From Alkaliphilus pronyensis (GTDB lineage: Bacteria > Bacillota > Clostridia > Peptostreptococcales > Natronincolaceae), in assembly GCF_009017275.1 (NCBI RefSeq), contig NZ_WBZC01000023.1, positions 1 through 64,000 on the forward strand: a stretch of DNA of 64,000 bases, in the 5' to 3' direction. Under the pieces are notes generated by a model, which saw only the letters and a list, made by a program, of their open reading frames with translations, had not been told where the DNA came from and ran no database searches. The position numbers and the translations under genes are program-made. This document shows positions 1 through 64,000 of the stretch, in pieces. Positions within the stretch are counted from its first letter, which is position 1. Every line of letters starts with the position of its first letter.

Positions 1-1
1 C

Positions 2-22
2 ACAAGAACCGTCCCCCTGTGT
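2..22 (-). repeat. short GGGGACGGTTCTTG-type intergenic repeat
   Basis: On the minus strand this reads ACAGGGGGACGGTTCTTGTG, just downstream of the rplS stop codon. A degenerate second copy with the same ACGGTTCTTG core lies at 61683-61700. I recall this motif as a frequent orphan repeat in clostridial genomes, which is memory and not something shown here. CACA and TGTG at its ends could pair, but no T-run follows, so it is not a convincing terminator. Confidence 0.45.
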
Positions 23-33
23 ACTTTATTTTT

Positions 34-390
34 CTATGCTTTGTACTTTTTCTTTTCCTTAATTTTAAAGGCTGCTTTACCAACTCTATCTCTTAGGTAG
101 AATAATCTAGCTCTTCTAACTTTACCACGACTTATAACTTCAATTTTTTCTACTTTAGGAGAGTGCACTGGGAAAGTTCTTTCTACACCTACACCATAAG
201 AAATTCTTCTTACTGTAAATGTTTCTGCAATACCTCCGCCTTGTCTTTTAATTACAATTCCTTCAAATATCTGAACTCTTTCTCTATTACCTTCTTTAAT
301 ACGTACGTGAACCTTTACTGTATCACCTGTATTAAACTCTACTATATCTTTTTTAAGCTGCTTATTTACTATAGAATTAATTAAATCCAT
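34..390 (-). CDS. rplS: 50S ribosomal protein L19
   Basis: A 118-aa protein with the typical L19 length. It carries the characteristic beta-barrel segment with the [20 protein letters not shown] stretch near residues 32-51 and the basic C-terminal region rich in R and K. L19 sits at the 30S-50S interface of the ribosome. The ATG is preceded by AGGAGG with good spacing. It is the last gene of the ffh-rpsP-khpA-rimM-trmD-rplS run, but it also has its own promoter (461-489) and a structured leader (391-454), so it can be expressed separately. Confidence 0.97.
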
Positions 391-454
391 TGCTGTACCT
401 CCTCTCTTCCTAGACGTTCATATGACTATTTCATAGAGGACCGCCCGTAATACC
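391..454 (-). promoter_or_regulatory. candidate L19 leader of rplS
   Basis: This 5' leader starts at about position 454 if the promoter at 461-489 is used. On the minus strand CCTCT (near 447) can pair with AGAGG, which is part of the rplS ribosome-binding site. A small inner hairpin, CTAT-GAA-ATAG, lies in between. Known Firmicutes rplS mRNAs carry an L19 leader thought to be autoregulatory. I assign it by position and pairing, not by a covariance-model match. Confidence 0.4.
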
Positions 455-460
455 TTTGTA

Positions 461-489
461 ATTATATCACACCCATTTTGCAATAGCAA
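461..489 (-). promoter_or_regulatory. sigma-A promoter of rplS
   Basis: On the minus strand the -35 is TTGCTA (484-489) and the -10 is TATAAT (461-466), separated by exactly 17 nt. It lies between the trmD stop and the rplS leader, so rplS can be transcribed independently of the upstream operon. Confidence 0.65.
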
Positions 490-496
490 TAGGTAG

Positions 497-1237
497 TTAT
501 AAACTATTGGTTAATTGAATAATTGCTTTCTTGTCTTCTGGCGTTAAATCTGCCTTCTTAAGTAAATCTGGTCTATTTCTTAATGTTATTTCTAAGGATT
601 TTTTACGTCTCCACTCATCTATTTTGCTATGATTACCCGACAACAATACATCTGGAACCTCCATTCCTCTAAAGCTTTGAGGTCTAGTATAATGGGGATA
701 CTCAAGTAAGCTTGAATAAAAGGACTCTTCTTGATAGGAATCTGTGTGAGAAAGAACCCCTGGTATTAATCTAGCAACAGAATCAATAACAACCATAGCT
801 GGAATTTCTCCACCTGTTAATACATAATCACCTATTGATATTTCATGAGTTACGAGATTATCTATAACTCTTTGGTCTATTCCTTCGTAATGACCACATA
901 TAAAAATCAGAACATCTTCTTTAGATAGACTCTCTGCCATAGATTGATTAAAGGTTTTTCCTTTAGGAGACATGTATATGGTTTTGGGCTTGCTTTTGGC
1001 ATCTATAGAATCCATTAGTACCCTGTGACTATCAAAAATTGGTTGTGGTGTCATAACCATACCTGCACCACCACCATAGGGGTAATCATCCACCTTTTTA
1101 TGCTTATTGTCTGAATAATCCCTTATGTTAATGCACTCTATATCTATAATACCCTTTTCCCTAGCTCTCTGAAGGATACTGGCTCCCAGAGTATGCTTAA
1201 ACATTTCAGGAAAAAGAGTTAATACTCTAATTATCAT
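497..1237 (-). CDS. trmD: tRNA (guanine-N1)-methyltransferase TrmD
   Basis: TrmD methylates G37 of tRNAs using S-adenosylmethionine and prevents +1 frameshifting. The 246-aa length fits the family. The trefoil-knot SAM-binding motifs are visible: DDYPYGGGAGMVM (50-62), IFICGHYEGID (111-121) and SIGDYVLTGGEIPAMVVIDS (134-153). The ATG overlaps the rimM stop as TAATG, so translation is probably coupled. The neighbours rimM and rplS are the usual ones for this gene. Confidence 0.97.
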   Translation of the reverse strand: MIIRVLTLFPEMFKHTLGASILQRAREKGIIDIECINIRDYSDNKHKKVDDYPYGGGAGMVMTPQPIFDSHRVLMDSIDAKSKPKTIYMSPKGKTFNQSMAESLSKEDVLIFICGHYEGIDQRVIDNLVTHEISIGDYVLTGGEIPAMVVIDSVARLIPGVLSHTDSYQEESFYSSLLEYPHYTRPQSFRGMEVPDVLLSGNHSKIDEWRRKKSLEITLRNRPDLLKKADLTPEDKKAIIQLTNSL

Positions 1238-1731
1238 TAAATCATTCCTTCAATAGGTTTCACTATGATTTTTTTTGCCTCAATATCAATAACAGGCATA
1301 AACTCCTTTACTGCTGGAATCATAACTTCCTTTCCCTCATCATTTCTTATGACATATACTTCACTTGGTCCCGTCTGTATTATGTCCTTAACTTTGCCTA
1401 AATAGACTTCATCTACTGTATAAACATCAATACCTATGAGATCTATAATATAATAGGTATCTTCTGGTAGCTCTCTACGTTGAGATTCATCAATATATAG
1501 CGCTTTGCCTTTGAAACCTTCAACTAAATTTATATCTCCATAGTCCTGAAAGGTTACAATAACCATATTCTTAACATATTGTATCTTATTAATAGTAAGC
1601 TTTGTTGTTTTGTCTAAATAAACATATTCTAGCTCTTCGAAACGTTCTGGGTAGTCGGTTGTTGGAACTACCTTTAATCCACCTTTAATTCCATGGGTAT
1701 TTACTATTTTTCCAACCCGTAAAAACTTCAT
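1237..1731 (-). CDS. rimM: ribosome maturation factor RimM
   Basis: RimM binds S19 and assists 16S rRNA processing and 30S head assembly. The 164-aa protein has the N-terminal RimM barrel, beginning with VGKIVNTHGIKGGLKV near residue 6, and a C-terminal PRC-barrel region with YLGKVKDIIQTGPSEVYVI (about 108-126). It overlaps trmD by one base. A structured intergenic segment of about 140 bp separates it from khpA upstream, which is long for this otherwise tight operon. Confidence 0.95.
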   Translation of the reverse strand: MKFLRVGKIVNTHGIKGGLKVVPTTDYPERFEELEYVYLDKTTKLTINKIQYVKNMVIVTFQDYGDINLVEGFKGKALYIDESQRRELPEDTYYIIDLIGIDVYTVDEVYLGKVKDIIQTGPSEVYVIRNDEGKEVMIPAVKEFMPVIDIEAKKIIVKPIEGMI

Positions 1732-1756
1732 ATTGACACCTGCTTTATGAATGATT

Positions 1757-1864
1757 TTTAATTAGAAGACCCCCATCTGCATTTATAACCAAGAAGCCCG
1801 TTAACTACTTACTTTGTAGTTGCAATATTTCTCAGTCTAGTTCTGGGGGTTTAGCTTAATTTAG
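1757..1864 (-). other. structured intergenic element between khpA and rimM
   Basis: Nested pairings are visible. AATTA (1760-1764) pairs with TAATT (1857-1861), ACCCCCA (1769-1775) with TGGGGGT (1844-1850), and inside them AACTAC (1803-1808) with GTAGTT (1816-1821). No T-run follows on either strand, so it is not a simple terminator. It could be an mRNA-processing or attenuation element or an unclassified small RNA. I do not recognise the family. Confidence 0.4.
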
Positions 1865-1873
1865 TAATTTTGA

Positions 1874-2101
1874 TTAGATTATTTCTACAATTACTCTTTT
1901 ATTATCCTTAGTAGCTGCAGCCTTAACTACAGTTCTAATGGCTTTTGCAATTCTTCCTTGTTTACCGATTACTTTACCCATATCCTCTGGGGCTACCTTC
2001 AACTCTACAATAATGGATTGATTCCCCTCTATTTCGTTGACAACAACTTCTTCAGGACAATCTACTAAAGCTTGTGCAATTACTTTAACTAATTCGCCCA
2101 T
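1874..2101 (-). CDS. khpA: KH-domain RNA-binding protein KhpA
   Basis: A 75-aa single-KH protein of the KhpA/YlqC family, which pairs with KhpB and binds RNA in cell-division and envelope control. The KH signature VIGKQGRIAKAIRTVVKAAA lies in the C-terminal half. I chose the ATG giving MGELVKVIAQALV because homologues start there; AGGGGG lies about 10 nt upstream. An ATG seven codons earlier (2122) overlaps the rpsP stop and has GGAG at 5 nt, so it remains possible. The position between rpsP and rimM is conserved. Confidence 0.93.
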   Translation of the reverse strand: MGELVKVIAQALVDCPEEVVVNEIEGNQSIIVELKVAPEDMGKVIGKQGRIAKAIRTVVKAAATKDNKRVIVEII

Positions 2102-2121
2102 TTGTGTAAAACCCCCTAACA

Positions 2122-2370
2122 TTATTCTCCAATAATGCCGCTTTTCCTAAGCAGATATTTAACAGTATCAGTAGGTTGTGCGCCATCCTTTAGCCATTTC
2201 TCAGCCTTTTCATCATTTATTTTAATTTCCTTTGGCTCGGAAACTGGATTATAGTAGCCTATTTCTTCAATGAATCTACCATCTCTTGGTGCACGTGAAT
2301 CAGCAACCACGATTCTGTAGAAGGGTCTTTTTTTAGCACCCATCCTTTTTAATCTTATCTTAACAGCCAT
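2122..2370 (-). CDS. rpsP: 30S ribosomal protein S16
   Basis: An 82-aa S16 with the family N-terminus [20 protein letters not shown] and the [21 protein letters not shown] segment. S16 is an early 30S assembly protein. A clear AGGAGG-type ribosome-binding site precedes the ATG. It follows ffh and precedes khpA and rimM, the standard Firmicutes order. Confidence 0.97.
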
Positions 2371-2394
2371 TTATTTCACCTCCTTAAAATACAT

Positions 2395-3741
2395 TTAAAA
2401 TCTATTTCCAAAGGGAAGCTTAAATTTACCACCCTTTTTCATACCCTTTTCCATATCTGTAAACTGTTTCATCATTTTTCTTGTTTGTTCAAATTGCTTT
2501 ATTAATCTATTCACCTGTTGAACAGACGTTCCACTACCAGCAGCAATTCTTTTTCTTCTGCTGCCATTTAAAATGCTGGGATTTTGTCTTTCTTTTTTTG
2601 TCATAGATTGTATAATTGCTTGTATATATACAAGCTCCTTCTCGTCTACCTCTAATCCCTTTAACTGTTTGCCAGCACCAGGAATCATTTCTAATAGCTG
2701 ACTTATTGGACCCATATTTTTCATCTGTTGTAGTTGGTCTAAAAAATCTTCAAAGGTAAATGATTGTGATTTAATTTTATTCTCTAGTTCCTTTGCCTTT
2801 TTAGCATCAAAATTTTCCTGTGCCTTTTCAATTAAGCTTAGTACATCTCCCATTCCTAATATTCTTGAAGCCATTCTATCGGGATGGAAAACCTCTATAT
2901 CATCTAGCTTTTCTCCTAAAGCAGCAAATTTTATAGGCTTATTTGTTACCGCTCTAACAGATAAAGCAGCTCCACCTCTAGTATCACCATCAAGCTTAGT
3001 TAAAATAACACCATCTATTCCAAGCTTTTCGTTAAAGTGTTCTGCCACATTAACAGCATCCTGCCCAGTCATGGAGTCTACAACCAATAGAATTTCATGG
3101 GGTTTAATACTTTCTTTTACACTTTGTAGTTCTCCCATTAATTCATCATCTATATGAAGTCGCCCTGCAGTATCTATTATCACTACATCATTACCATGAT
3201 TAATAGCATGCTCTAGCCCTGCTTTAGCAATATTTACAGGATTTTGCTTGTCACCCATCGTGAATACTGGAACGTCAACCTGTCCACCAACCACCTGAAG
3301 CTGCTTAATTGCAGCAGGTCGGTAAATATCAGCCGCAATAAGTAGTGGCCTTTTAGCCTGCTTTTTAATAAGCTTAGCCAACTTTCCACATGTGGTGGTT
3401 TTACCTGCTCCTTGAAGTCCAACCAGCATAATAACAGTAGGGGGTTTAGATGAAAAGGCAATTTTACTTTGGGTTGACCCCATTAGTTCTGTTAGCTCTT
3501 CATTAACGATTTTAATAATCTGCTGCCCTGGTGTAAGGCTTTCTAAGACCTCTGCACCAATAGCCCTAGCCTTAACTTTATTAACAAAGTCCTTTACTAC
3601 TTTAAAGTTAACATCTGCCTCAAGAAGGGCCATTTTGACCTCTCGCATTGCATCATTTACATCTTTTTCGTTGACTTTACCTTTACCCTTTAGCTTGTGA
3701 AAGGTATTTTGTAGTTTTTCAGCCAATCCCTCAAATATCAT
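2395..3741 (-). CDS. ffh: signal recognition particle protein Ffh (SRP54)
   Basis: The GTPase core of the signal recognition particle; it binds signal sequences and 4.5S/6S RNA and docks with FtsY. The 448 aa comprise an N-terminal helical bundle (1-90), a G domain with P-loop GLQGAGKTT (108-116), DTAGR and TKLDGDTRGG motifs, and a Met-rich M domain from about 325 containing MKNMGPISQLLEMIPG. The next gene upstream is ylxM, which modulates Ffh in several Firmicutes. Confidence 0.98.
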   Translation of the reverse strand: MIFEGLAEKLQNTFHKLKGKGKVNEKDVNDAMREVKMALLEADVNFKVVKDFVNKVKARAIGAEVLESLTPGQQIIKIVNEELTELMGSTQSKIAFSSKPPTVIMLVGLQGAGKTTTCGKLAKLIKKQAKRPLLIAADIYRPAAIKQLQVVGGQVDVPVFTMGDKQNPVNIAKAGLEHAINHGNDVVIIDTAGRLHIDDELMGELQSVKESIKPHEILLVVDSMTGQDAVNVAEHFNEKLGIDGVILTKLDGDTRGGAALSVRAVTNKPIKFAALGEKLDDIEVFHPDRMASRILGMGDVLSLIEKAQENFDAKKAKELENKIKSQSFTFEDFLDQLQQMKNMGPISQLLEMIPGAGKQLKGLEVDEKELVYIQAIIQSMTKKERQNPSILNGSRRKRIAAGSGTSVQQVNRLIKQFEQTRKMMKQFTDMEKGMKKGGKFKLPFGNRF

Positions 3742-3759
3742 TACGAAACCTCCTTGAGA

Positions 3760-4125
3760 TTAGTTATGTATATCTGTTAGTAGTATTTTTATAACTCTAA
3801 TTTCTTCCTCCAGTTCTTCCTTTGGAGCGTTTTTTTTAATAAGTTTGTCTAATTGCTCAACCTGTATAAATGTCTTTTTTATGGTTTCTGCTCTACTGCT
3901 GTATAATTCTATCAGCTTAAGCCTTTCTTCGTATTCATACATGATTTTTTCGGTTCTTTTGATTGTATCATAGACAGCCTGTCTTGATATGCTAAATATT
4001 TCAGCTATCTCTCCTAATGAAAAATCTTGATTATAATAATAATCTATTATATCCCTCTGTCTTTCTGTCAAAAGGGGGCTATAAAAATCATATAGCATTG
4101 AAATTTTAATGGTCTTTTCAATCAT
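3760..4125 (-). CDS. ylxM: YlxM/p13-like SRP accessory DNA-binding protein
   Basis: A 121-aa protein of the UPF0122/YlxM family with a sigma-70 region-4-like helix-turn-helix (LTERQRDIIDYYYNQDFSLG, then EIAEIFSISRQAVYD). Family members associate with the SRP and stimulate Ffh GTPase. The chosen start gives MIEKTIKISMLYDFY, the family consensus N-terminus, with AGGAAGTG upstream. An ATG eight codons earlier lacks any ribosome-binding site. A strong promoter lies directly upstream (4178-4206). Confidence 0.92.
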   Translation of the reverse strand: MIEKTIKISMLYDFYSPLLTERQRDIIDYYYNQDFSLGEIAEIFSISRQAVYDTIKRTEKIMYEYEERLKLIELYSSRAETIKKTFIQVEQLDKLIKKNAPKEELEEEIRVIKILLTDIHN

Positions 4126-4177
4126 TAAAACACTTCCTATAATCTTCATGTGTAAAGGCGCTTTACTTTACAGATGT

Positions 4178-4206
4178 ATTGTATAATAAATCTCTCTCTC
4201 TGTCAA
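4178..4206 (-). promoter_or_regulatory. sigma-A promoter of the ylxM-ffh-rpsP operon
   Basis: On the minus strand, -35 TTGACA (4201-4206) and -10 TACAAT (4178-4183) with a 17-nt spacer, close to consensus. A dyad TGTAAAG-N8-CTTTACA (4151-4172) lies in the resulting 5' untranslated region. It has no T-run, so it could be an operator or a stability hairpin. Confidence 0.75.
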
Positions 4207-4219
4207 ACACTTTTTAAAT

Positions 4220-5257
4220 TTATTCTTCACCGAACAGAGCATTAACAAAGCTATTGGAATCAAATTCCTGTAAATCTGCAACTCCTTCTCCAACTCCAAT
4301 AAGCTTTACAGGTATTTTTAGCTCTTGACTTATGCCTATTATAACACCACCCTTGGCAGTTCCATCTAGCTTTGTAAGTACTAGTCCTGAAATGTTTGTT
4401 GCTTCTTTAAATATTTTTGCCTGTTGAATAGCATTTTGACCTGTTGTTGCATCTAATACTAGCAATACATCTCTTGTGGCATTAGCATATTCTCTTTCTA
4501 CAATCTTAGATATTTTCCCTAACTCATTCATAAGATTCTTTTTGTTATGAAGTCTACCGGCTGTATCACAAATCAATACGTCTACTTTTCTAGCTTTAGC
4601 CGCCTGTATAGCATCAAATATTACAGCTGCAGGGTCTGCCCCCTCCTGATGGCTTATTACTTCTACCCCTACTCTATCCCCCCAAATCTTTAGCTGCTCA
4701 ACGGCAGCCGCCCTAAAGGTATCTGCTGCTGCCAAAAGAACCTTTTTATTTTGTCCCTTAAGCTTATGGGCAATCTTACCAATTGAGGTGGTTTTTCCAA
4801 CACCGTTGACTCCAACTACTAAAATGATTGCGGGTGAAGGCTGGATATTTAGCTGTTGATCATCTTCAAACTCGCCTAAAATCTCCTTTAGCTTATCCTT
4901 TAAAATAACCTTAATCATTTCTGGCTCTTTTATTTTTTCTGCCTTAGCCTTATCCCTTATATGGTCAATTATTTCCATAGTTGTTTGAACACCTATATCA
5001 GCCGTTATTAAAACTTCTTCTAGCTCTTCTAATAATTCTTCATCAACTTTTTGGTATGACTTAATAAGGTCTTCAATTTTTACTGTTATACCTTGTGTAG
5101 TTTTTGATAATCCCTCTTTAAGTCGCTTAAATATATTAGCCTCATTTTCTTCGGTAGAAGCACTAGCTTCAGCTTGTTTATTATTTTCAACATCCTCTAT
5201 TTTTTGATCCTTTTCTTCATTTTCGTTTTTAAATTTATCAAAAAGCTTTTTTAACAT
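4220..5257 (-). CDS. ftsY: signal recognition particle receptor FtsY
   Basis: The membrane-associated SRP receptor GTPase. It has 345 aa: an acidic, charged N-terminal A region (about 1-50, rich in E, N and K), an N domain, and a G domain with GVNGVGKTT (149-157), DTAGRLHNKKNLMNEL and TKLDGTAKGG. It lies downstream of smc (12-bp gap), the usual smc-ftsY pairing. Confidence 0.97.
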   Translation of the reverse strand: MLKKLFDKFKNENEEKDQKIEDVENNKQAEASASTEENEANIFKRLKEGLSKTTQGITVKIEDLIKSYQKVDEELLEELEEVLITADIGVQTTMEIIDHIRDKAKAEKIKEPEMIKVILKDKLKEILGEFEDDQQLNIQPSPAIILVVGVNGVGKTTSIGKIAHKLKGQNKKVLLAAADTFRAAAVEQLKIWGDRVGVEVISHQEGADPAAVIFDAIQAAKARKVDVLICDTAGRLHNKKNLMNELGKISKIVEREYANATRDVLLVLDATTGQNAIQQAKIFKEATNISGLVLTKLDGTAKGGVIIGISQELKIPVKLIGVGEGVADLQEFDSNSFVNALFGEE

Positions 5258-5268
5258 TGTATTTCCTC

Positions 5269-8200
5269 CTAGCTGGCAATTTCTTGGTTTTTATCTGATA
5301 GCTTAACTGAAACAAGGGTTGAAACCCCTTCTTCCTCCATTGTAACCCCATAAAGTGCATCTGTTATTTCCATAGTTCCCTTTCTATGGGTTACAACAAT
5401 AAACTGAGTAGTTTCTGAAAGCTCCTTTAAAAAGCTTGAAAATCTTTGAACATTAGCATCATCTAAGGCTGCTTCTATTTCATCTAAAATACAAAAGGGA
5501 CTAGGCTTTACTAATAATATGGCGAATAACAATGCTATGGCTGTAAGAGCCCTTTCTCCTCCCGATAGTAATGATAGGTTTTGAAGCTTTTTCCCTGGAG
5601 GCTGTGCAATTACATCAACACCTGAATTTAAAACATTTTTTTCATCCTCCATAACTAAATCTGCCCTTCCACCTCCAAATAATCTGGTGAATACACTATT
5701 AAAGTTTTCACGTATTACTTGGAACTGCTTTGTGAACTGTAGCTCCATATTGCTTTCTAGCTCTTGTATAACCTCCTTCAATGATTCCTGGGCTTGATAT
5801 AGGTCGTCCTTTTGCTTTTTTAAGAAATCAAATCTATCTTTAACTCTTTTATACTCTTCAATAGACTCTAAGTTAATGTTGCCTAAAGCTTTTATTTCAT
5901 TCTTTAGTTCATTTATTTCCTTAGCGGCTTTACCAATATCCTGTAGCTCTTCTTTAAGCTGTAGTCCAGTGCTATAGGTAAGCTCGTATTCCTCCCACAA
6001 TTTATCATAATATGCCTGCTGTTGCATTTCTAGCTTTGTTCTTTTTACATCTAGCCTATGACTATTCTCTTGAATATCTGCTATTACCTTTTGATTATCC
6101 TCAAGTCTTCTCCTTAAATCCTCTTCCTCCTTCAATATAATAGTTTTTTCATTCTTCATTTCATTTAGCTTAATCTCAAGGCTGTTGCCACTTTCCCTTA
6201 GTTCCTCCAGATCCTTTTTAAGGCTGTTTATTTCTTCTTCAAGCTGTGTATACCTGATATTTATCTCTACAATTTCCTTATCCTTTAACTCTCTTAACTT
6301 CTCTGCCTTTCTTATTGAAGCTTGTAGGTGATCTATATCTTGAAGTAGATTCCTTTTATTACCTTCAACCTCAGCTTCCTTAACTCTATTTTGGGTTATT
6401 TCTATGTTTAAAGCCTCTAGTATGTTCCTTTTCCCTTGAAGGCTATTTTGTGTTTCATTAACTGCCAATCTTGTATTAGAAATTTCCTCTTCAAGCTTTA
6501 ATATTTCTGCATCTACAGCCTGCTGCTTCCTATATGAGTCTTTATTGGCATTATTTATCTGCTGAACTTCACCTTCTATTTGTGTAATAGAACCTATATA
6601 TTGTGCTTCTTCTTTTTTTGATTGTTGAATACAGCTTAGTAATGTTGCTTCCTTTATTTTATGCTCTTGTAAAATACTATTAAGCTTTGTTAGCTCTTCT
6701 GAATATTGACTCTTTTTTTTGTTCATTTCTATAAGCAATGACTTATGCTTTTTTATGTCTATCTGTAATTTTTTTATACCAATTACCAGCTCTTCAAGTT
6801 CTCTTTTTCTACCCAGTATACCTGAAGTGCTTTTAATATTGCTACCTCCTGTTAATGAGCCACCTATATTAATAACATCACCGTCTATTGTCACAATTCG
6901 TAGCCTGTACTGAAGCTTTTTAGCAATAATAACTCCAGTATCAATATTCGGTACAATCAATACCCTTGATAGAAGATTAGAAAAAACATTTTTATGCTTT
7001 TCTTCAAAGCTAATTATATCTATTGCTAATTTGACATCCTTGTGTTCATTAATAATTTTTAATTCTTCATTACTAATACTTCTACTTTGAACAGCACTTA
7101 ATGGTAATATCGTAATTCTACCCAGGTTATTTTTCTTCATGTGAGCTATTAAATCCTTTGCCTTCTCTTCCGTTTCGCAGACAATATTCTGTATAGCAAC
7201 TCCAAGTGCTGTCTCAATAGCTATTTCATAGCCCTTAGGAACCTTTAATAAATCTGCAACTACTCCGTAAACTCCACTCCCTAAGCTCGGTATTTTACTA
7301 CAGGCATTTAATATATTTTTTACACTTTTATTAAAGCCCTCATGTTCCTTTTCCATTTCCTCAAGAACATTTTTTCTTGATTGCCTATGGTTCAAGTTCT
7401 TTACTAAGTCTTCTATTGTATTAGTATTTAATAATATTTGCTTTTCTAATTCACTGTTTTTATTATTTAATTCTATTATTTTAGCCTTAACAGTAGAAAT
7501 TTCATTTGCAATAAAGTTAACTTCTTTTTCTAAATCTAAAACCTCTTTTCTTTTTTCCTTTAGTCTAAGGTTAGTATCCTCTAGCTCATTATTTATCTGC
7601 TGAAGTCGATCCTCCATTGTTTTTATTAAGGTTTTGATACTATTTAACTCACTTTTCTTGTCACTAATTTCATTTAATGCGTCAATTATGTAGGATTTTG
7701 CCTCTTCCATTTCCTTTTCCTTAGAGGTATTTTGACTTAACTGACTTTCATACTCACTGGTTTTAGCTTCTATGGTTTTTTGAAGGCTGTCTAGCTCTTT
7801 ACATATTACTTCAAGCTCAACAAGCTTAACTTCTATCTGTTGATTAGCCTCTTTTTCCTCTTCCTGTAGCTTTAGTATTTCCAACTTAATTCTCTCTAAA
7901 TTTGAATCGATATGGACTGTTTTTTCTTTGCTAAGCTCAATGGCTCCTTCCTTTTTCTTAATTTCGTTTTCTGTATTAAAATACATTTTCTGCATATTTG
8001 AGTAGTTTTCATCCCATTGTACATGTAGTCTACTATTATTATCTAGCTGCTTATTTAACTCACTGTTCTCTTTCTTTTGCTCCTCCATAGAATTTTTTAG
8101 CAATTCTATTTGTCTTGTTAGCTCATTTAATCCCACTTCTGTCTTATCAATTTCTCTAATTATCAAATTAACCTCAAGCTTTAACAGCTTTTCCTTTATT

Positions 8201-8850
8201 TCTTTAAATTTTAAGGCCTTTTCACTTTGATTTTTTAAGGGCTCCAATTGATTTTCTAGCTCGTGTAAAATATCAGCCACCCTTAAAAGATTGTCTCTAG
8301 TAGTATTTAGCTTTTTCTCTGCTTCATCTCTTCTTGATTTATACTTTATAATCCCTGCTGCTTCTTCAAATATTAGTCTTCTTTCTTCAGGCTTACTACT
8401 AAGAATCTCGTCAATTTTCCCTTGTCCTATTATGGAATAGCCCTCTTTTCCTATTCCAGTATCCATTAGTAATTCCCTAATATCCTTTAAGCGACAGGAG
8501 GCTTTATTTAAGTAGTATTCACTCTCACCTGAGCGATAAACCCTTCTTGTTATAGTTACTTCACCATAGTCTATTGGCATTAGCATTGAGGTATTATCTA
8601 AGGTTAAGGAAACCTCAGCCATACCTAATGGTTTTCTGGAGTTTGTACCTGCAAATATAACATCCTCCATTTTACTGCCCCTTAGTGATTTGGGACTTTG
8701 CTCTCCTAGTACCCATCTTATGGAATCTGATATATTGCTTTTACCACTTCCGTTAGGTCCTACCACTCCAATAATGCCATTTTCAAATTGCATTTCTATT
8801 TTATTTGCAAAAGATTTAAATCCTTGAATTTCCAATCTCTTTAGATACAA
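5269..8850 (-). CDS. smc: chromosome partition protein Smc
   Basis: An SMC ATPase for chromosome condensation and segregation. The start is a TTG giving an N-terminus equivalent to (M)YLKRLEIQGFKSFA; GGGGTGAT lies 5 nt upstream. An ATG 16 codons earlier has no ribosome-binding site and would add residues not seen in the family. The 1193 aa show Walker A GPNGSGKS (31-38), a long coiled coil, a hinge around 500-680 containing GSGVYGVVADLLKVP, a second coiled coil, the signature LSGGERALTAIALLFAILL and Walker B FCILDEIEAALDD near the C-terminus. ScpA and ScpB are not in the window. Confidence 0.97.
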   Translation of the reverse strand: MYLKRLEIQGFKSFANKIEMQFENGIIGVVGPNGSGKSNISDSIRWVLGEQSPKSLRGSKMEDVIFAGTNSRKPLGMAEVSLTLDNTSMLMPIDYGEVTITRRVYRSGESEYYLNKASCRLKDIRELLMDTGIGKEGYSIIGQGKIDEILSSKPEERRLIFEEAAGIIKYKSRRDEAEKKLNTTRDNLLRVADILHELENQLEPLKNQSEKALKFKEIKEKLLKLEVNLIIREIDKTEVGLNELTRQIELLKNSMEEQKKENSELNKQLDNNSRLHVQWDENYSNMQKMYFNTENEIKKKEGAIELSKEKTVHIDSNLERIKLEILKLQEEEKEANQQIEVKLVELEVICKELDSLQKTIEAKTSEYESQLSQNTSKEKEMEEAKSYIIDALNEISDKKSELNSIKTLIKTMEDRLQQINNELEDTNLRLKEKRKEVLDLEKEVNFIANEISTVKAKIIELNNKNSELEKQILLNTNTIEDLVKNLNHRQSRKNVLEEMEKEHEGFNKSVKNILNACSKIPSLGSGVYGVVADLLKVPKGYEIAIETALGVAIQNIVCETEEKAKDLIAHMKKNNLGRITILPLSAVQSRSISNEELKIINEHKDVKLAIDIISFEEKHKNVFSNLLSRVLIVPNIDTGVIIAKKLQYRLRIVTIDGDVINIGGSLTGGSNIKSTSGILGRKRELEELVIGIKKLQIDIKKHKSLLIEMNKKKSQYSEELTKLNSILQEHKIKEATLLSCIQQSKKEEAQYIGSITQIEGEVQQINNANKDSYRKQQAVDAEILKLEEEISNTRLAVNETQNSLQGKRNILEALNIEITQNRVKEAEVEGNKRNLLQDIDHLQASIRKAEKLRELKDKEIVEINIRYTQLEEEINSLKKDLEELRESGNSLEIKLNEMKNEKTIILKEEEDLRRRLEDNQKVIADIQENSHRLDVKRTKLEMQQQAYYDKLWEEYELTYSTGLQLKEELQDIGKAAKEINELKNEIKALGNINLESIEEYKRVKDRFDFLKKQKDDLYQAQESLKEVIQELESNMELQFTKQFQVIRENFNSVFTRLFGGGRADLVMEDEKNVLNSGVDVIAQPPGKKLQNLSLLSGGERALTAIALLFAILLVKPSPFCILDEIEAALDDANVQRFSSFLKELSETTQFIVVTHRKGTMEITDALYGVTMEEEGVSTLVSVKLSDKNQEIAS

Positions 8851-8923
8851 AAAATCACCCCAAGTTAATGTCAAGTTATTACTGATTAATTTTATCATAA
8901 AGACTTAAAAAGAAAAAGACCTA

Positions 8924-9946
8924 CTAGAATACTTCAATCTCTAGTTGGTCTGGGTCCTTTTGATAAGTGGATTTAATCTTCATGCTTTTAAGATTATATT
9001 TATTTAAAAAGTAGTTTTTGTTTGATTGACAATAGCCTGAAACCCTTGAAGCTTCCCTTGTATTACAATGAACTACAATGCTTTTATTAAAAATCACCTT
9101 CTTATCTTTTAGAAGCCCCTCAATTTTTTCTTTATATATTTCTGTTTCCACCATCTCACGGAAGGCTGGATGATATGGACCTGCCACTACACCTTTACCA
9201 TAGGTTATTTCCTCTGTAGTTTGAAGTCCCACCCTAATAACACTTATTCCTTCCCTTTGAAATTGTATTAGTACTTTTTTAGCAATGGTTATTGCTTCCT
9301 CTAAGGTATAGGGTATATAATTGCCAGTATTAAATAATTCCTCCAAAAAAGTATCTTTAATTACAAGTGTGGGGTAAACTCTTACAAAGTTAGGTTTCCA
9401 GTTGATAAAGTCTTTAACTGTATTATCAATTGCTGTAACGGAATCTCCTGCTAAACCCAGCATCATTTGAAGACCTAACTTGAAGCCTTCTTTTTTGATT
9501 GTAGCTACAGCTTTGGCAACATCAGACTTTGTATGCCCTCTTTTATTATACTTAAGTACTTCATCATCTGTTGTTTGTACCCCTAGTTCAATAATTGTTA
9601 CACCATAGTCCTTTAGTATTTTAAGTATATTAGTATCAATATAATCTGGTCTAGTGGATATTCTTATATCATCAATAATACCATTCACTTTAGCCTTATA
9701 TGCAGGCTGTAATAGTTCTTTTTGCTTGTTTATTGGTATACCAGTAAAGCTGCCACCATAAAAGGCAATCTCCTTCTTGGTGGTCTTTGGGTATAGGTTT
9801 AAATATTCGTTAATTTGTATTTCTATATCCTTACCATTCATTTCCTTAATGTTACCTGCAATTCTTTTTTGATTGCAAAAGCTACAATCATGGGGACATC
9901 CTCTATGGGGAATAAATATTGGAATTATATATTTTTTTTTAGACAT
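8924..9946 (-). CDS. radical SAM protein (Elp3/YhcC-like)
   Basis: A 340-aa radical SAM enzyme. The [4Fe-4S] motif CPHDCSFC uses C17, C21 and C24 (CX3CX2C), followed by glycine-rich AFYGGSFTGIP. A helical segment with ELGVQTTDDEVLKYNKRGHT is typical of the Elp3/YhcC branch, but I see no acetyltransferase domain. The substrate is unknown. It overlaps the 3' end of rnc by 8 bp and precedes smc, a neighbourhood common in Clostridia, suggesting a housekeeping tRNA or rRNA modification role (inference). Confidence 0.85.
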   Translation of the reverse strand: MSKKKYIIPIFIPHRGCPHDCSFCNQKRIAGNIKEMNGKDIEIQINEYLNLYPKTTKKEIAFYGGSFTGIPINKQKELLQPAYKAKVNGIIDDIRISTRPDYIDTNILKILKDYGVTIIELGVQTTDDEVLKYNKRGHTKSDVAKAVATIKKEGFKLGLQMMLGLAGDSVTAIDNTVKDFINWKPNFVRVYPTLVIKDTFLEELFNTGNYIPYTLEEAITIAKKVLIQFQREGISVIRVGLQTTEEITYGKGVVAGPYHPAFREMVETEIYKEKIEGLLKDKKVIFNKSIVVHCNTREASRVSGYCQSNKNYFLNKYNLKSMKIKSTYQKDPDQLEIEVF

Positions 9947-10652
9947 CTTTATAGCTTTCCTTTAAAATAGCTTCCTTTGCTGCATTTTGCTCAGCCTCTT
10001 TTTTGCTTTTTCCCTGCCCCGCTCCTAAAATTGTATTAGAAAAAATGATTTCAATATTAAAGGTTTTGTCATGGTCTGGTCCGCTTTCTTTAACCACTCT
10101 ATAGGCTATTTTTTCTGTTGACTTGCTTTGTATTAATTCTTGTAAATGGGTTTTATAATCGATTATGAGCTTTCCTTCTACAGCCAGCTCTATTAAATCT
10201 ATCATATTATTAAGGATAAATTTACTGGCTTCTTGAAAACCACCATCTAAATAGATGCCTCCAATTACAGCTTCAAAAGCATCTGCTAAAATAGAATCAC
10301 GATATCTTCCCCCTGTATTGTCTTCACCCTTACCCAACAAAAGATGTTCTCCTAGCTCAATCATTTTAGCTTTGCTTGCCAAGGAGGGTTCACAAACAAC
10401 ATTTGCTCTAACCTTTGTCAGCTCCCCCTCTGGAAGATGCTTATACTGATGAAATATATAATCACTGACTACAAGGCTTAAAACAGAATCACCTAAAAAC
10501 TCTAGTCTTTCATTATAGCTTACTATACGATGTTTAATCTCATTGGCGTAGGAGCTATGGGTTAAGGCCACATCTATTAGCTTAATATTATTGAAATTAT
10601 AGTTAATTATTTTTTGAAACTGCTTTAGTTGTTTACTTCTTGTTACATTCAT
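9939..10652 (-). CDS. rnc: ribonuclease III
   Basis: A double-stranded RNA endonuclease that processes pre-rRNA and structured mRNAs. The catalytic signature NERLEFLGDSVLSLVVSDYI is present, and the C-terminal dsRNA-binding domain contains GAGQGKSKKEAEQNAAKEAI. I chose the ATG starting MNVTRSKQLKQFQ, which has GGAG 9 nt upstream. The longer frame opens at a TTG eight codons earlier with poor spacing. The length of 237 aa fits the family. Confidence 0.96.
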   Translation of the reverse strand: MNVTRSKQLKQFQKIINYNFNNIKLIDVALTHSSYANEIKHRIVSYNERLEFLGDSVLSLVVSDYIFHQYKHLPEGELTKVRANVVCEPSLASKAKMIELGEHLLLGKGEDNTGGRYRDSILADAFEAVIGGIYLDGGFQEASKFILNNMIDLIELAVEGKLIIDYKTHLQELIQSKSTEKIAYRVVKESGPDHDKTFNIEIIFSNTILGAGQGKSKKEAEQNAAKEAILKESYKDV

Positions 10653-10701
10653 TGAATTCCACTCCATTCCTATCAACTTACTATAAGCTGCATATACCTT
10701 T

Positions 10702-10742
10702 TAAAAAAATAATTATAGAGGTTTAATTACCCTATAATTATT
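10702..10742 (-). terminator. intrinsic terminator of the fab operon
   Basis: On the minus strand AATAATTATAG (10732-10742) pairs with CTATAATTATT (10708-10718), followed by a run of Ts. It lies 16 bp after the fabF stop and before rnc. Confidence 0.75.
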
Positions 10743-10757
10743 TGGTTAAATTAAGTT

Positions 10758-11996
10758 TTATCTATATTTTTTAATAATAATCGTTGCATTATGTCCACCA
10801 AATCCAAGGGAATTAGATAGAGCATAATTCACTTCTCTTTTTTTAGCTTTATTTGCTGTATAATCAAGATCGCATTCTGGATCAGGATTTTCTAGGTTTA
10901 TTGTTGGTGGTATAACATCCTCTTTTATTGCTAATACACAGGCAATAGCTTCAATTCCTCCTGCTGCTCCAAGTAAATGGCCTGTCATAGATTTTGTTGA
11001 ACTTATACTTATGTCTTTTGCATGTTCCTTAAAAACAGATTTAATAGCCATAGTTTCAAATTTATCATTATAGGGGGTACTGGTACCATGGGCATTAATA
11101 TAATCAATAGATTGATATGGAATATCTGCATCTGATAATGCTAGCTCCATTGAACGGGCAGCCCCTTCTCCCTCTGGTGATGGAGCAGTTATATGATAAG
11201 CATCTGCACTCATTCCATAGCCCACTACTTCTGCATAGATTTTAGCTCCTCTTTTTAGAGCATGGTCTAGCTCCTCTAACATTAATATACCTGAGCCCTC
11301 CCCCATAACAAAGCCATCTCTGTTTAAGTCAAAGGGTCTACTGGCTTTTTTAGGAGCTTCATTATGGGTAGACATAGCCTTCATTGAACAGAAGCCAGCA
11401 ATGGATAGCGGTGTAATTGAAGCCTCCATTCCTCCTGTTATCATAACATCTGCAGAGCCACCTTTAATAACCCTGTAGGCTTCTCCTATTGCATTAGTTG
11501 ATGATGCACAGGCAGTTACTATTGTAGTATTAGGTCCCTTAGCCCCCAAGCACATCGAAACATGACCAGCACCTATATTTGAAATCATCATTGGAATGAA
11601 AAATGGACTTATACGCTTAACACCCTTCTCCATTAACCTTTGATGTTGATTTTCTAGGGTTTCTATCCCTCCTATTCCAGAGCCAAGTATAACACCAAAT
11701 TTTTCTGCTACAATGTCTTCAATTTTTAAGCCAGCATCCTTCATGGCCATAAGTGATGCAGCCACAGCAAATTGAGTAAAACGATCCATCTTTCTTGCTT
11801 CCTTCTTATCAATATGTTCCTCTGGATTGAAGCCCTTTACCTCTGCAGCAATTCTTGTAGGATAATCACTGGTGTCAAACTTAGTTATATAGTCTATTCC
11901 TGATACTCCAGACAATAAGGAATTCCAATACTCTTCAACTGTATTGCCAATTGGTGTTATAGATCCAATCCCTGTAATTACAACTCTTCTATTCAT
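10758..11996 (-). CDS. fabF: beta-ketoacyl-ACP synthase II
   Basis: An elongation condensing enzyme joining acyl-ACP and malonyl-ACP. The 412 aa contain the thiolase-fold catalytic triad: C163 ([11 protein letters not shown]), H303 ([11 protein letters not shown]) and H340 ([12 protein letters not shown]). It is the last gene of the FapR-controlled operon and ends at a strong terminator. The 187-bp gap from acpP is unusually long because it holds a hairpin (12019-12040) and a 121-bp repeat (12067-12187). Confidence 0.97.
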
Positions 11997-12018
11997 ATTA
12001 CTGCCTCCCTTAGCTAAT

Positions 12019-12040
12019 AAGTCCCGCTTTAACGGGACTT
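12019..12040. other. 8-bp hairpin between acpP and fabF
   Basis: AAGTCCCG and CGGGACTT form a perfect 8-bp stem with a 6-nt loop (CTTTAA). No T-run follows, so it is more likely an mRNA-stability or processing hairpin than a terminator. It may set fabF expression relative to acpP. Confidence 0.4.
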
Positions 12041-12066
12041 AACCTATTCCTAAAAGTTTTCTTTAT

Positions 12067-12187
12067 CTCAGCGGCGTTACTAACACTCCCGCTTCTTAAG
12101 CGGCAGATAAGTGCCGCCAAGCTAGAAAGTAAGCGGAACTAGAGTTCAGGTGGAGTTAAAACTCCATCTGAACTAAGTTTTCTTTAT
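12067..12187 (+). mobile_element. 121-bp structured repeat, copy 1 (IS200/IS605-like MITE candidate)
   Basis: Begins CTCAGCGGCG and ends TTTTCTTTAT. The left part holds a hairpin, CTCCCGCTT-CTT-AAGCGG(C)AG with one mismatch here, flanked by GGCGG-type arms. The right part holds a 14-bp hairpin with arms GTTCAGGTGGAGTT and AACTCCATCTGAAC. It is preceded by CTTTAT, the same sequence that ends the element. The last TTTAT contains the acpP stop codon read on the minus strand. Copies 2 and 3 are at 43361 and 60144. There is no ORF inside. Confidence 0.75.
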
Positions 12188-12414
12188 TTTTTTGCTTCAA
12201 CGTATTTCACAATATCTCCAATATTTTTAAACTTCTCTGCTTCATCATCTGGTATTTCAACCCCAAATTCATCTTCAATCGCCATAATTATTTCTACTGC
12301 ATCTAAAGAGTCTGCCTCTAAGTCCTTAATTAATGAGGTATTCATAGTTACCTCGCTCATATCATCAATTCCCAACTGTTCTCCAATAATCTCAACAATT
12401 TTTTCAAATACCAT
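12184..12414 (-). CDS. acpP: acyl carrier protein
   Basis: A 76-aa acidic carrier of fatty-acyl intermediates. The phosphopantetheine attachment Ser is S36 in [20 protein letters not shown]. The AGGAGG-type ribosome-binding site is good. The TAA stop lies in the terminal TTTAT of the 121-bp repeat, so the element inserted exactly at the gene end without changing an essential residue. Confidence 0.97.
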
Positions 12415-12463
12415 TTTTATTTCCTCCTCAAATTTTGATTAATTTTTATATTTTAATTTAAAG

Positions 12464-13204
12464 CTACATAGCCATACCACCATCTACATGAATTATTTGA
12501 CCGGTTATGTAATTGGCATTTTCACTACTTAAAAAAACAACTAAATTTGCAATATCATCAGGCTTTCCATATCTTTTTAAAGGAATATTATTTAATAGGT
12601 CTTCTTTTATGCTATCGGGTAAAACCGAAGTCATATCTGTGTCTATAAAGCCTGGTGCAATTCCATTAACATTAATATTCTTTACAGCTAATTCCCTTGC
12701 CAGGGATTTAGTTAATCCTATAACCCCTGCCTTAGATGCACAATAATTTGCTTGACCAGCATTACCCATAACTCCAACAACAGATGACATATTTATTATT
12801 TTTCCATACTTCTGCTTCATCATTCTCCTTATCACAGCTTTAGTGCAAAAGAATATTCCGTTAAGATTAACATCCATAACCTGTTGCCATTCTTCATCCT
12901 TCATCCTCATAAAAAGATTATCTCTAGTTATTCCAGCGTTATTAACTAATATATCTATGCCCTCAAAATTTTCTTCAATTTTTTTCATCATTTCCTTAAC
13001 ATCATTTGGATCAGCTACATTTGCCTTTACTGCTAGGGCTTTAACACCTTCTTTTTCAAGCTCTTTAACTACCTCATCAGCAGCCTCTCCATTACTGGTG
13101 TAATTAATAACTACATTTGCACCAGCCTTTGCCAAAGCTTTAGAAATTGCCTTACCAATTCCTCTTGAGCCACCAGTTACTAAAGCAGTTTTTCCCTTTA
13201 ACAT
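12464..13204 (-). CDS. fabG: 3-oxoacyl-ACP reductase
   Basis: An NADPH-dependent short-chain dehydrogenase of fatty-acid synthesis. The 246 aa include the cofactor motif TGGSRGIG (10-17), NNAG (88-91), and the catalytic Ser141, Tyr154 and Lys158 (YCASK). It sits between fabD and acpP in the fab operon. Confidence 0.97.
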   Translation of the reverse strand: MLKGKTALVTGGSRGIGKAISKALAKAGANVVINYTSNGEAADEVVKELEKEGVKALAVKANVADPNDVKEMMKKIEENFEGIDILVNNAGITRDNLFMRMKDEEWQQVMDVNLNGIFFCTKAVIRRMMKQKYGKIINMSSVVGVMGNAGQANYCASKAGVIGLTKSLARELAVKNINVNGIAPGFIDTDMTSVLPDSIKEDLLNNIPLKRYGKPDDIANLVVFLSSENANYITGQIIHVDGGMAM

Positions 13205-13219
13205 ACTAACACCTCTCTG

Positions 13220-14161
13220 TTATAAGCTATTTATTAATGCTTTAAAGCTGTTTACATCTTCAATATTTTTAATACTTATTTGGGCATTTAGGCTTTTAGC
13301 TATTTTCTTGATAAAACCACTTAAGGATTTACCTGGACCTATTTCTATAAAGGTATCTATTCCTTCATTTATAATATATTCAACTGAATCCTGCCATAAA
13401 ACCGATTGACTTACCTGCTTTACTAAGCTAGGGACTACAGCTTCTTTATCCTTCAGTAGTTTTGCATCTACATTAGTGACTACTCCAACTTGAGGGGTAT
13501 TAAAGGAATACTTCAAAAGCTCCTTCTCAAGTCTTTCTCCTGCAGGCTTTAAAAGGCTACAGTGAAAGGGTGCACTTACAGGAAGTATTACAGCCTTTTT
13601 AGCTCCATATTCAACAGCCTTCTTTACTGCGTTTTTTACTGCCTCTACTTCGCCAGAAATCACGATTTGTCCTGGGCTATTATAATTTGCAGTTTCTACT
13701 ACACCATAATGCCGACACTCTTCAATAGATTTTTGCAGTTTTTCTTTGTCTAGCCCTAATATAGCTGCCATGGTTCCAATTCCTTGAGGTACAGCTTCTT
13801 GCATATACTTACCACGTTTTTTAACTATTCTAACTGCATCCTTAAAATCAATCACCTTTGATTTAACTAAGGAAGCATATTCACCTAAGCTCAAACCAGC
13901 TGTTATATCAGATTTAATCCCTTCATTTTCTAAAACTCTTAAAAGGGCAATGGTGGTTGTTAATATGGCAGGTTGGGTATTCTCAGTTTTTACTAGCTCT
14001 TCATTAGGCCCTTCAAAGCAAAGCTTGTTCATGTTATAGCCTAGATAGTCACTTGCTTCTTGGTATACCTCTTTAGCTACAGAAAAATTTTCTGTTATTT
14101 CTTTACCCATTCCAACATATTGAGCACCTTGTCCTGGAAAAACAAAAGCAGTTTTACTCAT
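13220..14161 (-). CDS. fabD: malonyl-CoA:ACP transacylase
   Basis: Transfers malonyl groups from CoA to ACP. The 313 aa include the N-terminal FVFPGQGAQYVGMG, the nucleophile S91 in GLSLGEYASL and the catalytic His in VSAPFHCSLL near residue 200. The gene starts 2 nt after the fabK stop, so the two are probably translationally coupled. Confidence 0.97.
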   Translation of the reverse strand: MSKTAFVFPGQGAQYVGMGKEITENFSVAKEVYQEASDYLGYNMNKLCFEGPNEELVKTENTQPAILTTTIALLRVLENEGIKSDITAGLSLGEYASLVKSKVIDFKDAVRIVKKRGKYMQEAVPQGIGTMAAILGLDKEKLQKSIEECRHYGVVETANYNSPGQIVISGEVEAVKNAVKKAVEYGAKKAVILPVSAPFHCSLLKPAGERLEKELLKYSFNTPQVGVVTNVDAKLLKDKEAVVPSLVKQVSQSVLWQDSVEYIINEGIDTFIEIGPGKSLSGFIKKIAKSLNAQISIKNIEDVNSFKALINSL

Positions 14162-14163
14162 CT

Positions 14164-15114
14164 TTACTCCTCCTTGCTATATTGCCTTAATAGCTTAAGC
14201 TGCTTATTGGCATCATGAATTATTCCTTCAATTATTTCTTTGCAGGGCTTTATATCATTGATCATTGCAGAAATTTGACCAGCCATAACTGACCCTTCCT
14301 CTACATCTCCTTCTACAGCCGCAACCTTAAGCTTTCCAGTGCCAAAAGCTTCCAATTCTTCAATAGAGGCACCTTCCTTTTCAAGTCTAGTGAACTCTTT
14401 GGTTAACTTATTTTTAAGTACCCTTACTGGATGTCCTGTAGCTCTTGCGGTAACCACTGCATCTCTATCCTTAGCCTTTAAAAGCATTTCTTTATACTTG
14501 TCATGGGCCCTACACTCGACAGAGCATATAAATCGTGTGCCAATTTGAACACCTTCAGCACCAAGTGATAGGGCTGCTAATAGGCCTCTACCATCGGCTA
14601 TTCCTCCAGCGGCAATTACAGGAATACCCACTGCTGAAGTTATTTGTGGAACAAGTACCATAGTAGTTAATTCTCCTACATGACCTCCTGCTTCCGTACC
14701 CTCCACAATTATTGCATCTGCACCTAGTTTTTCCATACGCTTTGCCAAAGCCACCGAAGGTATTACAGGAATTACCTTTGTTCCAATTTCCTTAAATTTT
14801 TTTATATATTTACCCGGGTTTCCAGCACCTGTTGTAATTACAGATATTCTTTCTCTATATATTACTTCTATTACATCCTCAACATAGGGTGATAATAGCA
14901 TTACATTTACCCCAAAGGGTTTACTTGTCATTTTCTTTGCCCTTTTTATTTCCTCCTCAACAACCTCAGCAGGTGCATTTCCTGCAGCAATTATTCCTAA
15001 GCCTCCAGCCTCTGAAACTGCTGCTGCTAGCTCCGCAGTTGCAACCCAAGCCATGCCACCTTGAATAATTGGATATTCTATATTTAATAAATCACAAAGT
15101 CTTGTGTGGAACAT
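14164..15114 (-). CDS. fabK: enoyl-ACP reductase II (FabK)
   Basis: An FMN-dependent enoyl-ACP reductase of the nitronate monooxygenase-like TIM-barrel family, replacing FabI in many Clostridia and streptococci. The 316 aa begin with the NIEYPIIQGGMAWVATAELA segment and contain the flavin-binding VEGTEAGGHVG, PVIAAGGIADGRGL and GAEGVQIGTRF motifs. Its place inside the fab operon between fabH and fabD supports FabK over a general nitronate oxidase. FabK implies triclosan-insensitive fatty-acid synthesis (family knowledge). Confidence 0.94.
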   Translation of the reverse strand: MFHTRLCDLLNIEYPIIQGGMAWVATAELAAAVSEAGGLGIIAAGNAPAEVVEEEIKRAKKMTSKPFGVNVMLLSPYVEDVIEVIYRERISVITTGAGNPGKYIKKFKEIGTKVIPVIPSVALAKRMEKLGADAIIVEGTEAGGHVGELTTMVLVPQITSAVGIPVIAAGGIADGRGLLAALSLGAEGVQIGTRFICSVECRAHDKYKEMLLKAKDRDAVVTARATGHPVRVLKNKLTKEFTRLEKEGASIEELEAFGTGKLKVAAVEGDVEEGSVMAGQISAMINDIKPCKEIIEGIIHDANKQLKLLRQYSKEE

Positions 15115-15133
15115 CTTATTCCTCCTTATAGTC

Positions 15134-16129
15134 CTACTGTGACCACCTAATTACATTAGAAGCCCATGTTAAGCCTCCACCAAAGGCTACTAAAACTATT
15201 ACATCATCCTTTTTAATTCTTCCATCCTTAAGGGCTTCATCAAGGGCAACTGGTACAGACGCTGCTGACATATTTCCATACTTATGAAGATTTACCACCA
15301 CTTGTTCCATAGGAAGCTTTAATCTTTTAGCTGCTGCTTCAATTATTCTAATATTAGCTTGGTGAGGAATCATGTAATCTATTTCATCTATTGATATATT
15401 ACTCTTCTTAAGTACTTCTAATGCGGCTCTTCCCATAACCCTTACTGCAAACTTAAAAACTTCACTACCATCCATTTGAACATAATGTAATTTCTTTTGT
15501 AGGGTTTCTATGGATGCTGGAAGTCGAGAACCTCCTGCAGGCTGAGTTAAGGACATTCCTCCCGAACCATCTGCTCCAAGGTATGATGAAAGAATTCCAT
15601 ATCCTTCTTCTACCCTTTCAATAATTGCTGCCCCTGCACCATCTCCAAATAAAACACAGGTATTTCTATCTTCCCAATTTAATATTTTAGATAAGGTTTC
15701 TGCTCCAATAATCAATGCATTTTTATATATACCATTTTTAATAAATTGCTCTCCTATTGTTAAGCCATATAAAAACCCTGAGCATGCAGCTTCAATATCA
15801 AAGGCAGCTGCTGACATTGCCCCAATATTTTTTTGTACAATACAGGCTGTAGAGGGAAAGCTCATATCAGGTGTTACAGTAGCAACAATAATTAGGTCTA
15901 AATCTTCAGCTTTAATATTAGCATCCTTCAATGCCTTTAATGCAGCTTCAGTTGCAAGATTTGAAGTGGCAGTTTTTTCATCTGATACTCGCCTACAGGA
16001 TATTCCTGTTCTTGCTCTAATCCATTCATCTGTAGTATCAACCATTTTTTCTATATCAAAATTCGTTACTACTTTTTCTGGTAAAGCACTGCCAGTTCCA
16101 GTAATTCCAACTGAGTAGGTGTTATTCAA
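15134..16129 (-). CDS. fabH: beta-ketoacyl-ACP synthase III
   Basis: Starts fatty-acid synthesis by condensing an acyl-CoA primer with malonyl-ACP. The 331 aa carry the catalytic C116 ([11 protein letters not shown]), His in [10 protein letters not shown] and Asn in KYGNMSAAS. Its start overlaps the plsX stop by 8 bp. Confidence 0.97.
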
Positions 16130-17129
16130 GAATATCAGCTCCTAGTTTTTTTATTTCATATGTAATGTCTTCCACTATATTATTTTCTATTACAGTTTTT
16201 GCTTGACCTATAGCATTTTTAATTGCTTTTTCATCAGAGCTGCCATGGGCTTTAATTAAAGCTCCTTTGACCCCTAGGAAGGGTGCTCCGCCATACTCTG
16301 TATAGTCAAATCGCTTCTTAAAACCTTTTAATCCTGATTTTAAAATCAGTGCACCAATTTTTCTAACGGGGTTTTTTGTTAGCTCCTCCTTTAGAATTTT
16401 AAATATTGATGCAGCCACACCCTCTGTAAGCTTTAATATTACATTTCCAGTAAAGCCATCGCAAACAATTACGTCGGTGTATCCAGTAGGTATGTCTCTT
16501 GCTTCAACATTTCCATGAAAGTTAAATGGTGCATTTTTACAAGCCTTATATGCCTTTTGTGTAATATCATTTCCTTTACCTTCTTCTATTCCTATATTAA
16601 CAAGGCACACCTTAGGCTTTTTAATCCCTAAAACCTTTTCTGCATATATACTACCCATTATTCCAAATTCAACAAAGTTTCTGGGTTTACAGTCGGAGTT
16701 AGCACCACCATCTATAAGAACAGAAATGCCTTTATGTGTTGGAAATACAGGCGCCAATGCAGGTCTATCAATGCCTTTAATTCTTCCTAATATAAGTAGT
16801 CCTCCTGCCAATAATGCTCCTGTATTACCGGCAGATATAATTGCATCAGCCTTTCCCTCTTTAACAAGATTTAAGGCAACCACCATTGATGAGTTTTTCT
16901 TTTTACGTATTGCCGCTACAGGCTTATCTTCATTCTCAATAACCTCTTCACAGTGAATTATTTCTATTTTTTCTTTTGGATATTCATATTGATTAAGTAT
17001 TTCTATTATTTTGCTATGATTTCCCGTTAATATTAATTCAATGTCATATTGATTTACTGCATCAACAGCTGCTTTTACAGTCACCTTTGAACCATGATCG
17101 CCGCCCATAGCATCTAAAGCTATTTTCAT
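16122..17129 (-). CDS. plsX: phosphate acyltransferase PlsX
   Basis: Converts acyl-ACP to acyl-phosphate for phospholipid synthesis by PlsY/PlsC. The 335 aa start with the family motif [14 protein letters not shown] and contain [16 protein letters not shown]-like and [11 protein letters not shown] segments. It is the second gene of the operon, 2 nt after the fapR stop, as in Bacillus. Confidence 0.97.
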
Positions 17130-17131
17130 AG

Positions 17132-17707
17132 TTATACCTCCCTACTATGTATTGCTATAAGTATGAATTTACCTCTAAAAACTTGATTTTGATTTACATG
17201 AATCTTTACATGTACAAAATGCTTGTTTCCCCTTACTCTAACTACTTCTGCCTTAGCCACCATTTTATCCCCTGCTTGAACCGGGCTTAAATACTTAATA
17301 TTAGAAACTCCTGTTAAAGCTACTTCTGCATCTATTACTGACATAGCCAATGATTCTGCCTGAGAAAAAATATGATGTCCCCTTACTATGTTGGTTTTAC
17401 TAAATGCCATATCTGGTGTTGTTTCAAGTATTGAAATGCCCCTTTCTCCAAGACTTAAATCAATTAGCTCACCTATGATCTCTGTACCTACAATACTTCT
17501 AACCTTTTGATAGTTTTTCTCTGCTACCTTTTTTACCCTTTCCCTTAGTTCAGGTATACCAAGTTCTAGGCGATCTAGTCGTATAGTCTGTATGCTAACG
17601 AAAAATTTATCTGCTAAATCTTCATCTGTTACAAAGGGGTCATTATCTAACAAATCTAAAAGCTTTTGCTGGCGATTAGCTTTACTAAGCCTACCTGTAG
17701 TTTTCAA
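17132..17707 (-). CDS. fapR: fatty-acid biosynthesis repressor FapR
   Basis: A malonyl-CoA-responsive repressor of lipid synthesis. The 191 aa have an N-terminal DeoR-type helix-turn-helix (residues 1-60, with [20 protein letters not shown]) and a C-terminal hot-dog fold domain (about 70-190) that binds malonyl-CoA. A near-perfect FapR operator lies over its own promoter (17736-17752), so it is autoregulated and controls plsX-fabHKDG-acpP-fabF behind it. The longest frame begins at this ATG. Confidence 0.96.
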
Positions 17708-17735
17708 AATTCTTCACCTCAATTAGTACTTGTAA

Positions 17736-17752
17736 TTAGTACCTGATACTAA
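17736..17752. promoter_or_regulatory. FapR operator
   Basis: TTAGTACCTGATACTAA is a palindrome matching the established FapR box (TTAGTACCTnnTACTAA type). It lies immediately downstream of the -10 element. A half site, TTAGTACTTG, at 17723-17732 could extend binding. Confidence 0.9.
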
Positions 17753-17757
17753 TATAA

Positions 17758-17786
17758 AGTATATATTATAAAAAAGTAAAAATCAA
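17758..17786 (-). promoter_or_regulatory. sigma-A promoter of the fapR-fab operon
   Basis: On the minus strand -35 TTGATT (17781-17786) and -10 TATACT (17758-17763) are separated by 17 nt. The FapR operator follows directly, over the expected start point. Confidence 0.75.
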
Positions 17787-17829
17787 TAGAATTAAATTAG
17801 TTTTTTTAGCATTAACTAATATTATGTTA

Positions 17830-18050
17830 TGAATGCAAAAACAATTAGTAATGAATAACCTTAAAAGAAATTGAAAATGGAAAATGGAAAACTACAAAAG
17901 CAAGTAATAAGGAATAGGTAATAAGGAATAAGTGATAAGGAATAAGTAATAAGGAATAGGGAAAAATTGAAAAACCATAAAAAGAAAGTTAAAAGTGAAA
18001 AATTAATAATTAAGAGTGAAGAGTTAAAGACATAAAGTATAGAAAATGAA
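17830..18050 (+). repeat. composite minisatellite element, locus 1
   Basis: It fills the 450-bp gap between fapR and rpmF together with the promoter and a terminator. Read on the plus strand it has ordered modules: GCAAAAACAATTAGTAATGA, GAAATTGAAAATGG repeats, the core ACTACAAAAGCAAGTAATAA with several GGAATA(A/G)GTAATAA units, ACCATAAAAAGAAAGTTAAA, and AATTAAGAGTGAAGAGTTAA. The same order recurs in reverse at 35800-36160. No coding frame is seen. Confidence 0.75.
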
Positions 18051-18072
18051 AACTAAAAGAAATAATTAGACG

Positions 18073-18133
18073 CAAAAAACTCGGCCATCAAAACGTATAT
18101 AATAAAGACTAAAATACGTAAGGTTACCGAGTT
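18073..18133 (-). terminator. two-tier intrinsic terminator after rpmF
   Basis: On the minus strand AACTCGG (18127-18133) pairs with CCGAGTT (18078-18084), followed by TTTTTTG. An inner pair ATACGT/ACGTAT shortens the long loop. It separates the yceD-rpmF unit from the fapR promoter. Confidence 0.75.
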
Positions 18134-18157
18134 CTCTCATCATTGTTGTAGTATAAA

Positions 18158-18337
18158 TTAATTAACTTCTACAACCTCTCTATTCTTATAGTAGCCACAG
18201 TCTCCACAAACTCTATGGGGTAATTTGGGCTCATGGCATTGTGGACATTTCACATATCCAACTGCTACATACTTAGAATTTGAAGCTCTTCTCATATTTC
18301 TTTTTGATTTACTAGTTTTACGCTTTGGTACTGCCAT
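18158..18337 (-). CDS. rpmF: 50S ribosomal protein L32
   Basis: A 59-aa protein read directly from the sequence. It starts [20 protein letters not shown] and has a zinc-ribbon with two CxxC pairs, CPQC (31-34) and CGDC (44-47). The ATG has GGGAGG upstream. It follows yceD by 24 bp; yceD-rpmF is a conserved pair. L32 lies near the peptidyl-transferase centre and exit tunnel of the 50S subunit. Confidence 0.95.
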
Positions 18338-18361
18338 ATTTAAACACCTCCCTTTAATTCT

Positions 18362-18886
18362 TTAAAGTAATTCCTTTAATTTAGCAAGTCGAGGATCAAT
18401 AGTCATCTCTTCTTCCTTATTTGAGCTGCATCTACATTCCTCTAAATTTAAATCTTTACCACATTTTGAGCATATTCCTTTGCAGGTTTTGCTACATAAG
18501 GTTTTAATCGGTATATTGGTAAATATATTATCCTTTATTACTTCTACTAAATCAATTGTATTATTATGATAAAGTATTATGTCTCCTATGTCTATATCCT
18601 CTTCCTCATTGTATAGCTCTTCACTAATAAGCTCCCCATTAACTTTAGTGTTAAACTGATAAGTAAAGGGTTTAATACATCTGCTGCATTTAACCTCCAT
18701 TACTGTATCAACATCACAGGTAAGAAAAACCTTATCATTCATAATATAAAGTTTACCTTTTACTGAAAAAGGATTAGGTAGTAGTATTTCATCACCATAA
18801 TAATTAATGGTGTCAAGATTGAGCAAGAAATCTAAGTCTAGTTGACTAGTTCTCTCTCGTTTAAGAGCATCTAAATCAATGATCAC
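18362..18886 (-). CDS. yceD: YceD family protein (DUF177)
   Basis: A 174-aa DUF177 protein; the family is linked to 23S rRNA/50S assembly and nearly always precedes rpmF. It has cysteine pairs CSRC near residue 93 and a C-terminal cluster CSKTCKGICSKCGKDL with CRC, suggesting metal binding. I chose the GTG start with AGAGGTGA 5 nt upstream. The longest frame opens at a TTG 20 codons earlier, but that TTG is the first base triplet of the -35 hexamer TTGACA, so it cannot be the translated start. Confidence 0.9.
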   Translation of the reverse strand: MIIDLDALKRERTSQLDLDFLLNLDTINYYGDEILLPNPFSVKGKLYIMNDKVFLTCDVDTVMEVKCSRCIKPFTYQFNTKVNGELISEELYNEEEDIDIGDIILYHNNTIDLVEVIKDNIFTNIPIKTLCSKTCKGICSKCGKDLNLEECRCSSNKEEEMTIDPRLAKLKELL

Positions 18887-18917
18887 AATCTTCACCTCTA
18901 AACCATCGCTAAATTTG

Positions 18918-18946
18918 ATTATACAAACCAACCAAAGGTTTGTCAA
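18918..18946 (-). promoter_or_regulatory. consensus sigma-A promoter of yceD-rpmF
   Basis: On the minus strand a perfect -35 TTGACA (18941-18946) and a perfect -10 TATAAT (18918-18923) are separated by 17 nt. The start point near 18911 leaves a leader of about 25 nt before the GTG start. Confidence 0.9.
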
Positions 18947-19006
18947 GTATTTTGTCTTGATAGTTAAAACATTTTATTCAAATAAATGATATAGATTTAT
19001 ATATAT

Positions 19007-19032
19007 TGAAAAAGGTAGGAGAACCTACCTTT
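19007..19032 (-). terminator. intrinsic terminator of ackA
   Basis: On the minus strand AAAGGTAGG pairs with CCTACCTTT around a TTCT loop and runs into TTTTTC. It directly follows the ackA stop. Confidence 0.8.
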
Positions 19033-19034
19033 AT

Positions 19035-20225
19035 CTATATAAGAGCCTTAGTCTCTCTAGCTATCATTAATTCTTCATTTGTTGGTACTAACAATACCTT
19101 TGTAGTTGAATCATCTGTTGTAACGATAGTCTCTTTTCCACGAACATTGTTCTTGTCACTATCTATTTTTATACCTAAGAACTCAAGGCCTTCACATACT
19201 GCTTGACGTGTTTCTACAGAGTTTTCACCTAAACCAGCAGTAAATATAACAGCATCTAAGCCACCCATTTCAGCAGCATAGGCACCTATGTACTTTTTAA
19301 CTCGTTTGTAATAAACCTCTAAAGCCATGTTTGCTCTTTCATTTCCTTCTGATACTGCTGCTTCAATATCTCTAAAGTCGCTGCTCACACCTGAGATTCC
19401 TAAAACACCAGACTTCTTATTCATTAGATTATTTAGATCACCTGATGTAAGATTTTCCTTCTCCATAAGGTAGGTGGTTATAGCAGGGTCAATGTCACCA
19501 CATCTTGTCCCCATTGCTAATCCTTCAAGTGGAGTAAAGCCCATGCTGGTATCAACTGATTTTCCTTTATTAATGGCTGCAATACTTGCTCCGTTACCAA
19601 GGTGGCAGGTGATGAGCTTTAAGTCTTCAAGAGATTTTCCAAGCATATCAGCTGCTCTCATTGCAACATATTTATGGGATGTTCCGTGGAAACCGTATCT
19701 TCTAATTTTGTATTTTTCATATAGCTCATATGGAAGTGCATATAAAAATGATGATTTAGGCATTGTCTGATGGAATGCAGTATCAAATACACCAACCATA
19801 GGTACATTAGGAAGTATTTCTTCACAAGCATTTATACCCATTAAATTAGGCGGGTTATGTAATGGTGCTAGCTCTGAGCATTCCTCTAGTGTAGCCTTTA
19901 CCTCGTCATTAATGATAACTGATTCGGCAAATTTCTCGCCCCCATGAACAACCCTATGTCCAACGGCGGATATCTCATCCATAGAGCTGATTGCTCCATG
20001 AACTTTATTGACTAAACAGTCTAATACAATTTTAATTGCAGCCTTGTGATTATCCATCGCTTCGTCAATGATAACCTTTTCTTTTCCAGTAGCTTCATGC
20101 TTTACAAAGCTACCAGCTATACCTATTCTTTCGGCAACACCTTTAGCTAATACTGCTTCTGTTTCCATATTTATAAGCTGGTACTTTAATGAAGAACTAC
20201 CACAGTTTAAAACCAATACTTTCAT
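19035..20225 (-). CDS. ackA: acetate kinase
   Basis: Interconverts acetyl-phosphate and acetate with ATP formation, a main energy step in fermentation. The 396 aa include the ASKHA N-terminal motif [26 protein letters not shown], the phosphate-binding [11 protein letters not shown], and FTAGLGENS near the C-terminus. No pta gene is adjacent; it has its own promoter and terminator, so it is monocistronic here. Confidence 0.97.
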
Positions 20226-20292
20226 TTCAAAGACCTCCTAAGTAAAATTGTTGTTTTGACAAAATTTTTATGTTTATATCTCTAACATATCA

Positions 20293-20321
20293 ATCATAAT
20301 AAATTTTCTTACATATTTCAA
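20293..20321 (-). promoter_or_regulatory. sigma-A promoter of ackA
   Basis: On the minus strand -35 TTGAAA (20316-20321) and -10 TATGAT (20293-20298) with a 17-nt spacer, about 60 nt upstream of the ackA ribosome-binding site AGGAGG. Confidence 0.6.
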
Positions 20322-20443
20322 CCCTTTATACCTTATTTATAAAATTTTATAAACGTGTTTATTTTATTTTCTTTTGCTATAATTATTTCTATTGTATAAA
20401 ATAGTATATATAAATAATAGTTTTATTATTCAGGAGGCTTTTT

Positions 20444-21703
20444 ATGAGGATTTTAGGCTTAATTACCGAATACAACCCTTTTCATAATGGACACCTTTAT
20501 CATCTGAAGGAATCTATTAAAAAAACAAAGGCTACCCATACTATTGCTGTTATGAGTGGACACTTTCTTCAAAGGGGTGAACCTGCTTTAATTCATAAAT
20601 GGGCTAGAGGACAAATGGCTGTAGAGTCAGGGGTTGATTTAGTTATAGAGCTACCTACTGTTTATGCCTGCAATACTGCAGAGCTTTTTGCCTATGGGGC
20701 AGTCAAGCTATTAAATCAGCTTCGGATAGTTGATACAATCTGTTTTGGCAGCGAAAAAGGTAATATTAAACCATTAGAAAAAATTGCAGATATATTAGTT
20801 TGTTCTCCCCCATCCTTTGAAAAAAATTTAAAGCAGCAATTGGACCTGGGGAAATCATTTCCTGCAGCCCGTGGTGAAGCTCTAGCCATATATTTAAAGG
20901 AAATTGAAGATCCTATAATAAGTGCAATAGACTACAAGGAGCTTGTTAAAACCCCTAATAATATCTTATCAATTGAATACATTAAAGCTCTAAAGGAGTT
21001 AAATAGTTCAATAGTCCCTGAAACAATTATTAGAAAAACAGCTCCCTATCATTCAAAGGATATAACTGCAAATATTGCTAGTGCAACTGCTATACGACAA
21101 TATATTAATATTAACGAAAATATATCTGAAATACGCCATACATTACCACCAGCTTCATATAGAGTATTAGATGAGGGTTTTAGCCAAGAAATAGGTCCTG
21201 TTTTTAGTGATAGCTTTCAACAAAGTATTTTCACTTTAATAAGACAAAAAGGTGCAAAATCCATAAGAGAAATTTTTGATGTGTCTGAGGGATTAGAAAA
21301 CAAAATATATCAGTGTGGATTAGCTACAAAATCTCTAAAGGAGTTCTATTACTGTGTGAAAAGTAAGCGCTATCCCTATACAAGACTACAGCGCATCATA
21401 ATGCATTTACTACTAGATATACAAAGGAAGGATATTAATAGCTTCAACTTAGCTGGTGGTCCCCAATACATAAGGGTTTTAGCCTTTAATGATAAGGGAA
21501 GAGAATTATTGAAGCTTTGTAAGGAAAAAAGTCCTCTACCAGTTATTAATAAGTTAACACATTTTAAAGGAAGTGAAATTGCAAAAAGAATGTTAGAAAT
21601 AGATATTAGAGCCACAAACATATATACACTAGGAATAAAAAACAAAGCTATGTCAACACAGCAATTAGATTTTACCTATAGTCCAATATATGTTAGTAAG
21701 TGA
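20444..21703 (+). CDS. tmcAL: tRNA(Met) cytidine acetate ligase TmcAL (YlbM)
   Basis: Forms N4-acetylcytidine at the wobble position of elongator tRNA(Met) using acetate and ATP. The 419 aa begin with the nucleotidyltransferase motif GLITEYNPFHNGHLYHL (HxGH) and contain SGHFLQRGEPALIHKWAR. It is divergent from ackA; substrate acetate and acetate kinase lie side by side, which may be incidental. AGGAGG precedes the ATG. Confidence 0.94.
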   Translation: MRILGLITEYNPFHNGHLYHLKESIKKTKATHTIAVMSGHFLQRGEPALIHKWARGQMAVESGVDLVIELPTVYACNTAELFAYGAVKLLNQLRIVDTICFGSEKGNIKPLEKIADILVCSPPSFEKNLKQQLDLGKSFPAARGEALAIYLKEIEDPIISAIDYKELVKTPNNILSIEYIKALKELNSSIVPETIIRKTAPYHSKDITANIASATAIRQYININENISEIRHTLPPASYRVLDEGFSQEIGPVFSDSFQQSIFTLIRQKGAKSIREIFDVSEGLENKIYQCGLATKSLKEFYYCVKSKRYPYTRLQRIIMHLLLDIQRKDINSFNLAGGPQYIRVLAFNDKGRELLKLCKEKSPLPVINKLTHFKGSEIAKRMLEIDIRATNIYTLGIKNKAMSTQQLDFTYSPIYVSK

Positions 21704-21719
21704 ACAAATGTTGAATGGA

Positions 21720-22075
21720 AAAATCAAACCTTAAAACCTTTGAAACATAATTTAAAATTGAAAATTGAAAACTATAAAAGCAAGTAATAAGGAATAGGTA
21801 ATAAGGAATAAGTAAGTAAAGAATCAAAACCATAAAACAAGATCAGAAATGAAAAGTTAAGAGTTAAGAGTTAAGAGTTAAGAGTTAAAAACATAAAAGA
21901 AATTGAAAATTGAAAATTGAAAATTGAAAATTAAATGAAAAAGGCAAATGAAAAACTAAAAGACATAATTAAAAATTAATAATTAAGAGTGAAGAGTTAA
22001 GAGTTAAGAGTTAAAAACCTTAAAATCTTTAAAGCAATATTCAAAATTGAAAATTGACAATTGAATGTTAAATGC
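21720..22075 (+). repeat. composite minisatellite element, locus 2
   Basis: Fills most of the 559-bp gap between the convergent genes tmcAL and the aminotransferase. It contains AAAATTGAAAATTGAAAACT, the core ACTATAAAAGCAAGTAATAA (from 21771), GGAATA units, five tandem AGTTAAG heptamers near 21855-21890, ATTGAAA repeats near 21900-21935, and a second GAGTTAAGA array near 21985-22015. Module order matches locus 1, with extra copies. It marks the left edge of the catabolic island. Confidence 0.75.
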
Positions 22076-22128
22076 AAAAGACTAATTTTAAAAAATTATT
22101 AATGAGAAGAAGATGAGAAAAAAATGAA

Positions 22129-22175
22129 TAATCCTAATGTTAAGTGGAGTATATTATCACCTTACATTAGGATTA
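22129..22175. terminator. probable bidirectional terminator
   Basis: TAATCCTAATGTTAAG (22129-22144) pairs with CTTACATTAGGATTA (22161-22175) with a one-base bulge, followed by TATTTATTT on the plus strand. It lies between convergent genes. Confidence 0.5.
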
Positions 22176-22262
22176 TATTTATTTATAGCTTTCAATTAAA
22201 ATTAATTATAAAAACAAAAAAGTCGACTATTTAACTAATATTTTTATCATCAGTTAATATTG

Positions 22263-23414
22263 CTACTCTGCAAAAACCTTCTGCGCAGCAGCAACTCCTG
22301 TTCCTATCTCAACTGGGAAGCCATACTCTCTTAAGGATAGCTCAATTCCTGAAAGTCCTGTAATAATGTCTTCTCTTCCTATATATCCCATGTGTCCGAT
22401 TCTGAAGGTTGTGTCTATCAAATCCCCCAGACCTCCCGCAGTAGATACCCAATATTTATTTCGAAGTGCCTTTCTCCAAGCAGTGCTATCAATGGTTTCT
22501 GGAAATTTGACTGCAGTAACAGAAGGAGAAGCATAGGCTTCATCCACCAATAGCTCCAATCCGATTGCCTCTAGCCCAGCTCTTAAAGCTTTGGTTATCA
22601 ATCGATGTCTTTCTAGTACATTTTCATAGCCTTCTTCCAATACCATATTCAGTGCCTCTTTCAATCCATACATAGCTGTCATTGCAGGTGTATAAGGAGT
22701 TAAACTCTTCTCTTCATTGAACTTCTTAAATCGTCTTATATCCCAATAATATTTAGGATATCGGGATTTTTCAACCGCTTCCCATGCTTTAGGGCTTATG
22801 CTTACCATAGCGATACCCGGTGCCGACATCAAGCCTTTTTGTGAAGCTGAAACCACCACATCCAGACCCCATTCATCGGTTCGGATATCCACGCAGCCCA
22901 GTGAGCTTACAGCATCCACCAAAGACAACGCACCATGCTCTCTAGTTAATTGACTTATTGCCTCTAAATCATTAACAACTCCAGTGGAGGTTTCGTTATG
23001 GGTAATTAAAACCGCTTTAATATCTTTTTCTTCATCCTTTTGAAGAATTTTTCTTACACAATCAATATCCACTGGCTTGCCTGATGGAAAACGCTCCACC
23101 ACTACATTCAAGCCCATTGCTACTGCTATGTCTGCAAATCGGTCACCAAAGTTTCCGCAGCTTAAAGCTAAAACCTTATCACCTGGAGATAGAGTATTCA
23201 CCAGCGCCAACTCCATTCCTCCAGTTCCTGAAGCAACAAAAAACAATACATCCCTCTCTGTTTTAAACACTTTTTTTAAGTCACGAATAAGTTCCTTAGA
23301 CAGCTGTTTAATATCTTCGCCTCTCCGTTCAACCATCTGTTTGGACATAGCATTACGAATACGCTCTGGTGTATAAACAGGGCCGGGTAAAAGCATGCAT
23401 CTTTTTTCTTTCAT
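22263..23414 (-). CDS. class V aminotransferase (alanine/serine-glyoxylate type)
   Basis: A 383-aa PLP enzyme with the family start LLPGPVYTPERI, the ASGTGGMELA phosphate-cup segment, Asp167 (SLVDAVSSLG) and the Schiff-base Lys193 in VSASQKGLMSAPG. Related enzymes move amino groups between alanine, serine or aspartate and glyoxylate. It is the last gene of the GntP-dehydratase-aldolase-aminotransferase run, 13 bp after the threonine aldolase. This suggests that it handles glycine or glyoxylate produced by the aldolase (inference). Phosphonate-type transaminases share the fold, so substrate is uncertain. Confidence 0.87.
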   Translation of the reverse strand: MKEKRCMLLPGPVYTPERIRNAMSKQMVERRGEDIKQLSKELIRDLKKVFKTERDVLFFVASGTGGMELALVNTLSPGDKVLALSCGNFGDRFADIAVAMGLNVVVERFPSGKPVDIDCVRKILQKDEEKDIKAVLITHNETSTGVVNDLEAISQLTREHGALSLVDAVSSLGCVDIRTDEWGLDVVVSASQKGLMSAPGIAMVSISPKAWEAVEKSRYPKYYWDIRRFKKFNEEKSLTPYTPAMTAMYGLKEALNMVLEEGYENVLERHRLITKALRAGLEAIGLELLVDEAYASPSVTAVKFPETIDSTAWRKALRNKYWVSTAGGLGDLIDTTFRIGHMGYIGREDIITGLSGIELSLREYGFPVEIGTGVAAAQKVFAE

Positions 23415-23427
23415 TCCTGTTCACTCC

Positions 23428-24474
23428 TTATTTTTTGTATCTTTGAATGATCTCCTCAGTAACATCGGCAATATAATCAATGTCTTCATCCTTTATCTGA
23501 TAATGAATGATCATTCGATAGCTTTTGTCCCCGATTTTTTTCACCTTAATTCCTTGTTTAAGAAATTCTTCTTGAATGGTTTTTCCGTCTATTGATAAAA
23601 ACCCTAAATTCAAGGACACGATGTTTGTCTGCACTTCAGTAATCTCTAAAATACCTTCATGAATTTTTACCAGCCTATGGGCTAAGGTCTTAGCTCTTTT
23701 GTGATCCTCATCTAATCGAGACACCATATTTTCAAGAGCCACGACTCCTGCTGCTGCCATTATTCCAGCTTGTCTCATTCCACCTCCTAGTCTTTGTTTC
23801 ATTTTTCTTGCTTTACTAATGAACTCTTTATCTCCTAAGAGCAGTGATCCGAAGGGTGCAGCAAGTCCCTTAGTCAAGCATACTTGAAGAGCATCCACAT
23901 GCTTTGTAAATTCTTTTACATCTTTTCCCTCAGCAACCGCTGCATTCAGAATTCTTGCTCCATCCAAATATACAGGAATTTTATGTTTTGCACCTATCAT
24001 CTTAATCTCTTTCATATTTTCAGTAGTTACAATTAAGCCTCTATTAAGGTTATATGTGTTTTCCAAACAAATCAGACCAGTATCAGTGGATTGGATTCCT
24101 TTACCTAAAATGGCATTTTCAATGACTTCAGCATCATAGTGTCCATCAACAACCTCAATGCTTCTAGCTTGGACCCCACAGATGGCTGCCAATGCACCAA
24201 CCTCAAGATTGAGAATATGGGATTGACTACCAACAATAACTTCATCCCCTAGCTTTGAATACACCATTACAGCAATCTGATTTGCCATTGTTCCAGAAGT
24301 GACAAAAACAGCTGCTTCTTTCCCGAAAATTTCACACGCTAGCTTTTCAAGACGTTTAACCGTCGGATCTTCACCCATAATATCGTCGCCTACAATTGCT
24401 TCTGCCATGGCTTTTCTCATTTCATCAGTGGGTTGTGTAACTGTATCACTTCGTATATCAAGTATCCTATTCAT
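23428..24474 (-). CDS. ltaE: low-specificity L-threonine aldolase
   Basis: A PLP enzyme that cleaves beta-hydroxy amino acids such as threonine or phenylserine to glycine and an aldehyde. The 348 aa contain DIRSDTVTQPTDEMR at the start, GEDPTVKRLE, the Asp171-containing VYLDGARILNAAV and Lys202 in CLTKGLAAPFGSLL. It lies between the LeuC-like dehydratase and the aminotransferase with short gaps, so an operon is likely. The true substrate may be another 3-hydroxy amino acid, given the unusual neighbours. Confidence 0.9.
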   Translation of the reverse strand: MNRILDIRSDTVTQPTDEMRKAMAEAIVGDDIMGEDPTVKRLEKLACEIFGKEAAVFVTSGTMANQIAVMVYSKLGDEVIVGSQSHILNLEVGALAAICGVQARSIEVVDGHYDAEVIENAILGKGIQSTDTGLICLENTYNLNRGLIVTTENMKEIKMIGAKHKIPVYLDGARILNAAVAEGKDVKEFTKHVDALQVCLTKGLAAPFGSLLLGDKEFISKARKMKQRLGGGMRQAGIMAAAGVVALENMVSRLDEDHKRAKTLAHRLVKIHEGILEITEVQTNIVSLNLGFLSIDGKTIQEEFLKQGIKVKKIGDKSYRMIIHYQIKDEDIDYIADVTEEIIQRYKK

Positions 24475-24520
24475 TTAAATCCCTCCTTCTACCACATTAT
24501 CTATCTCTTCTATTTTATAT

Positions 24521-25699
24521 CTATATTTTACCACGAATTGCAGCAAAAGTAGCAACTTTTGGTGATGCTAGGTATATCTTAGCCTTCTTTGATCCCATGC
24601 GTCCATAGGTGTTCCTTACGGTTGTGGATATTGCAATATCTTCATCGCCAAGTACACCCTGATGTATTCCTGAACAGGCTCCACATCCTGGACTTAAAAC
24701 GACACCTCCACTATTTCTGATTATACTACTGTAGCCTAATTTATCCATTTCATTTGCAATATTCTTAGAAGCAGGACAAACAAAAAGACTTACATTTCTG
24801 TTGATAAGTTTTCCCTCAAGAATGGTGACAACTTCTTTGATGTCCTCTAAGCGTCCATTTGTACAACCACCTATGAATACCTCAGTAATCTTTTCTATAC
24901 TAACATTACTGATCTTTTCCACATTATCTGGTGAGCCAGGCAGAGCAATAAGGGATTCCACCTTACTTATATCTATGACTAGATCTGGCTTTATTTGATG
25001 CTGTAAGAGTTCTGTATCATTGGAGTAATAGGTTGTTCTAACACTAGCTTCTCCAAGTATATTAGTAATTGTCATATTTTGACTGACTGAAAGTCCATCA
25101 ATTCCCTCGCCTGTAATAATTACAGCTTTATCCTTAAGTCCATTCAGCTTAAATGCTCCAAGTATTTCCAGTGCAATGTCCTTGCCCTTGTTTTCCTTTG
25201 TTTTTCCTTGAAGCTCAACATAAAGAACTGACGGAGCTTTAAAGGTGAAATATCCTTTTACCAATACATCTATCATTTCTGAAGGGGATATGGAAAAAGG
25301 AATTGCTCCAAGACCTGCCGAGGTGCTTACATGACCATCAACCCCTACTATAACCTTGTCAGATAGCTGTTCACCGAATTTGTCTGCAATAACCTGATGA
25401 AGAATCCCTTCTCCATTATTATATATATTAATTTTATGGTTTGTACAAAAGCCTTCAATAGCAAAATGCATATTACGTTGTTCTTTTGTAGCTGCTGGAA
25501 AGCAGTGATCAAAAGTAACATGCATTAAGTGACCAAAGGGTAATGTTCTGTCTAGCCTTTGATCTTCATACTCTTTTATGATTTTTGGCATGGAACCGTC
25601 ATGGGCCAATGCATAATCCACCTTAAGCTTAATTTCTTTGCCCTCATAAACTTCATTCTCTTTAAATAGTTTAGAAAGCAGTTTGTGATCATTAACCAT
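24521..25699 (-). CDS. divergent aconitase/LeuC-like Fe-S hydro-lyase
   Basis: A 392-aa aconitase-superfamily large subunit. The [4Fe-4S] ligands are C279 (IGGCTNGR), C339 and C342 (SPGCGACSG), and the C-terminal RNTYGRMGSKKAKIYLASP is well conserved. The usual DSHT active-site motif is changed to DGHV (121-124). There is no LeuD-type small (swivel) subunit nearby. Isopropylmalate dehydratase of leucine synthesis is therefore unlikely: no leu genes are present and the context is a permease with aldolase and aminotransferase. It probably dehydrates or isomerises an imported hydroxy acid (inference). Confidence 0.78.
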   Translation of the reverse strand: MVNDHKLLSKLFKENEVYEGKEIKLKVDYALAHDGSMPKIIKEYEDQRLDRTLPFGHLMHVTFDHCFPAATKEQRNMHFAIEGFCTNHKINIYNNGEGILHQVIADKFGEQLSDKVIVGVDGHVSTSAGLGAIPFSISPSEMIDVLVKGYFTFKAPSVLYVELQGKTKENKGKDIALEILGAFKLNGLKDKAVIITGEGIDGLSVSQNMTITNILGEASVRTTYYSNDTELLQHQIKPDLVIDISKVESLIALPGSPDNVEKISNVSIEKITEVFIGGCTNGRLEDIKEVVTILEGKLINRNVSLFVCPASKNIANEMDKLGYSSIIRNSGGVVLSPGCGACSGIHQGVLGDEDIAISTTVRNTYGRMGSKKAKIYLASPKVATFAAIRGKI

Positions 25700-25798
25700 C
25701 TCATCCCTACTTTCATAATAATTTGAGAGGGAGGAGCTATAAAGTCCTCCCCCTCATAAAAATAATCTTTATCAATTATTATACCTAAGTGCTGTGGC

Positions 25799-27160
25799 TT
25801 ATATTAGACCTGCAGCCCATAGCGCCCAGGTTGTCAGGAAGGATACCAATCCTCCAAAGAAGGTAGCACCACCATAGGTAATTAAAGCATTACGTATTTC
25901 CATTTTTGATAAGGTTGTTACAACCCAGAAATAACTACTGTTTACATATTTAATGATTACAGAACCTGATGCTCCAGCCAGCATGGCAGCTTCAGGTGTA
26001 AGTCCAAGTTGACTAAGCATTGGAGCAACAATTGCACCTGCTGTAATTACTCCCACTGTAGTAGATCCAGTGATCATATTCCCGATTACCCCAATTAAAA
26101 ATGGAAGGATAATTGGCGATACTCCAGTTGTTGTAATCCAATCAGCGATTGCATCAACTGTAGGTGTTCCTCTAATGATTGTACTAAGTGATCCACCTAA
26201 CCCTGTTACTACAAGAATCATAGCTGAAGTTCTTAGACCATCTTCCACCCATTTGTTTTTAGCAGCTTCTTTATGGTCTTTAGACGTAATGTTTCTGTAG
26301 GATAGCCAATCACCTATTGCCAGTGCAACCACAGGCCATCCTAAAAATTCAAAGATTGATTGAATACCGTGATCTTCAGGGAAAGCAAATTTCACAACAC
26401 TTGCAGTAGCAATTAAAACAATAGGAATAACAATTGGTGCATAGGAATTAATTGTATTTGGAGCCTCTCCACTTGCTTTATTTGGATCTTTGTTTAAAAG
26501 AGAACTAGTTAAAAATTCTTCAGCAGGTGGTGCCACAATTCTAGGACCAACTATATACTGACCCCATATCCATGCTGCAAGAGACCCTGTAAAACATACT
26601 ACACCACCGTAAATAATAATCAGACCCACATCAGCCCCGATAAGTGCTGCAGCTGCTAATGGTCCTGGTGTTGGAGGAACAAGTGCGTGTGTTAGCTGAA
26701 GTGCTCCAACCAGTCCAGCAGACATTGTAGCCATTGAAACACCAGATGCTGCTGCTGCAGAATGGACTAACGGATTAAGTATAACATATGCAATATCTGA
26801 AAAAACAGCAATCCCTAATACAAAGCCTGAAAGTGTTAATGCCAACGGCATTCTCTTTTCCCCAACAAGCTTAATCATTGATTTGGTTATGGTTTCTATT
26901 GCACCAGTATGCTTTAATGCTTCAGCCATAATAGAACCAAGAACAACAATGACACCTATACTTCCCAATGTTTTGCCAAATCCTTTTTCAAAAGCATCAA
27001 TGAAATCAGGTATACTTACACCTGGCAGTACAGAGAACAAGATTAGAGGAATAAGCATTGCGTAAAACACATGCCACTTGTACTTTGCAATCAAAAGAAG
27101 CAGTAAAATAATTATTCCTAAGAAATCCATTAACGTTACTAATACATTACTAGATACCAA
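25799..27160 (-). CDS. GntP family permease
   Basis: A 453-aa integral membrane symporter of the gluconate:H+ (GntP) family with about 12-14 hydrophobic segments. Family landmarks include ALKHTGAIETITKSMIKLVG, the GALQLTHALVPPTPGPLAAA stretch and MITGSTTVGVITAGAIVAPM. The start is a TTG with GGGAGG 8 nt upstream. Family members import gluconate, fructuronate, D-serine, glycerate or hydroxybutyrate. The next genes encode a dehydratase and an aldolase, so a hydroxy-acid or hydroxy-amino-acid substrate is plausible. Confidence 0.9.
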   Translation of the reverse strand: MVSSNVLVTLMDFLGIIILLLLLIAKYKWHVFYAMLIPLILFSVLPGVSIPDFIDAFEKGFGKTLGSIGVIVVLGSIMAEALKHTGAIETITKSMIKLVGEKRMPLALTLSGFVLGIAVFSDIAYVILNPLVHSAAAASGVSMATMSAGLVGALQLTHALVPPTPGPLAAAALIGADVGLIIIYGGVVCFTGSLAAWIWGQYIVGPRIVAPPAEEFLTSSLLNKDPNKASGEAPNTINSYAPIVIPIVLIATASVVKFAFPEDHGIQSIFEFLGWPVVALAIGDWLSYRNITSKDHKEAAKNKWVEDGLRTSAMILVVTGLGGSLSTIIRGTPTVDAIADWITTTGVSPIILPFLIGVIGNMITGSTTVGVITAGAIVAPMLSQLGLTPEAAMLAGASGSVIIKYVNSSYFWVVTTLSKMEIRNALITYGGATFFGGLVSFLTTWALWAAGLI

Positions 27161-27194
27161 TTAAATAACCTCCCTGTAAATTTAATATGAAATC

Positions 27195-27340
27195 TTAAAG
27201 TTTTGCTACTGTTTCTACACCCCCCTGAGCCAATGTAGTGTTTACTGAAGTGTTAGGCATATGCTTTCCATCCTAATTGTAGGCTTTTAGTTAATACAAA
27301 CGTTTTCCTCGTGGTTATTAAGTAATTGAATAGGATGGAA
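27195..27340 (-). promoter_or_regulatory. structured leader of the GntP operon with a possible short ORF
   Basis: In the 300-bp gap, TAGGATGGAA (27331-27340, plus strand) is the exact inverted repeat of TTCCATCCTA (27266-27275). On the minus strand the 3' arm reads TAGGATGGAA, and 10 nt later an ATG opens a 21-codon frame (27260-27195, MPNTSVNTTLAQGGVETVAK...). Thus the stem could hide that frame's ribosome-binding site. A cre-like box, GGAAAACGTTTGTA, lies in the loop (27295-27308, minus strand; two mismatches to consensus). Confidence 0.4.
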
Positions 27341-27397
27341 TTCATTATTATTAATATATTAAGTTGTTTTCAGGAAACCTAATGTATGCTTGTCTAT

Positions 27398-27408
27398 TTG
27401 TCAGACAT
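27398..27408. promoter_or_regulatory. possible second FCD-GntR operator upstream of gntP
   Basis: TTGTCAGACAT matches the FadR-subfamily operator pattern TnGTnnnACnA except at the last base. It overlaps a weak -35-like CTGACA on the minus strand. The stronger palindrome of the same pattern lies at 28207-28231. Confidence 0.35.
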
Positions 27409-27416
27409 GCACCTTT

Positions 27417-27452
27417 TAAATAAAAAGTAATTATTAATAAAATAATTACTTT
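27417..27452 (-). terminator. intrinsic terminator of the GntR gene
   Basis: On the minus strand AAAGTAATTATT pairs with AATAATTACTTT around a short loop and runs into TTTATTT, just after the GntR stop codon. The permease operon thus probably starts from its own promoter. Confidence 0.7.
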
Positions 27453-27460
27453 ATATTCTG

Positions 27461-28186
27461 TTAATCAATTTTACCCTTATCAATGAAATCCTGTTTTGTA
27501 ACTTCTATATGATCCATCATAATCATTTCTGCAATATCCTTTTTACCATTTTTAATTGCCTCCACCAAACGTACATGGTCCTGATAGTATTTAAACTCTG
27601 TTGTTTTTGCCTCGTCACTATCTAAGGTTGTTACATCTTCTATATGCTTCCATAATACAAAATTTCTCATGGTTTCAGCAATATATCTCATGGTTTCGTA
27701 TAATACAGGATTATCAGCAGCCCTTGCTATTGTTAAATGAAATTCTGTGTTTACTTTTCTCCACCATCCTGCCTCCAGTGCTTTAGGCATTTCTGATACT
27801 AGTTCTTCTAATTTTCTTATATGCTCAGGAATTCTTTTCTCTGCTGCTAAGCGGACTATGCTAGGCTCAATTGCCTTACGTGCCTCCAGTATTTCAAAGG
27901 CCCCTATCTCATTATTTAACTCCTCTAAAGCATGTGTAAATTTGGAGCTGTCTATATTGTCTTTTATATAATGACCATCACCTCTGCGGCGATCGATTAC
28001 GCCGAGAATTTCAAGTGCACTAAGTGCCTCCCTTAAGGATGAACGGCTTGTGTTAAAGGTTTTCGCCAGATGCAACTCTCCAGGTAGTTTATCACCAGGC
28101 TTAAGTTCACCATTTTCAATCATCTTATTAATTTGATTAACTATTTCTATATATATTTTTTTTGTTTTTACGGGCTCAAACTTCAT
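27461..28186 (-). CDS. GntR family regulator, FCD (FadR) type
   Basis: A 241-aa transcription factor with an N-terminal winged helix (about 5-70; LKPGDKLPGELHLAKTFNTS and RSSLREALSALEILGVIDRR) and an all-helical FCD ligand domain (about 85-235) with conserved His residues (EFHLTIARAADN, MMDHIEVT). Such regulators sense small organic acids. The ATG start MKFEPVKTKK is preferred over a TTG six codons upstream; AAGGT precedes it. A perfect palindrome over its start point indicates autoregulation, and it most likely controls the adjoining permease operon. Confidence 0.9.
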   Translation of the reverse strand: MKFEPVKTKKIYIEIVNQINKMIENGELKPGDKLPGELHLAKTFNTSRSSLREALSALEILGVIDRRRGDGHYIKDNIDSSKFTHALEELNNEIGAFEILEARKAIEPSIVRLAAEKRIPEHIRKLEELVSEMPKALEAGWWRKVNTEFHLTIARAADNPVLYETMRYIAETMRNFVLWKHIEDVTTLDSDEAKTTEFKYYQDHVRLVEAIKNGKKDIAEMIMMDHIEVTKQDFIDKGKID

Positions 28187-28206
28187 TTTGGCACGACCTT
28201 TCAATC

Positions 28207-28231
28207 TGACTACTTGTCCAACAAGTAGTCA
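28207..28231. promoter_or_regulatory. FCD-GntR operator
   Basis: A perfect 25-bp palindrome: arms TGACTACTTGT and ACAAGTAGTCA with a CCA spacer. Its centre, TTGTCCAACAA (28214-28224), fits the FadR-subfamily pattern TnGTnnnACnA exactly. It lies just after the -10 of the gntR promoter. Confidence 0.8.
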
Positions 28232-28238
28232 TATATTT

Positions 28239-28267
28239 AATTTACATTATTCCTCATATTTTGTCAA
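28239..28267 (-). promoter_or_regulatory. promoter of the GntR gene
   Basis: On the minus strand -35 TTGACA (28262-28267) and a weaker -10 TAAATT (28239-28244) with 17-nt spacing. The palindromic operator covers the expected transcription start. Confidence 0.6.
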
Positions 28268-28423
28268 GAAATTAACGTAATTTTTTTTAAATAATCTAAG
28301 TATGTAGGTTAAAGCAAAATTATGTTAATATCACTTTCATATGAATATAAGCACTTTTCCTTAAATATATATAATAAAGGGTAGGCTAAGCCATATCTAA
28401 AAACAATGCTTTGGAGGAGTCTT

Positions 28424-29710
28424 ATGCTTTCTTTTTTTGTATTCCTTTCTTTAATATTATGTCTTATCCTCTTTTTTTCTAATAGCCTTCGTAGGATTTT
28501 TTTTAGTTTTATATCTAATTACTTGAGTATATTTGTAGTTTTGCTATTGGTAGTATTAATAGTTATTTACCCAAAAGAGTCTGTAAATGCAGCATATGTA
28601 GGCTTAATGACTTGGTTTACAGTTGTTCTTCCTGCTCTTTTGCCCTTCTTTATTGGAGCAGAGCTACTTATTGGGCTTGGAGTAGTTAAATTTATTGGGA
28701 TATTATTAGAACCACTAATGCGTCCCCTTTTTAATGTACCTGGGGAAGGCTCCTTTGCCTTTGCCATGAGTATTACCTCTGGCTATCCAGTAGGTGCCAA
28801 AATCGTCAGCAAGCTTCGAGATGACAAGATTTTAACATCTATTGAAGCCCAGAGGTTGGCTGCATTTTCTAGCACCTCTGGTCCTTTGTTTATTATGGGA
28901 GCAGTAGGTGTAGGTATGTTTAAGTCCCCTGAGATAGGCTGGTTTTTAGCTATATGTCACTATTTAGGTGCTATATCTGTAGGTGTTTTATTTAGCTTCT
29001 ACAAAAGCACTAAAAGAAATATAATAAAATCTAATAAAAACTATCTTCTTTCTGCCTTTAGTGAGCTTAAAAAAGCTAGAAAAAAAAGTCCCTCCCTAGG
29101 TGTATTGCTTGGTAAAGCAGTTAAAGAATCTGTTAATACAATGCTTATGGTAGGTGGCTTTATAATTATGTTTTCTGTAATTATTAACATTTTGGAATTA
29201 ATAGGGTTTATACATTTTGTCACTGAAATTCTACTTTTTTTATTTAAGCCTTTTGACTTTAATTACTCATTAATAAAAGGGTTAATAATTAGTATCTTTG
29301 AAATAACAATTGGCTGTAAAGAGGTTGCCGAGGCTGGCTCTGTATACACGGTTTCTAAAATAGCTATTGCTTCATTTGCAATTGCCTGGAGTGGTTTCTC
29401 TATACATGCTCAAGCAATTAGTATTTTAACCTCAACTGACTTTAAAACAGGTATATATATTTTTTCTAAGCTTATTCAGGGTATTTTTTCTTTAGTATTT
29501 GTGTATCTACTATTTCCTGTTTTTAATAGGCTAGTTAACCCCATTAAGCCAGTTTTTGTTTACAATGAAGATTTATTTTTACCCTACAGAATTTTTGAAA
29601 GCTTTAAAATTTCCATTGAGCTTTTCATAGGAATAGTATTGTTTTTACTAGTTATTTCATTGTTTGTATCCCTTTATCAATATATTAAAGGATGCCTACA
29701 TAAAGGTTAA
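28424..29710 (+). CDS. ylbJ: sporulation integral membrane protein YlbJ
   Basis: A 428-aa polytopic membrane protein with about 8-9 hydrophobic segments, including VVLPALLPFFIGAELLIGLG and the GYPVGAKIVSKLRDD loop typical of YlbJ/SpoVM-pathway nucleoside-transporter-like (Gate domain) proteins. In Bacillus YlbJ is made in the mother cell and needed for spore heat resistance. The ATG at 28424 has GGAGG 6 nt upstream; an ATG six codons earlier has none. The tmcAL-ylbJ neighbourhood is conserved, here split by the catabolic island. No clear sigma-E promoter was identified. Confidence 0.9.
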   Translation: MLSFFVFLSLILCLILFFSNSLRRIFFSFISNYLSIFVVLLLVVLIVIYPKESVNAAYVGLMTWFTVVLPALLPFFIGAELLIGLGVVKFIGILLEPLMRPLFNVPGEGSFAFAMSITSGYPVGAKIVSKLRDDKILTSIEAQRLAAFSSTSGPLFIMGAVGVGMFKSPEIGWFLAICHYLGAISVGVLFSFYKSTKRNIIKSNKNYLLSAFSELKKARKKSPSLGVLLGKAVKESVNTMLMVGGFIIMFSVIINILELIGFIHFVTEILLFLFKPFDFNYSLIKGLIISIFEITIGCKEVAEAGSVYTVSKIAIASFAIAWSGFSIHAQAISILTSTDFKTGIYIFSKLIQGIFSLVFVYLLFPVFNRLVNPIKPVFVYNEDLFLPYRIFESFKISIELFIGIVLFLLVISLFVSLYQYIKGCLHKG

Positions 29711-29826
29711 TATAGGTTTATTTACGTTACAAAAAAGTATTATTTTTTTAACTTGATATTAATATGTTGTTAACTTATATGCATTAATATTAAGCTATAA
29801 AGTTAATAATATGATATTTGATAGAG

Positions 29827-29872
29827 ACAACCATTAAGTTTCCTCCCCCTCTTAATGGTTGTTGTATTTTTT
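29827..29872 (+). terminator. intrinsic terminator of ylbJ
   Basis: ACAACCATTAAG (29827-29838) pairs with CTTAATGGTTGT (29851-29862), followed by TGTATTTTTTG on the plus strand. Confidence 0.8.
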
Positions 29873-29881
29873 GAAAAAAAA

Positions 29882-30328
29882 CTATTTCATTTCCTTAATT
29901 TCACTACGATTTTCCTTAATGGTTCCTATAACCTCTAATAGTTTTTCCTCTGTTAAGCCTAAAAGCTGGTCCACATATTCTCTTGCTCCAATTCGCATTT
30001 CCTTTGCACTACTTTGGGCTTGCTTTACTATGTCTTCCGCCTGTTTTTGAGCTTTTTTAGTTATTTCATCTTCTTCCACCATTTCCCTTATATGCTTATT
30101 GGCTTCCTCTAATATTAAATCTGCCTCCTGCTGTGCCTCTATAAGTATTTTTTGACGCTCCTCCTTAATCCATTGAGCCTGTTTAATCTCATCAGGTAAA
30201 TGTATTCTAATTTCTTTTATTATTTCAAGCGCATCATTACGATCTACCATTACTTTATTGGCAAAAGGTATGGAAGAGCCATTTTCAATTATATCCTCTA
30301 ATTCTTCTATAAGCTTTAATACCCTCAC
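29882..30328 (-). CDS. uncharacterised coiled-coil protein (ATPase-subunit-B-like)
   Basis: A 148-aa, highly charged, soluble protein. Residues 45-125 form a continuous helix rich in A, E, K and Q (QAQWIKEERQKILIEAQQEA...), resembling the stalk of ATP synthase subunit b or DivIVA-like proteins. There is no membrane segment or enzymatic motif. It ends the asp23-yloV-recG-rsmD-coaD run, 22 bp after coaD. A protein of this kind beside coaD is common in Clostridia; its function is unknown to me. Confidence 0.8.
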   Translation of the reverse strand: MRVLKLIEELEDIIENGSSIPFANKVMVDRNDALEIIKEIRIHLPDEIKQAQWIKEERQKILIEAQQEADLILEEANKHIREMVEEDEITKKAQKQAEDIVKQAQSSAKEMRIGAREYVDQLLGLTEEKLLEVIGTIKENRSEIKEMK

Positions 30329-30350
30329 AATAATCCCCCTTACTATTATT

Positions 30351-30824
30351 CTATAGCTTTTTAAGTATTGCCTTTACTATTGGTTGAGGCACTAATCCTT
30401 CAATGCAGCCTCCAAAACGTGCCACTTCCTTAACTACACTAGAGCTAAGATATGAATTTTGACTACTGGTCATTAGGAAAATAGTTTCTAATTCAGGAGA
30501 TAGCTTTCTATTCATTAGAGCCATTTGAAACTCATATTCAAAATCTGATACAGCCCTAAGTCCTTTAACAATAACGTTGGCGCTTTTTTTAGCTGCATAA
30601 TCAATTAACAGCCCTGAAAAGCTATCTACTTCTACATTTTCGAAGGACTTAATTACTTCCTTAATCAATGTAACACGTTCCTCTATTATAAACATCGGAT
30701 TTTTACTTGGATTTTCTAACACTGCAACAATAACCTTGTCACATATTTTTGAAGCCCTTTCTATAATATCTAAATGCCCATTTGTTATTGGATCAAAGCT
30801 TCCTGGATAAATTCCAATTTTCAT
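30351..30824 (-). CDS. coaD: phosphopantetheine adenylyltransferase
   Basis: Adenylates 4'-phosphopantetheine in the penultimate step of CoA synthesis. The 157 aa carry the nucleotidyltransferase motif [14 protein letters not shown] (TxGH) and the [20 protein letters not shown] segment. It directly follows rsmD (adjacent coordinates), a widely conserved pair. Confidence 0.97.
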
Positions 30825-31385
30825 TTATACTTCCTCCCTCAATTGATAAAAAGAAACACATGTATTTCCAAAGCTTTTACTACGGAACTTTACTAAATTG
30901 CTAACAGCTTCTGGAGGAGAATCGTTTTTATCATGCTCTATTATTATAATTCCTTCCTTGTTTAATACATTGTTGAATCCTATGGCTTCTAAAGTTGGGA
31001 TAATTAGCCCTTTATCATATGGGGGATCCATGAAAATTAAATCTGCCATTATATTTTTTGTCTTAAAACCGTTGATGGCGGCTTTACTGTCAGACTTAAT
31101 TATTTCTGCACCTTCTGATAGCTTTGTTTTTTTTAGATTTTCTTTTATTATTTCAATACTGTTAGAGTCTTGATCAACAAAATAGCACTTTTGTGCACCC
31201 CTTGATAAGGCCTCAATACCAAGATTCCCTGTTCCTGCATATAAATCTATAATGATGCTGTCATTTATATTATATTGAAGAATATTAAAAATGCTTTCCT
31301 TTACTCGGTCTGACGTTGGTCTAATATCTATACCTTTAGGGGGCTTTAATGTATGTCCCTTTGCCATTCCTGCAATAATACGCAT
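30825..31385 (-). CDS. rsmD: 16S rRNA (guanine966-N2)-methyltransferase RsmD
   Basis: A 186-aa SAM-dependent methyltransferase that modifies G966 of 16S rRNA. It starts MRIIAGMAKGHTLKPPKGID and contains the SAM motif DLYAGTGNLGIEALSRGA and the catalytic DPPY (MDPPYDKG). I chose the ATG preceded by GGGAGG at 6 nt; the open frame continues 26 codons upstream without homology or a ribosome-binding site. Confidence 0.95.
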   Translation of the reverse strand: MRIIAGMAKGHTLKPPKGIDIRPTSDRVKESIFNILQYNINDSIIIDLYAGTGNLGIEALSRGAQKCYFVDQDSNSIEIIKENLKKTKLSEGAEIIKSDSKAAINGFKTKNIMADLIFMDPPYDKGLIIPTLEAIGFNNVLNKEGIIIIEHDKNDSPPEAVSNLVKFRSKSFGNTCVSFYQLREEV

Positions 31386-31510
31386 ATTATACCTCCCTAT
31401 TCTTTGGTAATTAATTATTATTTTAACATAGTATTCTATTGTTAACAAAATTTTTTTATACATATAGGTTTTCTACCCATAAAATATTTATACACTCTTA
31501 TTTTCAACTA

Positions 31511-33574
31511 TTAACTGAATCCAACTTCTTCATAGAATTGCTCAAACTTTTCTTCAAGAGCCTTCTTTAAAATTGGATATTTTTCTAATGTTAGGTCTGG
31601 GTCTTCTCTAAGTAATTCTGCCACTTGTTTTTCTACAGCTTTTAAAATTTTTACGTGCTTAAAGATATCTGCAATTTTTAGCTCTGGAAGACCGTGCTGT
31701 CGAATACCAAAGAATTCCCCTGGGCCTCTAAGGGCTAAATCCTTCTCTGAAATCACAAATCCATTGTTGGTTTCAACCATTATTTTAACCCTTTCCTTTG
31801 CTATTTCACTTTTACAGTCATGTACTAATATGCAATAGGATTGGTGTGATCCTCTTCCAACTCGTCCCCTTAACTGGTGTAGCTGTGCTAACCCATATCT
31901 TTCTGAGTTTTCTATAAGCATTATAGTTGCATTTGGAACATTTACACCCACCTCTATAACTGTAGTCGAAACTAGTATATCTATTTCACCATTTTTAAAG
32001 GAAGTCATAACAGCCTCTTTTTCCCTAGCCTTCATTTTTCCATGAAGAAGTCCAACCCTATAATTTGTAAAAACAGTATTTTTCAACTCTTCAGCAGTTT
32101 CGGTTGCTGAGTGGGCCTCTATTGCTTCGGATTCTTCAACCAATGGACATACGATGTATGCTTGTCGACCTTCATCAAGCTGTTTTTTTACAAAGTCATA
32201 GGCCCTTCCCTTTTTATCTTCTTTTATTTCAACAGTTTTTATATCTTTTCTGCCGGGGGGTAATTCATCAATAATTGATATATCTAAATCTCCATATAAT
32301 ATTAGTGCTAGTGTACGGGGTATTGGTGTAGCTGTCATTACTAAAAGATGTGGATCAACCCCTTTATTTACTAAGGCAGTCCTTTGTCTAACTCCAAATC
32401 TATGCTGTTCGTCGGTTATAGCTAAAGCTAATTGCTTAAAATCTACAGCCTCTTGAATAATTGCATGGGTGCCTACTACTATATCAACACTCCCGTTGGC
32501 AATATCCTTTAGCAGAGTAGTTTTTTGTTGCTTTGTTAAGCTTCCAATCAGTAGACCAACCCTTATATTGAATTGACTGAGTAGCTGTGTTAATGATTGA
32601 TAATGCTGTTCAGCTAATATCTCTGTGGGGGCCATCATTACACCTTGATAACCATTTAATACACAAATGTATAAAGCTAATATTGCTATAATAGTTTTTC
32701 CTGAGCCTACATCACCTTGCACAAGTCGATTCATAGGCGTAGGCCTTTGTATATCCTCTAGTATTTCATTTAAGGTTCTCATTTGTGAAGAGGTAAGCTT
32801 AAATGGTAAAGCATCCAAAAGCTGTAGGTATCCCTTCTTTTTTAAAGGTATTCCATTTTTAAATCTAGCAATGTTTTTCTTTATACCTGCTAATCCCAAT
32901 TGTAATAAAAAGAACTCATCAAATACAAGCCTATATTTAGAAACCTTTAATTGCTTTTCATTTAAGGGAAAATGAATATGCTTTAAAGCGAAGTCAAGAT
33001 TGCAAAGTCTATTTTTTTTTCTTAACTCCTCAGGTATATGATCTTCAATATTATTTGAAGATAATTCTAAAACATAGCTTTGCATTGCTAAAAGCTGGTT
33101 TTGCTTTAGCCCTTCTGTAGCAGGATAAATAGGCACAATTCTATTTATCTTCACATCTTCATCGGTATCAATTTGTGAATAGGTAGGATTAATCATCTCA
33201 AAACCATTTAAACCCCTTTTAGCTTCACCATTCACCATTATTTTGCTTCCTGCTTTTAATTGATTTCTTAGATATGGCATATTAAAAAAGGTTATAAATA
33301 TTCTTCCAGTATCATCCTTTAATGCAAACTGTAATACCGTTAATCTTCTTCTGTTTTTTATTAAACGTCCCTGTCCAATTATTTCCCCGATTATAGTAAC
33401 CTTATCTCCAGCAACAAGCTGATTAATCTTCTTGATCCTTCTACGATCATCATAATCTCTAGGAAAGTGATATAATAGATCTAAAGGAGTACTTATATTT
33501 AACTTAATTAACCGTTCTGCAGTTTTAGGTCCTACGCCCTTTAAAAACTGTATGTTTTGCTTCAGTATATCCAT
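31511..33574 (-). CDS. recG: ATP-dependent DNA helicase RecG
   Basis: A 687-aa branch-migrating helicase that regresses stalled forks and processes Holliday junctions. It has the N-terminal wedge/OB domain (about 60-150), Walker A GDVGSGKT, DEQH box (TDEQHRFGVRQR), and helicase motifs VVGTHAIIQE, TATPIPRTLAL and QLRGRVGRG. Upstream, the hairpin element at 33625-33701 overlaps the end of yloV and could attenuate transcription into recG. Confidence 0.97.
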   Translation of the reverse strand: MDILKQNIQFLKGVGPKTAERLIKLNISTPLDLLYHFPRDYDDRRRIKKINQLVAGDKVTIIGEIIGQGRLIKNRRRLTVLQFALKDDTGRIFITFFNMPYLRNQLKAGSKIMVNGEAKRGLNGFEMINPTYSQIDTDEDVKINRIVPIYPATEGLKQNQLLAMQSYVLELSSNNIEDHIPEELRKKNRLCNLDFALKHIHFPLNEKQLKVSKYRLVFDEFFLLQLGLAGIKKNIARFKNGIPLKKKGYLQLLDALPFKLTSSQMRTLNEILEDIQRPTPMNRLVQGDVGSGKTIIAILALYICVLNGYQGVMMAPTEILAEQHYQSLTQLLSQFNIRVGLLIGSLTKQQKTTLLKDIANGSVDIVVGTHAIIQEAVDFKQLALAITDEQHRFGVRQRTALVNKGVDPHLLVMTATPIPRTLALILYGDLDISIIDELPPGRKDIKTVEIKEDKKGRAYDFVKKQLDEGRQAYIVCPLVEESEAIEAHSATETAEELKNTVFTNYRVGLLHGKMKAREKEAVMTSFKNGEIDILVSTTVIEVGVNVPNATIMLIENSERYGLAQLHQLRGRVGRGSHQSYCILVHDCKSEIAKERVKIMVETNNGFVISEKDLALRGPGEFFGIRQHGLPELKIADIFKHVKILKAVEKQVAELLREDPDLTLEKYPILKKALEEKFEQFYEEVGFS

Positions 33575-33624
33575 ATGATCACCCCATGAACTTCAATGAA
33601 TCTACTTTCTCTTTGTTACTTTAA

Positions 33625-33701
33625 AAACTCGGCACCCTAAGGTGATTTAGAGAAAGGCTGCAAGAGTCTGGCTTTTCCCTATACGCCCCGTTGCCGAGTT
33701 T
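33625..33701 (-). other. 77-bp hairpin element at the yloV 3' end
   Basis: Perfect 10-bp terminal arms AAACTCGGCA (33625-33634) and TGCCGAGTTT (33692-33701) enclose a 57-nt GC-richer core unlike the surrounding sequence. On the minus strand the closing arm runs into TTTTT, so it could terminate or attenuate before recG. An alternative inner hairpin CACC-CTAA-GGTG (33633-33644) competes with one arm. The yloV stop codon (33647-33649) lies inside. I do not recognise a known riboswitch; an inserted small repeat is equally possible. Confidence 0.5.
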
Positions 33702-35356
33702 AAGTACATGAAATCTATATAAAACTTTATATAATAATTTTTTTGCTCAATAGAAAATATATAATAATATAAAGGCTGACCTCCATAGTATACTTCAATA
33801 TCGCAATTGGGGTAAGTAGACTCTAATTCCTCTACTAAAGAATTAGCTTCATCCTCACCTATTTCTTTACCGTAAAATACTGTTATCATTTCATGTTCAT
33901 CTGTTACAAGCTTATCTAGTAGTGCAAGGGAAACTTCTCTCTTATTCTTACCTACAGATTTAATTTCACTGTTACCAATACCTAAAATATCCCCCGTAGA
34001 TATTTCTACATCATTATAGTTTGTATCACGAACAGCATAGGTAATTTGACCCGTAGTAACATGCTTAATTGCTTCATTCATTTCCTCTTCATTATCTTTA
34101 TCGGATAATTCCATATTAAATGATAATAATGCTGCTATACCTTGAGGTACAGTCTTGGTAGGTATTACAATAATGTTTTTTGATGAAATTGATTTTGCTT
34201 GATTGGCTGCCATTATAATATTGCTATTATTAGGCAATATAAAAATAGTTTCTGCCTCTATCTCATCTAATGCCTTAACAAAATCTTCTGTACTGGGGTT
34301 CATTGTTTGACCGCCTTCGATAACATGGTCCACTCCAAAATCTTTGAAAATTTTAGTTAAGCCATCCCCCATAGTAACTGTTACCATACCATGTTTTTTC
34401 TTTATCTTAGGTACACTCTTTAAAGCTTCTTCATTATCCTGTCTATACTGAAGCTTCATATTGTCAATTTTAATATCTGATAAATAACCTACCTTTAAGG
34501 ATTTCTCCATAACCTCTCCTGGGTTATTTGTATGTATATGTACCTTTACAAGGTTTTCATTTCCAACAACAAGTAAAGAGTCACCATACGGTGTAAAGGT
34601 ATCCTTTAAAGCATCTATATTAGCATTCCTAGAGTTAATAATAAACTCAGTACAGTATGAAAACTTAATATTATCTATGTCTTCAATTTCATGCTCTACA
34701 GTTGCTTTAACAACTTCATAATCATCGGTTTTAGTTATATTACCTGTTAATGCTCCTAAAGCGCCAATATATATGTATACTAGTCCTTTTCCACCAGAAT
34801 CAACAACTCCTGCATCCTTTAAGACCTTTAACATTTCAGGTGTTCGACTTAATGCATCTTCTGACTGTTGTATAACCTTTTCTAAAAAAATCACTATATT
34901 CTTTTCTTCTTTTGCAATCTCTATTGCTTTTTCAGCGCTTTCTCGAGCTACAGTTAAGATTGTACCTTCAACTGGTTTCATTACTGCTTTATAGGCAGTG
35001 TCAGATCCTGATTTTAAAGCTTTTGCTAAATCTACTGTAGAAAGCCTTTTCTTACCTTTAATTCCTTTTGCAAAGCCTCTAAATAACTGAGATAAAATAA
35101 CTCCTGAATTACCTCTTGCTCCCATTAAAGAGCCATTGGCTAATGCATTAGCTATGTCTTCTATTGATGTTGATGTGCATTTTTTAACCTCTTTTACAGC
35201 AGATTGAATTGTTAATGACATATTTGTACCTGTATCACCATCTGGTACAGGGAACACATTGAGGGAATTTATAATCTGCTTGTTTTTTTCTAGCGAATTG
35301 GCCCCTTCAATGATCATATCTCTTAGCCGTTGGTCATCTATATATTCTATTATCAA
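33647..35356 (-). CDS. yloV: DAK2/DegV-type kinase-domain protein YloV (FakA-like)
   Basis: A 569-aa member of the YloV/FakA family. The N-terminal DAK2 nucleotide-binding domain (about 1-200) has NVFPVPDGDTGTNMS and GARGNSGVILSQLFRG; a middle region and a C-terminal DegV-like region follow. FakA with FakB phosphorylates exogenous fatty acids; FakB genes are not in the window. Relatives end close to GGQPLYYYIFSIE. Here about 30 extra residues follow, the last 17 encoded by the hairpin element at 33625-33701. It lies downstream of asp23, the usual partner. Confidence 0.92.
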   Translation of the reverse strand: MIIEYIDDQRLRDMIIEGANSLEKNKQIINSLNVFPVPDGDTGTNMSLTIQSAVKEVKKCTSTSIEDIANALANGSLMGARGNSGVILSQLFRGFAKGIKGKKRLSTVDLAKALKSGSDTAYKAVMKPVEGTILTVARESAEKAIEIAKEEKNIVIFLEKVIQQSEDALSRTPEMLKVLKDAGVVDSGGKGLVYIYIGALGALTGNITKTDDYEVVKATVEHEIEDIDNIKFSYCTEFIINSRNANIDALKDTFTPYGDSLLVVGNENLVKVHIHTNNPGEVMEKSLKVGYLSDIKIDNMKLQYRQDNEEALKSVPKIKKKHGMVTVTMGDGLTKIFKDFGVDHVIEGGQTMNPSTEDFVKALDEIEAETIFILPNNSNIIMAANQAKSISSKNIIVIPTKTVPQGIAALLSFNMELSDKDNEEEMNEAIKHVTTGQITYAVRDTNYNDVEISTGDILGIGNSEIKSVGKNKREVSLALLDKLVTDEHEMITVFYGKEIGEDEANSLVEELESTYPNCDIEVYYGGQPLYYYIFSIEQKNYYIKFYIDFMYLNSATGRIGKSQTLAAFL

Positions 35357-35373
35357 GCCTAGTACCTCCTTAG

Positions 35374-35730
35374 CTACTTTTCTATTCGAACACCTTGAAC
35401 GTTTATGTTTACTTTTTTAACATTCATTCCTGTTAAGTGTTCAATATTATATTTTACTTTTTCTATAATGTTATTTGCAACAACAGAAATCCTTGTACCA
35501 AACTCTACAATTACAAATAAGTCGACAACAATTGTATCATCGTACGTATGTACCTTTACACCCTTACTAGAATGTTCCCGCATAAGTAATTCAACTAGTC
35601 CTCCAGTAGCAGATTTAGCTGCCATACCTACTAAACCATAGCATTCCATGGCAGATGCTCCTGCAATTGAGGCTAGAACTTGGTCATCAATAATGATAGT
35701 ACCTAATTTATTAGTCAACTTTCCAGGCAT
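35374..35730 (-). CDS. Asp23/Gls24 family envelope-stress protein
   Basis: A 118-aa Asp23/Gls24 (DUF322) protein, equivalent to YloU. It contains the family core ISGASAMECYGLVGMA-like and VVDLFVIVEFGTRISVVANN segments. Members associate with the membrane and respond to envelope stress. The gene sits 17 bp upstream of yloV, a conserved pair. An AGGAGG-type ribosome-binding site precedes the ATG. Confidence 0.92.
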   Translation of the reverse strand: MPGKLTNKLGTIIIDDQVLASIAGASAMECYGLVGMAAKSATGGLVELLMREHSSKGVKVHTYDDTIVVDLFVIVEFGTRISVVANNIIEKVKYNIEHLTGMNVKKVNINVQGVRIEK

Positions 35731-35799
35731 AAGCTAATCCTCCTTAATATTGTTATAGTCATAAAGCTAAAACCCTAACTGTTTTATTGTTTTATTTAA

Positions 35800-36160
35800 A
35801 TTTTAATTTTAAACTCTTAACTCTTAATTATGATTTGTAATTTTTAATTTTTAATTATGTCTTTTAGTTTATCATTTACCTTTTTCATTTAATTTTCAAT
35901 TTTCAACTTAATCTTTTATCATTATGTTTTAACTCTTCACTCTTAATTTTTAATTTTTCACTTTTCACTTTTCACTTTTCACTTTTAACTTTCTTTTTAT
36001 GGTTTTTCACTTATTCCCTATTCCTTATTACCTATTCCTTATTACTTGCTTTTGTAGTTTCCAACTTTCCAACTTTCCATTTTTTTTAAATCTTTTCATT
36101 ACTCATTACTCATTACTCATTACTCATTGCTCATTACTAATTACTAATTGTTTTTGCCCA
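35800..36160 (-). repeat. composite minisatellite element, locus 3
   Basis: Occupies the 633-bp divergent gap between asp23 and rpmB. Read on the minus strand it repeats the module order of locus 1: GGGCAAAAACAATTAGTAAT, tandem GAGTAAT units (36090-36140), GGAAAGTTGGAAAGTTGGAA, the core ACTACAAAAGCAAGTAATAA with GGAATAGG units (36017-36060), ACCATAAAAAGAAAGTTAAA, five GTGAAAA-type units (35955-35990), then AATTAAGAGTGAAGAGTTAA. The remainder of the gap holds the rpmB promoter. Confidence 0.75.
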
Positions 36161-36292
36161 TACTCATAATTTTTATATATCAATATTGTATATGAATTAA
36201 TAAAAATCTTCAACTAAAAAGCGAATAACATGCGAATTAATGTAAAAAATCCTATTATTATATAATGTTTAAGAATAAAAAATATATATTTA

Positions 36293-36321
36293 TTGCAAAA
36301 ATAGTACCAATGTGATAATAT
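36293..36321 (+). promoter_or_regulatory. probable promoter of rpmB
   Basis: -35 TTGCAA (36293-36298) and -10 TAATAT (36316-36321) with 17-nt spacing, about 40 nt before the rpmB start. An overlapping TATAAT at 36319-36324 would give a longer spacer. Confidence 0.5.
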
Positions 36322-36363
36322 AATAATGTTTTTAAGTTGCCCTTGATTGAAGGAGGTGTTATC

Positions 36364-36555
36364 ATGGCAAAAGTATGTGATGTATGTGGTAAAGGAAAGG
36401 TTTTCGGAAACCAAGTAAGTCACTCAAACCGTCATTCAAAAAGAACCTGGTCTCCTAATTTAAGAAGAGTCAGAGCTATTATTAACGGTACTCCAAAAAG
36501 AGTTAGCGTATGTACAAGATGTTTACGTACAGGAAAAGTTGAAAGAGCTTTATAA
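36364..36555 (+). CDS. rpmB: 50S ribosomal protein L28
   Basis: A 63-aa L28 starting MAKVCDVCGKGKVFGNQVSH. It keeps both zinc-ribbon Cys pairs (VCDVC near the start and VCTRC near the end), the Cys+ form. GAAGGAGG lies 8 nt before the ATG; the frame is open nine codons further upstream but has no second start signal. It is a single gene flanked on both sides by copies of the composite minisatellite in the same orientation. Confidence 0.96.
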   Translation: MAKVCDVCGKGKVFGNQVSHSNRHSKRTWSPNLRRVRAIINGTPKRVSVCTRCLRTGKVERAL

Positions 36556-36578
36556 TTAAAATTTGCCACAAATGATAT

Positions 36579-36606
36579 AAAAGCCACCTTCAGGTAGGCT
36601 TTTTAT
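36579..36606 (+). terminator. intrinsic terminator of rpmB
   Basis: AAAAGCC-A-CCT pairs with AGGT-A-GGCTTTT with a one-base bulge, ending in a T-run. It lies 24 bp after the rpmB stop. Confidence 0.8.
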
Positions 36607-36612
36607 ATTTTC

Positions 36613-36774
36613 TTAAATTTGAAATATTATTATTCCCAAAATAATTAAACCACAGCCAAGCAAGAATATCCATGCTTTAAAGGGTATTAAGTAAACAAAA
36701 ATCACAACACCTATACCACAGCATACTAAACCCATAAAATTCCACAATGAAAAATGCCTTCTTTTTTTGTACAT
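36613..36774 (-). CDS. small two-helix membrane protein (53 aa)
   Basis: Read directly: it begins MYKKRRHFSLWNFMGLVCCG and ends in FQI before TAA. The basic N-terminus is followed by two hydrophobic stretches (about 14-30 and 35-52) separated by a PFKAW turn. AAGAAGGTGA lies 5-6 nt upstream of the ATG and a TATAAT-like -10 is about 30 nt further up. It is convergent with rpmB and shares its terminator zone. I do not know the function; a YlaF-like or holin-like small membrane protein is a guess from size only. Confidence 0.7.
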   Translation of the reverse strand: MYKKRRHFSLWNFMGLVCCGIGVVIFVYLIPFKAWIFLLGCGLIILGIIIFQI

Positions 36775-36815
36775 ATAATCACCTTCTTAAATAGGTTCTC
36801 ATATTATACTATGCA

Positions 36816-36866
36816 CAAAAAAATAAAACTGCTACAGTTTTTTTATGCAGTTTTATTTTTTAAATT
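36816..36866. terminator. AT-rich bidirectional terminator hairpin
   Basis: AAATAAAACTGC (36821-36832) pairs with GCAGTTTTATTT (36847-36858) with T-rich or A-rich tails on both sides. On the minus strand it would stop transcripts coming from thiN across the repeat tract. Confidence 0.55.
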
Positions 36867-36884
36867 TGCTATTGGGTTTTCTTT

Positions 36885-37215
36885 TGTCTTTTCATTCAAC
36901 ATTCAACATTTCTTTTATGTTTTTAACTCTTAACTCTTAACTCTTCACTCTTAATTTTTGACTCTTAACTCTTAACTCTTCACTCTTCACTCTTAATTTT
37001 TAACTCTTAACTCTTTATCTTTAATTAGCTCCTTATTCCCTATTATTTATTCCTTATTCCCTTTTCCCTATTACTTATTACTTATTCCTTATTCCCTATT
37101 CCCTATTCCCTATTCCCTATTCCTTATTACTTGCTTTTGTAGTTTTTAATTTTTCACTTTTAACTTTTAACTATGTCTTCCTGTTTTCCATTTTTAATTT
37201 TTCACTTTTAACTTT
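36885..37215 (-). repeat. composite minisatellite element, locus 4
   Basis: Fills most of the 457-bp gap between the 53-aa gene and thiN. It has heptamer arrays of TTAACTC/TTCACTC (36925-37015), ATTCCCT/ATTCCTT arrays (37030-37130) and, at 37121-37150, the reverse of the ACTACAAAAGCAAGTAATAA core. Orientation is the same as locus 3, so rpmB sits between direct repeats about 1 kb apart. No coding frame is seen. Confidence 0.75.
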
Positions 37216-37231
37216 TAATTCTACTAGCTCC

Positions 37232-37864
37232 CTATTCCCATGATATAATCACCAGCAAAACTCCATCCTTAACAGTTATTTTTCCTTTTTTACTTAATAG
37301 TCTATTACTAATGCCAATAGAGCTACCTCTACTAATATCATAATTATTTAGTGGATATTCCATACCCTCTAGGGTTACTCCCTTTACACAGCTGGATAAT
37401 GGAATAATTGATACATTTGCATCTGTAGCTTCAACTTCAAGCTCACTGTTTGTAATTGTAGCAATATTTTTTTCATCCATTAGAGCCCCTTTTATGCCCA
37501 TCTCAAGCAGCCTATTAAGTAGCATTAGGTTGCCTAAGCTGTGATCCCACCTAGAACCCATACATCCAACAATGGTTATTAATTGTGGATTCAGAGCTAT
37601 AGCATAATCTAGTGCAATATCAGTATCTGTTTTATCCTTTCTTGTGGAGTATCTTTCAACCTTTACTCCTTCATTAAGCATCCAATTCATATCTTTTTTT
37701 GATATAGAATCAAAATCCCCCAATAGTAGATTAGGCCTTTTATGAAGGCTTACTAAATATTTTGCTGCTCCATCTGCACATATAATATATGAATGCTGTT
37801 TTATTTGACTCTCTAAAAAATCCATGCTGCTTATATGACCATTAGCTATTATTAAAACCTTCAT
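37232..37864 (-). CDS. thiN: thiamine diphosphokinase
   Basis: Converts thiamine to thiamine diphosphate using ATP. The 210 aa contain the TPK signatures CADGAAKYL, LLLGDFDSI and KDKTDTDIALDYAI. The chosen ATG (MKVLIIANGH) starts one base after the rpe stop and has GGAA about 10 nt upstream; an ATG five codons earlier overlaps rpe and has poor spacing. It is the last gene of the rsmB-to-thiN run, as in other Firmicutes. Confidence 0.93.
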   Translation of the reverse strand: MKVLIIANGHISSMDFLESQIKQHSYIICADGAAKYLVSLHKRPNLLLGDFDSISKKDMNWMLNEGVKVERYSTRKDKTDTDIALDYAIALNPQLITIVGCMGSRWDHSLGNLMLLNRLLEMGIKGALMDEKNIATITNSELEVEATDANVSIIPLSSCVKGVTLEGMEYPLNNYDISRGSSIGISNRLLSKKGKITVKDGVLLVIISWE

Positions 37865-37865
37865 T

Positions 37866-38522
37866 TTATACAGTTCCATTCCTTTTCATAAGCTCAACAG
37901 TATAAGGTATATTAGGGCTGTTAAAAATAGCACTTCCAGCCACTATAACATTTGCACCAGCAGAAGTAACTAGATTAATATTATCAGGGCTAATACCTCC
38001 ATCTACTTGAATATCTATGTCTAACCCTTTATCCTTTATCATTGTGCTTAGTTTTTTAATTTTAGGGAGTGTAGCTTCAATAAGCTTTTGTCCTCCAAAA
38101 CCAGGGTTTACAGTCATAATTAGTACCATATCAAGGTCTGCTAACACATAATCAAGCACATTTAATGGAGTGGCAGGGTTTAATGCTACACAGGCCTTTA
38201 TTCCATGCTGTTTTATAAGTTGAATTGTTCTATGAAGGTGAATACAGGCTTCACTATGAACAGATATTATATCGGCACCGGCCTTTATAAAATCTGGAAT
38301 ATATTTATCGGGGTTTTCTATCATTAAATGGACATCAAATGGAAGCTTAGTTTTGTCCTTTAAGCTATTTACCACTAAAGGCCCTATTGTTATATTAGGT
38401 ACAAAATGTCCATCCATTACATCAATATGTAGCATATGACATCCTGCTGCTTCTACAGTGTTTACATCATCTATAAGCTTTGAGAAATCTGCAGACAGAA
38501 TTGAGGGTGCGATTTTTATCAT
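37866..38522 (-). CDS. rpe: ribulose-phosphate 3-epimerase
   Basis: A TIM-barrel enzyme of the pentose-phosphate pathway. The 218 aa begin [15 protein letters not shown] and contain [32 protein letters not shown] and [11 protein letters not shown], which carry the metal ligands and catalytic Asp residues. It lies 3 bp after rsgA. Confidence 0.97.
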
Positions 38523-38525
38523 AGT

Positions 38526-39404
38526 TTAGTACCTCCTGTTTGATCTTATTTCTTCTAATAATTGCAGATAGCTTTCATATCGTTCCTTAGCAATTAAATT
38601 ATCTTCTACTGCCTTTTTTACAGAACAGCTTGGTTCGTTTTCATGTAGACAAGAAGAAAACCTACAATTACCTGCTAAGCTACGTAGCTCTGGAAAACAA
38701 TATTGAAGCTCTGCTTCTTCAGTAAAATCAATCTTTAACGAGCTAAAGCCTGGGGTATCAACTACCCAGCCCCGTTGATTTAACGGAATTAACTCAACAT
38801 GTCGGGTTGTATGCTTACCCCTTTCATTTTTTGTACTTAAGCCACCAGTTTGCAAATGTATATTTGATTGTACTTGATTAAGCAGAGTAGACTTTCCAAC
38901 CCCTGAAGGGCCAGCAAAAACTGATACCTTTCCACATAAAGCCCTCTTTAGCTTTTCAATACCATCACTATTTTCCTTTGTGGCTAGTAAAACTTTGTAG
39001 CCAGCCTTTTCGTATATATCAACCATCCACATGTAATCCTTCTGTTGCTGAAGATCAATTTTGTTAAAGCAAATAATAATATCTAGCATTTGACCTTCAG
39101 CGAGAACTAAAAATCTATTCAGTAAAGAGAGATTGGGTTCTGGTTGGGTTATGGCAAAAACAACAACTGCTTGATCTACATTTACAACTGGAGGTCTAAT
39201 TAGCTCATTTTTTCTCTGTAATATTTCTTCAACCATACCTAGTTTTTCTTCTTGATTAAGTATTGAAAAATGTACTTTATCTCCCACCATTGGAGTTTCA
39301 TTGTTTTTACGCAGAATTCCCCTTGCCTTACACTCATAAATATTTATACTATCATCTACATAGTAGAAGCCACCAATACCCTTTATGATTCTTCCCTCTT
39401 TCAT
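38526..39404 (-). CDS. rsgA: ribosome small-subunit GTPase RsgA
   Basis: A circularly permuted GTPase for late 30S maturation. The 292 aa start with an OB fold, followed by permuted motifs: G4 (CFNKIDL), G1 (GPSGVGKST) and G3 (VDTPGFSS). The C-terminal zinc knuckle shows CRFSSCLHENEPSC. It lies between prkC and rpe, the standard Firmicutes order. Confidence 0.97.
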   Translation of the reverse strand: MKEGRIIKGIGGFYYVDDSINIYECKARGILRKNNETPMVGDKVHFSILNQEEKLGMVEEILQRKNELIRPPVVNVDQAVVVFAITQPEPNLSLLNRFLVLAEGQMLDIIICFNKIDLQQQKDYMWMVDIYEKAGYKVLLATKENSDGIEKLKRALCGKVSVFAGPSGVGKSTLLNQVQSNIHLQTGGLSTKNERGKHTTRHVELIPLNQRGWVVDTPGFSSLKIDFTEEAELQYCFPELRSLAGNCRFSSCLHENEPSCSVKKAVEDNLIAKERYESYLQLLEEIRSNRRY

Positions 39405-39435
39405 GAAAAACCTCCCTTAACCAGCTATTTATCAT

Positions 39436-41433
39436 TTAAAACACCGTTTGAGTTTCAGAATGGAACTCGTTATTAACATAAATCTCAAACACGTGACTTC
39501 CAGAGCCTTCCTTTGCTTGTACTAAGGCACGAATACTTGTACCCTCTGTGTTAACATTGTGTCTTTTATTAAATACCACCTGTCTACCACTGCTGCTAAT
39601 TTGATATATTACAACATCAACATTTCCTGTGTACTCATTTAGATCAATATTTATATATTTATCCACCAATGGAGCAGAAGTTTCTTCTGCGTTTTCTTCC
39701 TCTTGGTTTTCCTCTTCATTGCTTTCTATGTTTTCACCTTCTGGACCTAAGCTAACCACTAAATCTACTACTGTTCCTTCTTCAACTTCGGTTGTTTCTG
39801 GTATGCTTTGCTTAATTATCTCATCCTTAGGATATTCTTCACTGTTCTCTTCTTTAATATCACCAACAGTAAGCCCCAATTGCTCTATGGTTGCCTTACC
39901 GGTTTCAATATCTGATCCAACTAGGTTGGGCATTAATACTGTTTGAATCTTTGGTCCTAAGCTTACTACATAATCAACAGTAGACCCTTGTGGTACTTCA
40001 AGTCCAGCCCGTGGATTTTGTCTAATAATAATACCTATAGGTAAGCTCTCATGGTTTTCTTCTTTAACTTCTCCCTCCACTAAGGAAGCATCTCGAAGAA
40101 TGTACTTAGCGTCCATAGAATTTTTATTTTCAAGCTCTGGGACCTTTACTAATCTACTGCCAAGACTTACTAACACCCTAATTTGTCCACCTTTTTTAAT
40201 GGTTCTTCCCTCCACTGGGTTTTGATCAATTATAATATCTAAGGGAACCTCTGGATCGTTTTTTTCTTGAACAATTAATTCAACCTCATATTCTTCCATA
40301 ATTCTTCTTGCTTCGTCAATATCTTCACCAATTAAATTAGGCACTGTCACATCAGGAGTACCAAACCAGTCTCCACCATAAAAAAATCCGAAGGTAAACA
40401 GGAGGGCGGCAATTAAGGCTGCTACTATTGCCCCTGCAACAACCCATTTATTTACTCTTTTGTCCTCCTTATTCTTTCTATACCTTTTATTGAATTTATC
40501 TTCTTTATTAGACATATCAATAGATGATTTTCCATATGCTTCTTCCGTAACCTTTGGTATTACTTGAGTTGGAGAGTCAACCTCGCTTGCTCTACTTGAG
40601 AAGTACCTGGATGTAGGCTCATTTTTCAGCTGCTTCAACTCATCAATTAGTTCTTGAGTATTTTGGAATCTAGCAGATTGCTCCTTTTGCATCAGTTTTT
40701 GAATTGTTTTTTCCAATCCATCATTAATATCTACATTTAGCTTTGATGGGTCTAAAGGCTGTTCTTGTATTTGCTTTAAAGCAACTGTTATTGGACTGTC
40801 ACCTTCAAATGGAACCTTACCAGTGGCCATCTCATACATTACAATCCCAAGTGAGTACAAATCTGATTTTTCATCTGTGTATCCACCCCTTGCTTGCTCA
40901 GGAGAAAAGTAATGGACAGACCCAATAACACTTCCTGCGTTGGTAATTGTAGAAGATGTGGCAGCAAGAGCAATTCCAAAATCCGTTACCTTAGCTCTAT
41001 TATCTGAAGTAATTAAGATATTATGGGGTTTTATATCCCTATGGACTATATGGTTATTATGGGCATGTTTAAGTGCATAGGCTATTTGCTTTCCATAGTC
41101 AATTATCTCATTAAGGGTAAGGGGGGCTCTTTCCTTTATAACCTCCTTTAAGGTTTTGCCTGCAACGTATTCCATAACAATGTAATAAATACCCTCATCT
41201 TCACCGACATCATATATATTAACTATATTGGGGTGAGATAAGCTGGCAGCAGCTTGTGATTCTCTCCTAAACTTATCTAGTATATCCTTATCACTTGCGA
41301 ATTCAGAACGTAATATTTTAACAGCTACATATCTATTTAGTAAATTACATTTAGCCCTATAAACGACAGCCATTCCGCCTCCGCCTATTTTTTCTACGAT
41401 CTCATATCTGTTACCTAAAATTTTACCTATCAT
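39436..41433 (-). CDS. prkC: PASTA-domain serine/threonine kinase PrkC
   Basis: A membrane Ser/Thr kinase sensing peptidoglycan fragments. The 665 aa consist of a cytosolic kinase domain (1-270: GGGGMAVVY loop, VAVKIL lysine, HRDIKPHNIL, DFG), a linker with a basic stretch, a membrane segment (about 330-352, VVAGAIVAALIAALLFTFGF), three PASTA repeats (about 363-565, each with a VPxLxG-like start and a GxRVDLVVSLGP-like end), an acidic linker, and an extra C-terminal beta-rich domain of about 80 aa. It starts 8 bp after its phosphatase gene. Confidence 0.96.
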   Translation of the reverse strand: MIGKILGNRYEIVEKIGGGGMAVVYRAKCNLLNRYVAVKILRSEFASDKDILDKFRRESQAAASLSHPNIVNIYDVGEDEGIYYIVMEYVAGKTLKEVIKERAPLTLNEIIDYGKQIAYALKHAHNNHIVHRDIKPHNILITSDNRAKVTDFGIALAATSSTITNAGSVIGSVHYFSPEQARGGYTDEKSDLYSLGIVMYEMATGKVPFEGDSPITVALKQIQEQPLDPSKLNVDINDGLEKTIQKLMQKEQSARFQNTQELIDELKQLKNEPTSRYFSSRASEVDSPTQVIPKVTEEAYGKSSIDMSNKEDKFNKRYRKNKEDKRVNKWVVAGAIVAALIAALLFTFGFFYGGDWFGTPDVTVPNLIGEDIDEARRIMEEYEVELIVQEKNDPEVPLDIIIDQNPVEGRTIKKGGQIRVLVSLGSRLVKVPELENKNSMDAKYILRDASLVEGEVKEENHESLPIGIIIRQNPRAGLEVPQGSTVDYVVSLGPKIQTVLMPNLVGSDIETGKATIEQLGLTVGDIKEENSEEYPKDEIIKQSIPETTEVEEGTVVDLVVSLGPEGENIESNEEENQEEENAEETSAPLVDKYINIDLNEYTGNVDVVIYQISSSGRQVVFNKRHNVNTEGTSIRALVQAKEGSGSHVFEIYVNNEFHSETQTVF

Positions 41434-41441
41434 CTTCTCAC

Positions 41442-42188
41442 CTACCCATCTAGTTGACTTTTATTATTTTTTATAATAATTATTGTAATATTGTCATATC
41501 CCCCCCGTTGGTTAGCTAGTTCTACCAGCTGTAAACAGGATTTCTGACAATCATCATTTTCTAAAACTGTTTTTTCAATCTCGTATTTATCAACAAAATT
41601 ACTTAAACCATCAGTACATAATACGAGTACATCCCCATTATTAAAGTCAAGCTTAAATATATCAGCCTTTGCTTCTTCATTAGTACCTAAAGCTTTAGTA
41701 ATAATGTTTTTTTGAGGGTGCTTCATGGCTTCCCTTTCTGATATACTTCCTTTTCTTAAAAGCTCGGCTACTAGTGAATGATCCTGTGTTATTTGACCTA
41801 TAGCACCACCCCTAATTAAGTAGCCTCTACTATCTCCTATATGACCTAAATACATTTTATTATTGGCATATAGGGCTAAAGTGGCAGTTGTTCCCATACC
41901 ATCGCACTCAGTATCCTCCATACCTCTTTTATATATTTCTTTATTAGCACGATTAAAGGCTTCAAACATAATTCCTTTTATTGATTCATCCTCATTCTCA
42001 TCCTCTAGGTATTTTAATATATGTTCCTTTATGGTATCAATGGCTATTTGACTTGCTACCTCTCCTCCATTATGTCCACCCATACCGTCAGCAACCATAA
42101 ATAGTTTAATCTTTTCGTCAATAATGCAGTAATTATCTTCATTAATATCACGAACTTTACCTATGTCAGTAATAACCCCATAGTTCAT
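41442..42188 (-). CDS. stp: PP2C-type protein phosphatase (Stp/PrpC)
   Basis: The metal-dependent phosphatase partner of PrkC. The 248 aa carry the PP2C motifs DINEDNY, VADGMGGHNGGEVAS, GHIGDSRGYLI, LCTDGLSNFV and GGYDNITIIII. It lies directly upstream of prkC, so kinase and phosphatase are co-transcribed. The start has an AGGAGG-type ribosome-binding site. Confidence 0.96.
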   Translation of the reverse strand: MNYGVITDIGKVRDINEDNYCIIDEKIKLFMVADGMGGHNGGEVASQIAIDTIKEHILKYLEDENEDESIKGIMFEAFNRANKEIYKRGMEDTECDGMGTTATLALYANNKMYLGHIGDSRGYLIRGGAIGQITQDHSLVAELLRKGSISEREAMKHPQKNIITKALGTNEEAKADIFKLDFNNGDVLVLCTDGLSNFVDKYEIEKTVLENDDCQKSCLQLVELANQRGGYDNITIIIIKNNKSQLDG

Positions 42189-42284
42189 AGCATAAACCCC
42201 TCCTCTTACATACTATTAAATATTCTACATAGATAAAAAAATCCCTTTTCTAATGTTTAGACCTTTTTAAGGGGTCTTGAACCT

Positions 42285-43325
42285 TCAGTTTTTTTGCTTA
42301 TCTATGTGGCTATTTCGTAGCTGCCCACATGCAGCCATTATGTCTGAGCCCATCTCTCTTCTAACTGTTGCCTCTATACCATTATTCTTTAATATACTAG
42401 CAAATCTTTTAATAGATTCATCCTTAGATTTTTCAAATGCAGCTTTTTCCACTGGATTAACAGGTATTAGGTTAACATGACATAATAAACCTTTTAATAA
42501 CATTACAAGCTGGTTTGCGTGGATTTCTAAGTCATTTACTCCTTTTATTAATGAATACTCAAATGTTATTCTTCTATTATTTTTTGATAAATAATAATGA
42601 CAGCCATCAATTAATTCCTCTATAGAATATTTTCTTGCTATGGGCATAATTTTTTGTCTTAATTGGTTAGTTGGAGCATGTAGAGAAATAGCTAAATTAA
42701 TAGGTATTCTAAGGTCTGCAAGCCTTTTAATTTCTGTAACAAGCCCACAGGTGGATAGTGTAATATGCCTATTGCCAATGTTTAAGCCTTTTTTGCTGTT
42801 AGCAATTCTTAAAAAGGATACAACCTCTTTAAAGTTATGGAGGGGCTCGCCGCTGCCCATTAGTACGATATTAGATACTCTTTGACCTATATCATTGTTT
42901 ATAGCATGGATTTGATCAATTATTTCACCTGCTGTAAGGTTTCTAACTAATCCTCCCTCAGTTGAGGCACAAAAGCTACAGCCCATACTACAGCCCACTT
43001 GTGTTGATATACAGGCAGTTAATCCATGCTTGTACTTCATTAAAACCCCTTCAATAATATTACTATCATCCAATAGGAACAAATATTTTGTAGTTCCATC
43101 TATTTTTGAGACAAGCTTTTTTTCAATTTTTAAGGAAGTTATAAAGGCTTTACTCTTTAAGTCCTCTCTTAAGGTCTTTGATAAATTCGACATATCATCA
43201 AAGCTTTTAATTCCTTTGTGTATCCATTGGAAAATTTGCTCTCCTCTAAACTTAGGCTCTCCCAATTCCTTAGTAAAGTCTACTAACTCTTCATCTGTTA
43301 GACTTAATAAATCTGTTTTTTCCAA
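42285..43325 (-). CDS. rlmN: dual-specificity 23S rRNA/tRNA adenine-C2 methyltransferase RlmN
   Basis: A radical SAM methyltransferase that modifies A2503 of 23S rRNA and A37 of some tRNAs. The 346 aa contain the Fe-S motif CSMGCSFC, the substrate Cys near the C-terminus (MAACGQL) and GSGEPLHNFKEV. It lies between rsmB and stp as in other Firmicutes; a 121-bp repeat (43361-43481) separates it from rsmB. Confidence 0.97.
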   Translation of the reverse strand: MEKTDLLSLTDEELVDFTKELGEPKFRGEQIFQWIHKGIKSFDDMSNLSKTLREDLKSKAFITSLKIEKKLVSKIDGTTKYLFLLDDSNIIEGVLMKYKHGLTACISTQVGCSMGCSFCASTEGGLVRNLTAGEIIDQIHAINNDIGQRVSNIVLMGSGEPLHNFKEVVSFLRIANSKKGLNIGNRHITLSTCGLVTEIKRLADLRIPINLAISLHAPTNQLRQKIMPIARKYSIEELIDGCHYYLSKNNRRITFEYSLIKGVNDLEIHANQLVMLLKGLLCHVNLIPVNPVEKAAFEKSKDESIKRFASILKNNGIEATVRREMGSDIMAACGQLRNSHIDKQKN

Positions 43326-43360
43326 CCTTAATCCTCCTAAGCAGTACTAGTTTTCTTTAT

Positions 43361-43481
43361 CTCAGCGGCGTTACTAACACTCCCGCTTCTTAAGCGGGAG
43401 ATAAGTGCCGCCAAGCTTCGAAATAAGGGCAACTAGAGTTCAGTTGGAGTTAAAACACCATCTGAACTAAGTTTTCTTTAT
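43361..43481 (+). mobile_element. 121-bp structured repeat, copy 2 (IS200/IS605-like MITE candidate)
   Basis: Same length and ends as copy 1 (CTCAGCGGCG to TTTTCTTTAT), preceded by TTTTCTTTAT. The left hairpin is perfect here (CTCCCGCTT-CTT-AAGCGGGAG); the right hairpin has two mismatches. The middle reads GCTTCGAAATAAGGGCAACT, as in copy 3 and unlike copy 1. The right end contains the rsmB stop codon and the last few rsmB codons on the minus strand. Confidence 0.75.
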
Positions 43482-44804
43482 AAATTTTGCTATAAAAAAC
43501 CCATCAGTTTTGTGGATATTAGGATAAAGCTGTATAGTTGCTGCTAACCTATCACCTGGAATTAAGCTTTTGTAATCCTCACCTAAGTTAACCAATTGAT
43601 AATCAGGTGATTCCTTTAAAAATTTTTCAGCTACTCCAATATTCTCTCTTGGGTCAATTGAACAGGTGCTATAAACTAAAGCCCCACCAGGCTTAACATA
43701 TAAGGCTGCATTTTTTAATATATTAAGCTGTAGCAAAGTTATATGCTTAAAGTCATCCTGTTGCTTTCGGTATTTTATTTCAGGCTTTCTACGGATTATA
43801 CCAAGCCCTGAACAGGGTGCATCAACCAATACCTTATCGGCTTTACTTAACAAGCCTTTATCTATATCCTTACCATTGAATTTTTCTGTATTTATAATCT
43901 TTACTCCTAACCTTTTAGCATTTTTATTGATTAATTCTAGCTTATGATCGTATACATCCCTAGCAATTATGGTGCCTTTATTATTCATAAGCTGTGCCAT
44001 ATGGGTGGTTTTGCCTCCTGGGGCACTACATATATCTATAACCAAATCATTTTCTTTTGGTTCAACGATTCTGCCTACTAGCATCGAGCCAAAATCTTGA
44101 ATATAAATATCACCACTTTTTAGTGCTTCTAATTCAAATAGATTACTATCTCCTTTAATGCTTAGGGATTCTTCAATAAATTGATTTTTTTCAACTTGAA
44201 AACCACTATTTCGCAAACTTAAAACAGCATCATCAACCGATGTTTTTAAAGTATTTACCCTTACATTTAGGTCAGGCTTTTCATTGTTTGCCTTCAATAA
44301 AGCTTCTGTAAACTCAGCTGAAAAGGACTTTAGGAACTCTTCCACCATCCACTTTGGATGGGAGTAGGTTACTGATAAATATCCTATGAAATCCTTTTTC
44401 TTATTAGGTAGCTTTATTTCTTCTTTTCCCCTTAGCATGCTTCTAAGTACTCCATTTATAAAGCCTGAGGAGTCTTTGCAATATTTCTTTGAAAGATTTA
44501 CCGATTCATTTACAGCTGCTGATGGTGGTATTTTATCCAGAAATAAAATTTGGTAGGTGGAAATACGTAATAAAATTAATGTATAGGTATCAATTTTTTT
44601 TATTTTGATTCTTGAAAACTGACTAATTACATAATCAAGCCTTATCAAATTTTCTAATACTCCATAGACCAGCTCTGTTAAAAAGCCTCTATCTCTGGAG
44701 TTATAATTATTTCTTTTTATTTCTTTACCTAATGCTATGTTTGAATAGCCTTTATCTACTTCTATCTCATATAGAACTCTTAATGCTCCTTCTCTTGCAT
44801 TCAT
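43467..44804 (-). CDS. rsmB: 16S rRNA (cytosine967-C5)-methyltransferase RsmB
   Basis: A 445-aa Fmu/NOL1-type enzyme. An N-terminal NusB-like RNA-binding domain (1-140) precedes a SAM domain with ICSAPGGKTTHMAQLM, the catalytic DAPCSGLGIIRRKPEIKY and YSTCSIDPRENI cysteines. The final codons and the TAG stop are provided by the 121-bp repeat at 43361-43481, altering only the extreme C-terminus after FIAKF. Confidence 0.96.
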   Translation of the reverse strand: MNAREGALRVLYEIEVDKGYSNIALGKEIKRNNYNSRDRGFLTELVYGVLENLIRLDYVISQFSRIKIKKIDTYTLILLRISTYQILFLDKIPPSAAVNESVNLSKKYCKDSSGFINGVLRSMLRGKEEIKLPNKKKDFIGYLSVTYSHPKWMVEEFLKSFSAEFTEALLKANNEKPDLNVRVNTLKTSVDDAVLSLRNSGFQVEKNQFIEESLSIKGDSNLFELEALKSGDIYIQDFGSMLVGRIVEPKENDLVIDICSAPGGKTTHMAQLMNNKGTIIARDVYDHKLELINKNAKRLGVKIINTEKFNGKDIDKGLLSKADKVLVDAPCSGLGIIRRKPEIKYRKQQDDFKHITLLQLNILKNAALYVKPGGALVYSTCSIDPRENIGVAEKFLKESPDYQLVNLGEDYKSLIPGDRLAATIQLYPNIHKTDGFFIAKFIKKT

Positions 44805-44834
44805 ACAGCTTCCTCCTACTGGTGTATCAAATAT

Positions 44835-44864
44835 TAAAAAGCAAAGGCATAATTTGCCTTTGCT
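44835..44864 (-). terminator. intrinsic terminator of the priA-to-yugP operon
   Basis: On the minus strand AGCAAAGGCA pairs with TGCCTTTGCT, followed by TTTTTAAT. The stem overlaps the yugP stop codon, so the upstream operon is separated from rsmB. Confidence 0.8.
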
Positions 44865-45570
44865 ACCTTCTTCTACCCCGTAGAATCAGTAATCTTAATA
44901 ACTGTGCTATAGCTGTAGCCATAGCAGCCACATATGTTAGTGCTGCTGCCTTTAAAACCTTTTGAGACCCATTTATTTCATCTCTTGTTATAAATCCATT
45001 GGCATCTAATAGCTTCATTGCTCGACTGCTGGCATTAAACTCTACAGGTAGGGTAGCTACTTGAAACAGCACCGCTGCTGTATATAGTAAAATACCTACA
45101 TCTAGTAAAGGTGGTGAAATAAGAAAGCCTGCAATAACAAATAGCCAAGCAGCAGATGAACCAAAGCTTGCAATTGGGTAAATTGAGTTTCTAATTGATA
45201 GTGGTACATATCCATTAGCATGCTGTAGAGCATGGCCTACCTCATGGGCCGCTACACTTACGGAGGCTATAGAGCTTCCTTGATACACTTCCCTTGACAG
45301 TCTAATAATTCTTTTTCTAGGATCATAATGATCACTTAAGTGGCCTGCTACTAGCTCCACTGGAACATCCCTCAAACCATTTGTATCTAAAATCTGTCTT
45401 GCAACATCATAGCCTGTATATCCCTTTCGGGTAGATACCCTCAAATATTTATGAAAGGTTGACTTAACTTTGCTTTGAGCGTACATTGCAAATATTATAG
45501 CAGGTATTAATACTACAAATGAACTATCAAATAATCCGTAACCAAATCCATATGGGTACATTTTAATCAC
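44863..45570 (-). CDS. yugP: YugP-type membrane zinc metallopeptidase
   Basis: A 235-aa DUF (neutral zinc metallopeptidase, YugP) protein. The active-site motif HEVGHALQHANGYVP lies near residues 109-123. Hydrophobic segments are at the N-terminus (FVVLIPAIIFAMYA), about 130-180 and near the C-terminus (AALTYVAAMATAIAQLL). The physiological substrate is unknown. The start overlaps the DUF116 stop by 4 bp. Confidence 0.9.
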   Translation of the reverse strand: MIKMYPYGFGYGLFDSSFVVLIPAIIFAMYAQSKVKSTFHKYLRVSTRKGYTGYDVARQILDTNGLRDVPVELVAGHLSDHYDPRKRIIRLSREVYQGSSIASVSVAAHEVGHALQHANGYVPLSIRNSIYPIASFGSSAAWLFVIAGFLISPPLLDVGILLYTAAVLFQVATLPVEFNASSRAMKLLDANGFITRDEINGSQKVLKAAALTYVAAMATAIAQLLRLLILRGRRR

Positions 45571-46346
45571 TCCTTTATAAAATGTTTAATAGCCTTTTCT
45601 ACTTCATCAATGCTAACATTCGTATTCATACAGGGTCCTTCAGGTCTACTATTAATTATTGCTACTACAGGAATACTCTTAACATCCTGTAAGCCACTAA
45701 TTAAGTCCCTTTCACAGGCTATAGCGATAATAACCTTTGGATTAACATCCTTAATTATTTTTCTTGCCAATGTTCCCCCTGTAGCAATTCTAAAGTGAAT
45801 GTTATATTTGTCCTTTAAGCTTATAAGCTTATCTACATCACATTTACCACACCTCTTACAATTATATATATTATGTGTGATTTTGTAGGGACAAAAGGAT
45901 TTTTGAAGACAATGGGGTGTTATAATTAACATATCCTCACCATCCACATTATAGGCATCTACTAATATTAACCTATTATTAAGCTCAGCGTAAATTCTTC
46001 TAATATCGTCCTTTTTAACATTAATAACTTTACCTATTGCTATCATTATTGGGTAAAAAAAGTTTAAGCTTAATTTAATTATACCCTTTGAGTAAAATGG
46101 TATGTACTTATTATACCACAGTTGTTTAACAGTAATTAAGGTTAAAATTATAAGTATAGCAATTAAAGTAAAGGCTGTTATTAAAATAATAATAACATAT
46201 CTCGCATAAATTATGCTTTGCTTATATGAAATCATACTAATAAGTGTAATTATTAATATAGATATAAAGAGCATGGAAAAAAGGATTTTTAATAATGGCT
46301 TAAGCCTTTTAAGTTTTTCTTTTTTAACAATCTTTGTTTTCTCCAA
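45567..46346 (-). CDS. DUF116 family membrane protein
   Basis: A 259-aa protein with two N-terminal membrane helices (about residues 20-75) and a cytosolic domain with cysteines in CLQKSFCPYKITHNIYNC and CKRCGKCDVDKL, plus CERDL, typical of DUF116. The Cys pattern suggests metal or Fe-S binding. The TTG start lies inside the end of fmt, with AAGGG 8-9 nt upstream; the frame is open 22 codons further, wholly within fmt, without homology. Function is unknown; DUF116 beside fmt-def is frequent in Clostridia. Confidence 0.85.
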   Translation of the reverse strand: MEKTKIVKKEKLKRLKPLLKILFSMLFISILIITLISMISYKQSIIYARYVIIILITAFTLIAILIILTLITVKQLWYNKYIPFYSKGIIKLSLNFFYPIMIAIGKVINVKKDDIRRIYAELNNRLILVDAYNVDGEDMLIITPHCLQKSFCPYKITHNIYNCKRCGKCDVDKLISLKDKYNIHFRIATGGTLARKIIKDVNPKVIIAIACERDLISGLQDVKSIPVVAIINSRPEGPCMNTNVSIDEVEKAIKHFIKE

Positions 46347-47268
46347 GTTTATTACCCTTTTCAATGTTATTTCCCACCAAGTAATCCTTAACAAGCATCC
46401 TCTTACCACCACTAAACTGAATCTCTTGAATCACAAGTAGGTTTTTAGAAGTACCAACATAAATCTCGTCCTTTGTAACCTCTACTATCTCTCCTGCTGT
46501 ATAGTTTATATCTGTTTCTTCTATTCTACTACTAAATATCTTCATAACCTTATTTTCATAGGTTGTATAGGCACCTGGCCATGGAATTGTACCTCTAATA
46601 AGGTTTTTAATTTGCTTGGCATCTTGAGACCAATCTATTCTACCTAATTCCTTGCCCATTATTGGTGCATAGGTTGCTTCTTCATGATTTTGAGGCTCCC
46701 TTTCTATTCCGCCTACCTCTATTAAGTCAATTGTTTTAGTTAATAAATCTGCACCTAAGCCCGAAAGTCTATTGTGTAATTCTCCTGCTGTCTCATCTGC
46801 TCCAATTAAAGTTTCTTCCTTTAATATCATATCACCTGTATCTAAACCTACATCCATATACATAGTTGTTACTCCTGTCTTACTTTCCCCATTTATTATA
46901 ACCCAATTTATTGGAGCTGCTCCACGATATTTTGGAAGCAAGGAAGCATGTACATTGATGGATCCGAAGGGTGGTACCTCCAGAATATCCTTAGTTAGTA
47001 TATGCCCATAGGCCACCACTACAATTAAGTCGGGCTTTAAAGCTCTAATAGTTTCTAAGGTATCATCAGCCTTTAGATTACTGGGTTGATAAACAGTAAT
47101 TCCCTCTCTAATAGCAACATCCTTCACAGGGGGAGTTACGATTTTTTTTCCTCTACCCTTTGGTTTATCTGGCTGTGTAAAAACAGCTACTATTTCATGC
47201 TTTTCATCTATTAAAGCCTCCAAGCATGGTACTGCAAAATCTGGTGTCCCCATAAAGATTATTTTCAT
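46324..47268 (-). CDS. fmt: methionyl-tRNA formyltransferase
   Basis: Formylates initiator Met-tRNA using 10-formyl-THF. The 314 aa have MKIIFMGTPDFAVPCLEAL at the start, the catalytic NVHASLLPKYRGAAPINW and GVTTMYMDVGLDTGDM. It lies 11 bp after def; the pair acts on opposite ends of the formyl-Met cycle. Confidence 0.97.
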   Translation of the reverse strand: MKIIFMGTPDFAVPCLEALIDEKHEIVAVFTQPDKPKGRGKKIVTPPVKDVAIREGITVYQPSNLKADDTLETIRALKPDLIVVVAYGHILTKDILEVPPFGSINVHASLLPKYRGAAPINWVIINGESKTGVTTMYMDVGLDTGDMILKEETLIGADETAGELHNRLSGLGADLLTKTIDLIEVGGIEREPQNHEEATYAPIMGKELGRIDWSQDAKQIKNLIRGTIPWPGAYTTYENKVMKIFSSRIEETDINYTAGEIVEVTKDEIYVGTSKNLLVIQEIQFSGGKRMLVKDYLVGNNIEKGNKLGENKDC

Positions 47269-47279
47269 TATATCACCCC

Positions 47280-47726
47280 TTACTCCTCATCAATAACTCT
47301 ATCAATAAATAAAATTCCATTGAGATGATCAATCTCATGGCAAATTGCCCTAGCCAGCAACCCACTACCTTCTATTATTATCTCTTTACTATTACGATCT
47401 AATCCTTTAACCTTTACTCTATCTGGACGAATTACTTTACCAGATTTGCCTGGTAAGCTTAAGCAGCCCTCATTATCACATTGCTCCCCATCCTCTTCAA
47501 TTACCTCTGGGTTTATCAGTTCAATTAATCCATCACCTATATCTATTACTATTAATGCCTTAAGGATACCAACCTGTGGAGCCGCTAATCCTACTCCGTC
47601 AGCATGGTACATAGTTTCTGCCATATCATCAAGAAGCAAATGTATTCTGTCATCTATTTTTTCAACTCTCTTAGCCTTCTTTCGTAAAACTGGGTCATCA
47701 TCTTGTCTTATTATACGAATTGCCAT
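47280..47726 (-). CDS. def: peptide deformylase
   Basis: Removes the formyl group from nascent proteins. The 148 aa contain all three active-site motifs: [18 protein letters not shown] (metal-binding Cys) and [13 protein letters not shown] (HExxH). It is located between priA and fmt. Confidence 0.97.
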
Positions 47727-47742
47727 TGCTAACCTCCTATTT

Positions 47743-50226
47743 TTACATTAAATTATATGGATTTATATCAATGCTTACTGTAATTGAGTTGGGAATGTAT
47801 TTTTTTCTATGCTGAATAAAAATAGACTTAACAATCCCCTTAAGTAAGCTGTATTCTACACCTATATCCTTTAATATGATTTGATACCTATACTTCTCAT
47901 TAATTTTGGCTATTATAGCCTCATTTGGACCTAATATAACCTCTTGTAATGCTTTAATACCCTTTGATTCTAAAATATATTTTATTATTTTGTATATTTG
48001 CTTAGAGTATTGAAATACCTCTTCTTCATTCCTTCCGCTAAAATTGATTGCTAATAGATTGTTAAAGGGGGGATAACCAAATTCCTTCCGTATTGCTATT
48101 TCTTCATTATAAAAGCTGATATAATCATGCTTTGAAGCTGTCATAATGCTGAAATGCTGCGGATCATATGTCTGTAATATGACATTACCCTCATGAAGTC
48201 CCCTGCCTGCTCTACCTGCAACTTGAGTAATAAGCTGAAAGGTTTTCTCTGATGCCCTGAAATCCGGCAGGTTTAGGGTTGAGTCTATAGATATAATACC
48301 TACTAAGGTTACATTAGGAAAATCTAAGCCTTTGGTAATCATTTGGGTTCCGATTAAAATGTCTATATTGCCCCTTTTAAAGCTATTAAGGATTTTTTCA
48401 TGGGTTCCCTTTTTACTTGTAGAATCCATATCTAAACGTGCTATGCTTGCTTTTGGAAAATATGATTGTATTACCTTTTCTAGCTTTTGGGTTCCAGCAC
48501 CAAAGTATTTTATTAGTCCACTATTACAATCTGGACATGCTTTAGGTGCAGGTAGCTCCTTTCCACAGTAGTGACATAGCAGTGTTTTGCTCTCCATATG
48601 GAAGGTTAATGATATATCGCAGTGGGAGCATTTTATTACATAGCCACAGCTTTTACAGGAGACAAAGGTTGAAAAGCCCCTTCTATTTAAAAACAGTATA
48701 GCTTGCTTTTTCTCTGGTAAATTACTCTTAAGTAGCTTTCTTAGTCTTCTGCTTAGTATCTTATTATTTCCTTCATCCAACTCCTTCTTCATATCCACAA
48801 TTTCAATTGATGGTAGCTTGGCTGTCATTGCTCTTTTTGTAAGGGATACAAGCTTTAAATCATCTGTCTTTGCTTTATAGTAGCTTTCAACTGATGGAGT
48901 TGCAGACCCTAAAACTAATACAGCATTTTCTGTGGCACCTCGATATTTTGCAACATCTATTGTATGATATTTTGGACTTTGCTCAGACTTATATGTACCT
49001 TCATGCTCTTCATCAATAATTATTAAACCAAGGTTTTTAAAGGGTGAGAAAACAGCTGACCGGGCACCAATAACCATATTAACCTTTCCTTCTAAAATTC
49101 TTCTCCATTCATCATAGCGTTCTCCCTCCGATAAGCTGCTGTGAAAAACTGCTATTCCTTCTTTAAATCTACCTCTAAATCTTTCAACCGTTTGGGGTGT
49201 TAATGCTATTTCAGGAACTAAGACAATTCCTTGTTTTCCTAGTTTTTTAGCCTCCTCCATCAGTTGAAGGTATATTTCAGTTTTACCACTTCCTGTTATA
49301 CCATGAATTAAATATGATTCTGTCTTATTATTATTTATTGAATTAGAAATTTCGTCAATAATAGTCTGTTGCTCTAATGAAGGCTTTAACTTTGGAAACT
49401 CTTCAATAGTAGCTGTAGAAAAGGGATCTCTTTTTTGCTCCCTTTCAACTGTTGTAATATAACCCTTGTTAATAAGAGCCTTAATAGGAGCATTTGATAT
49501 ATTTAAGTGGCTTTGTAAAGCTTTAGTCTTAGCCTCTCCACTAGTCATTAAATAATTAATAACCTCCAATTGTTTTTGAGCTTTTTTCAACTTAGGTTCT
49601 ATTGCTTCTATTTGTTGCTTAGTAATATTTAATTTTAAATATATCTCCTTCTTAACCTTCACCCTTGAGGTTACATAGTGTATTATCTCAATTAGCCCTC
49701 CGTTGGCTAGGGTTTTAACTGTTTGATAGCAGTCCTTATATGGAAATTCTTTATTTAATACATCCATATCTATTGCCCCTGCATGGACTTCTAAAAATTC
49801 CAATATGCTTTTTTGTCTAGTGTTTAAATTAGCTTTTTCTTTCCAGTTTTCAGCAATAAGCTTTATTTTTTTCTTTTCTTTATTGACGATTCCAGCTGGT
49901 ATTATACAATGGATAGCTTCAATGTACTTACATAGATATTTGCTTTTCATCCAAAAAATCATTTTTATTTGCTGTTGGGACAAAATGCATTTATAATCTA
50001 GGGGTGCTATTATCTCCTTCAAAGAAGTACCTGTTTCCTCTACTTCCTTAATGTTTAATATATATCCCTCTAGTCTTTTATTTCCTCTTCCAAAGGGAAC
50101 CAGTACCCTCATACCGCATTGTATAGCTTTAACCATTTGGGTGGGAATTAAGTAGTCAAAGAGTTTATCTGTTTCATAGCTGCTATTATCTACAATTACC
50201 TGAGCAATAAGTCTACTGTTACTCAA
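47743..50226 (-). CDS. priA: primosomal protein N' (PriA helicase)
   Basis: A 3'-to-5' helicase that restarts collapsed forks. The 827 aa have an N-terminal 3'-DNA-binding domain, Walker [14 protein letters not shown] box ([15 protein letters not shown]), and a zinc-binding insert with [14 protein letters not shown] and [17 protein letters not shown]. The TTG start has AGGAGG upstream. It opens the priA-def-fmt-DUF116-yugP operon from an extended -10 promoter. Confidence 0.96.
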
Positions 50227-50251
50227 TTACATCCACCTCCTGAACACCACT

Positions 50252-50260
50252 ATTATACCA
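50252..50260 (-). promoter_or_regulatory. extended -10 promoter of priA operon
   Basis: On the minus strand TGGTATAAT forms an extended -10; the -35 region is weak. It lies about 25 nt before the priA start and follows the coaBC terminator. Confidence 0.5.
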
Positions 50261-50319
50261 AATTTTTGTTAACATTAAAAATGATTATCAACAAAAAACT
50301 ATTATACACTTTTTTACAA

Positions 50320-50372
50320 AAATAATAAAACCCAGTGATAAGTATATGTATTAAATATAATTACTGGGTTTT
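50320..50372 (-). terminator. intrinsic terminator of the dapF-to-coaBC operon
   Basis: AAAACCCAGT (50327-50336) and ACTGGGTTTT (50363-50372) form a 10-bp stem; on the minus strand it runs into TATTATTTTTG. It follows the coaBC stop by 12 bp. Confidence 0.75.
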
Positions 50373-50384
50373 AAGCCATTAACT

Positions 50385-51572
50385 TTACAGATCTAATATT
50401 TTATCTAATATTCTATGGGAAATATCTAACTTAGACATCTTATCAATTTTAATGATATTATAGCTGCTATCTATTAAATATACAGCATTTGTATCTGACC
50501 CAAAGCCAGATCCCTCTTCAGTTAAGTCATTGGCTACAATTAAATCAAGATTCTTTTTAGCAACTTTAGCCTTTGCATATTCAATTATATTATCTGTTTC
50601 TGCTGCAAAACCAATAATTTTTTTACTCCCCTTGTTTAAGCCTAACTCATATAATATGTCAGGGTTTCTAACAAGGTTAATTTGTAGAGGTCCTTCCTGC
50701 TTTTTAAGCTTGTTAATAGCTTTAATCTCTGGTCTATAGTCTGATACTGCTGCTGATTTTATTATAATTTCATTTTGCTTAAAGTGTTCCATAACTCTAT
50801 TATACATTTCTTCAGCTGAGGTAACTGAAATAACTTCAACACCAGCTGGTGCCTTTAAGGCTGTAGGTCCAGAGATAAGAGTAACATTAGCCCCACGGGA
50901 CTTCGCTGCCTCTGATAAAGCATAGCCCATTTTACCTGTGGAACGATTTGAAAGAAACCTTACAGGGTCTATTGCCTCAATTGTAGGTCCTGCTGTAATT
51001 AATACATTCTTATTTATTAAGTCCTGTTTTGGAGCCATAGCATTAATTACAAATTCAATAATTCCATCCACCTCACAAAGCTTGCCTATACCAATATCTC
51101 CACAGGCTAAGCGACCTGATGCTGGAGAAATAAAGCCATACCCTAAATCCTCTAGTCTTTGAATATTTTGTTGAACTATAGTATTTTGATACATTATTGT
51201 GTTCATTGCAGGTGCAAAAACTACTTTTGCAGTTGATGCCATTATTGTAGTCGAAAGCATATCATCTGCAATTCCATTTGCAACTTTACCAATTATGTTT
51301 GCAGTTGCTGGTGCAACTAGAATTAAATCTGCTTTTTGTGCAAGACTTATATGTTCAATTTCCCAATAACGAGGAGTTTCAAACATGTCCATCATTACAG
51401 GATTCTGACTTAGAGCTTGAAATGTATGGGGAGCTACAAACTCTGAAGCCGATTTAGTTAGAATTACATCTACTGTAGCCCCAAGTTTCTTTAACCTGCT
51501 TACAATATCACAGGCCTTATAGGCGGCAATGCCTCCTGTCACTCCAACAACTATCTTTTTTCCCTTCAGCAT
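50385..51572 (-). CDS. coaBC: bifunctional phosphopantothenoylcysteine decarboxylase/synthetase
   Basis: Two steps of CoA synthesis in one 395-aa protein. The CoaC flavoprotein part (1-180) has GVTGGIAAYKA, PAMNTIMYQN and the ACGD-containing SGRLACGDIGIGK. The CoaB part (about 190-395) has ITAGPTIEAIDPVRFLSNRS and the KKIIGFAAET segment. It ends the dapF-yicC-remA-gmk-rpoZ-coaBC operon. Confidence 0.97.
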   Translation of the reverse strand: MLKGKKIVVGVTGGIAAYKACDIVSRLKKLGATVDVILTKSASEFVAPHTFQALSQNPVMMDMFETPRYWEIEHISLAQKADLILVAPATANIIGKVANGIADDMLSTTIMASTAKVVFAPAMNTIMYQNTIVQQNIQRLEDLGYGFISPASGRLACGDIGIGKLCEVDGIIEFVINAMAPKQDLINKNVLITAGPTIEAIDPVRFLSNRSTGKMGYALSEAAKSRGANVTLISGPTALKAPAGVEVISVTSAEEMYNRVMEHFKQNEIIIKSAAVSDYRPEIKAINKLKKQEGPLQINLVRNPDILYELGLNKGSKKIIGFAAETDNIIEYAKAKVAKKNLDLIVANDLTEEGSGFGSDTNAVYLIDSSYNIIKIDKMSKLDISHRILDKILDL

Positions 51573-51584
51573 CCCATCACCTTC

Positions 51585-51791
51585 TTATTTGATTTCTTCC
51601 TCTATTCTTTTGTAGCTGATTTTCCCCTCATGTATTTCTTGTGTAGCTATAGAAACTGGTTTTTTTGAGTTTGGCTGAATTGACACTGACTCTCCATCTA
51701 TAATTTGTCTTGCCCTTTTAGAAGCAGCCAATACCAAAGTATACCTACTATCTATACTTTTCATTAAATCATTTGTTGATGGATACAACAT
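51585..51791 (-). CDS. rpoZ: RNA polymerase omega subunit
   Basis: A 68-aa omega subunit with the MLYPSTNDLMKSIDSRYTLV start and VLAASKRARQII core. Omega stabilises the beta' subunit. It lies between gmk and coaBC, its usual position. Confidence 0.94.
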   Translation of the reverse strand: MLYPSTNDLMKSIDSRYTLVLAASKRARQIIDGESVSIQPNSKKPVSIATQEIHEGKISYKRIEEEIK

Positions 51792-51816
51792 TATATACTC
51801 ATCTCCTTTAATAAAG

Positions 51817-52416
51817 TTAAAATCTTAGTTTTATTTCTTCATGTACTCTTAAAACCTTGCAGTTTTCAGCTCTAATAATAGCCTCTATATCTGCTCTGGC
51901 TCTTTCTACATCATCATTTATAACAACATAATCATACTTAATAACCTGATTTATCTCTCCTCTTGCAGAGCCATAGCGGGTGTTTATATCCTCCTCTGTT
52001 TCTGTGCCTCTATTAATTATTCGACTTTTTAACTCCTGCAGGGAAGGGGGTAGAATAAAAACAAAAATACCCTCTGCAAATTTTTCTTTTATTTGAAGAG
52101 CTCCTTCAATATCAATTTCTAGTAATACATCATTTCCCTTTTCAAGGTTTTCTATTACATACTTTTTGGGTGTCCCATAATAATTACCGTAGACCTCTGC
52201 ATATTCCAATAGCTGGTCATTATTAATCATATTTTTAAACCTATTATGATCTATAAAAAAGTAATTAACACCTTCTTCTTCTCCACTTCTTGGAGCCCTA
52301 GTTGTTGCTGAAATAGAAGCCATAATCTGTGGGTTTTTTTCAAGCAACCTTTTACATATTGTACCTTTTCCTGCCCCAGAAGGTCCAGAAATCACTATTA
52401 GTAAGCCTTTTCCCAT
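51817..52416 (-). CDS. gmk: guanylate kinase
   Basis: Phosphorylates GMP to GDP. The 199 aa begin with the P-loop VISGPSGAGKGTICKRL and contain TTRAPRSGEEEGVNYFF, which binds GMP. It lies 23 bp after remA. Confidence 0.97.
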   Translation of the reverse strand: MGKGLLIVISGPSGAGKGTICKRLLEKNPQIMASISATTRAPRSGEEEGVNYFFIDHNRFKNMINNDQLLEYAEVYGNYYGTPKKYVIENLEKGNDVLLEIDIEGALQIKEKFAEGIFVFILPPSLQELKSRIINRGTETEEDINTRYGSARGEINQVIKYDYVVINDDVERARADIEAIIRAENCKVLRVHEEIKLRF

Positions 52417-52439
52417 AATATCTCCTCTTTCTAGTATTC

Positions 52440-52721
52440 CTACTCGCCAGCAATATTGGTCTCAGCTTCTTTGCTGTTATCCTTTGAGTTAAGTCTTTGG
52501 GCAACTGTTTCAGGTTGAACTGCTGATAAAACAACATGGTCACTATCGGTTATAATTACAGCCCGTGTTCTTCTACCATATGTTGCATCAATCAGCATTC
52601 CTCTATCCCTTGCCTCTTGAATAATTCTTTTTATTGGTGCAGATTCTGGACTTACAATTGCAACTATACGATTACCCGAAACTATATTCCCAAAACCTAT
52701 GTTTATTAGCTTAATATTCAT
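52440..52721 (-). CDS. remA: extracellular matrix regulator RemA (DUF370)
   Basis: A 93-aa DUF370 protein; Bacillus RemA is an oligomeric DNA-binding activator of matrix and osmoprotection genes. Family hallmarks are [40 protein letters not shown] and [19 protein letters not shown]. The last ten residues ([12 protein letters not shown]) are a polar tail. Located between yicC and gmk, as in other Firmicutes. Confidence 0.93.
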
Positions 52722-52732
52722 TTGTATGCCTC

Positions 52733-53614
52733 CTACTCAATATTTTGAACCTGTTCACGCATTTTTTCTAACTCACTTTTTATATTAACTACTATATTGG
52801 TAATAGTTAAATCATTCGCCTTAGAGCCAATAGTGTTTACCTCTCTGTTCATTTCCTGAATAAGAAAGTCCAGCTTTCTACCAATAGAATCATCTTCACC
52901 CATAGCCTTTTTAAACTGCTTAATATGACTGTAAAACCTTACTATTTCCTCTGTTATGCTGCTTTTATCAGCAAAAACTGCTACCTCCATAAGAATACGA
53001 TTATCATCAAAGTCAAATCCATCATCTAGTATTTCGTTAATTCTGTCGGTTAGCTTCTGTCTATACTCGTTAACTATTAATGGACTTCTTTCTTCAATAT
53101 CCTTAATCATGCTATTAATAATATCTAATCTCCTAATAATATCATTATAAAGCTGCTGTCCCTCTATATTTCTCATTTCCATAAGTCTATTAAGGGCCAT
53201 TACTAAAGCCTCTTCCAAGCAGCTCCAAATCTCGTCTTCGTCGTCTTCAACCTTCTCAACTTTTAGAACATCAGGAAATTTAGATATTACAGATGTTGTT
53301 AAATCATTATCTATCCCTAAGCTTTCGCTTATTGCTTCTAAGGCAGTGTAGTATTGTTGTGCTAAGGCTATATCAGGAGTTATTTTTACATCTGATTCTC
53401 CAAGGCTTTCCGCATTAACATAAACCTCTACCCTTCCTCTTTTTACTTCCTCTTTTATTTTTTGTCTTATTTTTTCCTCTAAATATGTAAATATTTTAGG
53501 CATTTTTATAGATGTATCCATATAACGATGATTCAAAGATTTAAGTTCAACAATAAATTTTTTCTGTGGGGATTGTGCTTCTCCTCTACCAAAGCCTGTC
53601 ATGCTTTTCACCAT
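52733..53614 (-). CDS. yicC: YicC/YloC family endoribonuclease
   Basis: A 293-aa YicC-like protein, recently shown in other bacteria to be an RNA endonuclease. It has the N-terminal [26 protein letters not shown], and C-terminal [20 protein letters not shown] signatures. The ATG giving [11 protein letters not shown] has GGAGGGTGA upstream; an ATG ten codons earlier lacks one. Confidence 0.94.
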
Positions 53615-53659
53615 ATTTATCACCCTCCATTTACTAAAAAGCAAGCCTATATATTTTGT

Positions 53660-54511
53660 TTAGTTCTTAAGATAATATATACCTTCACAGATGGTTTCTG
53701 CAGGTCCCTCCATCTCCATATTACCGTCATTGCTTATACTAATAAATAGTTTACCTCCATCAATAGTTACCTCAATCCAATTATCTACCATTCCTAATAA
53801 ATACGCAACACCACATACACTAGTAACACCTGTTCCACAAGCAAGGGTATAGCCAGCTCCCCGTTCCCAGGTTTTTACTGAGATTGCAGCTCTATTGTGT
53901 ATTTTAGCGAAATTAACATTTGTCTTTTCAGGGAATATTTCTAATCCTTCTATTATTGGCCCAAAATGCTTTACAGCTTCATCATTTAACTCCTCAGTAA
54001 ATATAATGGTATGAGGTACACCCATTAACACTGAAGAAATCTGAAATTCTCTACCCTCCACCACTATTTTTTTATTGATGTAATTATCACCATTGTAGGC
54101 AACTGGTATAGCTTCTGGCTTTAGTAGCATTTTACCCATGTAAACCTTAACAAAGCTAACCTTACCATCAGCTGTCTTAGTATTTACAGTTAAAAGTCCT
54201 GCTTTAGTTTGTATCTTAAAAATCTCTTTTTTAACTATTTTTTCATCATATACGTATTTAGCAAAGCATCTAATTCCATTACCACACATACTTGCCAAAG
54301 ACCCATCCCTATTAAAATATATCATTTTAACAGAAGCATTTTTATCCTCTGGAGAAGCTACTATCATCATTCCATCTCCTCCAATACCAAAGTTACGGTG
54401 GCAAGCTTCAATAGCTAATCTGCTAAAATCCTTGGGGTATGGAAAGTCATTGTAGTTTATGACAATAAAATCATTACCTGTTCCATGCATTTTCTTAAAA
54501 GGAATTTTCAT
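53660..54511 (-). CDS. dapF: diaminopimelate epimerase
   Basis: Interconverts LL- and meso-diaminopimelate for lysine and peptidoglycan. The 283 aa carry the two catalytic cysteines in SMCGNGIRCFAKYV and TLACGTGVTSVCG. It opens the dapF-yicC-remA-gmk-rpoZ-coaBC run and is divergent from rqcH across a 231-bp AT-rich gap in which I could not pick a convincing promoter pair. Confidence 0.96.
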   Translation of the reverse strand: MKIPFKKMHGTGNDFIVINYNDFPYPKDFSRLAIEACHRNFGIGGDGMMIVASPEDKNASVKMIYFNRDGSLASMCGNGIRCFAKYVYDEKIVKKEIFKIQTKAGLLTVNTKTADGKVSFVKVYMGKMLLKPEAIPVAYNGDNYINKKIVVEGREFQISSVLMGVPHTIIFTEELNDEAVKHFGPIIEGLEIFPEKTNVNFAKIHNRAAISVKTWERGAGYTLACGTGVTSVCGVAYLLGMVDNWIEVTIDGGKLFISISNDGNMEMEGPAETICEGIYYLKN

Positions 54512-54742
54512 TATATCACCCTCTACTCAATTTTACTTATTAAAGTAGTAATTCTCACCTTTTTCGTGTATGATTGTATTATTGTATAATAAATATATTA
54601 TTATCACAATGTTTAATATATTAAAGGATAAAGTAGGATTTTTATTTTATTCAATATGAATAAATAATTTCCTTCTATTTATTACATTATATTAACAATT
54701 ATCTTTTTTGCCAAACAGCTGTATTATTAGGAGGTATTTTTA

Positions 54743-56515
54743 ATGGCATTAGATGGTCTAGTAGTTGCTTCTATTGTACATGAGTTTAATAGTGCTTTAG
54801 TTGGAGGAAAAATTGAAAAGGTGTATCAGCCTGAAATAGATGAGCTTACATTACTTGTTCGTAGCAACGGAAATAATTATCGACTTTTACTATCAGTGAA
54901 TAGTAATTTCCCTAGAGCCCACATAAGTAACATAAGCAAGGTTAATCCAGATACACCCCCTAGCTTTTGTATGCTTCTTAGAAAGCATCTGCAAAACGGA
55001 AGAATAACTAAAATCTCTCAGCCCAATATGGAAAGAATAATTATTCTTCAAGTTGAAACTTTAGATGAGTTAAATCTACTAAAGGTAAAGCACCTTATTA
55101 TAGAAATAATGGGAAAGCATAGTAATATTATATTGGTTGATGAAGAAACAAATAAAATTATTGATTCAATTAAAAGGATATCACTGGATATTAGTAGACA
55201 TAGGCAAGTATTACCTGGTCTTACCTATAGGATGCCACCTTCTCAGGAGAAGAAGAATCCTCAGCTAATTAACTCTATTGAAGCCTTTAATGAATCCCTT
55301 CCAGAGGATGCTAAGATAAACATTCATAAGGGATTATACTATTCCTTTACTGGTTTATCTCCCTTGATAGCTGCCGAGATATGCTTCCGAAGCCAAGTAG
55401 AAAACAACACTCCTATTTTAGCCTTAACTCCAGAGGATTTAAATAGATTGTACAATAGCTTTAAGGATGTAATAGCTGTTACTACTAAAAACAGCTATAA
55501 TTACAATATATATATTGACGAAGCAAATGAAAAATTCATTGATTTTAGCTGTGTAAACCTTACACACCTTTCTATTTATAGCTACCAGAAATATGACACC
55601 GCAAGTGATATGCTGGAGAACTATTATAGGGTACGAGATACCAAGGATAGAATAAAGCAAAAATCTCAGGATTTAAGAAAAAATCTACAGATTAAGCTGG
55701 ATCGACTTAATCAAAAGCTTAATAACTTAAGAAAGGATTTAAGTAAAGCAGAAAAGGCTGAGGAATATAAAATTAAGGGTGATTTAATCACATCTAACCT
55801 TCACCTAATTAAGGATAGGGAAGAAAGCATTACTATTGTTAATTATTACGACCCTAACCTTAGTGAAGTAACGGTTCAATTGGATAAAAAGCTTACTGCT
55901 TCACAAAATGCACAAAAATATTATAAGCAATATAATAAATATAAGACTGCCTTAATAGAGGTTGCCCATCAAGTTGAAATTACTAAAGAGGAAATATCAT
56001 ATATTGAGGAAGTATTTTTAAGCATTGAAAATTCAACAAATTATACTGATCTTGAGGAAATACAAAATGAACTTATTGAAACTGGTTATGTTAAGTCACG
56101 GGGAAAAAGCCAAAACAAGAAAAAAGCTCAAAAAAAATCAGGATTTCTACGATTTTTATCCTCCGATGGCTTTGAAATACTTGTAGGAAAAAACAATCAT
56201 CAAAACGATGAGATAACCTTCAAGGTATCTTCCAAAAATGATTTATGGCTTCATGTAAAGGATTTAGCTGGCTCCCATACAATTCTTAAGGTAAAGGATG
56301 GAGAATACTCAAACACTGCACTATTGGAGGCTGCAACCTTAGCGGCATATTATAGCAAGGGTAAAAATTCAACTAAGGTGGCTGTTGATTATACACAGCG
56401 AAAGAATGTTAAAAAGCCATCGGGGGCTAAGCCTGGCATGGTAATATATGATAACTATCAAACTATATATGTAGATGCTTTGACTAAGGAGCTTAAAGGA
56501 ATAAAAGAAATATAG
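54743..56515 (+). CDS. rqcH: ribosome quality-control factor RqcH (NFACT/FbpA)
   Basis: Bacterial Rqc2/NEMF homologue that binds stalled 50S-peptidyl-tRNA complexes and adds C-terminal alanine tails; older annotation is fibronectin-binding protein. The 590 aa have the NFACT-N domain (start MALDGLVVASIVHEF), a long coiled coil (about 290-440) and the NFACT-R domain (about 460-580: FLRFLSSDGFEILVGKNNHQ, DLWLHVKDLAGSH). AGGAGG lies 8 nt before the ATG. Confidence 0.95.
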   Translation: MALDGLVVASIVHEFNSALVGGKIEKVYQPEIDELTLLVRSNGNNYRLLLSVNSNFPRAHISNISKVNPDTPPSFCMLLRKHLQNGRITKISQPNMERIIILQVETLDELNLLKVKHLIIEIMGKHSNIILVDEETNKIIDSIKRISLDISRHRQVLPGLTYRMPPSQEKKNPQLINSIEAFNESLPEDAKINIHKGLYYSFTGLSPLIAAEICFRSQVENNTPILALTPEDLNRLYNSFKDVIAVTTKNSYNYNIYIDEANEKFIDFSCVNLTHLSIYSYQKYDTASDMLENYYRVRDTKDRIKQKSQDLRKNLQIKLDRLNQKLNNLRKDLSKAEKAEEYKIKGDLITSNLHLIKDREESITIVNYYDPNLSEVTVQLDKKLTASQNAQKYYKQYNKYKTALIEVAHQVEITKEEISYIEEVFLSIENSTNYTDLEEIQNELIETGYVKSRGKSQNKKKAQKKSGFLRFLSSDGFEILVGKNNHQNDEITFKVSSKNDLWLHVKDLAGSHTILKVKDGEYSNTALLEAATLAAYYSKGKNSTKVAVDYTQRKNVKKPSGAKPGMVIYDNYQTIYVDALTKELKGIKEI

Positions 56516-56520
56516 CAGCT

Positions 56521-56570
56521 AAAAAAGTCCCCCCTTCAATATTACTTCCATGAAGGGGGGACTTTTTTTA
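56521..56570. terminator. strong bidirectional terminator
   Basis: AAAAAAGTCCCCCCTTCA and TGAAGGGGGGACTTTTTT form a perfect long stem around a 12-nt loop between the convergent genes rqcH and the uracil permease. The A-rich and T-rich tails serve both strands. Confidence 0.92.
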
Positions 56571-56577
56571 GTTTTCT

Positions 56578-57840
56578 TTATCTTTCTGGTAACAGCTTAT
56601 TAGCCAGTATACCAACGATGGCAGCTAAGCTAAGACCTGCTAATTCAATATTATCTCTTATAGGTATACCACCTATGGGATTTCCAGCTCCATCGGTAGC
56701 CATTGCTGTCCCAATACCTATAACAAGTATTAATGCTGCTATTAGTAAATTTCTGCTATTTGCAAAATCTATTCTTGCTTCTACTATTGTTCTCATACCT
56801 ATACTAGCTATCATTCCGAAAAGAACTATACTTATTCCTCCCATAACTGCAACTGGGATTGATTGAAGAATTACTGCAAATTTCCCTATAAAGCTTAACC
56901 CTACAGTAACAAAAGCTGCCAGTTGTATTATGGAGGGCTCATATACCTTTGTAACGGCTAATACCCCTGTGTTTTCACCGTAGGTAGTATTGGCAGGTCC
57001 TCCAACAAAGCCAGCAAGCATTGTTGCAACTCCGTCTCCCAATAAGGTTCTATGGAGTCCAGGATTTTTAAAGAAATCTTTACCTACAACAGCACCATTT
57101 GTAGTAATATCTCCGATATGCTCCATAAATACAACCAGTACAATTGGTGCTATCATTAATATAGCTGCTATATCAAACTTTGGCATGGTAAAGGCTGGTA
57201 TAGCCAATAGCTTTGCATCTCCCAGGTTTTTAGCTAGCTCTACCAATTGTATCTCACCTAATAGAATTGCAGCCAAGTATCCTACAGATACACCTATTAA
57301 AATAGGAAGCAATTTAACAAAGCCCTTTGCATAAAGGGAAACCACTAAAACAGATACTAAAACTATAGAAGCCAATAGCCAGTTGCTTGAGGCCATACTA
57401 ATTGCTACTGGGCTTAGATTAAGTCCAATTACTACAATCATTGGTCCAGTTACTATTGGTGGAAAGAAGGATTTCACAGTATCTATTCCAAATATTTTTA
57501 CGCAGGCAGACAATAAAACATATAAAAGTCCCGCAACAATTATTCCACCTTGTGCATATTGTAGGCTGCCAAAGCTCTCTTTAACAGCTAATATTACAGG
57601 TATGAATGCAAAGCTAGAGCCAAGAAAAACTGGAACCTGTCCTTTTGTAATTAAGTGAAAAAGAAGGGTTCCAACACCTGCTGCAAACAAAGCTACAGCT
57701 GGATTTAAGCCAGTAATCATTGGTACTAAAACTGTTGCTCCAAACATTGCCAAAACATGTTGTACTGCTAAAACCAGTTTTCTTGATGGTTGTATAGCCT
57801 TTAAATCTGTTATTTCTTCCTGTAATTCCTTTTTTGTCAT
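56578..57840 (-). CDS. uraA: uracil permease (NCS2/UraA family)
   Basis: A 420-aa uracil:H+ symporter with about 14 hydrophobic segments. NCS2 landmarks are FGATVLVPMITGLNPAVALF, the QGGIIVAGLLY-like segment, EHIGDITTNGAVVGKDF and GGPANTTYGENTGVLAVTKV. GGGAGG lies upstream of the ATG. It follows pyrR with a PyrR-binding RNA motif in the 55-bp gap, so pyrimidine control of uptake is well supported. Confidence 0.95.
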   Translation of the reverse strand: MTKKELQEEITDLKAIQPSRKLVLAVQHVLAMFGATVLVPMITGLNPAVALFAAGVGTLLFHLITKGQVPVFLGSSFAFIPVILAVKESFGSLQYAQGGIIVAGLLYVLLSACVKIFGIDTVKSFFPPIVTGPMIVVIGLNLSPVAISMASSNWLLASIVLVSVLVVSLYAKGFVKLLPILIGVSVGYLAAILLGEIQLVELAKNLGDAKLLAIPAFTMPKFDIAAILMIAPIVLVVFMEHIGDITTNGAVVGKDFFKNPGLHRTLLGDGVATMLAGFVGGPANTTYGENTGVLAVTKVYEPSIIQLAAFVTVGLSFIGKFAVILQSIPVAVMGGISIVLFGMIASIGMRTIVEARIDFANSRNLLIAALILVIGIGTAMATDGAGNPIGGIPIRDNIELAGLSLAAIVGILANKLLPER

Positions 57841-57848
57841 TTGAATTC

Positions 57849-57882
57849 CTCCCTTTTTCAGTCTCTCAGGACTGGTTTAAAA
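57849..57882 (-). promoter_or_regulatory. PyrR-binding RNA site before uraA
   Basis: On the minus strand the RNA reads TTTTAAACCAGTCCTGAGAG then ACTGAAAAAGGGAGG. The conserved PyrR loop (AGTCC-nnGAGAG-nCTGAAAA type) lies directly against the ribosome-binding site. No separate terminator fits in the 55-bp gap, so translation control by PyrR is likely here. Confidence 0.8.
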
Positions 57883-57895
57883 GCTTAATTGATAG

Positions 57896-58510
<615 letters not shown>

Positions 58511-58536
58511 TTATTCCAAGATATGTTACATATACT

Positions 58537-58568
58537 TTCCTTTCAGCCTCACAGGACCTAATTAAAGG
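58537..58568 (-). promoter_or_regulatory. PyrR-binding RNA site in the pyrR leader
   Basis: On the minus strand it reads CCTTTAATTAGGTCCTGTGA then GGCTGAAAGGA, matching the PyrR anti-antiterminator consensus. Together with the terminator at 58463-58497 it forms a classical PyrR attenuator. Confidence 0.85.
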
Positions 58569-58666
58569 ATTTCAATTGAACTAAGTATATCACACACTCT
58601 TATTTATGTCTATTATTTAATTATATTTTTTCGACAAATTTCATATTTTATTCATATTTACATTAA

Positions 58667-59980
58667 TTATATTTCTTTAAGGTCCTTAACATTACTCATA
58701 TATATTGTTATGCATATCATTATTATTCCAGAGACCATTGGTAGCAGCCATGGACTTATTGAGTCTACCAATGCACCAGCAACAATAGCACCTATTGGTG
58801 ATAACGCCATACCTAATGTTCCCAGTGTGCCAGTAACTCTGCCCCTCATATCATCTGGTATTAGCCTCTGTAATGTTACATTAACAGGGACATTAATGAA
58901 GATTGCAGCTACAGCCATCATTAAATATAAAATAGTCAGTATTATTAAATACTGTGTATTATTTAATACTATAAATATCTCGGAGGTTAACAATCCAACT
59001 ATAAAAATTGCTACAGAAAAGGTTGATAAACATATTAATATTCTTTTAATATTATTTTTAACTTCAGGTAAAATAGACAACACAATGGACGCCATTAGCA
59101 TTCCTATAGGAAACATCATATTTAATATACCAAATTGCTGTGACGAGAAGCCCCACACTTCATTTACTATGTAAGGTACGGGAACCGAAAGCCCCATCAT
59201 TATTAGCATATTAAAAAACACTACAAAGGAGCCTAATACCATAAGCCATTTTTGTGTTGCTATATATCTAAGCCCATCCATTAAATCAGTAAAAAATCTG
59301 TTATTCTTAGCTTTATCATTCTCCTTCTTATTGCTGGTTTTTGACTCTCCATTAATTCTATCCCGTACCTTAAAATCAATAAATGCTTCAGAAATACCAG
59401 ATATAATAAAGGACAAGCCATTAACCAAAAGAAATAGCCTTATATCTATTAATGCATAAACCAAACCACCAATGAATGGACCTGCTATTGAGGCCAATGA
59501 TGAAATTGTATGACTTAAGGAGTTAATACGAGTTAGGTTTTCATCGTCTACAAGATTGGGTATTGATGCAGCTAAAGGGGTATTGAAAAAAACATTACAT
59601 GTAGATAATAAAAAGGTTGTTATGTATATATAGCTTAAACTTAATTCATCAATTAAGCTTGCAGCTAGTAGTCCAAGCACCACAACCCCACTTAAGACAT
59701 CTAATAACACAACCATTTTTTTTCTGTCAAATCTATCAGCAATTACTCCAGAAATTGGCCCAAAAAGTACACCAGGCAAAGTTCCTAATGCTAAGGTCAG
59801 CGAAAAATTTAAGCCTGATCCAGTTACAGATAATATATAAAGACTTATTGCAAAGCTATAAATTCTACTGCCAAATAGAGAAACAAGCTGTCCTAGCGAA
59901 ATTAAAATTATATTTTTCTTTACAATTTCCTTAACAGCTATCTTCTCCTCTATTTCATTTTTTTTTAGCGTATTCTCCAA
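58667..59980 (-). CDS. MFS exporter, DHA3 (Mef/EntS-like) family
   Basis: A 437-aa 12-helix major facilitator. The cytoplasmic loop 2-3 motif is GVIADRFDRKKMVVLLDVLS, and the helix-4 region STCNVFFNTPLAASIPNLV and C-terminal IPDDMRGRVTGTLGTLGMAL are typical of DHA3 drug or macrolide exporters. The loop between the two halves is long, charged and Lys/Asn-rich. The leader upstream contains a terminator-like structure and a short frame, consistent with antibiotic-induced attenuation (inference). Actual substrate is unknown. Confidence 0.88.
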   Translation of the reverse strand: MENTLKKNEIEEKIAVKEIVKKNIILISLGQLVSLFGSRIYSFAISLYILSVTGSGLNFSLTLALGTLPGVLFGPISGVIADRFDRKKMVVLLDVLSGVVVLGLLAASLIDELSLSYIYITTFLLSTCNVFFNTPLAASIPNLVDDENLTRINSLSHTISSLASIAGPFIGGLVYALIDIRLFLLVNGLSFIISGISEAFIDFKVRDRINGESKTSNKKENDKAKNNRFFTDLMDGLRYIATQKWLMVLGSFVVFFNMLIMMGLSVPVPYIVNEVWGFSSQQFGILNMMFPIGMLMASIVLSILPEVKNNIKRILICLSTFSVAIFIVGLLTSEIFIVLNNTQYLIILTILYLMMAVAAIFINVPVNVTLQRLIPDDMRGRVTGTLGTLGMALSPIGAIVAGALVDSISPWLLPMVSGIIMICITIYMSNVKDLKEI

Positions 59981-59998
59981 TATACATCACACCCTTCT

Positions 59999-60086
59999 AT
60001 AAAAAAAATCATAACCCTAAATTGTTAATTAAATATACACTAAATACCAATTAATCACACATGTTTATATCAAACATAGGGTTATG
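59999..60086 (-). promoter_or_regulatory. attenuator-like leader of the DHA3 exporter
   Basis: On the minus strand CATAACCCTA (60077-60086) pairs with TAGGGTTATG (60010-60019), directly followed by ATTTTTTTT (59999-60009). Between them are smaller stems ATGTTT-GATAT-AAACAT and TTAATT/AATTAA. The terminator ends 18 nt before the exporter start, so it must be read through for expression. Confidence 0.6.
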
Positions 60087-60127
60087 AAAACTTGATTTTT
60101 ATTTAATTTTGGGAGGAAAGAAATCAT
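60065..60127 (-). CDS. possible 20-aa leader peptide of the exporter
   Basis: Frame ATG to TAA encoding MISFLPKLNKNQVFITLCLI. Its last codons cover the 5' arm of the terminator stem, so a ribosome paused there would block terminator formation. No Shine-Dalgarno sequence is evident upstream of the ATG, which is the main weakness. Confidence 0.3.
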   Translation of the reverse strand: MISFLPKLNKNQVFITLCLI

Positions 60128-60143
60128 TCAATATAAAATTTAT

Positions 60144-60263
60144 CTCAGCGGCGTTACTAACACTCCGCTTCTTAAGCGGGAGATAAGTGCCGCCAAGCTT
60201 CGAAATAAGGGCAACTAGAGTTCAGGTGAAGTTAAAACTCCATCTGAACTAAGTTTTCTTTAT
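60144..60263 (+). mobile_element. 121-bp structured repeat, copy 3 (one base deleted)
   Basis: Same ends as the other copies (CTCAGCGGCG to TTTTCTTTAT), 120 bp because one C is missing in the left hairpin. The left flank is AAAATTTAT rather than TTTTCTTTAT, which fixes the left boundary at CTCAGC and leaves only TTTAT/TTAT as the shared target-like tetramer or pentamer. It lies in the accessory gap between the exporter leader and the peptide gene. Confidence 0.75.
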
Positions 60264-60404
60264 AACTCTACTTCAACAGAAAATACACGTGGAAAATCAC
60301 TTTCTCTTTAAAAGGATATAATACTATGTAATTAATCTACTTGTTGAATTGTAATATACATCTTTAAGCTTACTATAAAAATAATAGAGTATTATGCACT
60401 AAAA

Positions 60405-60533
60405 CTAAGCAAAAACCTCAATGCTATATATTCTTGGTATATCCTCACTTGCAGCATGATAAAATGCTTTATTAAAATGTGAAAATGTTAGCAAGAATAT
60501 AAAAAGTATTACAAAAGTTAATTTTTTTACCAT
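60405..60533 (-). CDS. putative secreted signal-peptide precursor (42 aa)
   Basis: Read directly from the sequence. The ATG has AAAGGAGGAGCG upstream with ideal spacing. The peptide has a basic N-terminus MVKK, a hydrophobic core (5-18, LTFVILFIFLLTFS), then a polar tail SEDIPRIYSIEVFA after an Ala-Ala pair that could be the cleavage site. The layout matches PapR/Phr/SHP-type pheromone precursors. It is divergent from the XRE-TPR regulator across 93 bp. A -10 TATAAT lies in the shared intergenic region with a poor -35, as expected for an activator-dependent promoter. Confidence 0.72.
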   Translation of the reverse strand: MVKKLTFVILFIFLLTFSHFNKAFYHAASEDIPRIYSIEVFA

Positions 60534-60626
60534 TTACGCTCCTCCTTTACATTTTATAACTATTATAGTATAATTTGATACATATGAAAACCAGAATAAA
60601 TTACGTATTGTTAGGAGTTGACAAAA

Positions 60627-61595
60627 TTGTTTGAATCTTATAAACTTAAAGAGTTAGGCAAATTTCTTAAGTCAACTAGAATCAATTTAGGCTTTACTCA
60701 AAAAGATGTGGAAAAGATAACTGGTATAACCTCAGACTCACTAAGAAGAGTTGAGCAAGGACAAGTTTTATTAAGATTTGATACATTAATACTATTATCT
60801 ATGGCCTATAAAAAAGATTTAATTGAAGACCTGAAAGTGTATTGTAATTCAACTAGATTATTATCTTATTATACAAGACTTGAGGACTTAATAATTAACT
60901 ATAGATTGGAAACTTTGCAAAACCTAAGACAGGATTATTATGACTATATAAAATGTTTTGAGCCAGATACTCCTATAAATTATCATGTTGAATGTCAATT
61001 TGAAAAATTGCTATCTGGTATTAGTAAATATAATTCATCTACTCCACAAGACAGTTTAGAAGATTTTATAGATGCAATGAGGATAAATAACACATTGTTT
61101 AACATATATAATTACCACCAATTTAAATATACAGTCTTTGAAATGAGAATTTTACTCTTAATAGCTTTAGCACTTTCTACTAAAAATGAGTTTGCTTCTT
61201 CCAATGATATGTTAGTGTATTGTTTAAAGAGGGTAAATTTAAACCGAAATTCTACTTATAATGAAAAGCTTTTAGCTATTAAAATTTACTTTAACTTATC
61301 ATATAATTATCACCGAATAGATTGTCATGATAAAGCACATAAATACTCAGTTAAAGGTATTGACTTTTGCAACAAGCATTACATTTCTTATGGGTTAGCT
61401 ACACTTCTTTATCGTAAAGGTATTGCAGAATTTTTTTTAAATAAACCAAAATATTTAATGACCCTAAATCAATCATTAACTCTTCTCTTAATTGAGGAAA
61501 AAGAAAGCCTTGCTAAAAAATATATTGATATTACTTATAAAAATTATGGTATTCCTCTATCGTTAGATACATTGTGTAATATAAGCAAAAACTAA
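60627..61595 (+). CDS. XRE-family regulator with TPR-like domain (Rgg/PlcR/RRNPP type)
   Basis: A 322-aa protein. Residues about 8-70 form a helix-turn-helix (LGKFLKSTRINLGFTQKDVE, KITGITSDSLRRVEQGQ). The remainder is all helical with TPR-like pairs, for example NYHRIDCHDKAHKYSVKGID and YISYGLATLLYRKGIAEFFL. This architecture is that of RRNPP peptide-sensing regulators. I chose the TTG that lies 9 nt after AGGAG; an in-frame TTG three codons earlier abuts the AGGAG and cannot use it. A divergent secreted-peptide gene supports the assignment. No enzyme or membrane domain is seen. Confidence 0.82.
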   Translation: MFESYKLKELGKFLKSTRINLGFTQKDVEKITGITSDSLRRVEQGQVLLRFDTLILLSMAYKKDLIEDLKVYCNSTRLLSYYTRLEDLIINYRLETLQNLRQDYYDYIKCFEPDTPINYHVECQFEKLLSGISKYNSSTPQDSLEDFIDAMRINNTLFNIYNYHQFKYTVFEMRILLLIALALSTKNEFASSNDMLVYCLKRVNLNRNSTYNEKLLAIKIYFNLSYNYHRIDCHDKAHKYSVKGIDFCNKHYISYGLATLLYRKGIAEFFLNKPKYLMTLNQSLTLLLIEEKESLAKKYIDITYKNYGIPLSLDTLCNISKN

Positions 61596-61613
61596 ACCAT
61601 CATAAAACATAAA

Positions 61614-61656
61614 CATCCTAGCTTTCTTTAAAAGAAGCTAGGATGAATATTTTTCT
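61614..61656 (+). terminator. intrinsic terminator of the RRNPP-type regulator gene
   Basis: CATCCTAGCTT and AAGCTAGGATG form an 11-bp stem around a 10-nt loop, followed by AATATTTTTCTTA on the plus strand. Confidence 0.8.
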
Positions 61657-61661
61657 TAGAA

Positions 61662-61944
61662 TTAGTAACGGGGGTTTGGGAACTGGGGCACGGTTCTTGA
61701 AGGGTAAAAGTGTTTTGTTGTATCCCTGTTTTCCGTAAATGAACTATATACAATGAGTGTTATATTTATTACATTCAAACCTTTGCTCTTGGCTATTAAT
61801 AAAGCTTGTTCTTTATTAACTCCTTTATTTTCATATACTTCATAAATTCCATTTCTATAAACATAAAGAATGTACTTAAGCTCTCTTGTATCTTTGTCCC
61901 TTCCAACAAAGGTATAATTCTTTGCATATTTCTCTTCCTCTCAT
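61662..61944 (-). pseudogene. degraded or frameshifted small ORF
   Basis: A minus-strand frame of about 90 codons, open from 61940 to TAA at 61662, reads like real protein (KYAKNYTFVGRDKDTREL, NKEQALLIAKSKGLNVINIT) but has no start codon. An ATG at 61942-61944 is one base out of frame with it, as if a single A had been inserted after the start. The last 11 codons run through the GGTTCTTG-type repeat. I do not recognise the family. A separate 43-codon frame from an ATG at 61927 has a better ribosome-binding site but poor composition. Confidence 0.4.
61683..61700 (+). repeat. second copy of the ACGGTTCTTG repeat
   Basis: CTGGGGCACGGTTCTTGA shares the GGGGnACGGTTCTTG core with the repeat at 2-22. 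It forms the end of the degraded ORF. Confidence 0.35.
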
Positions 61945-61990
61945 TTTCAAATATCTAAAGGTTAGCCGAACCCTTTTCCTTGGTCATTGT

Positions 61991-64000
61991 TTAAGGCAAT
62001 TGTCTTGCTCCCAAGTATCGTTCACTCCAATACTTGTTATATCTTAAGTTTCTTTCTTTTACCCCTGTGCTTGTAAGTATGATAAATGAACCTTCCCCTG
62101 CATATATACCTGTCATCATCGGTATATCTTCGGTCAGATGGCTTTTAAAAAATATAAGATCTCCTTCTTCTAGTTCATCAGGTGAAATAGCTTGACCTAA
62201 ATTCCATTGCTCATAGGCTTTAGCAGGTAACTTTAGATGAATATCCGATGCTTCATTGAATACTTTTTGAACAAATTGTGCCGTTGTATAGTCTTCAAAT
62301 GAAGCATCTATATATTCTTTAGCCTTAATGACGGCAGGATGGTTATTTTCTATTTTTTTATATCGTCTTGCCCCAACATATCTTTGAGTCCAATAACTAT
62401 CTGAGATATTAAGATCACGAATTGCTACACCTTCGTATTTTGTTACGACGATAAACTGCTCATTTCCAATGTATAATCCTGGTAGTAATACCTTGTCGGA
62501 GCTTTCAAAAAATAAAACATCTCCAATATTTAAATCTTGTCTTTCTACTTCATTTCCTAAAGCCCATTGTTGAAATGAATATCTTGGTAGCTCAATATCT
62601 AAGCCTGCTTTCATAACGTATTGTAAAAACCCTGAGTAATCAAAGCCCTCTATGGTATTTCCTCCTGCTACATAACCTACACCCAAGGTTTTATATGCTT
62701 CTTCAACCACTCTCGAATCCAGCCTCAAGCTAAGGGAGTCAAAGCGCTTTATTACTGCATATCGCTCCAGCAGGTACTTTCCTAAATAGCTGATTGTAGT
62801 CATACCTTCGTCGCCGGATGCATGGATTATATAATTATTTCCTAGATAAATTGCAGTATGATGTGTTTTTCCGTCCTGCTGAAATTTTCCTGTAAAGTAA
62901 ATTACGTCTCCAGGGCGCTTTTTTTCATACTCTATGGTTTCCCCTACTACAGCTTGTTTATAACTTATACGAGGCAAATAAATATTTTTAGCATCTCTGA
63001 AGACTGTCTGAACTAAATAAGAACAGTCAAAACCATCAATTGTCTCGCCACCTAACAAATAAGGAGTTCCTATATATTTCATTGCTTCTCGAATAACTAA
63101 GTTCTCATGCTGCATATAATTTTCAGGCTGAGAATAATAAATATCTTTTTCTGTCAGCCGTTTTGCTCCTACATATATGTCTGACCAGTATTCACTCTCA
63201 ATATCCCTTACCGCAGCTCCTTCTGCTACTGTCTGAACGATAAACATGCCATTTCCTTTATAAATACCAGGTATAAGACTGCTTCCCTGAAAAAATACTA
63301 AATCTCCTGCTTTAAGCTCTTGTTTAGAAATGAATTCTCCTATTTCATATATCCTATCGGAAAAAACTGATAGCTGTATGCCTAGGATGTCCTTAAAAAC
63401 ATAACGTACAAAATTAGTCGTGTTAAAGCCTTCAGCTGGTGATTTCCCTTCTGGATTATAGGGTGTCTCAAGCAAGTCCATAGCCTTTTCTACAATAGGG
63501 TTGCTTACAACAGATTCCTCAATAATATTCTTAGTAAACCGTCTTGCTCCAAGCAACCTAGATTTCCAATAATCACTTGTTTCGAGATCTACTACAGCGA
63601 CCCCCTTGGTTGTAGCAATAACAAAAATACCATTATCTATGTAAATTCCTGGTAGTCGTACACCGCTACCTTGAAAGAATAACACATCACCGGATTCAAG
63701 ATCAGACGTATCTACTTCCAGACCTACTCGCCATTGCTCGGTAGATGTTCTTGGAAAATCCAGTTTGTTTATTTCGCTAAAAACGTACTGTACAAAGCCT
63801 GAATAATCAAAGCCCTTTGGATTATTACCTCCAATTTCATAAGGAGATTCTACTAATTCAAGAGCTTTTACGGCTATAGGATTTAATTCATTGGCTATAT
63901 TCGCATAGTGCCTTGCACCTATATAATTATCCCTCCAATATGAATCTTTTACTATATTCCGTTTTACTACACCATCATTAGTTGATACAACTATAATTAT
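61991..64000 (-). CDS. multi-module NlpC/P60-like cell-wall protein (5' end beyond window)
   Basis: The frame is open to the window edge (669 visible residues, N-terminus missing). It is built of repeated modules of about 115-130 residues: the end of one, then five more. Each has a (G/S)PYxxGG-like start, GF(D/N)xSxFVQYVF, a GDVxFF strand, (L/P)GIYxGN and a closing YWxxRYxGARR. Only the third full module has the catalytic Cys (GFDCSYLVQ, codon at 63023-63025) with His in KTHHTAIYLGN and IIHASG. In the others Cys is Tyr or Thr and the His segment is replaced by LPGIY. It probably hydrolyses or binds peptidoglycan peptides. Confidence 0.85.
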   Translation of the reverse strand: MIIVVSTNDGVVKRNIVKDSYWRDNYIGARHYANIANELNPIAVKALELVESPYEIGGNNPKGFDYSGFVQYVFSEINKLDFPRTSTEQWRVGLEVDTSDLESGDVLFFQGSGVRLPGIYIDNGIFVIATTKGVAVVDLETSDYWKSRLLGARRFTKNIIEESVVSNPIVEKAMDLLETPYNPEGKSPAEGFNTTNFVRYVFKDILGIQLSVFSDRIYEIGEFISKQELKAGDLVFFQGSSLIPGIYKGNGMFIVQTVAEGAAVRDIESEYWSDIYVGAKRLTEKDIYYSQPENYMQHENLVIREAMKYIGTPYLLGGETIDGFDCSYLVQTVFRDAKNIYLPRISYKQAVVGETIEYEKKRPGDVIYFTGKFQQDGKTHHTAIYLGNNYIIHASGDEGMTTISYLGKYLLERYAVIKRFDSLSLRLDSRVVEEAYKTLGVGYVAGGNTIEGFDYSGFLQYVMKAGLDIELPRYSFQQWALGNEVERQDLNIGDVLFFESSDKVLLPGLYIGNEQFIVVTKYEGVAIRDLNISDSYWTQRYVGARRYKKIENNHPAVIKAKEYIDASFEDYTTAQFVQKVFNEASDIHLKLPAKAYEQWNLGQAISPDELEEGDLIFFKSHLTEDIPMMTGIYAGEGSFIILTSTGVKERNLRYNKYWSERYLGARQLP

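Follow-up and report, generated by a model that had tools for sequence, protein, structure and literature searches.

The window analysed here is the 64,000-nucleotide stretch at positions 1–64,000 of contig NZ_WBZC01000023.1 of Alkaliphilus pronyensis, whose genome assembly comprises 3.06 Mb in 94 contigs. Two genes lie head to head towards its end, a 42-amino-acid open reading frame (ORF) on the reverse strand and a gene for a 322-amino-acid helix–turn–helix (HTH) regulator on the forward strand. Both ORFs are found in the sequence as claimed in a preliminary description of this DNA, and their start codons are 93 bp apart. The features of the locus are as follows.

58667–59980, reverse strand: gene for a DHA3-type MFS exporter (best NCBIfam match TIGR00900, below cut-off), codirectional with the putative pheromone gene
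60405–60533, reverse strand: putative pheromone precursor gene, 42 amino acids, MVKKLTFVILFIFLLTFSHFNKAFYHAASEDIPRIYSIEVFA, an ORF conserved beside regulator homologues
60426–60446, reverse strand: codons 30–36 of that gene, the proposed mature heptapeptide EDIPRIY (from tandem and core-terminated precursors in relatives and likeness to PapR7 and PapRa7)
60546–60574, forward strand: promoter-like site for the regulator, TTTACA-17-TATAAT, 11/12 consensus positions, −10 conserved in A. peptidifermentans
60562–60590, reverse strand: promoter-like site for the pheromone gene, TTTTCA-17-TATAAT, 10/12 consensus positions, −10 conserved
60589–60609, no strand assigned: operator candidate AACCAGAATAAATTACGTATT, conserved relative to A. 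peptidifermentans and not a clear palindrome
60627–61595, forward strand: putative receptor and regulator, 322 amino acids, TTG start, XRE-type HTH at residues 14–65 (HTH_3), C-terminal half RNPP/TPR-like at the family level
61614–61645, forward strand: hairpin resembling an intrinsic terminator, 3′ of the regulator

The ATG codon of the small ORF is directly preceded by GTAAAGGAGGAGC. The encoded peptide has the layout originally described for it, with a basic start, a hydrophobic core and a polar tail; secretion signals were judged throughout with a hydrophobicity script that looks for a basic start and a hydrophobic segment. The regulator is read from the TTG codon at 60627, which is preceded by TTAGGAG, and not from the start in the mechanical ORF list nine bases earlier, because its homologues begin with MFxS at the same place, several of them with ATG. 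The proposed HTH domain is borne out by an HTH_3 match (E = 2.1e-6; 28.1 bits versus a cut-off of 23), and HTH_3 is present in all 56 family members scanned. Neither a TPR nor an RNPP_C match was obtained for the window regulator in Pfam at E ≤ 0.01, either with the full-length protein or with its C-terminal half. An AlphaFold2 model computed from an alignment of the window and A. peptidifermentans sequences only has a pLDDT of 47 and a pTM of 0.30.

The nature of the C-terminal half was assessed for the family as a whole. A profile was built from the 56 of 65 relatives that are free of stop codons and longer than 270 residues. Its top match among solved structures is PlcR (PDB entry 2qfc; E = 3.1e-11, profile positions 6–303, almost its whole length). 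Much of this score comes from the HTH, since a profile of the C-terminal halves alone (52 hand-chosen sequences, 44 of the 56 plus eight of 36 distant ones) does not find PlcR among the solved structures, its best match being a designed TPR protein (E = 0.014). Searched one by one at E ≤ 0.01, the same 52 halves give matches to RNPP_C in 20 cases (best 4.7e-9), to TPR_2 in eight and to Rgg_C in two, while RNPP_C is found in 13 of the 56 full-length members; two RNPP_C matches that were viewed singly lie below the curated Pfam cut-off. The C-terminal half of the window regulator matches that of one RNPP_C-matching relative with a BLASTP E value of 5e-24. In PlcR, Asn201 contacts the backbone of the bound peptide. 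Asn223 of the window regulator was aligned with it by hand, and an asparagine is found at this position in 42 of the 56 members. For PlcRa, a docking model has Asn205 in contact with the main chain of the peptide (in a passage of PMC3519770).

Matches to the regulator are present in 13 of 60 relatives and, across the order, in 31 of 393 genomes (the window genome is included in both counts); at E ≤ 1 it has no paralogue in the window genome. For the survey of the order, 65 of 72 regulator rows were used and seven fragment rows were left out. Conservation of a small ORF beside the homologues, on the absence of which the preliminary description was to be abandoned, was indeed found: at 42 of the 65 places, a script requiring a start codon, a ribosome-binding site and a hydrophobic segment detects a divergent, secreted-looking small ORF 50–300 bp upstream of the regulator. 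A core of the type xD[IVLF]Pxx (script pattern [x][DEGN][IVLFYM]P) is present in 27 of these 42. The 15 ORFs without the pattern were inspected by eye, giving 11 with related cores (such as RDIPALF and, each twice per precursor, DDG[LF/LI]EWN, DDIWDLT and EDFDPM), two doubtful cases and two that are clearly not pheromones, namely a 210-residue membrane protein and the ORFs beside G127:C15. The script finds no such ORF at the other 23 places, two of which are at contig ends that lack upstream DNA. As a control, the parts of the loci more than 800 bp from regulators (304,219 bp; in four two-regulator loci the masking covered the first regulator only) were searched, and the core is present in one of 30 secreted-like ORFs. 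This single ORF is itself a pheromone gene, encoding GNEDIPRIFS and starting about 1.8 kb upstream of the regulator in genome G020. A DDE transposase gene (L105:10916-12673) separates it from its receptor gene. Within the genome of the window, 25 other HTH_3 matches occur, and none of the eight examined has a small ORF of this kind. Judged from these sequence comparisons, the pair in the window is more than a chance arrangement, its small ORF and conserved core recurring beside regulator homologues.

A wider search at E ≤ 1e-20 gives matches in nine of 391 genomes of the class and 15 of 398 of the phylum, counts that both include the window genome and between which other genomes recur. From these, 36 new regulator rows were examined and two fragments were left out. 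A pheromone-like divergent ORF was accepted for nine of the 36, four of them xDxP precursors (L123, L124, L125 and L128) and five of a DxxEW type (L137, L139, L141, L143 and L147), and for none of the other 27; the pairing is thus patchy outside the order. No viral relatives were found among phage records or in scans of IMG/VR with single proteins, a search sensitive to close relatives only, and the plasmid matches are to three Rhizobium records that cover 39–45% of the query.

Several loci show variations on this arrangement. In genome G187 (L108:10600-12068) two regulator-like genes stand back to back, and the space between them holds a divergent pheromone-like ORF for each, encoding EDDVPRIF and EDIPIIY. 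In L066 (EKDFPRLYS) and L136 (EDDSIEWN) the layout is not divergent, the pheromone-like ORF being located 3′ of the regulator and convergent to it. In L094 and L039, which belong to one genus, a second conserved small ORF (MVEFNWKKF... or MLEFNWTKF...) follows the pheromone gene codirectionally about 385 bp upstream of the regulator. Broken DIPRT or DIPRVY remnants, with a stop or a frame break, are found upstream of intact receptor genes in G187:C62 and G130:C3 (L088 and L065), and such receptors are possible eavesdroppers.

Conservation in the 42-residue peptide is confined to the core at residues 30–37 (EDIPRIYS) and does not extend to the very last residues, IEVFA. A comparison with A. peptidifermentans shows four synonymous substitutions in the seven codons of DIPRIYS and none that alters an amino acid, and the residues immediately flanking them differ; the genes of the pair are intact in both Alkaliphilus genomes. 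The ends of the peptide are suggested by its relatives. Some precursors terminate directly behind the core (EDIPLVF, ADVPRLV, EDVPRLL and EDIPGVW). The same is seen in L060, where an additional ORF, transcribed divergently from a further regulator-like gene, ends in EDIPIIY. Others carry the core in tandem. A secreted-like precursor of 204 residues in genome G169 (L106:8817-9431, forward strand; also L090) contains 18 identical NDIPRIL units separated by linkers of Gly plus Lys or Glu, the units having 12 DNA spellings and a single amino-acid version. The precursors of L123, L125 and L124, from another class of the phylum, contain eight, six and two DIPRI cores, respectively, of the EEDIPRIF and DDIPRIW types. 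Among 33 hand-picked xxxP cores, for which Pro4 was the selection criterion, position 2 is Asp in 29, position 3 is Ile, Val, Phe, Tyr or Leu in 32, position 5 is Arg or Lys in 21 and position 7 is aromatic (Phe, Tyr or Trp) in 19.

A similar heptapeptide is used by PlcR and PlcRa. PapR7 is ADLPFEF, in which Pro4, Glu6 and Phe7 are important (as given in part of PMC6568020), and PapRa7 is CSIPYEY, internal to a precursor whose gene is located upstream of plcRa (as given in part of PMC3519770). Both fit xx[LI]Pxx[FY]. With its ends placed as proposed, EDIPRIY likewise has the hydrophobic residue at position 3, the proline at position 4 and the aromatic residue at position 7. Because of the tandem and core-terminated precursors and the likeness to PapR7 and PapRa7, the mature peptide in the window is likely to be the internal heptapeptide EDIPRIY, residues 30–36, and the tail that follows it is probably trimmed off. 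The pheromone had earlier been placed in the C-terminal portion of the precursor, but the core is internal and the last residues are not conserved.

Receptor and peptide also vary together. For 44 hand-picked pairs the identity of the receptor C-terminal halves correlates with peptide similarity (ρ = 0.385; none of 2000 permutations as high), the HTH alone giving ρ = 0.268. For the 33 xxxP pairs the C-terminal value is 0.379 (four of 2000 permutations as high), and a second group of receptors is paired with D(D)xxFEW[NH]-like cores. Shared ancestry alone could explain the correlation.

The two promoter-like sites between the genes overlap and point in opposite directions. A total of 16 such sites is found in the stretch compared with 11.5 in shuffles, so that the promoter scan by itself carries little weight; the −10 region and the block AATACGnnATTTnTTCTGGTT are conserved in A. 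peptidifermentans. In the relatives, 24 of 99 upstream regions contain a CCC-N10-GGG element between −28 and −59 relative to the regulator start, whereas the frequency in the remainder of the loci would predict 0.5. The consensus CCCRATnnnnRTYGGG is matched by 14 of these elements, and variants such as CCCGTATATATACGGG and CCCACTTTAAAGTGGG preserve the symmetry. A general inverted-repeat test gives a weaker result (24 of 63 versus 10.2). We read the palindrome as a candidate DNA site of the receptor; alternatively, it is possibly an RNA hairpin in the regulator leader. The window is without this palindrome, and AACCAGAATAAATTACGTATT stands at about the same place. A genome search for this operator candidate gives two matches, itself included, compared with three for a control. 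No second site beyond chance is therefore found, and the candidate, being unique in the genome, gives no hint of a regulon. The PlcR box is TATGNANNNNTNCATA. Allowing up to one mismatch, there is none between the two genes; the nearest is at 59443, inside the MFS gene, and the window contains four where 6.3 are expected.

The published description of RRNPP systems in PMC10075063 calls for a small secreted propeptide, an adjacent receptor gene and a receptor of 250–500 residues with TPRs. The propeptide of 42 residues (range 10–100) is encoded beside the receptor gene, the receptor has 322 residues with an N-terminal HTH, and the pair fits this description with secretion and TPR fold as putative features. 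The RRNPP-type pair put forward in the preliminary description is supported by the conserved divergent ORF, by the RNPP_C matches in 20 of 52 relatives and by the PlcR match of the family profile. We conclude, with a probability of about 85%, that the locus encodes a PlcR/PapR-like RRNPP quorum-sensing pair.

PlcR–PapR and PlcRa–PapRa of the Bacillus cereus group share with it a receptor of about 300 residues with an HTH and a C-terminal part that in the window pair would likewise bind the peptide, and a small precursor, putatively secreted in the window pair. Their heptapeptides follow xx[ILVM]Pxx[FY], and that of PapRa is internal, as in the window (the relevant part of PMC3519770). The differences are also clear. 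The new pairs reside in clostridial hosts, their cores mostly have Arg or Lys and Ile or Leu at positions 5 and 6, where PapR7 has Phe-Glu, and relatives contain up to 18 copies per precursor; the CCC-N10-GGG palindromes occur in 24 of 99 relatives and no PlcR box is found near the window pair. While papR is codirectional with plcR, the window pair and the 27 core-bearing pairs are divergent (both strands and both sides surveyed within 700 bp). The window pair is probably related to PlcR/PapR and would work like it, but it is not classed as PlcR/PapR proper, because gene order and PlcR box do not fit.

The Qsr/Qsp and QssR/QssP systems of solventogenic Clostridium are likewise clostridial RRNPP regulators with small secreted precursors, and the active QspB peptide of C. 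acetobutylicum is an internal, proline-containing heptapeptide, AEPTWGW, that counteracts QsrB (a passage of PMC7376267). They differ in that the qsp ORFs lie downstream of qsr, Qsp peptides conserve Leu, Pro and Trp, and the Qsr proteins are reported as a distinct cluster. QssR is grouped with nine-TPR folds and PlcR with five-TPR folds in part of PMC12700828. The streptococcal TprA–PhrA and Rgg–SHP systems combine HTH–TPR receptors with small peptide genes. The shp and rgg genes are divergent, as in the window pair, and the peptide patterns of both systems differ from the xDIP-type cores; an Rgg relationship has little sequence support, given the two Rgg_C matches noted above. The RRNPP and PlcR literature that was searched contains no description of this system, although members may figure in the propeptide set of RRNPP_detector, which lay outside the search.

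In a PlcR-like mechanism the 42-residue precursor would be exported and trimmed to about EDIPRIY, and at high cell density the peptide would re-enter the cell through an oligopeptide permease; the genome encodes four SBP_bac_5 proteins. Once inside, it would bind to the helical C-terminal half of the regulator, and the complex would dock between the two divergent promoters. There the peptide-bound regulator would activate the pheromone promoter with its weak −35 element, creating a positive feedback to which we assign odds of about two in three. It would also limit its own promoter and possibly switch on adjacent export or biosynthetic genes. Every step of this scheme, from export, processing and uptake to peptide binding, the regulatory sign and the targets, is inferred.

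In the window the pheromone gene is followed by the MFS gene alone, at a distance of 424 bp and behind a high-copy repeat. This dispersed repeat of about 127 bp (60139–60265, forward strand) has at least 40 further near-full copies in the genome with 89–98% identity (40 scored of 159 candidates), and the stretch around it folds stably (z = −3.8). No Rfam family is found within 58–64 kb, the repeat included, and it is possibly a miniature mobile or REP-like element. Neighbours of the pheromone gene were examined by family search in two other genomes. In A. peptidifermentans it is followed codirectionally by genes for an ABC exporter, NTP_transf_5, a PLP decarboxylase, an acyl carrier protein, an ATP-grasp protein, BtrH_N, a DegT aminotransferase and a radical-SAM protein; this cluster (L102, L033 and L096) also contains thymidylate-kinase-like and CYTH genes and looks like a specialised-metabolite cluster. 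In G020 the order is radical-SAM/B12, BtrH_N, radical-SAM/SPASM, an unknown protein and an MFS exporter that is 33% identical to the MFS protein of the window. Because of these neighbours, control of specialised-metabolite or export genes is plausible for the family. For the window pair itself the chance is about one in three, the DHA3-type exporter being a possible target. The NlpC/P60 gene, also proposed as a target, is convergent with the regulator and lies beyond the terminator-like hairpin; its control is unsupported, and it was dropped on layout alone.

The sign of the regulation could be the reverse, with the regulator acting without peptide and the peptide relieving it, as AEPTWGW does for QsrB in the portion of PMC7376267 cited above. 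Such repression could act through the palindromes that 24 of 99 relatives carry ahead of the regulator start, but the poor −35 element of the pheromone promoter with a candidate site directly upstream is what we would expect of an activated promoter, and the closest solved relative, PlcR, is an activator. The reversed sign is accordingly a tentative alternative, within the same RRNPP framework, and its odds overlap those of the main reading. The decay of the window pair, with the peptide still encoded and its regulon lost, is suggested by the high-copy repeat that separates the pheromone and MFS genes, by codirectional neighbours that are the MFS gene and then pyrimidine genes (named by eye) and by the broken pheromone genes beside intact receptors in two other genomes. 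The synonymous-only change in DIPRIYS and the intact genes in both Alkaliphilus genomes argue against it and make it improbable.

Toxin–antitoxin loci, too, can combine an XRE-type HTH protein with a neighbouring small hydrophobic ORF. The peptide would then act on membranes as a toxin or bacteriocin, with the HTH protein as its antitoxin-like repressor, and a Y4mF/HipB-like antitoxin model does match the HTH of the window, below cut-off. The conserved part, however, is a polar heptapeptide that follows the hydrophobic stretch and is repeated up to 18 times as NDIPRIL, and the regulator has a C-terminal half of about 240 residues that is of RNPP type in relatives, so that we regard a toxin as very improbable.

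If the PlcR/PapR-like reading is extended to the family, the pair in the window would belong to a large clostridial clade of head-to-head pairs with the code xD[IV]P[RK][IL][YFW] and a sister code D(D)xxFEW[NH]. Its output would be tuned by the number of copies within a precursor, up to 18 heptapeptides in a polyprotein resembling that of yeast α-factor, and its members, in different genomes, would adjoin specialised-metabolite or exporter clusters that they probably switch on. We give this broader picture an even chance of being correct. PlcR is placed in the Bacillales, without evidence in the Lactobacillales, in a passage of PMC9765709, and a PapR-like code in Clostridia, if true, would carry a well-studied mechanism of signalling into a further class. 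The same source gives up to six copies per precursor and names multi-copy processing as an open question; 18 copies and a clostridial clade go beyond that account and bear on this question. In the tandem precursors the sequence by itself suggests where the peptide begins and ends, normally the hard step, and synthetic heptapeptides can be ordered for immediate testing. Links of the family with radical-SAM/BtrH_N clusters, seen in two genomes, may offer a handle on silent biosynthetic clusters.
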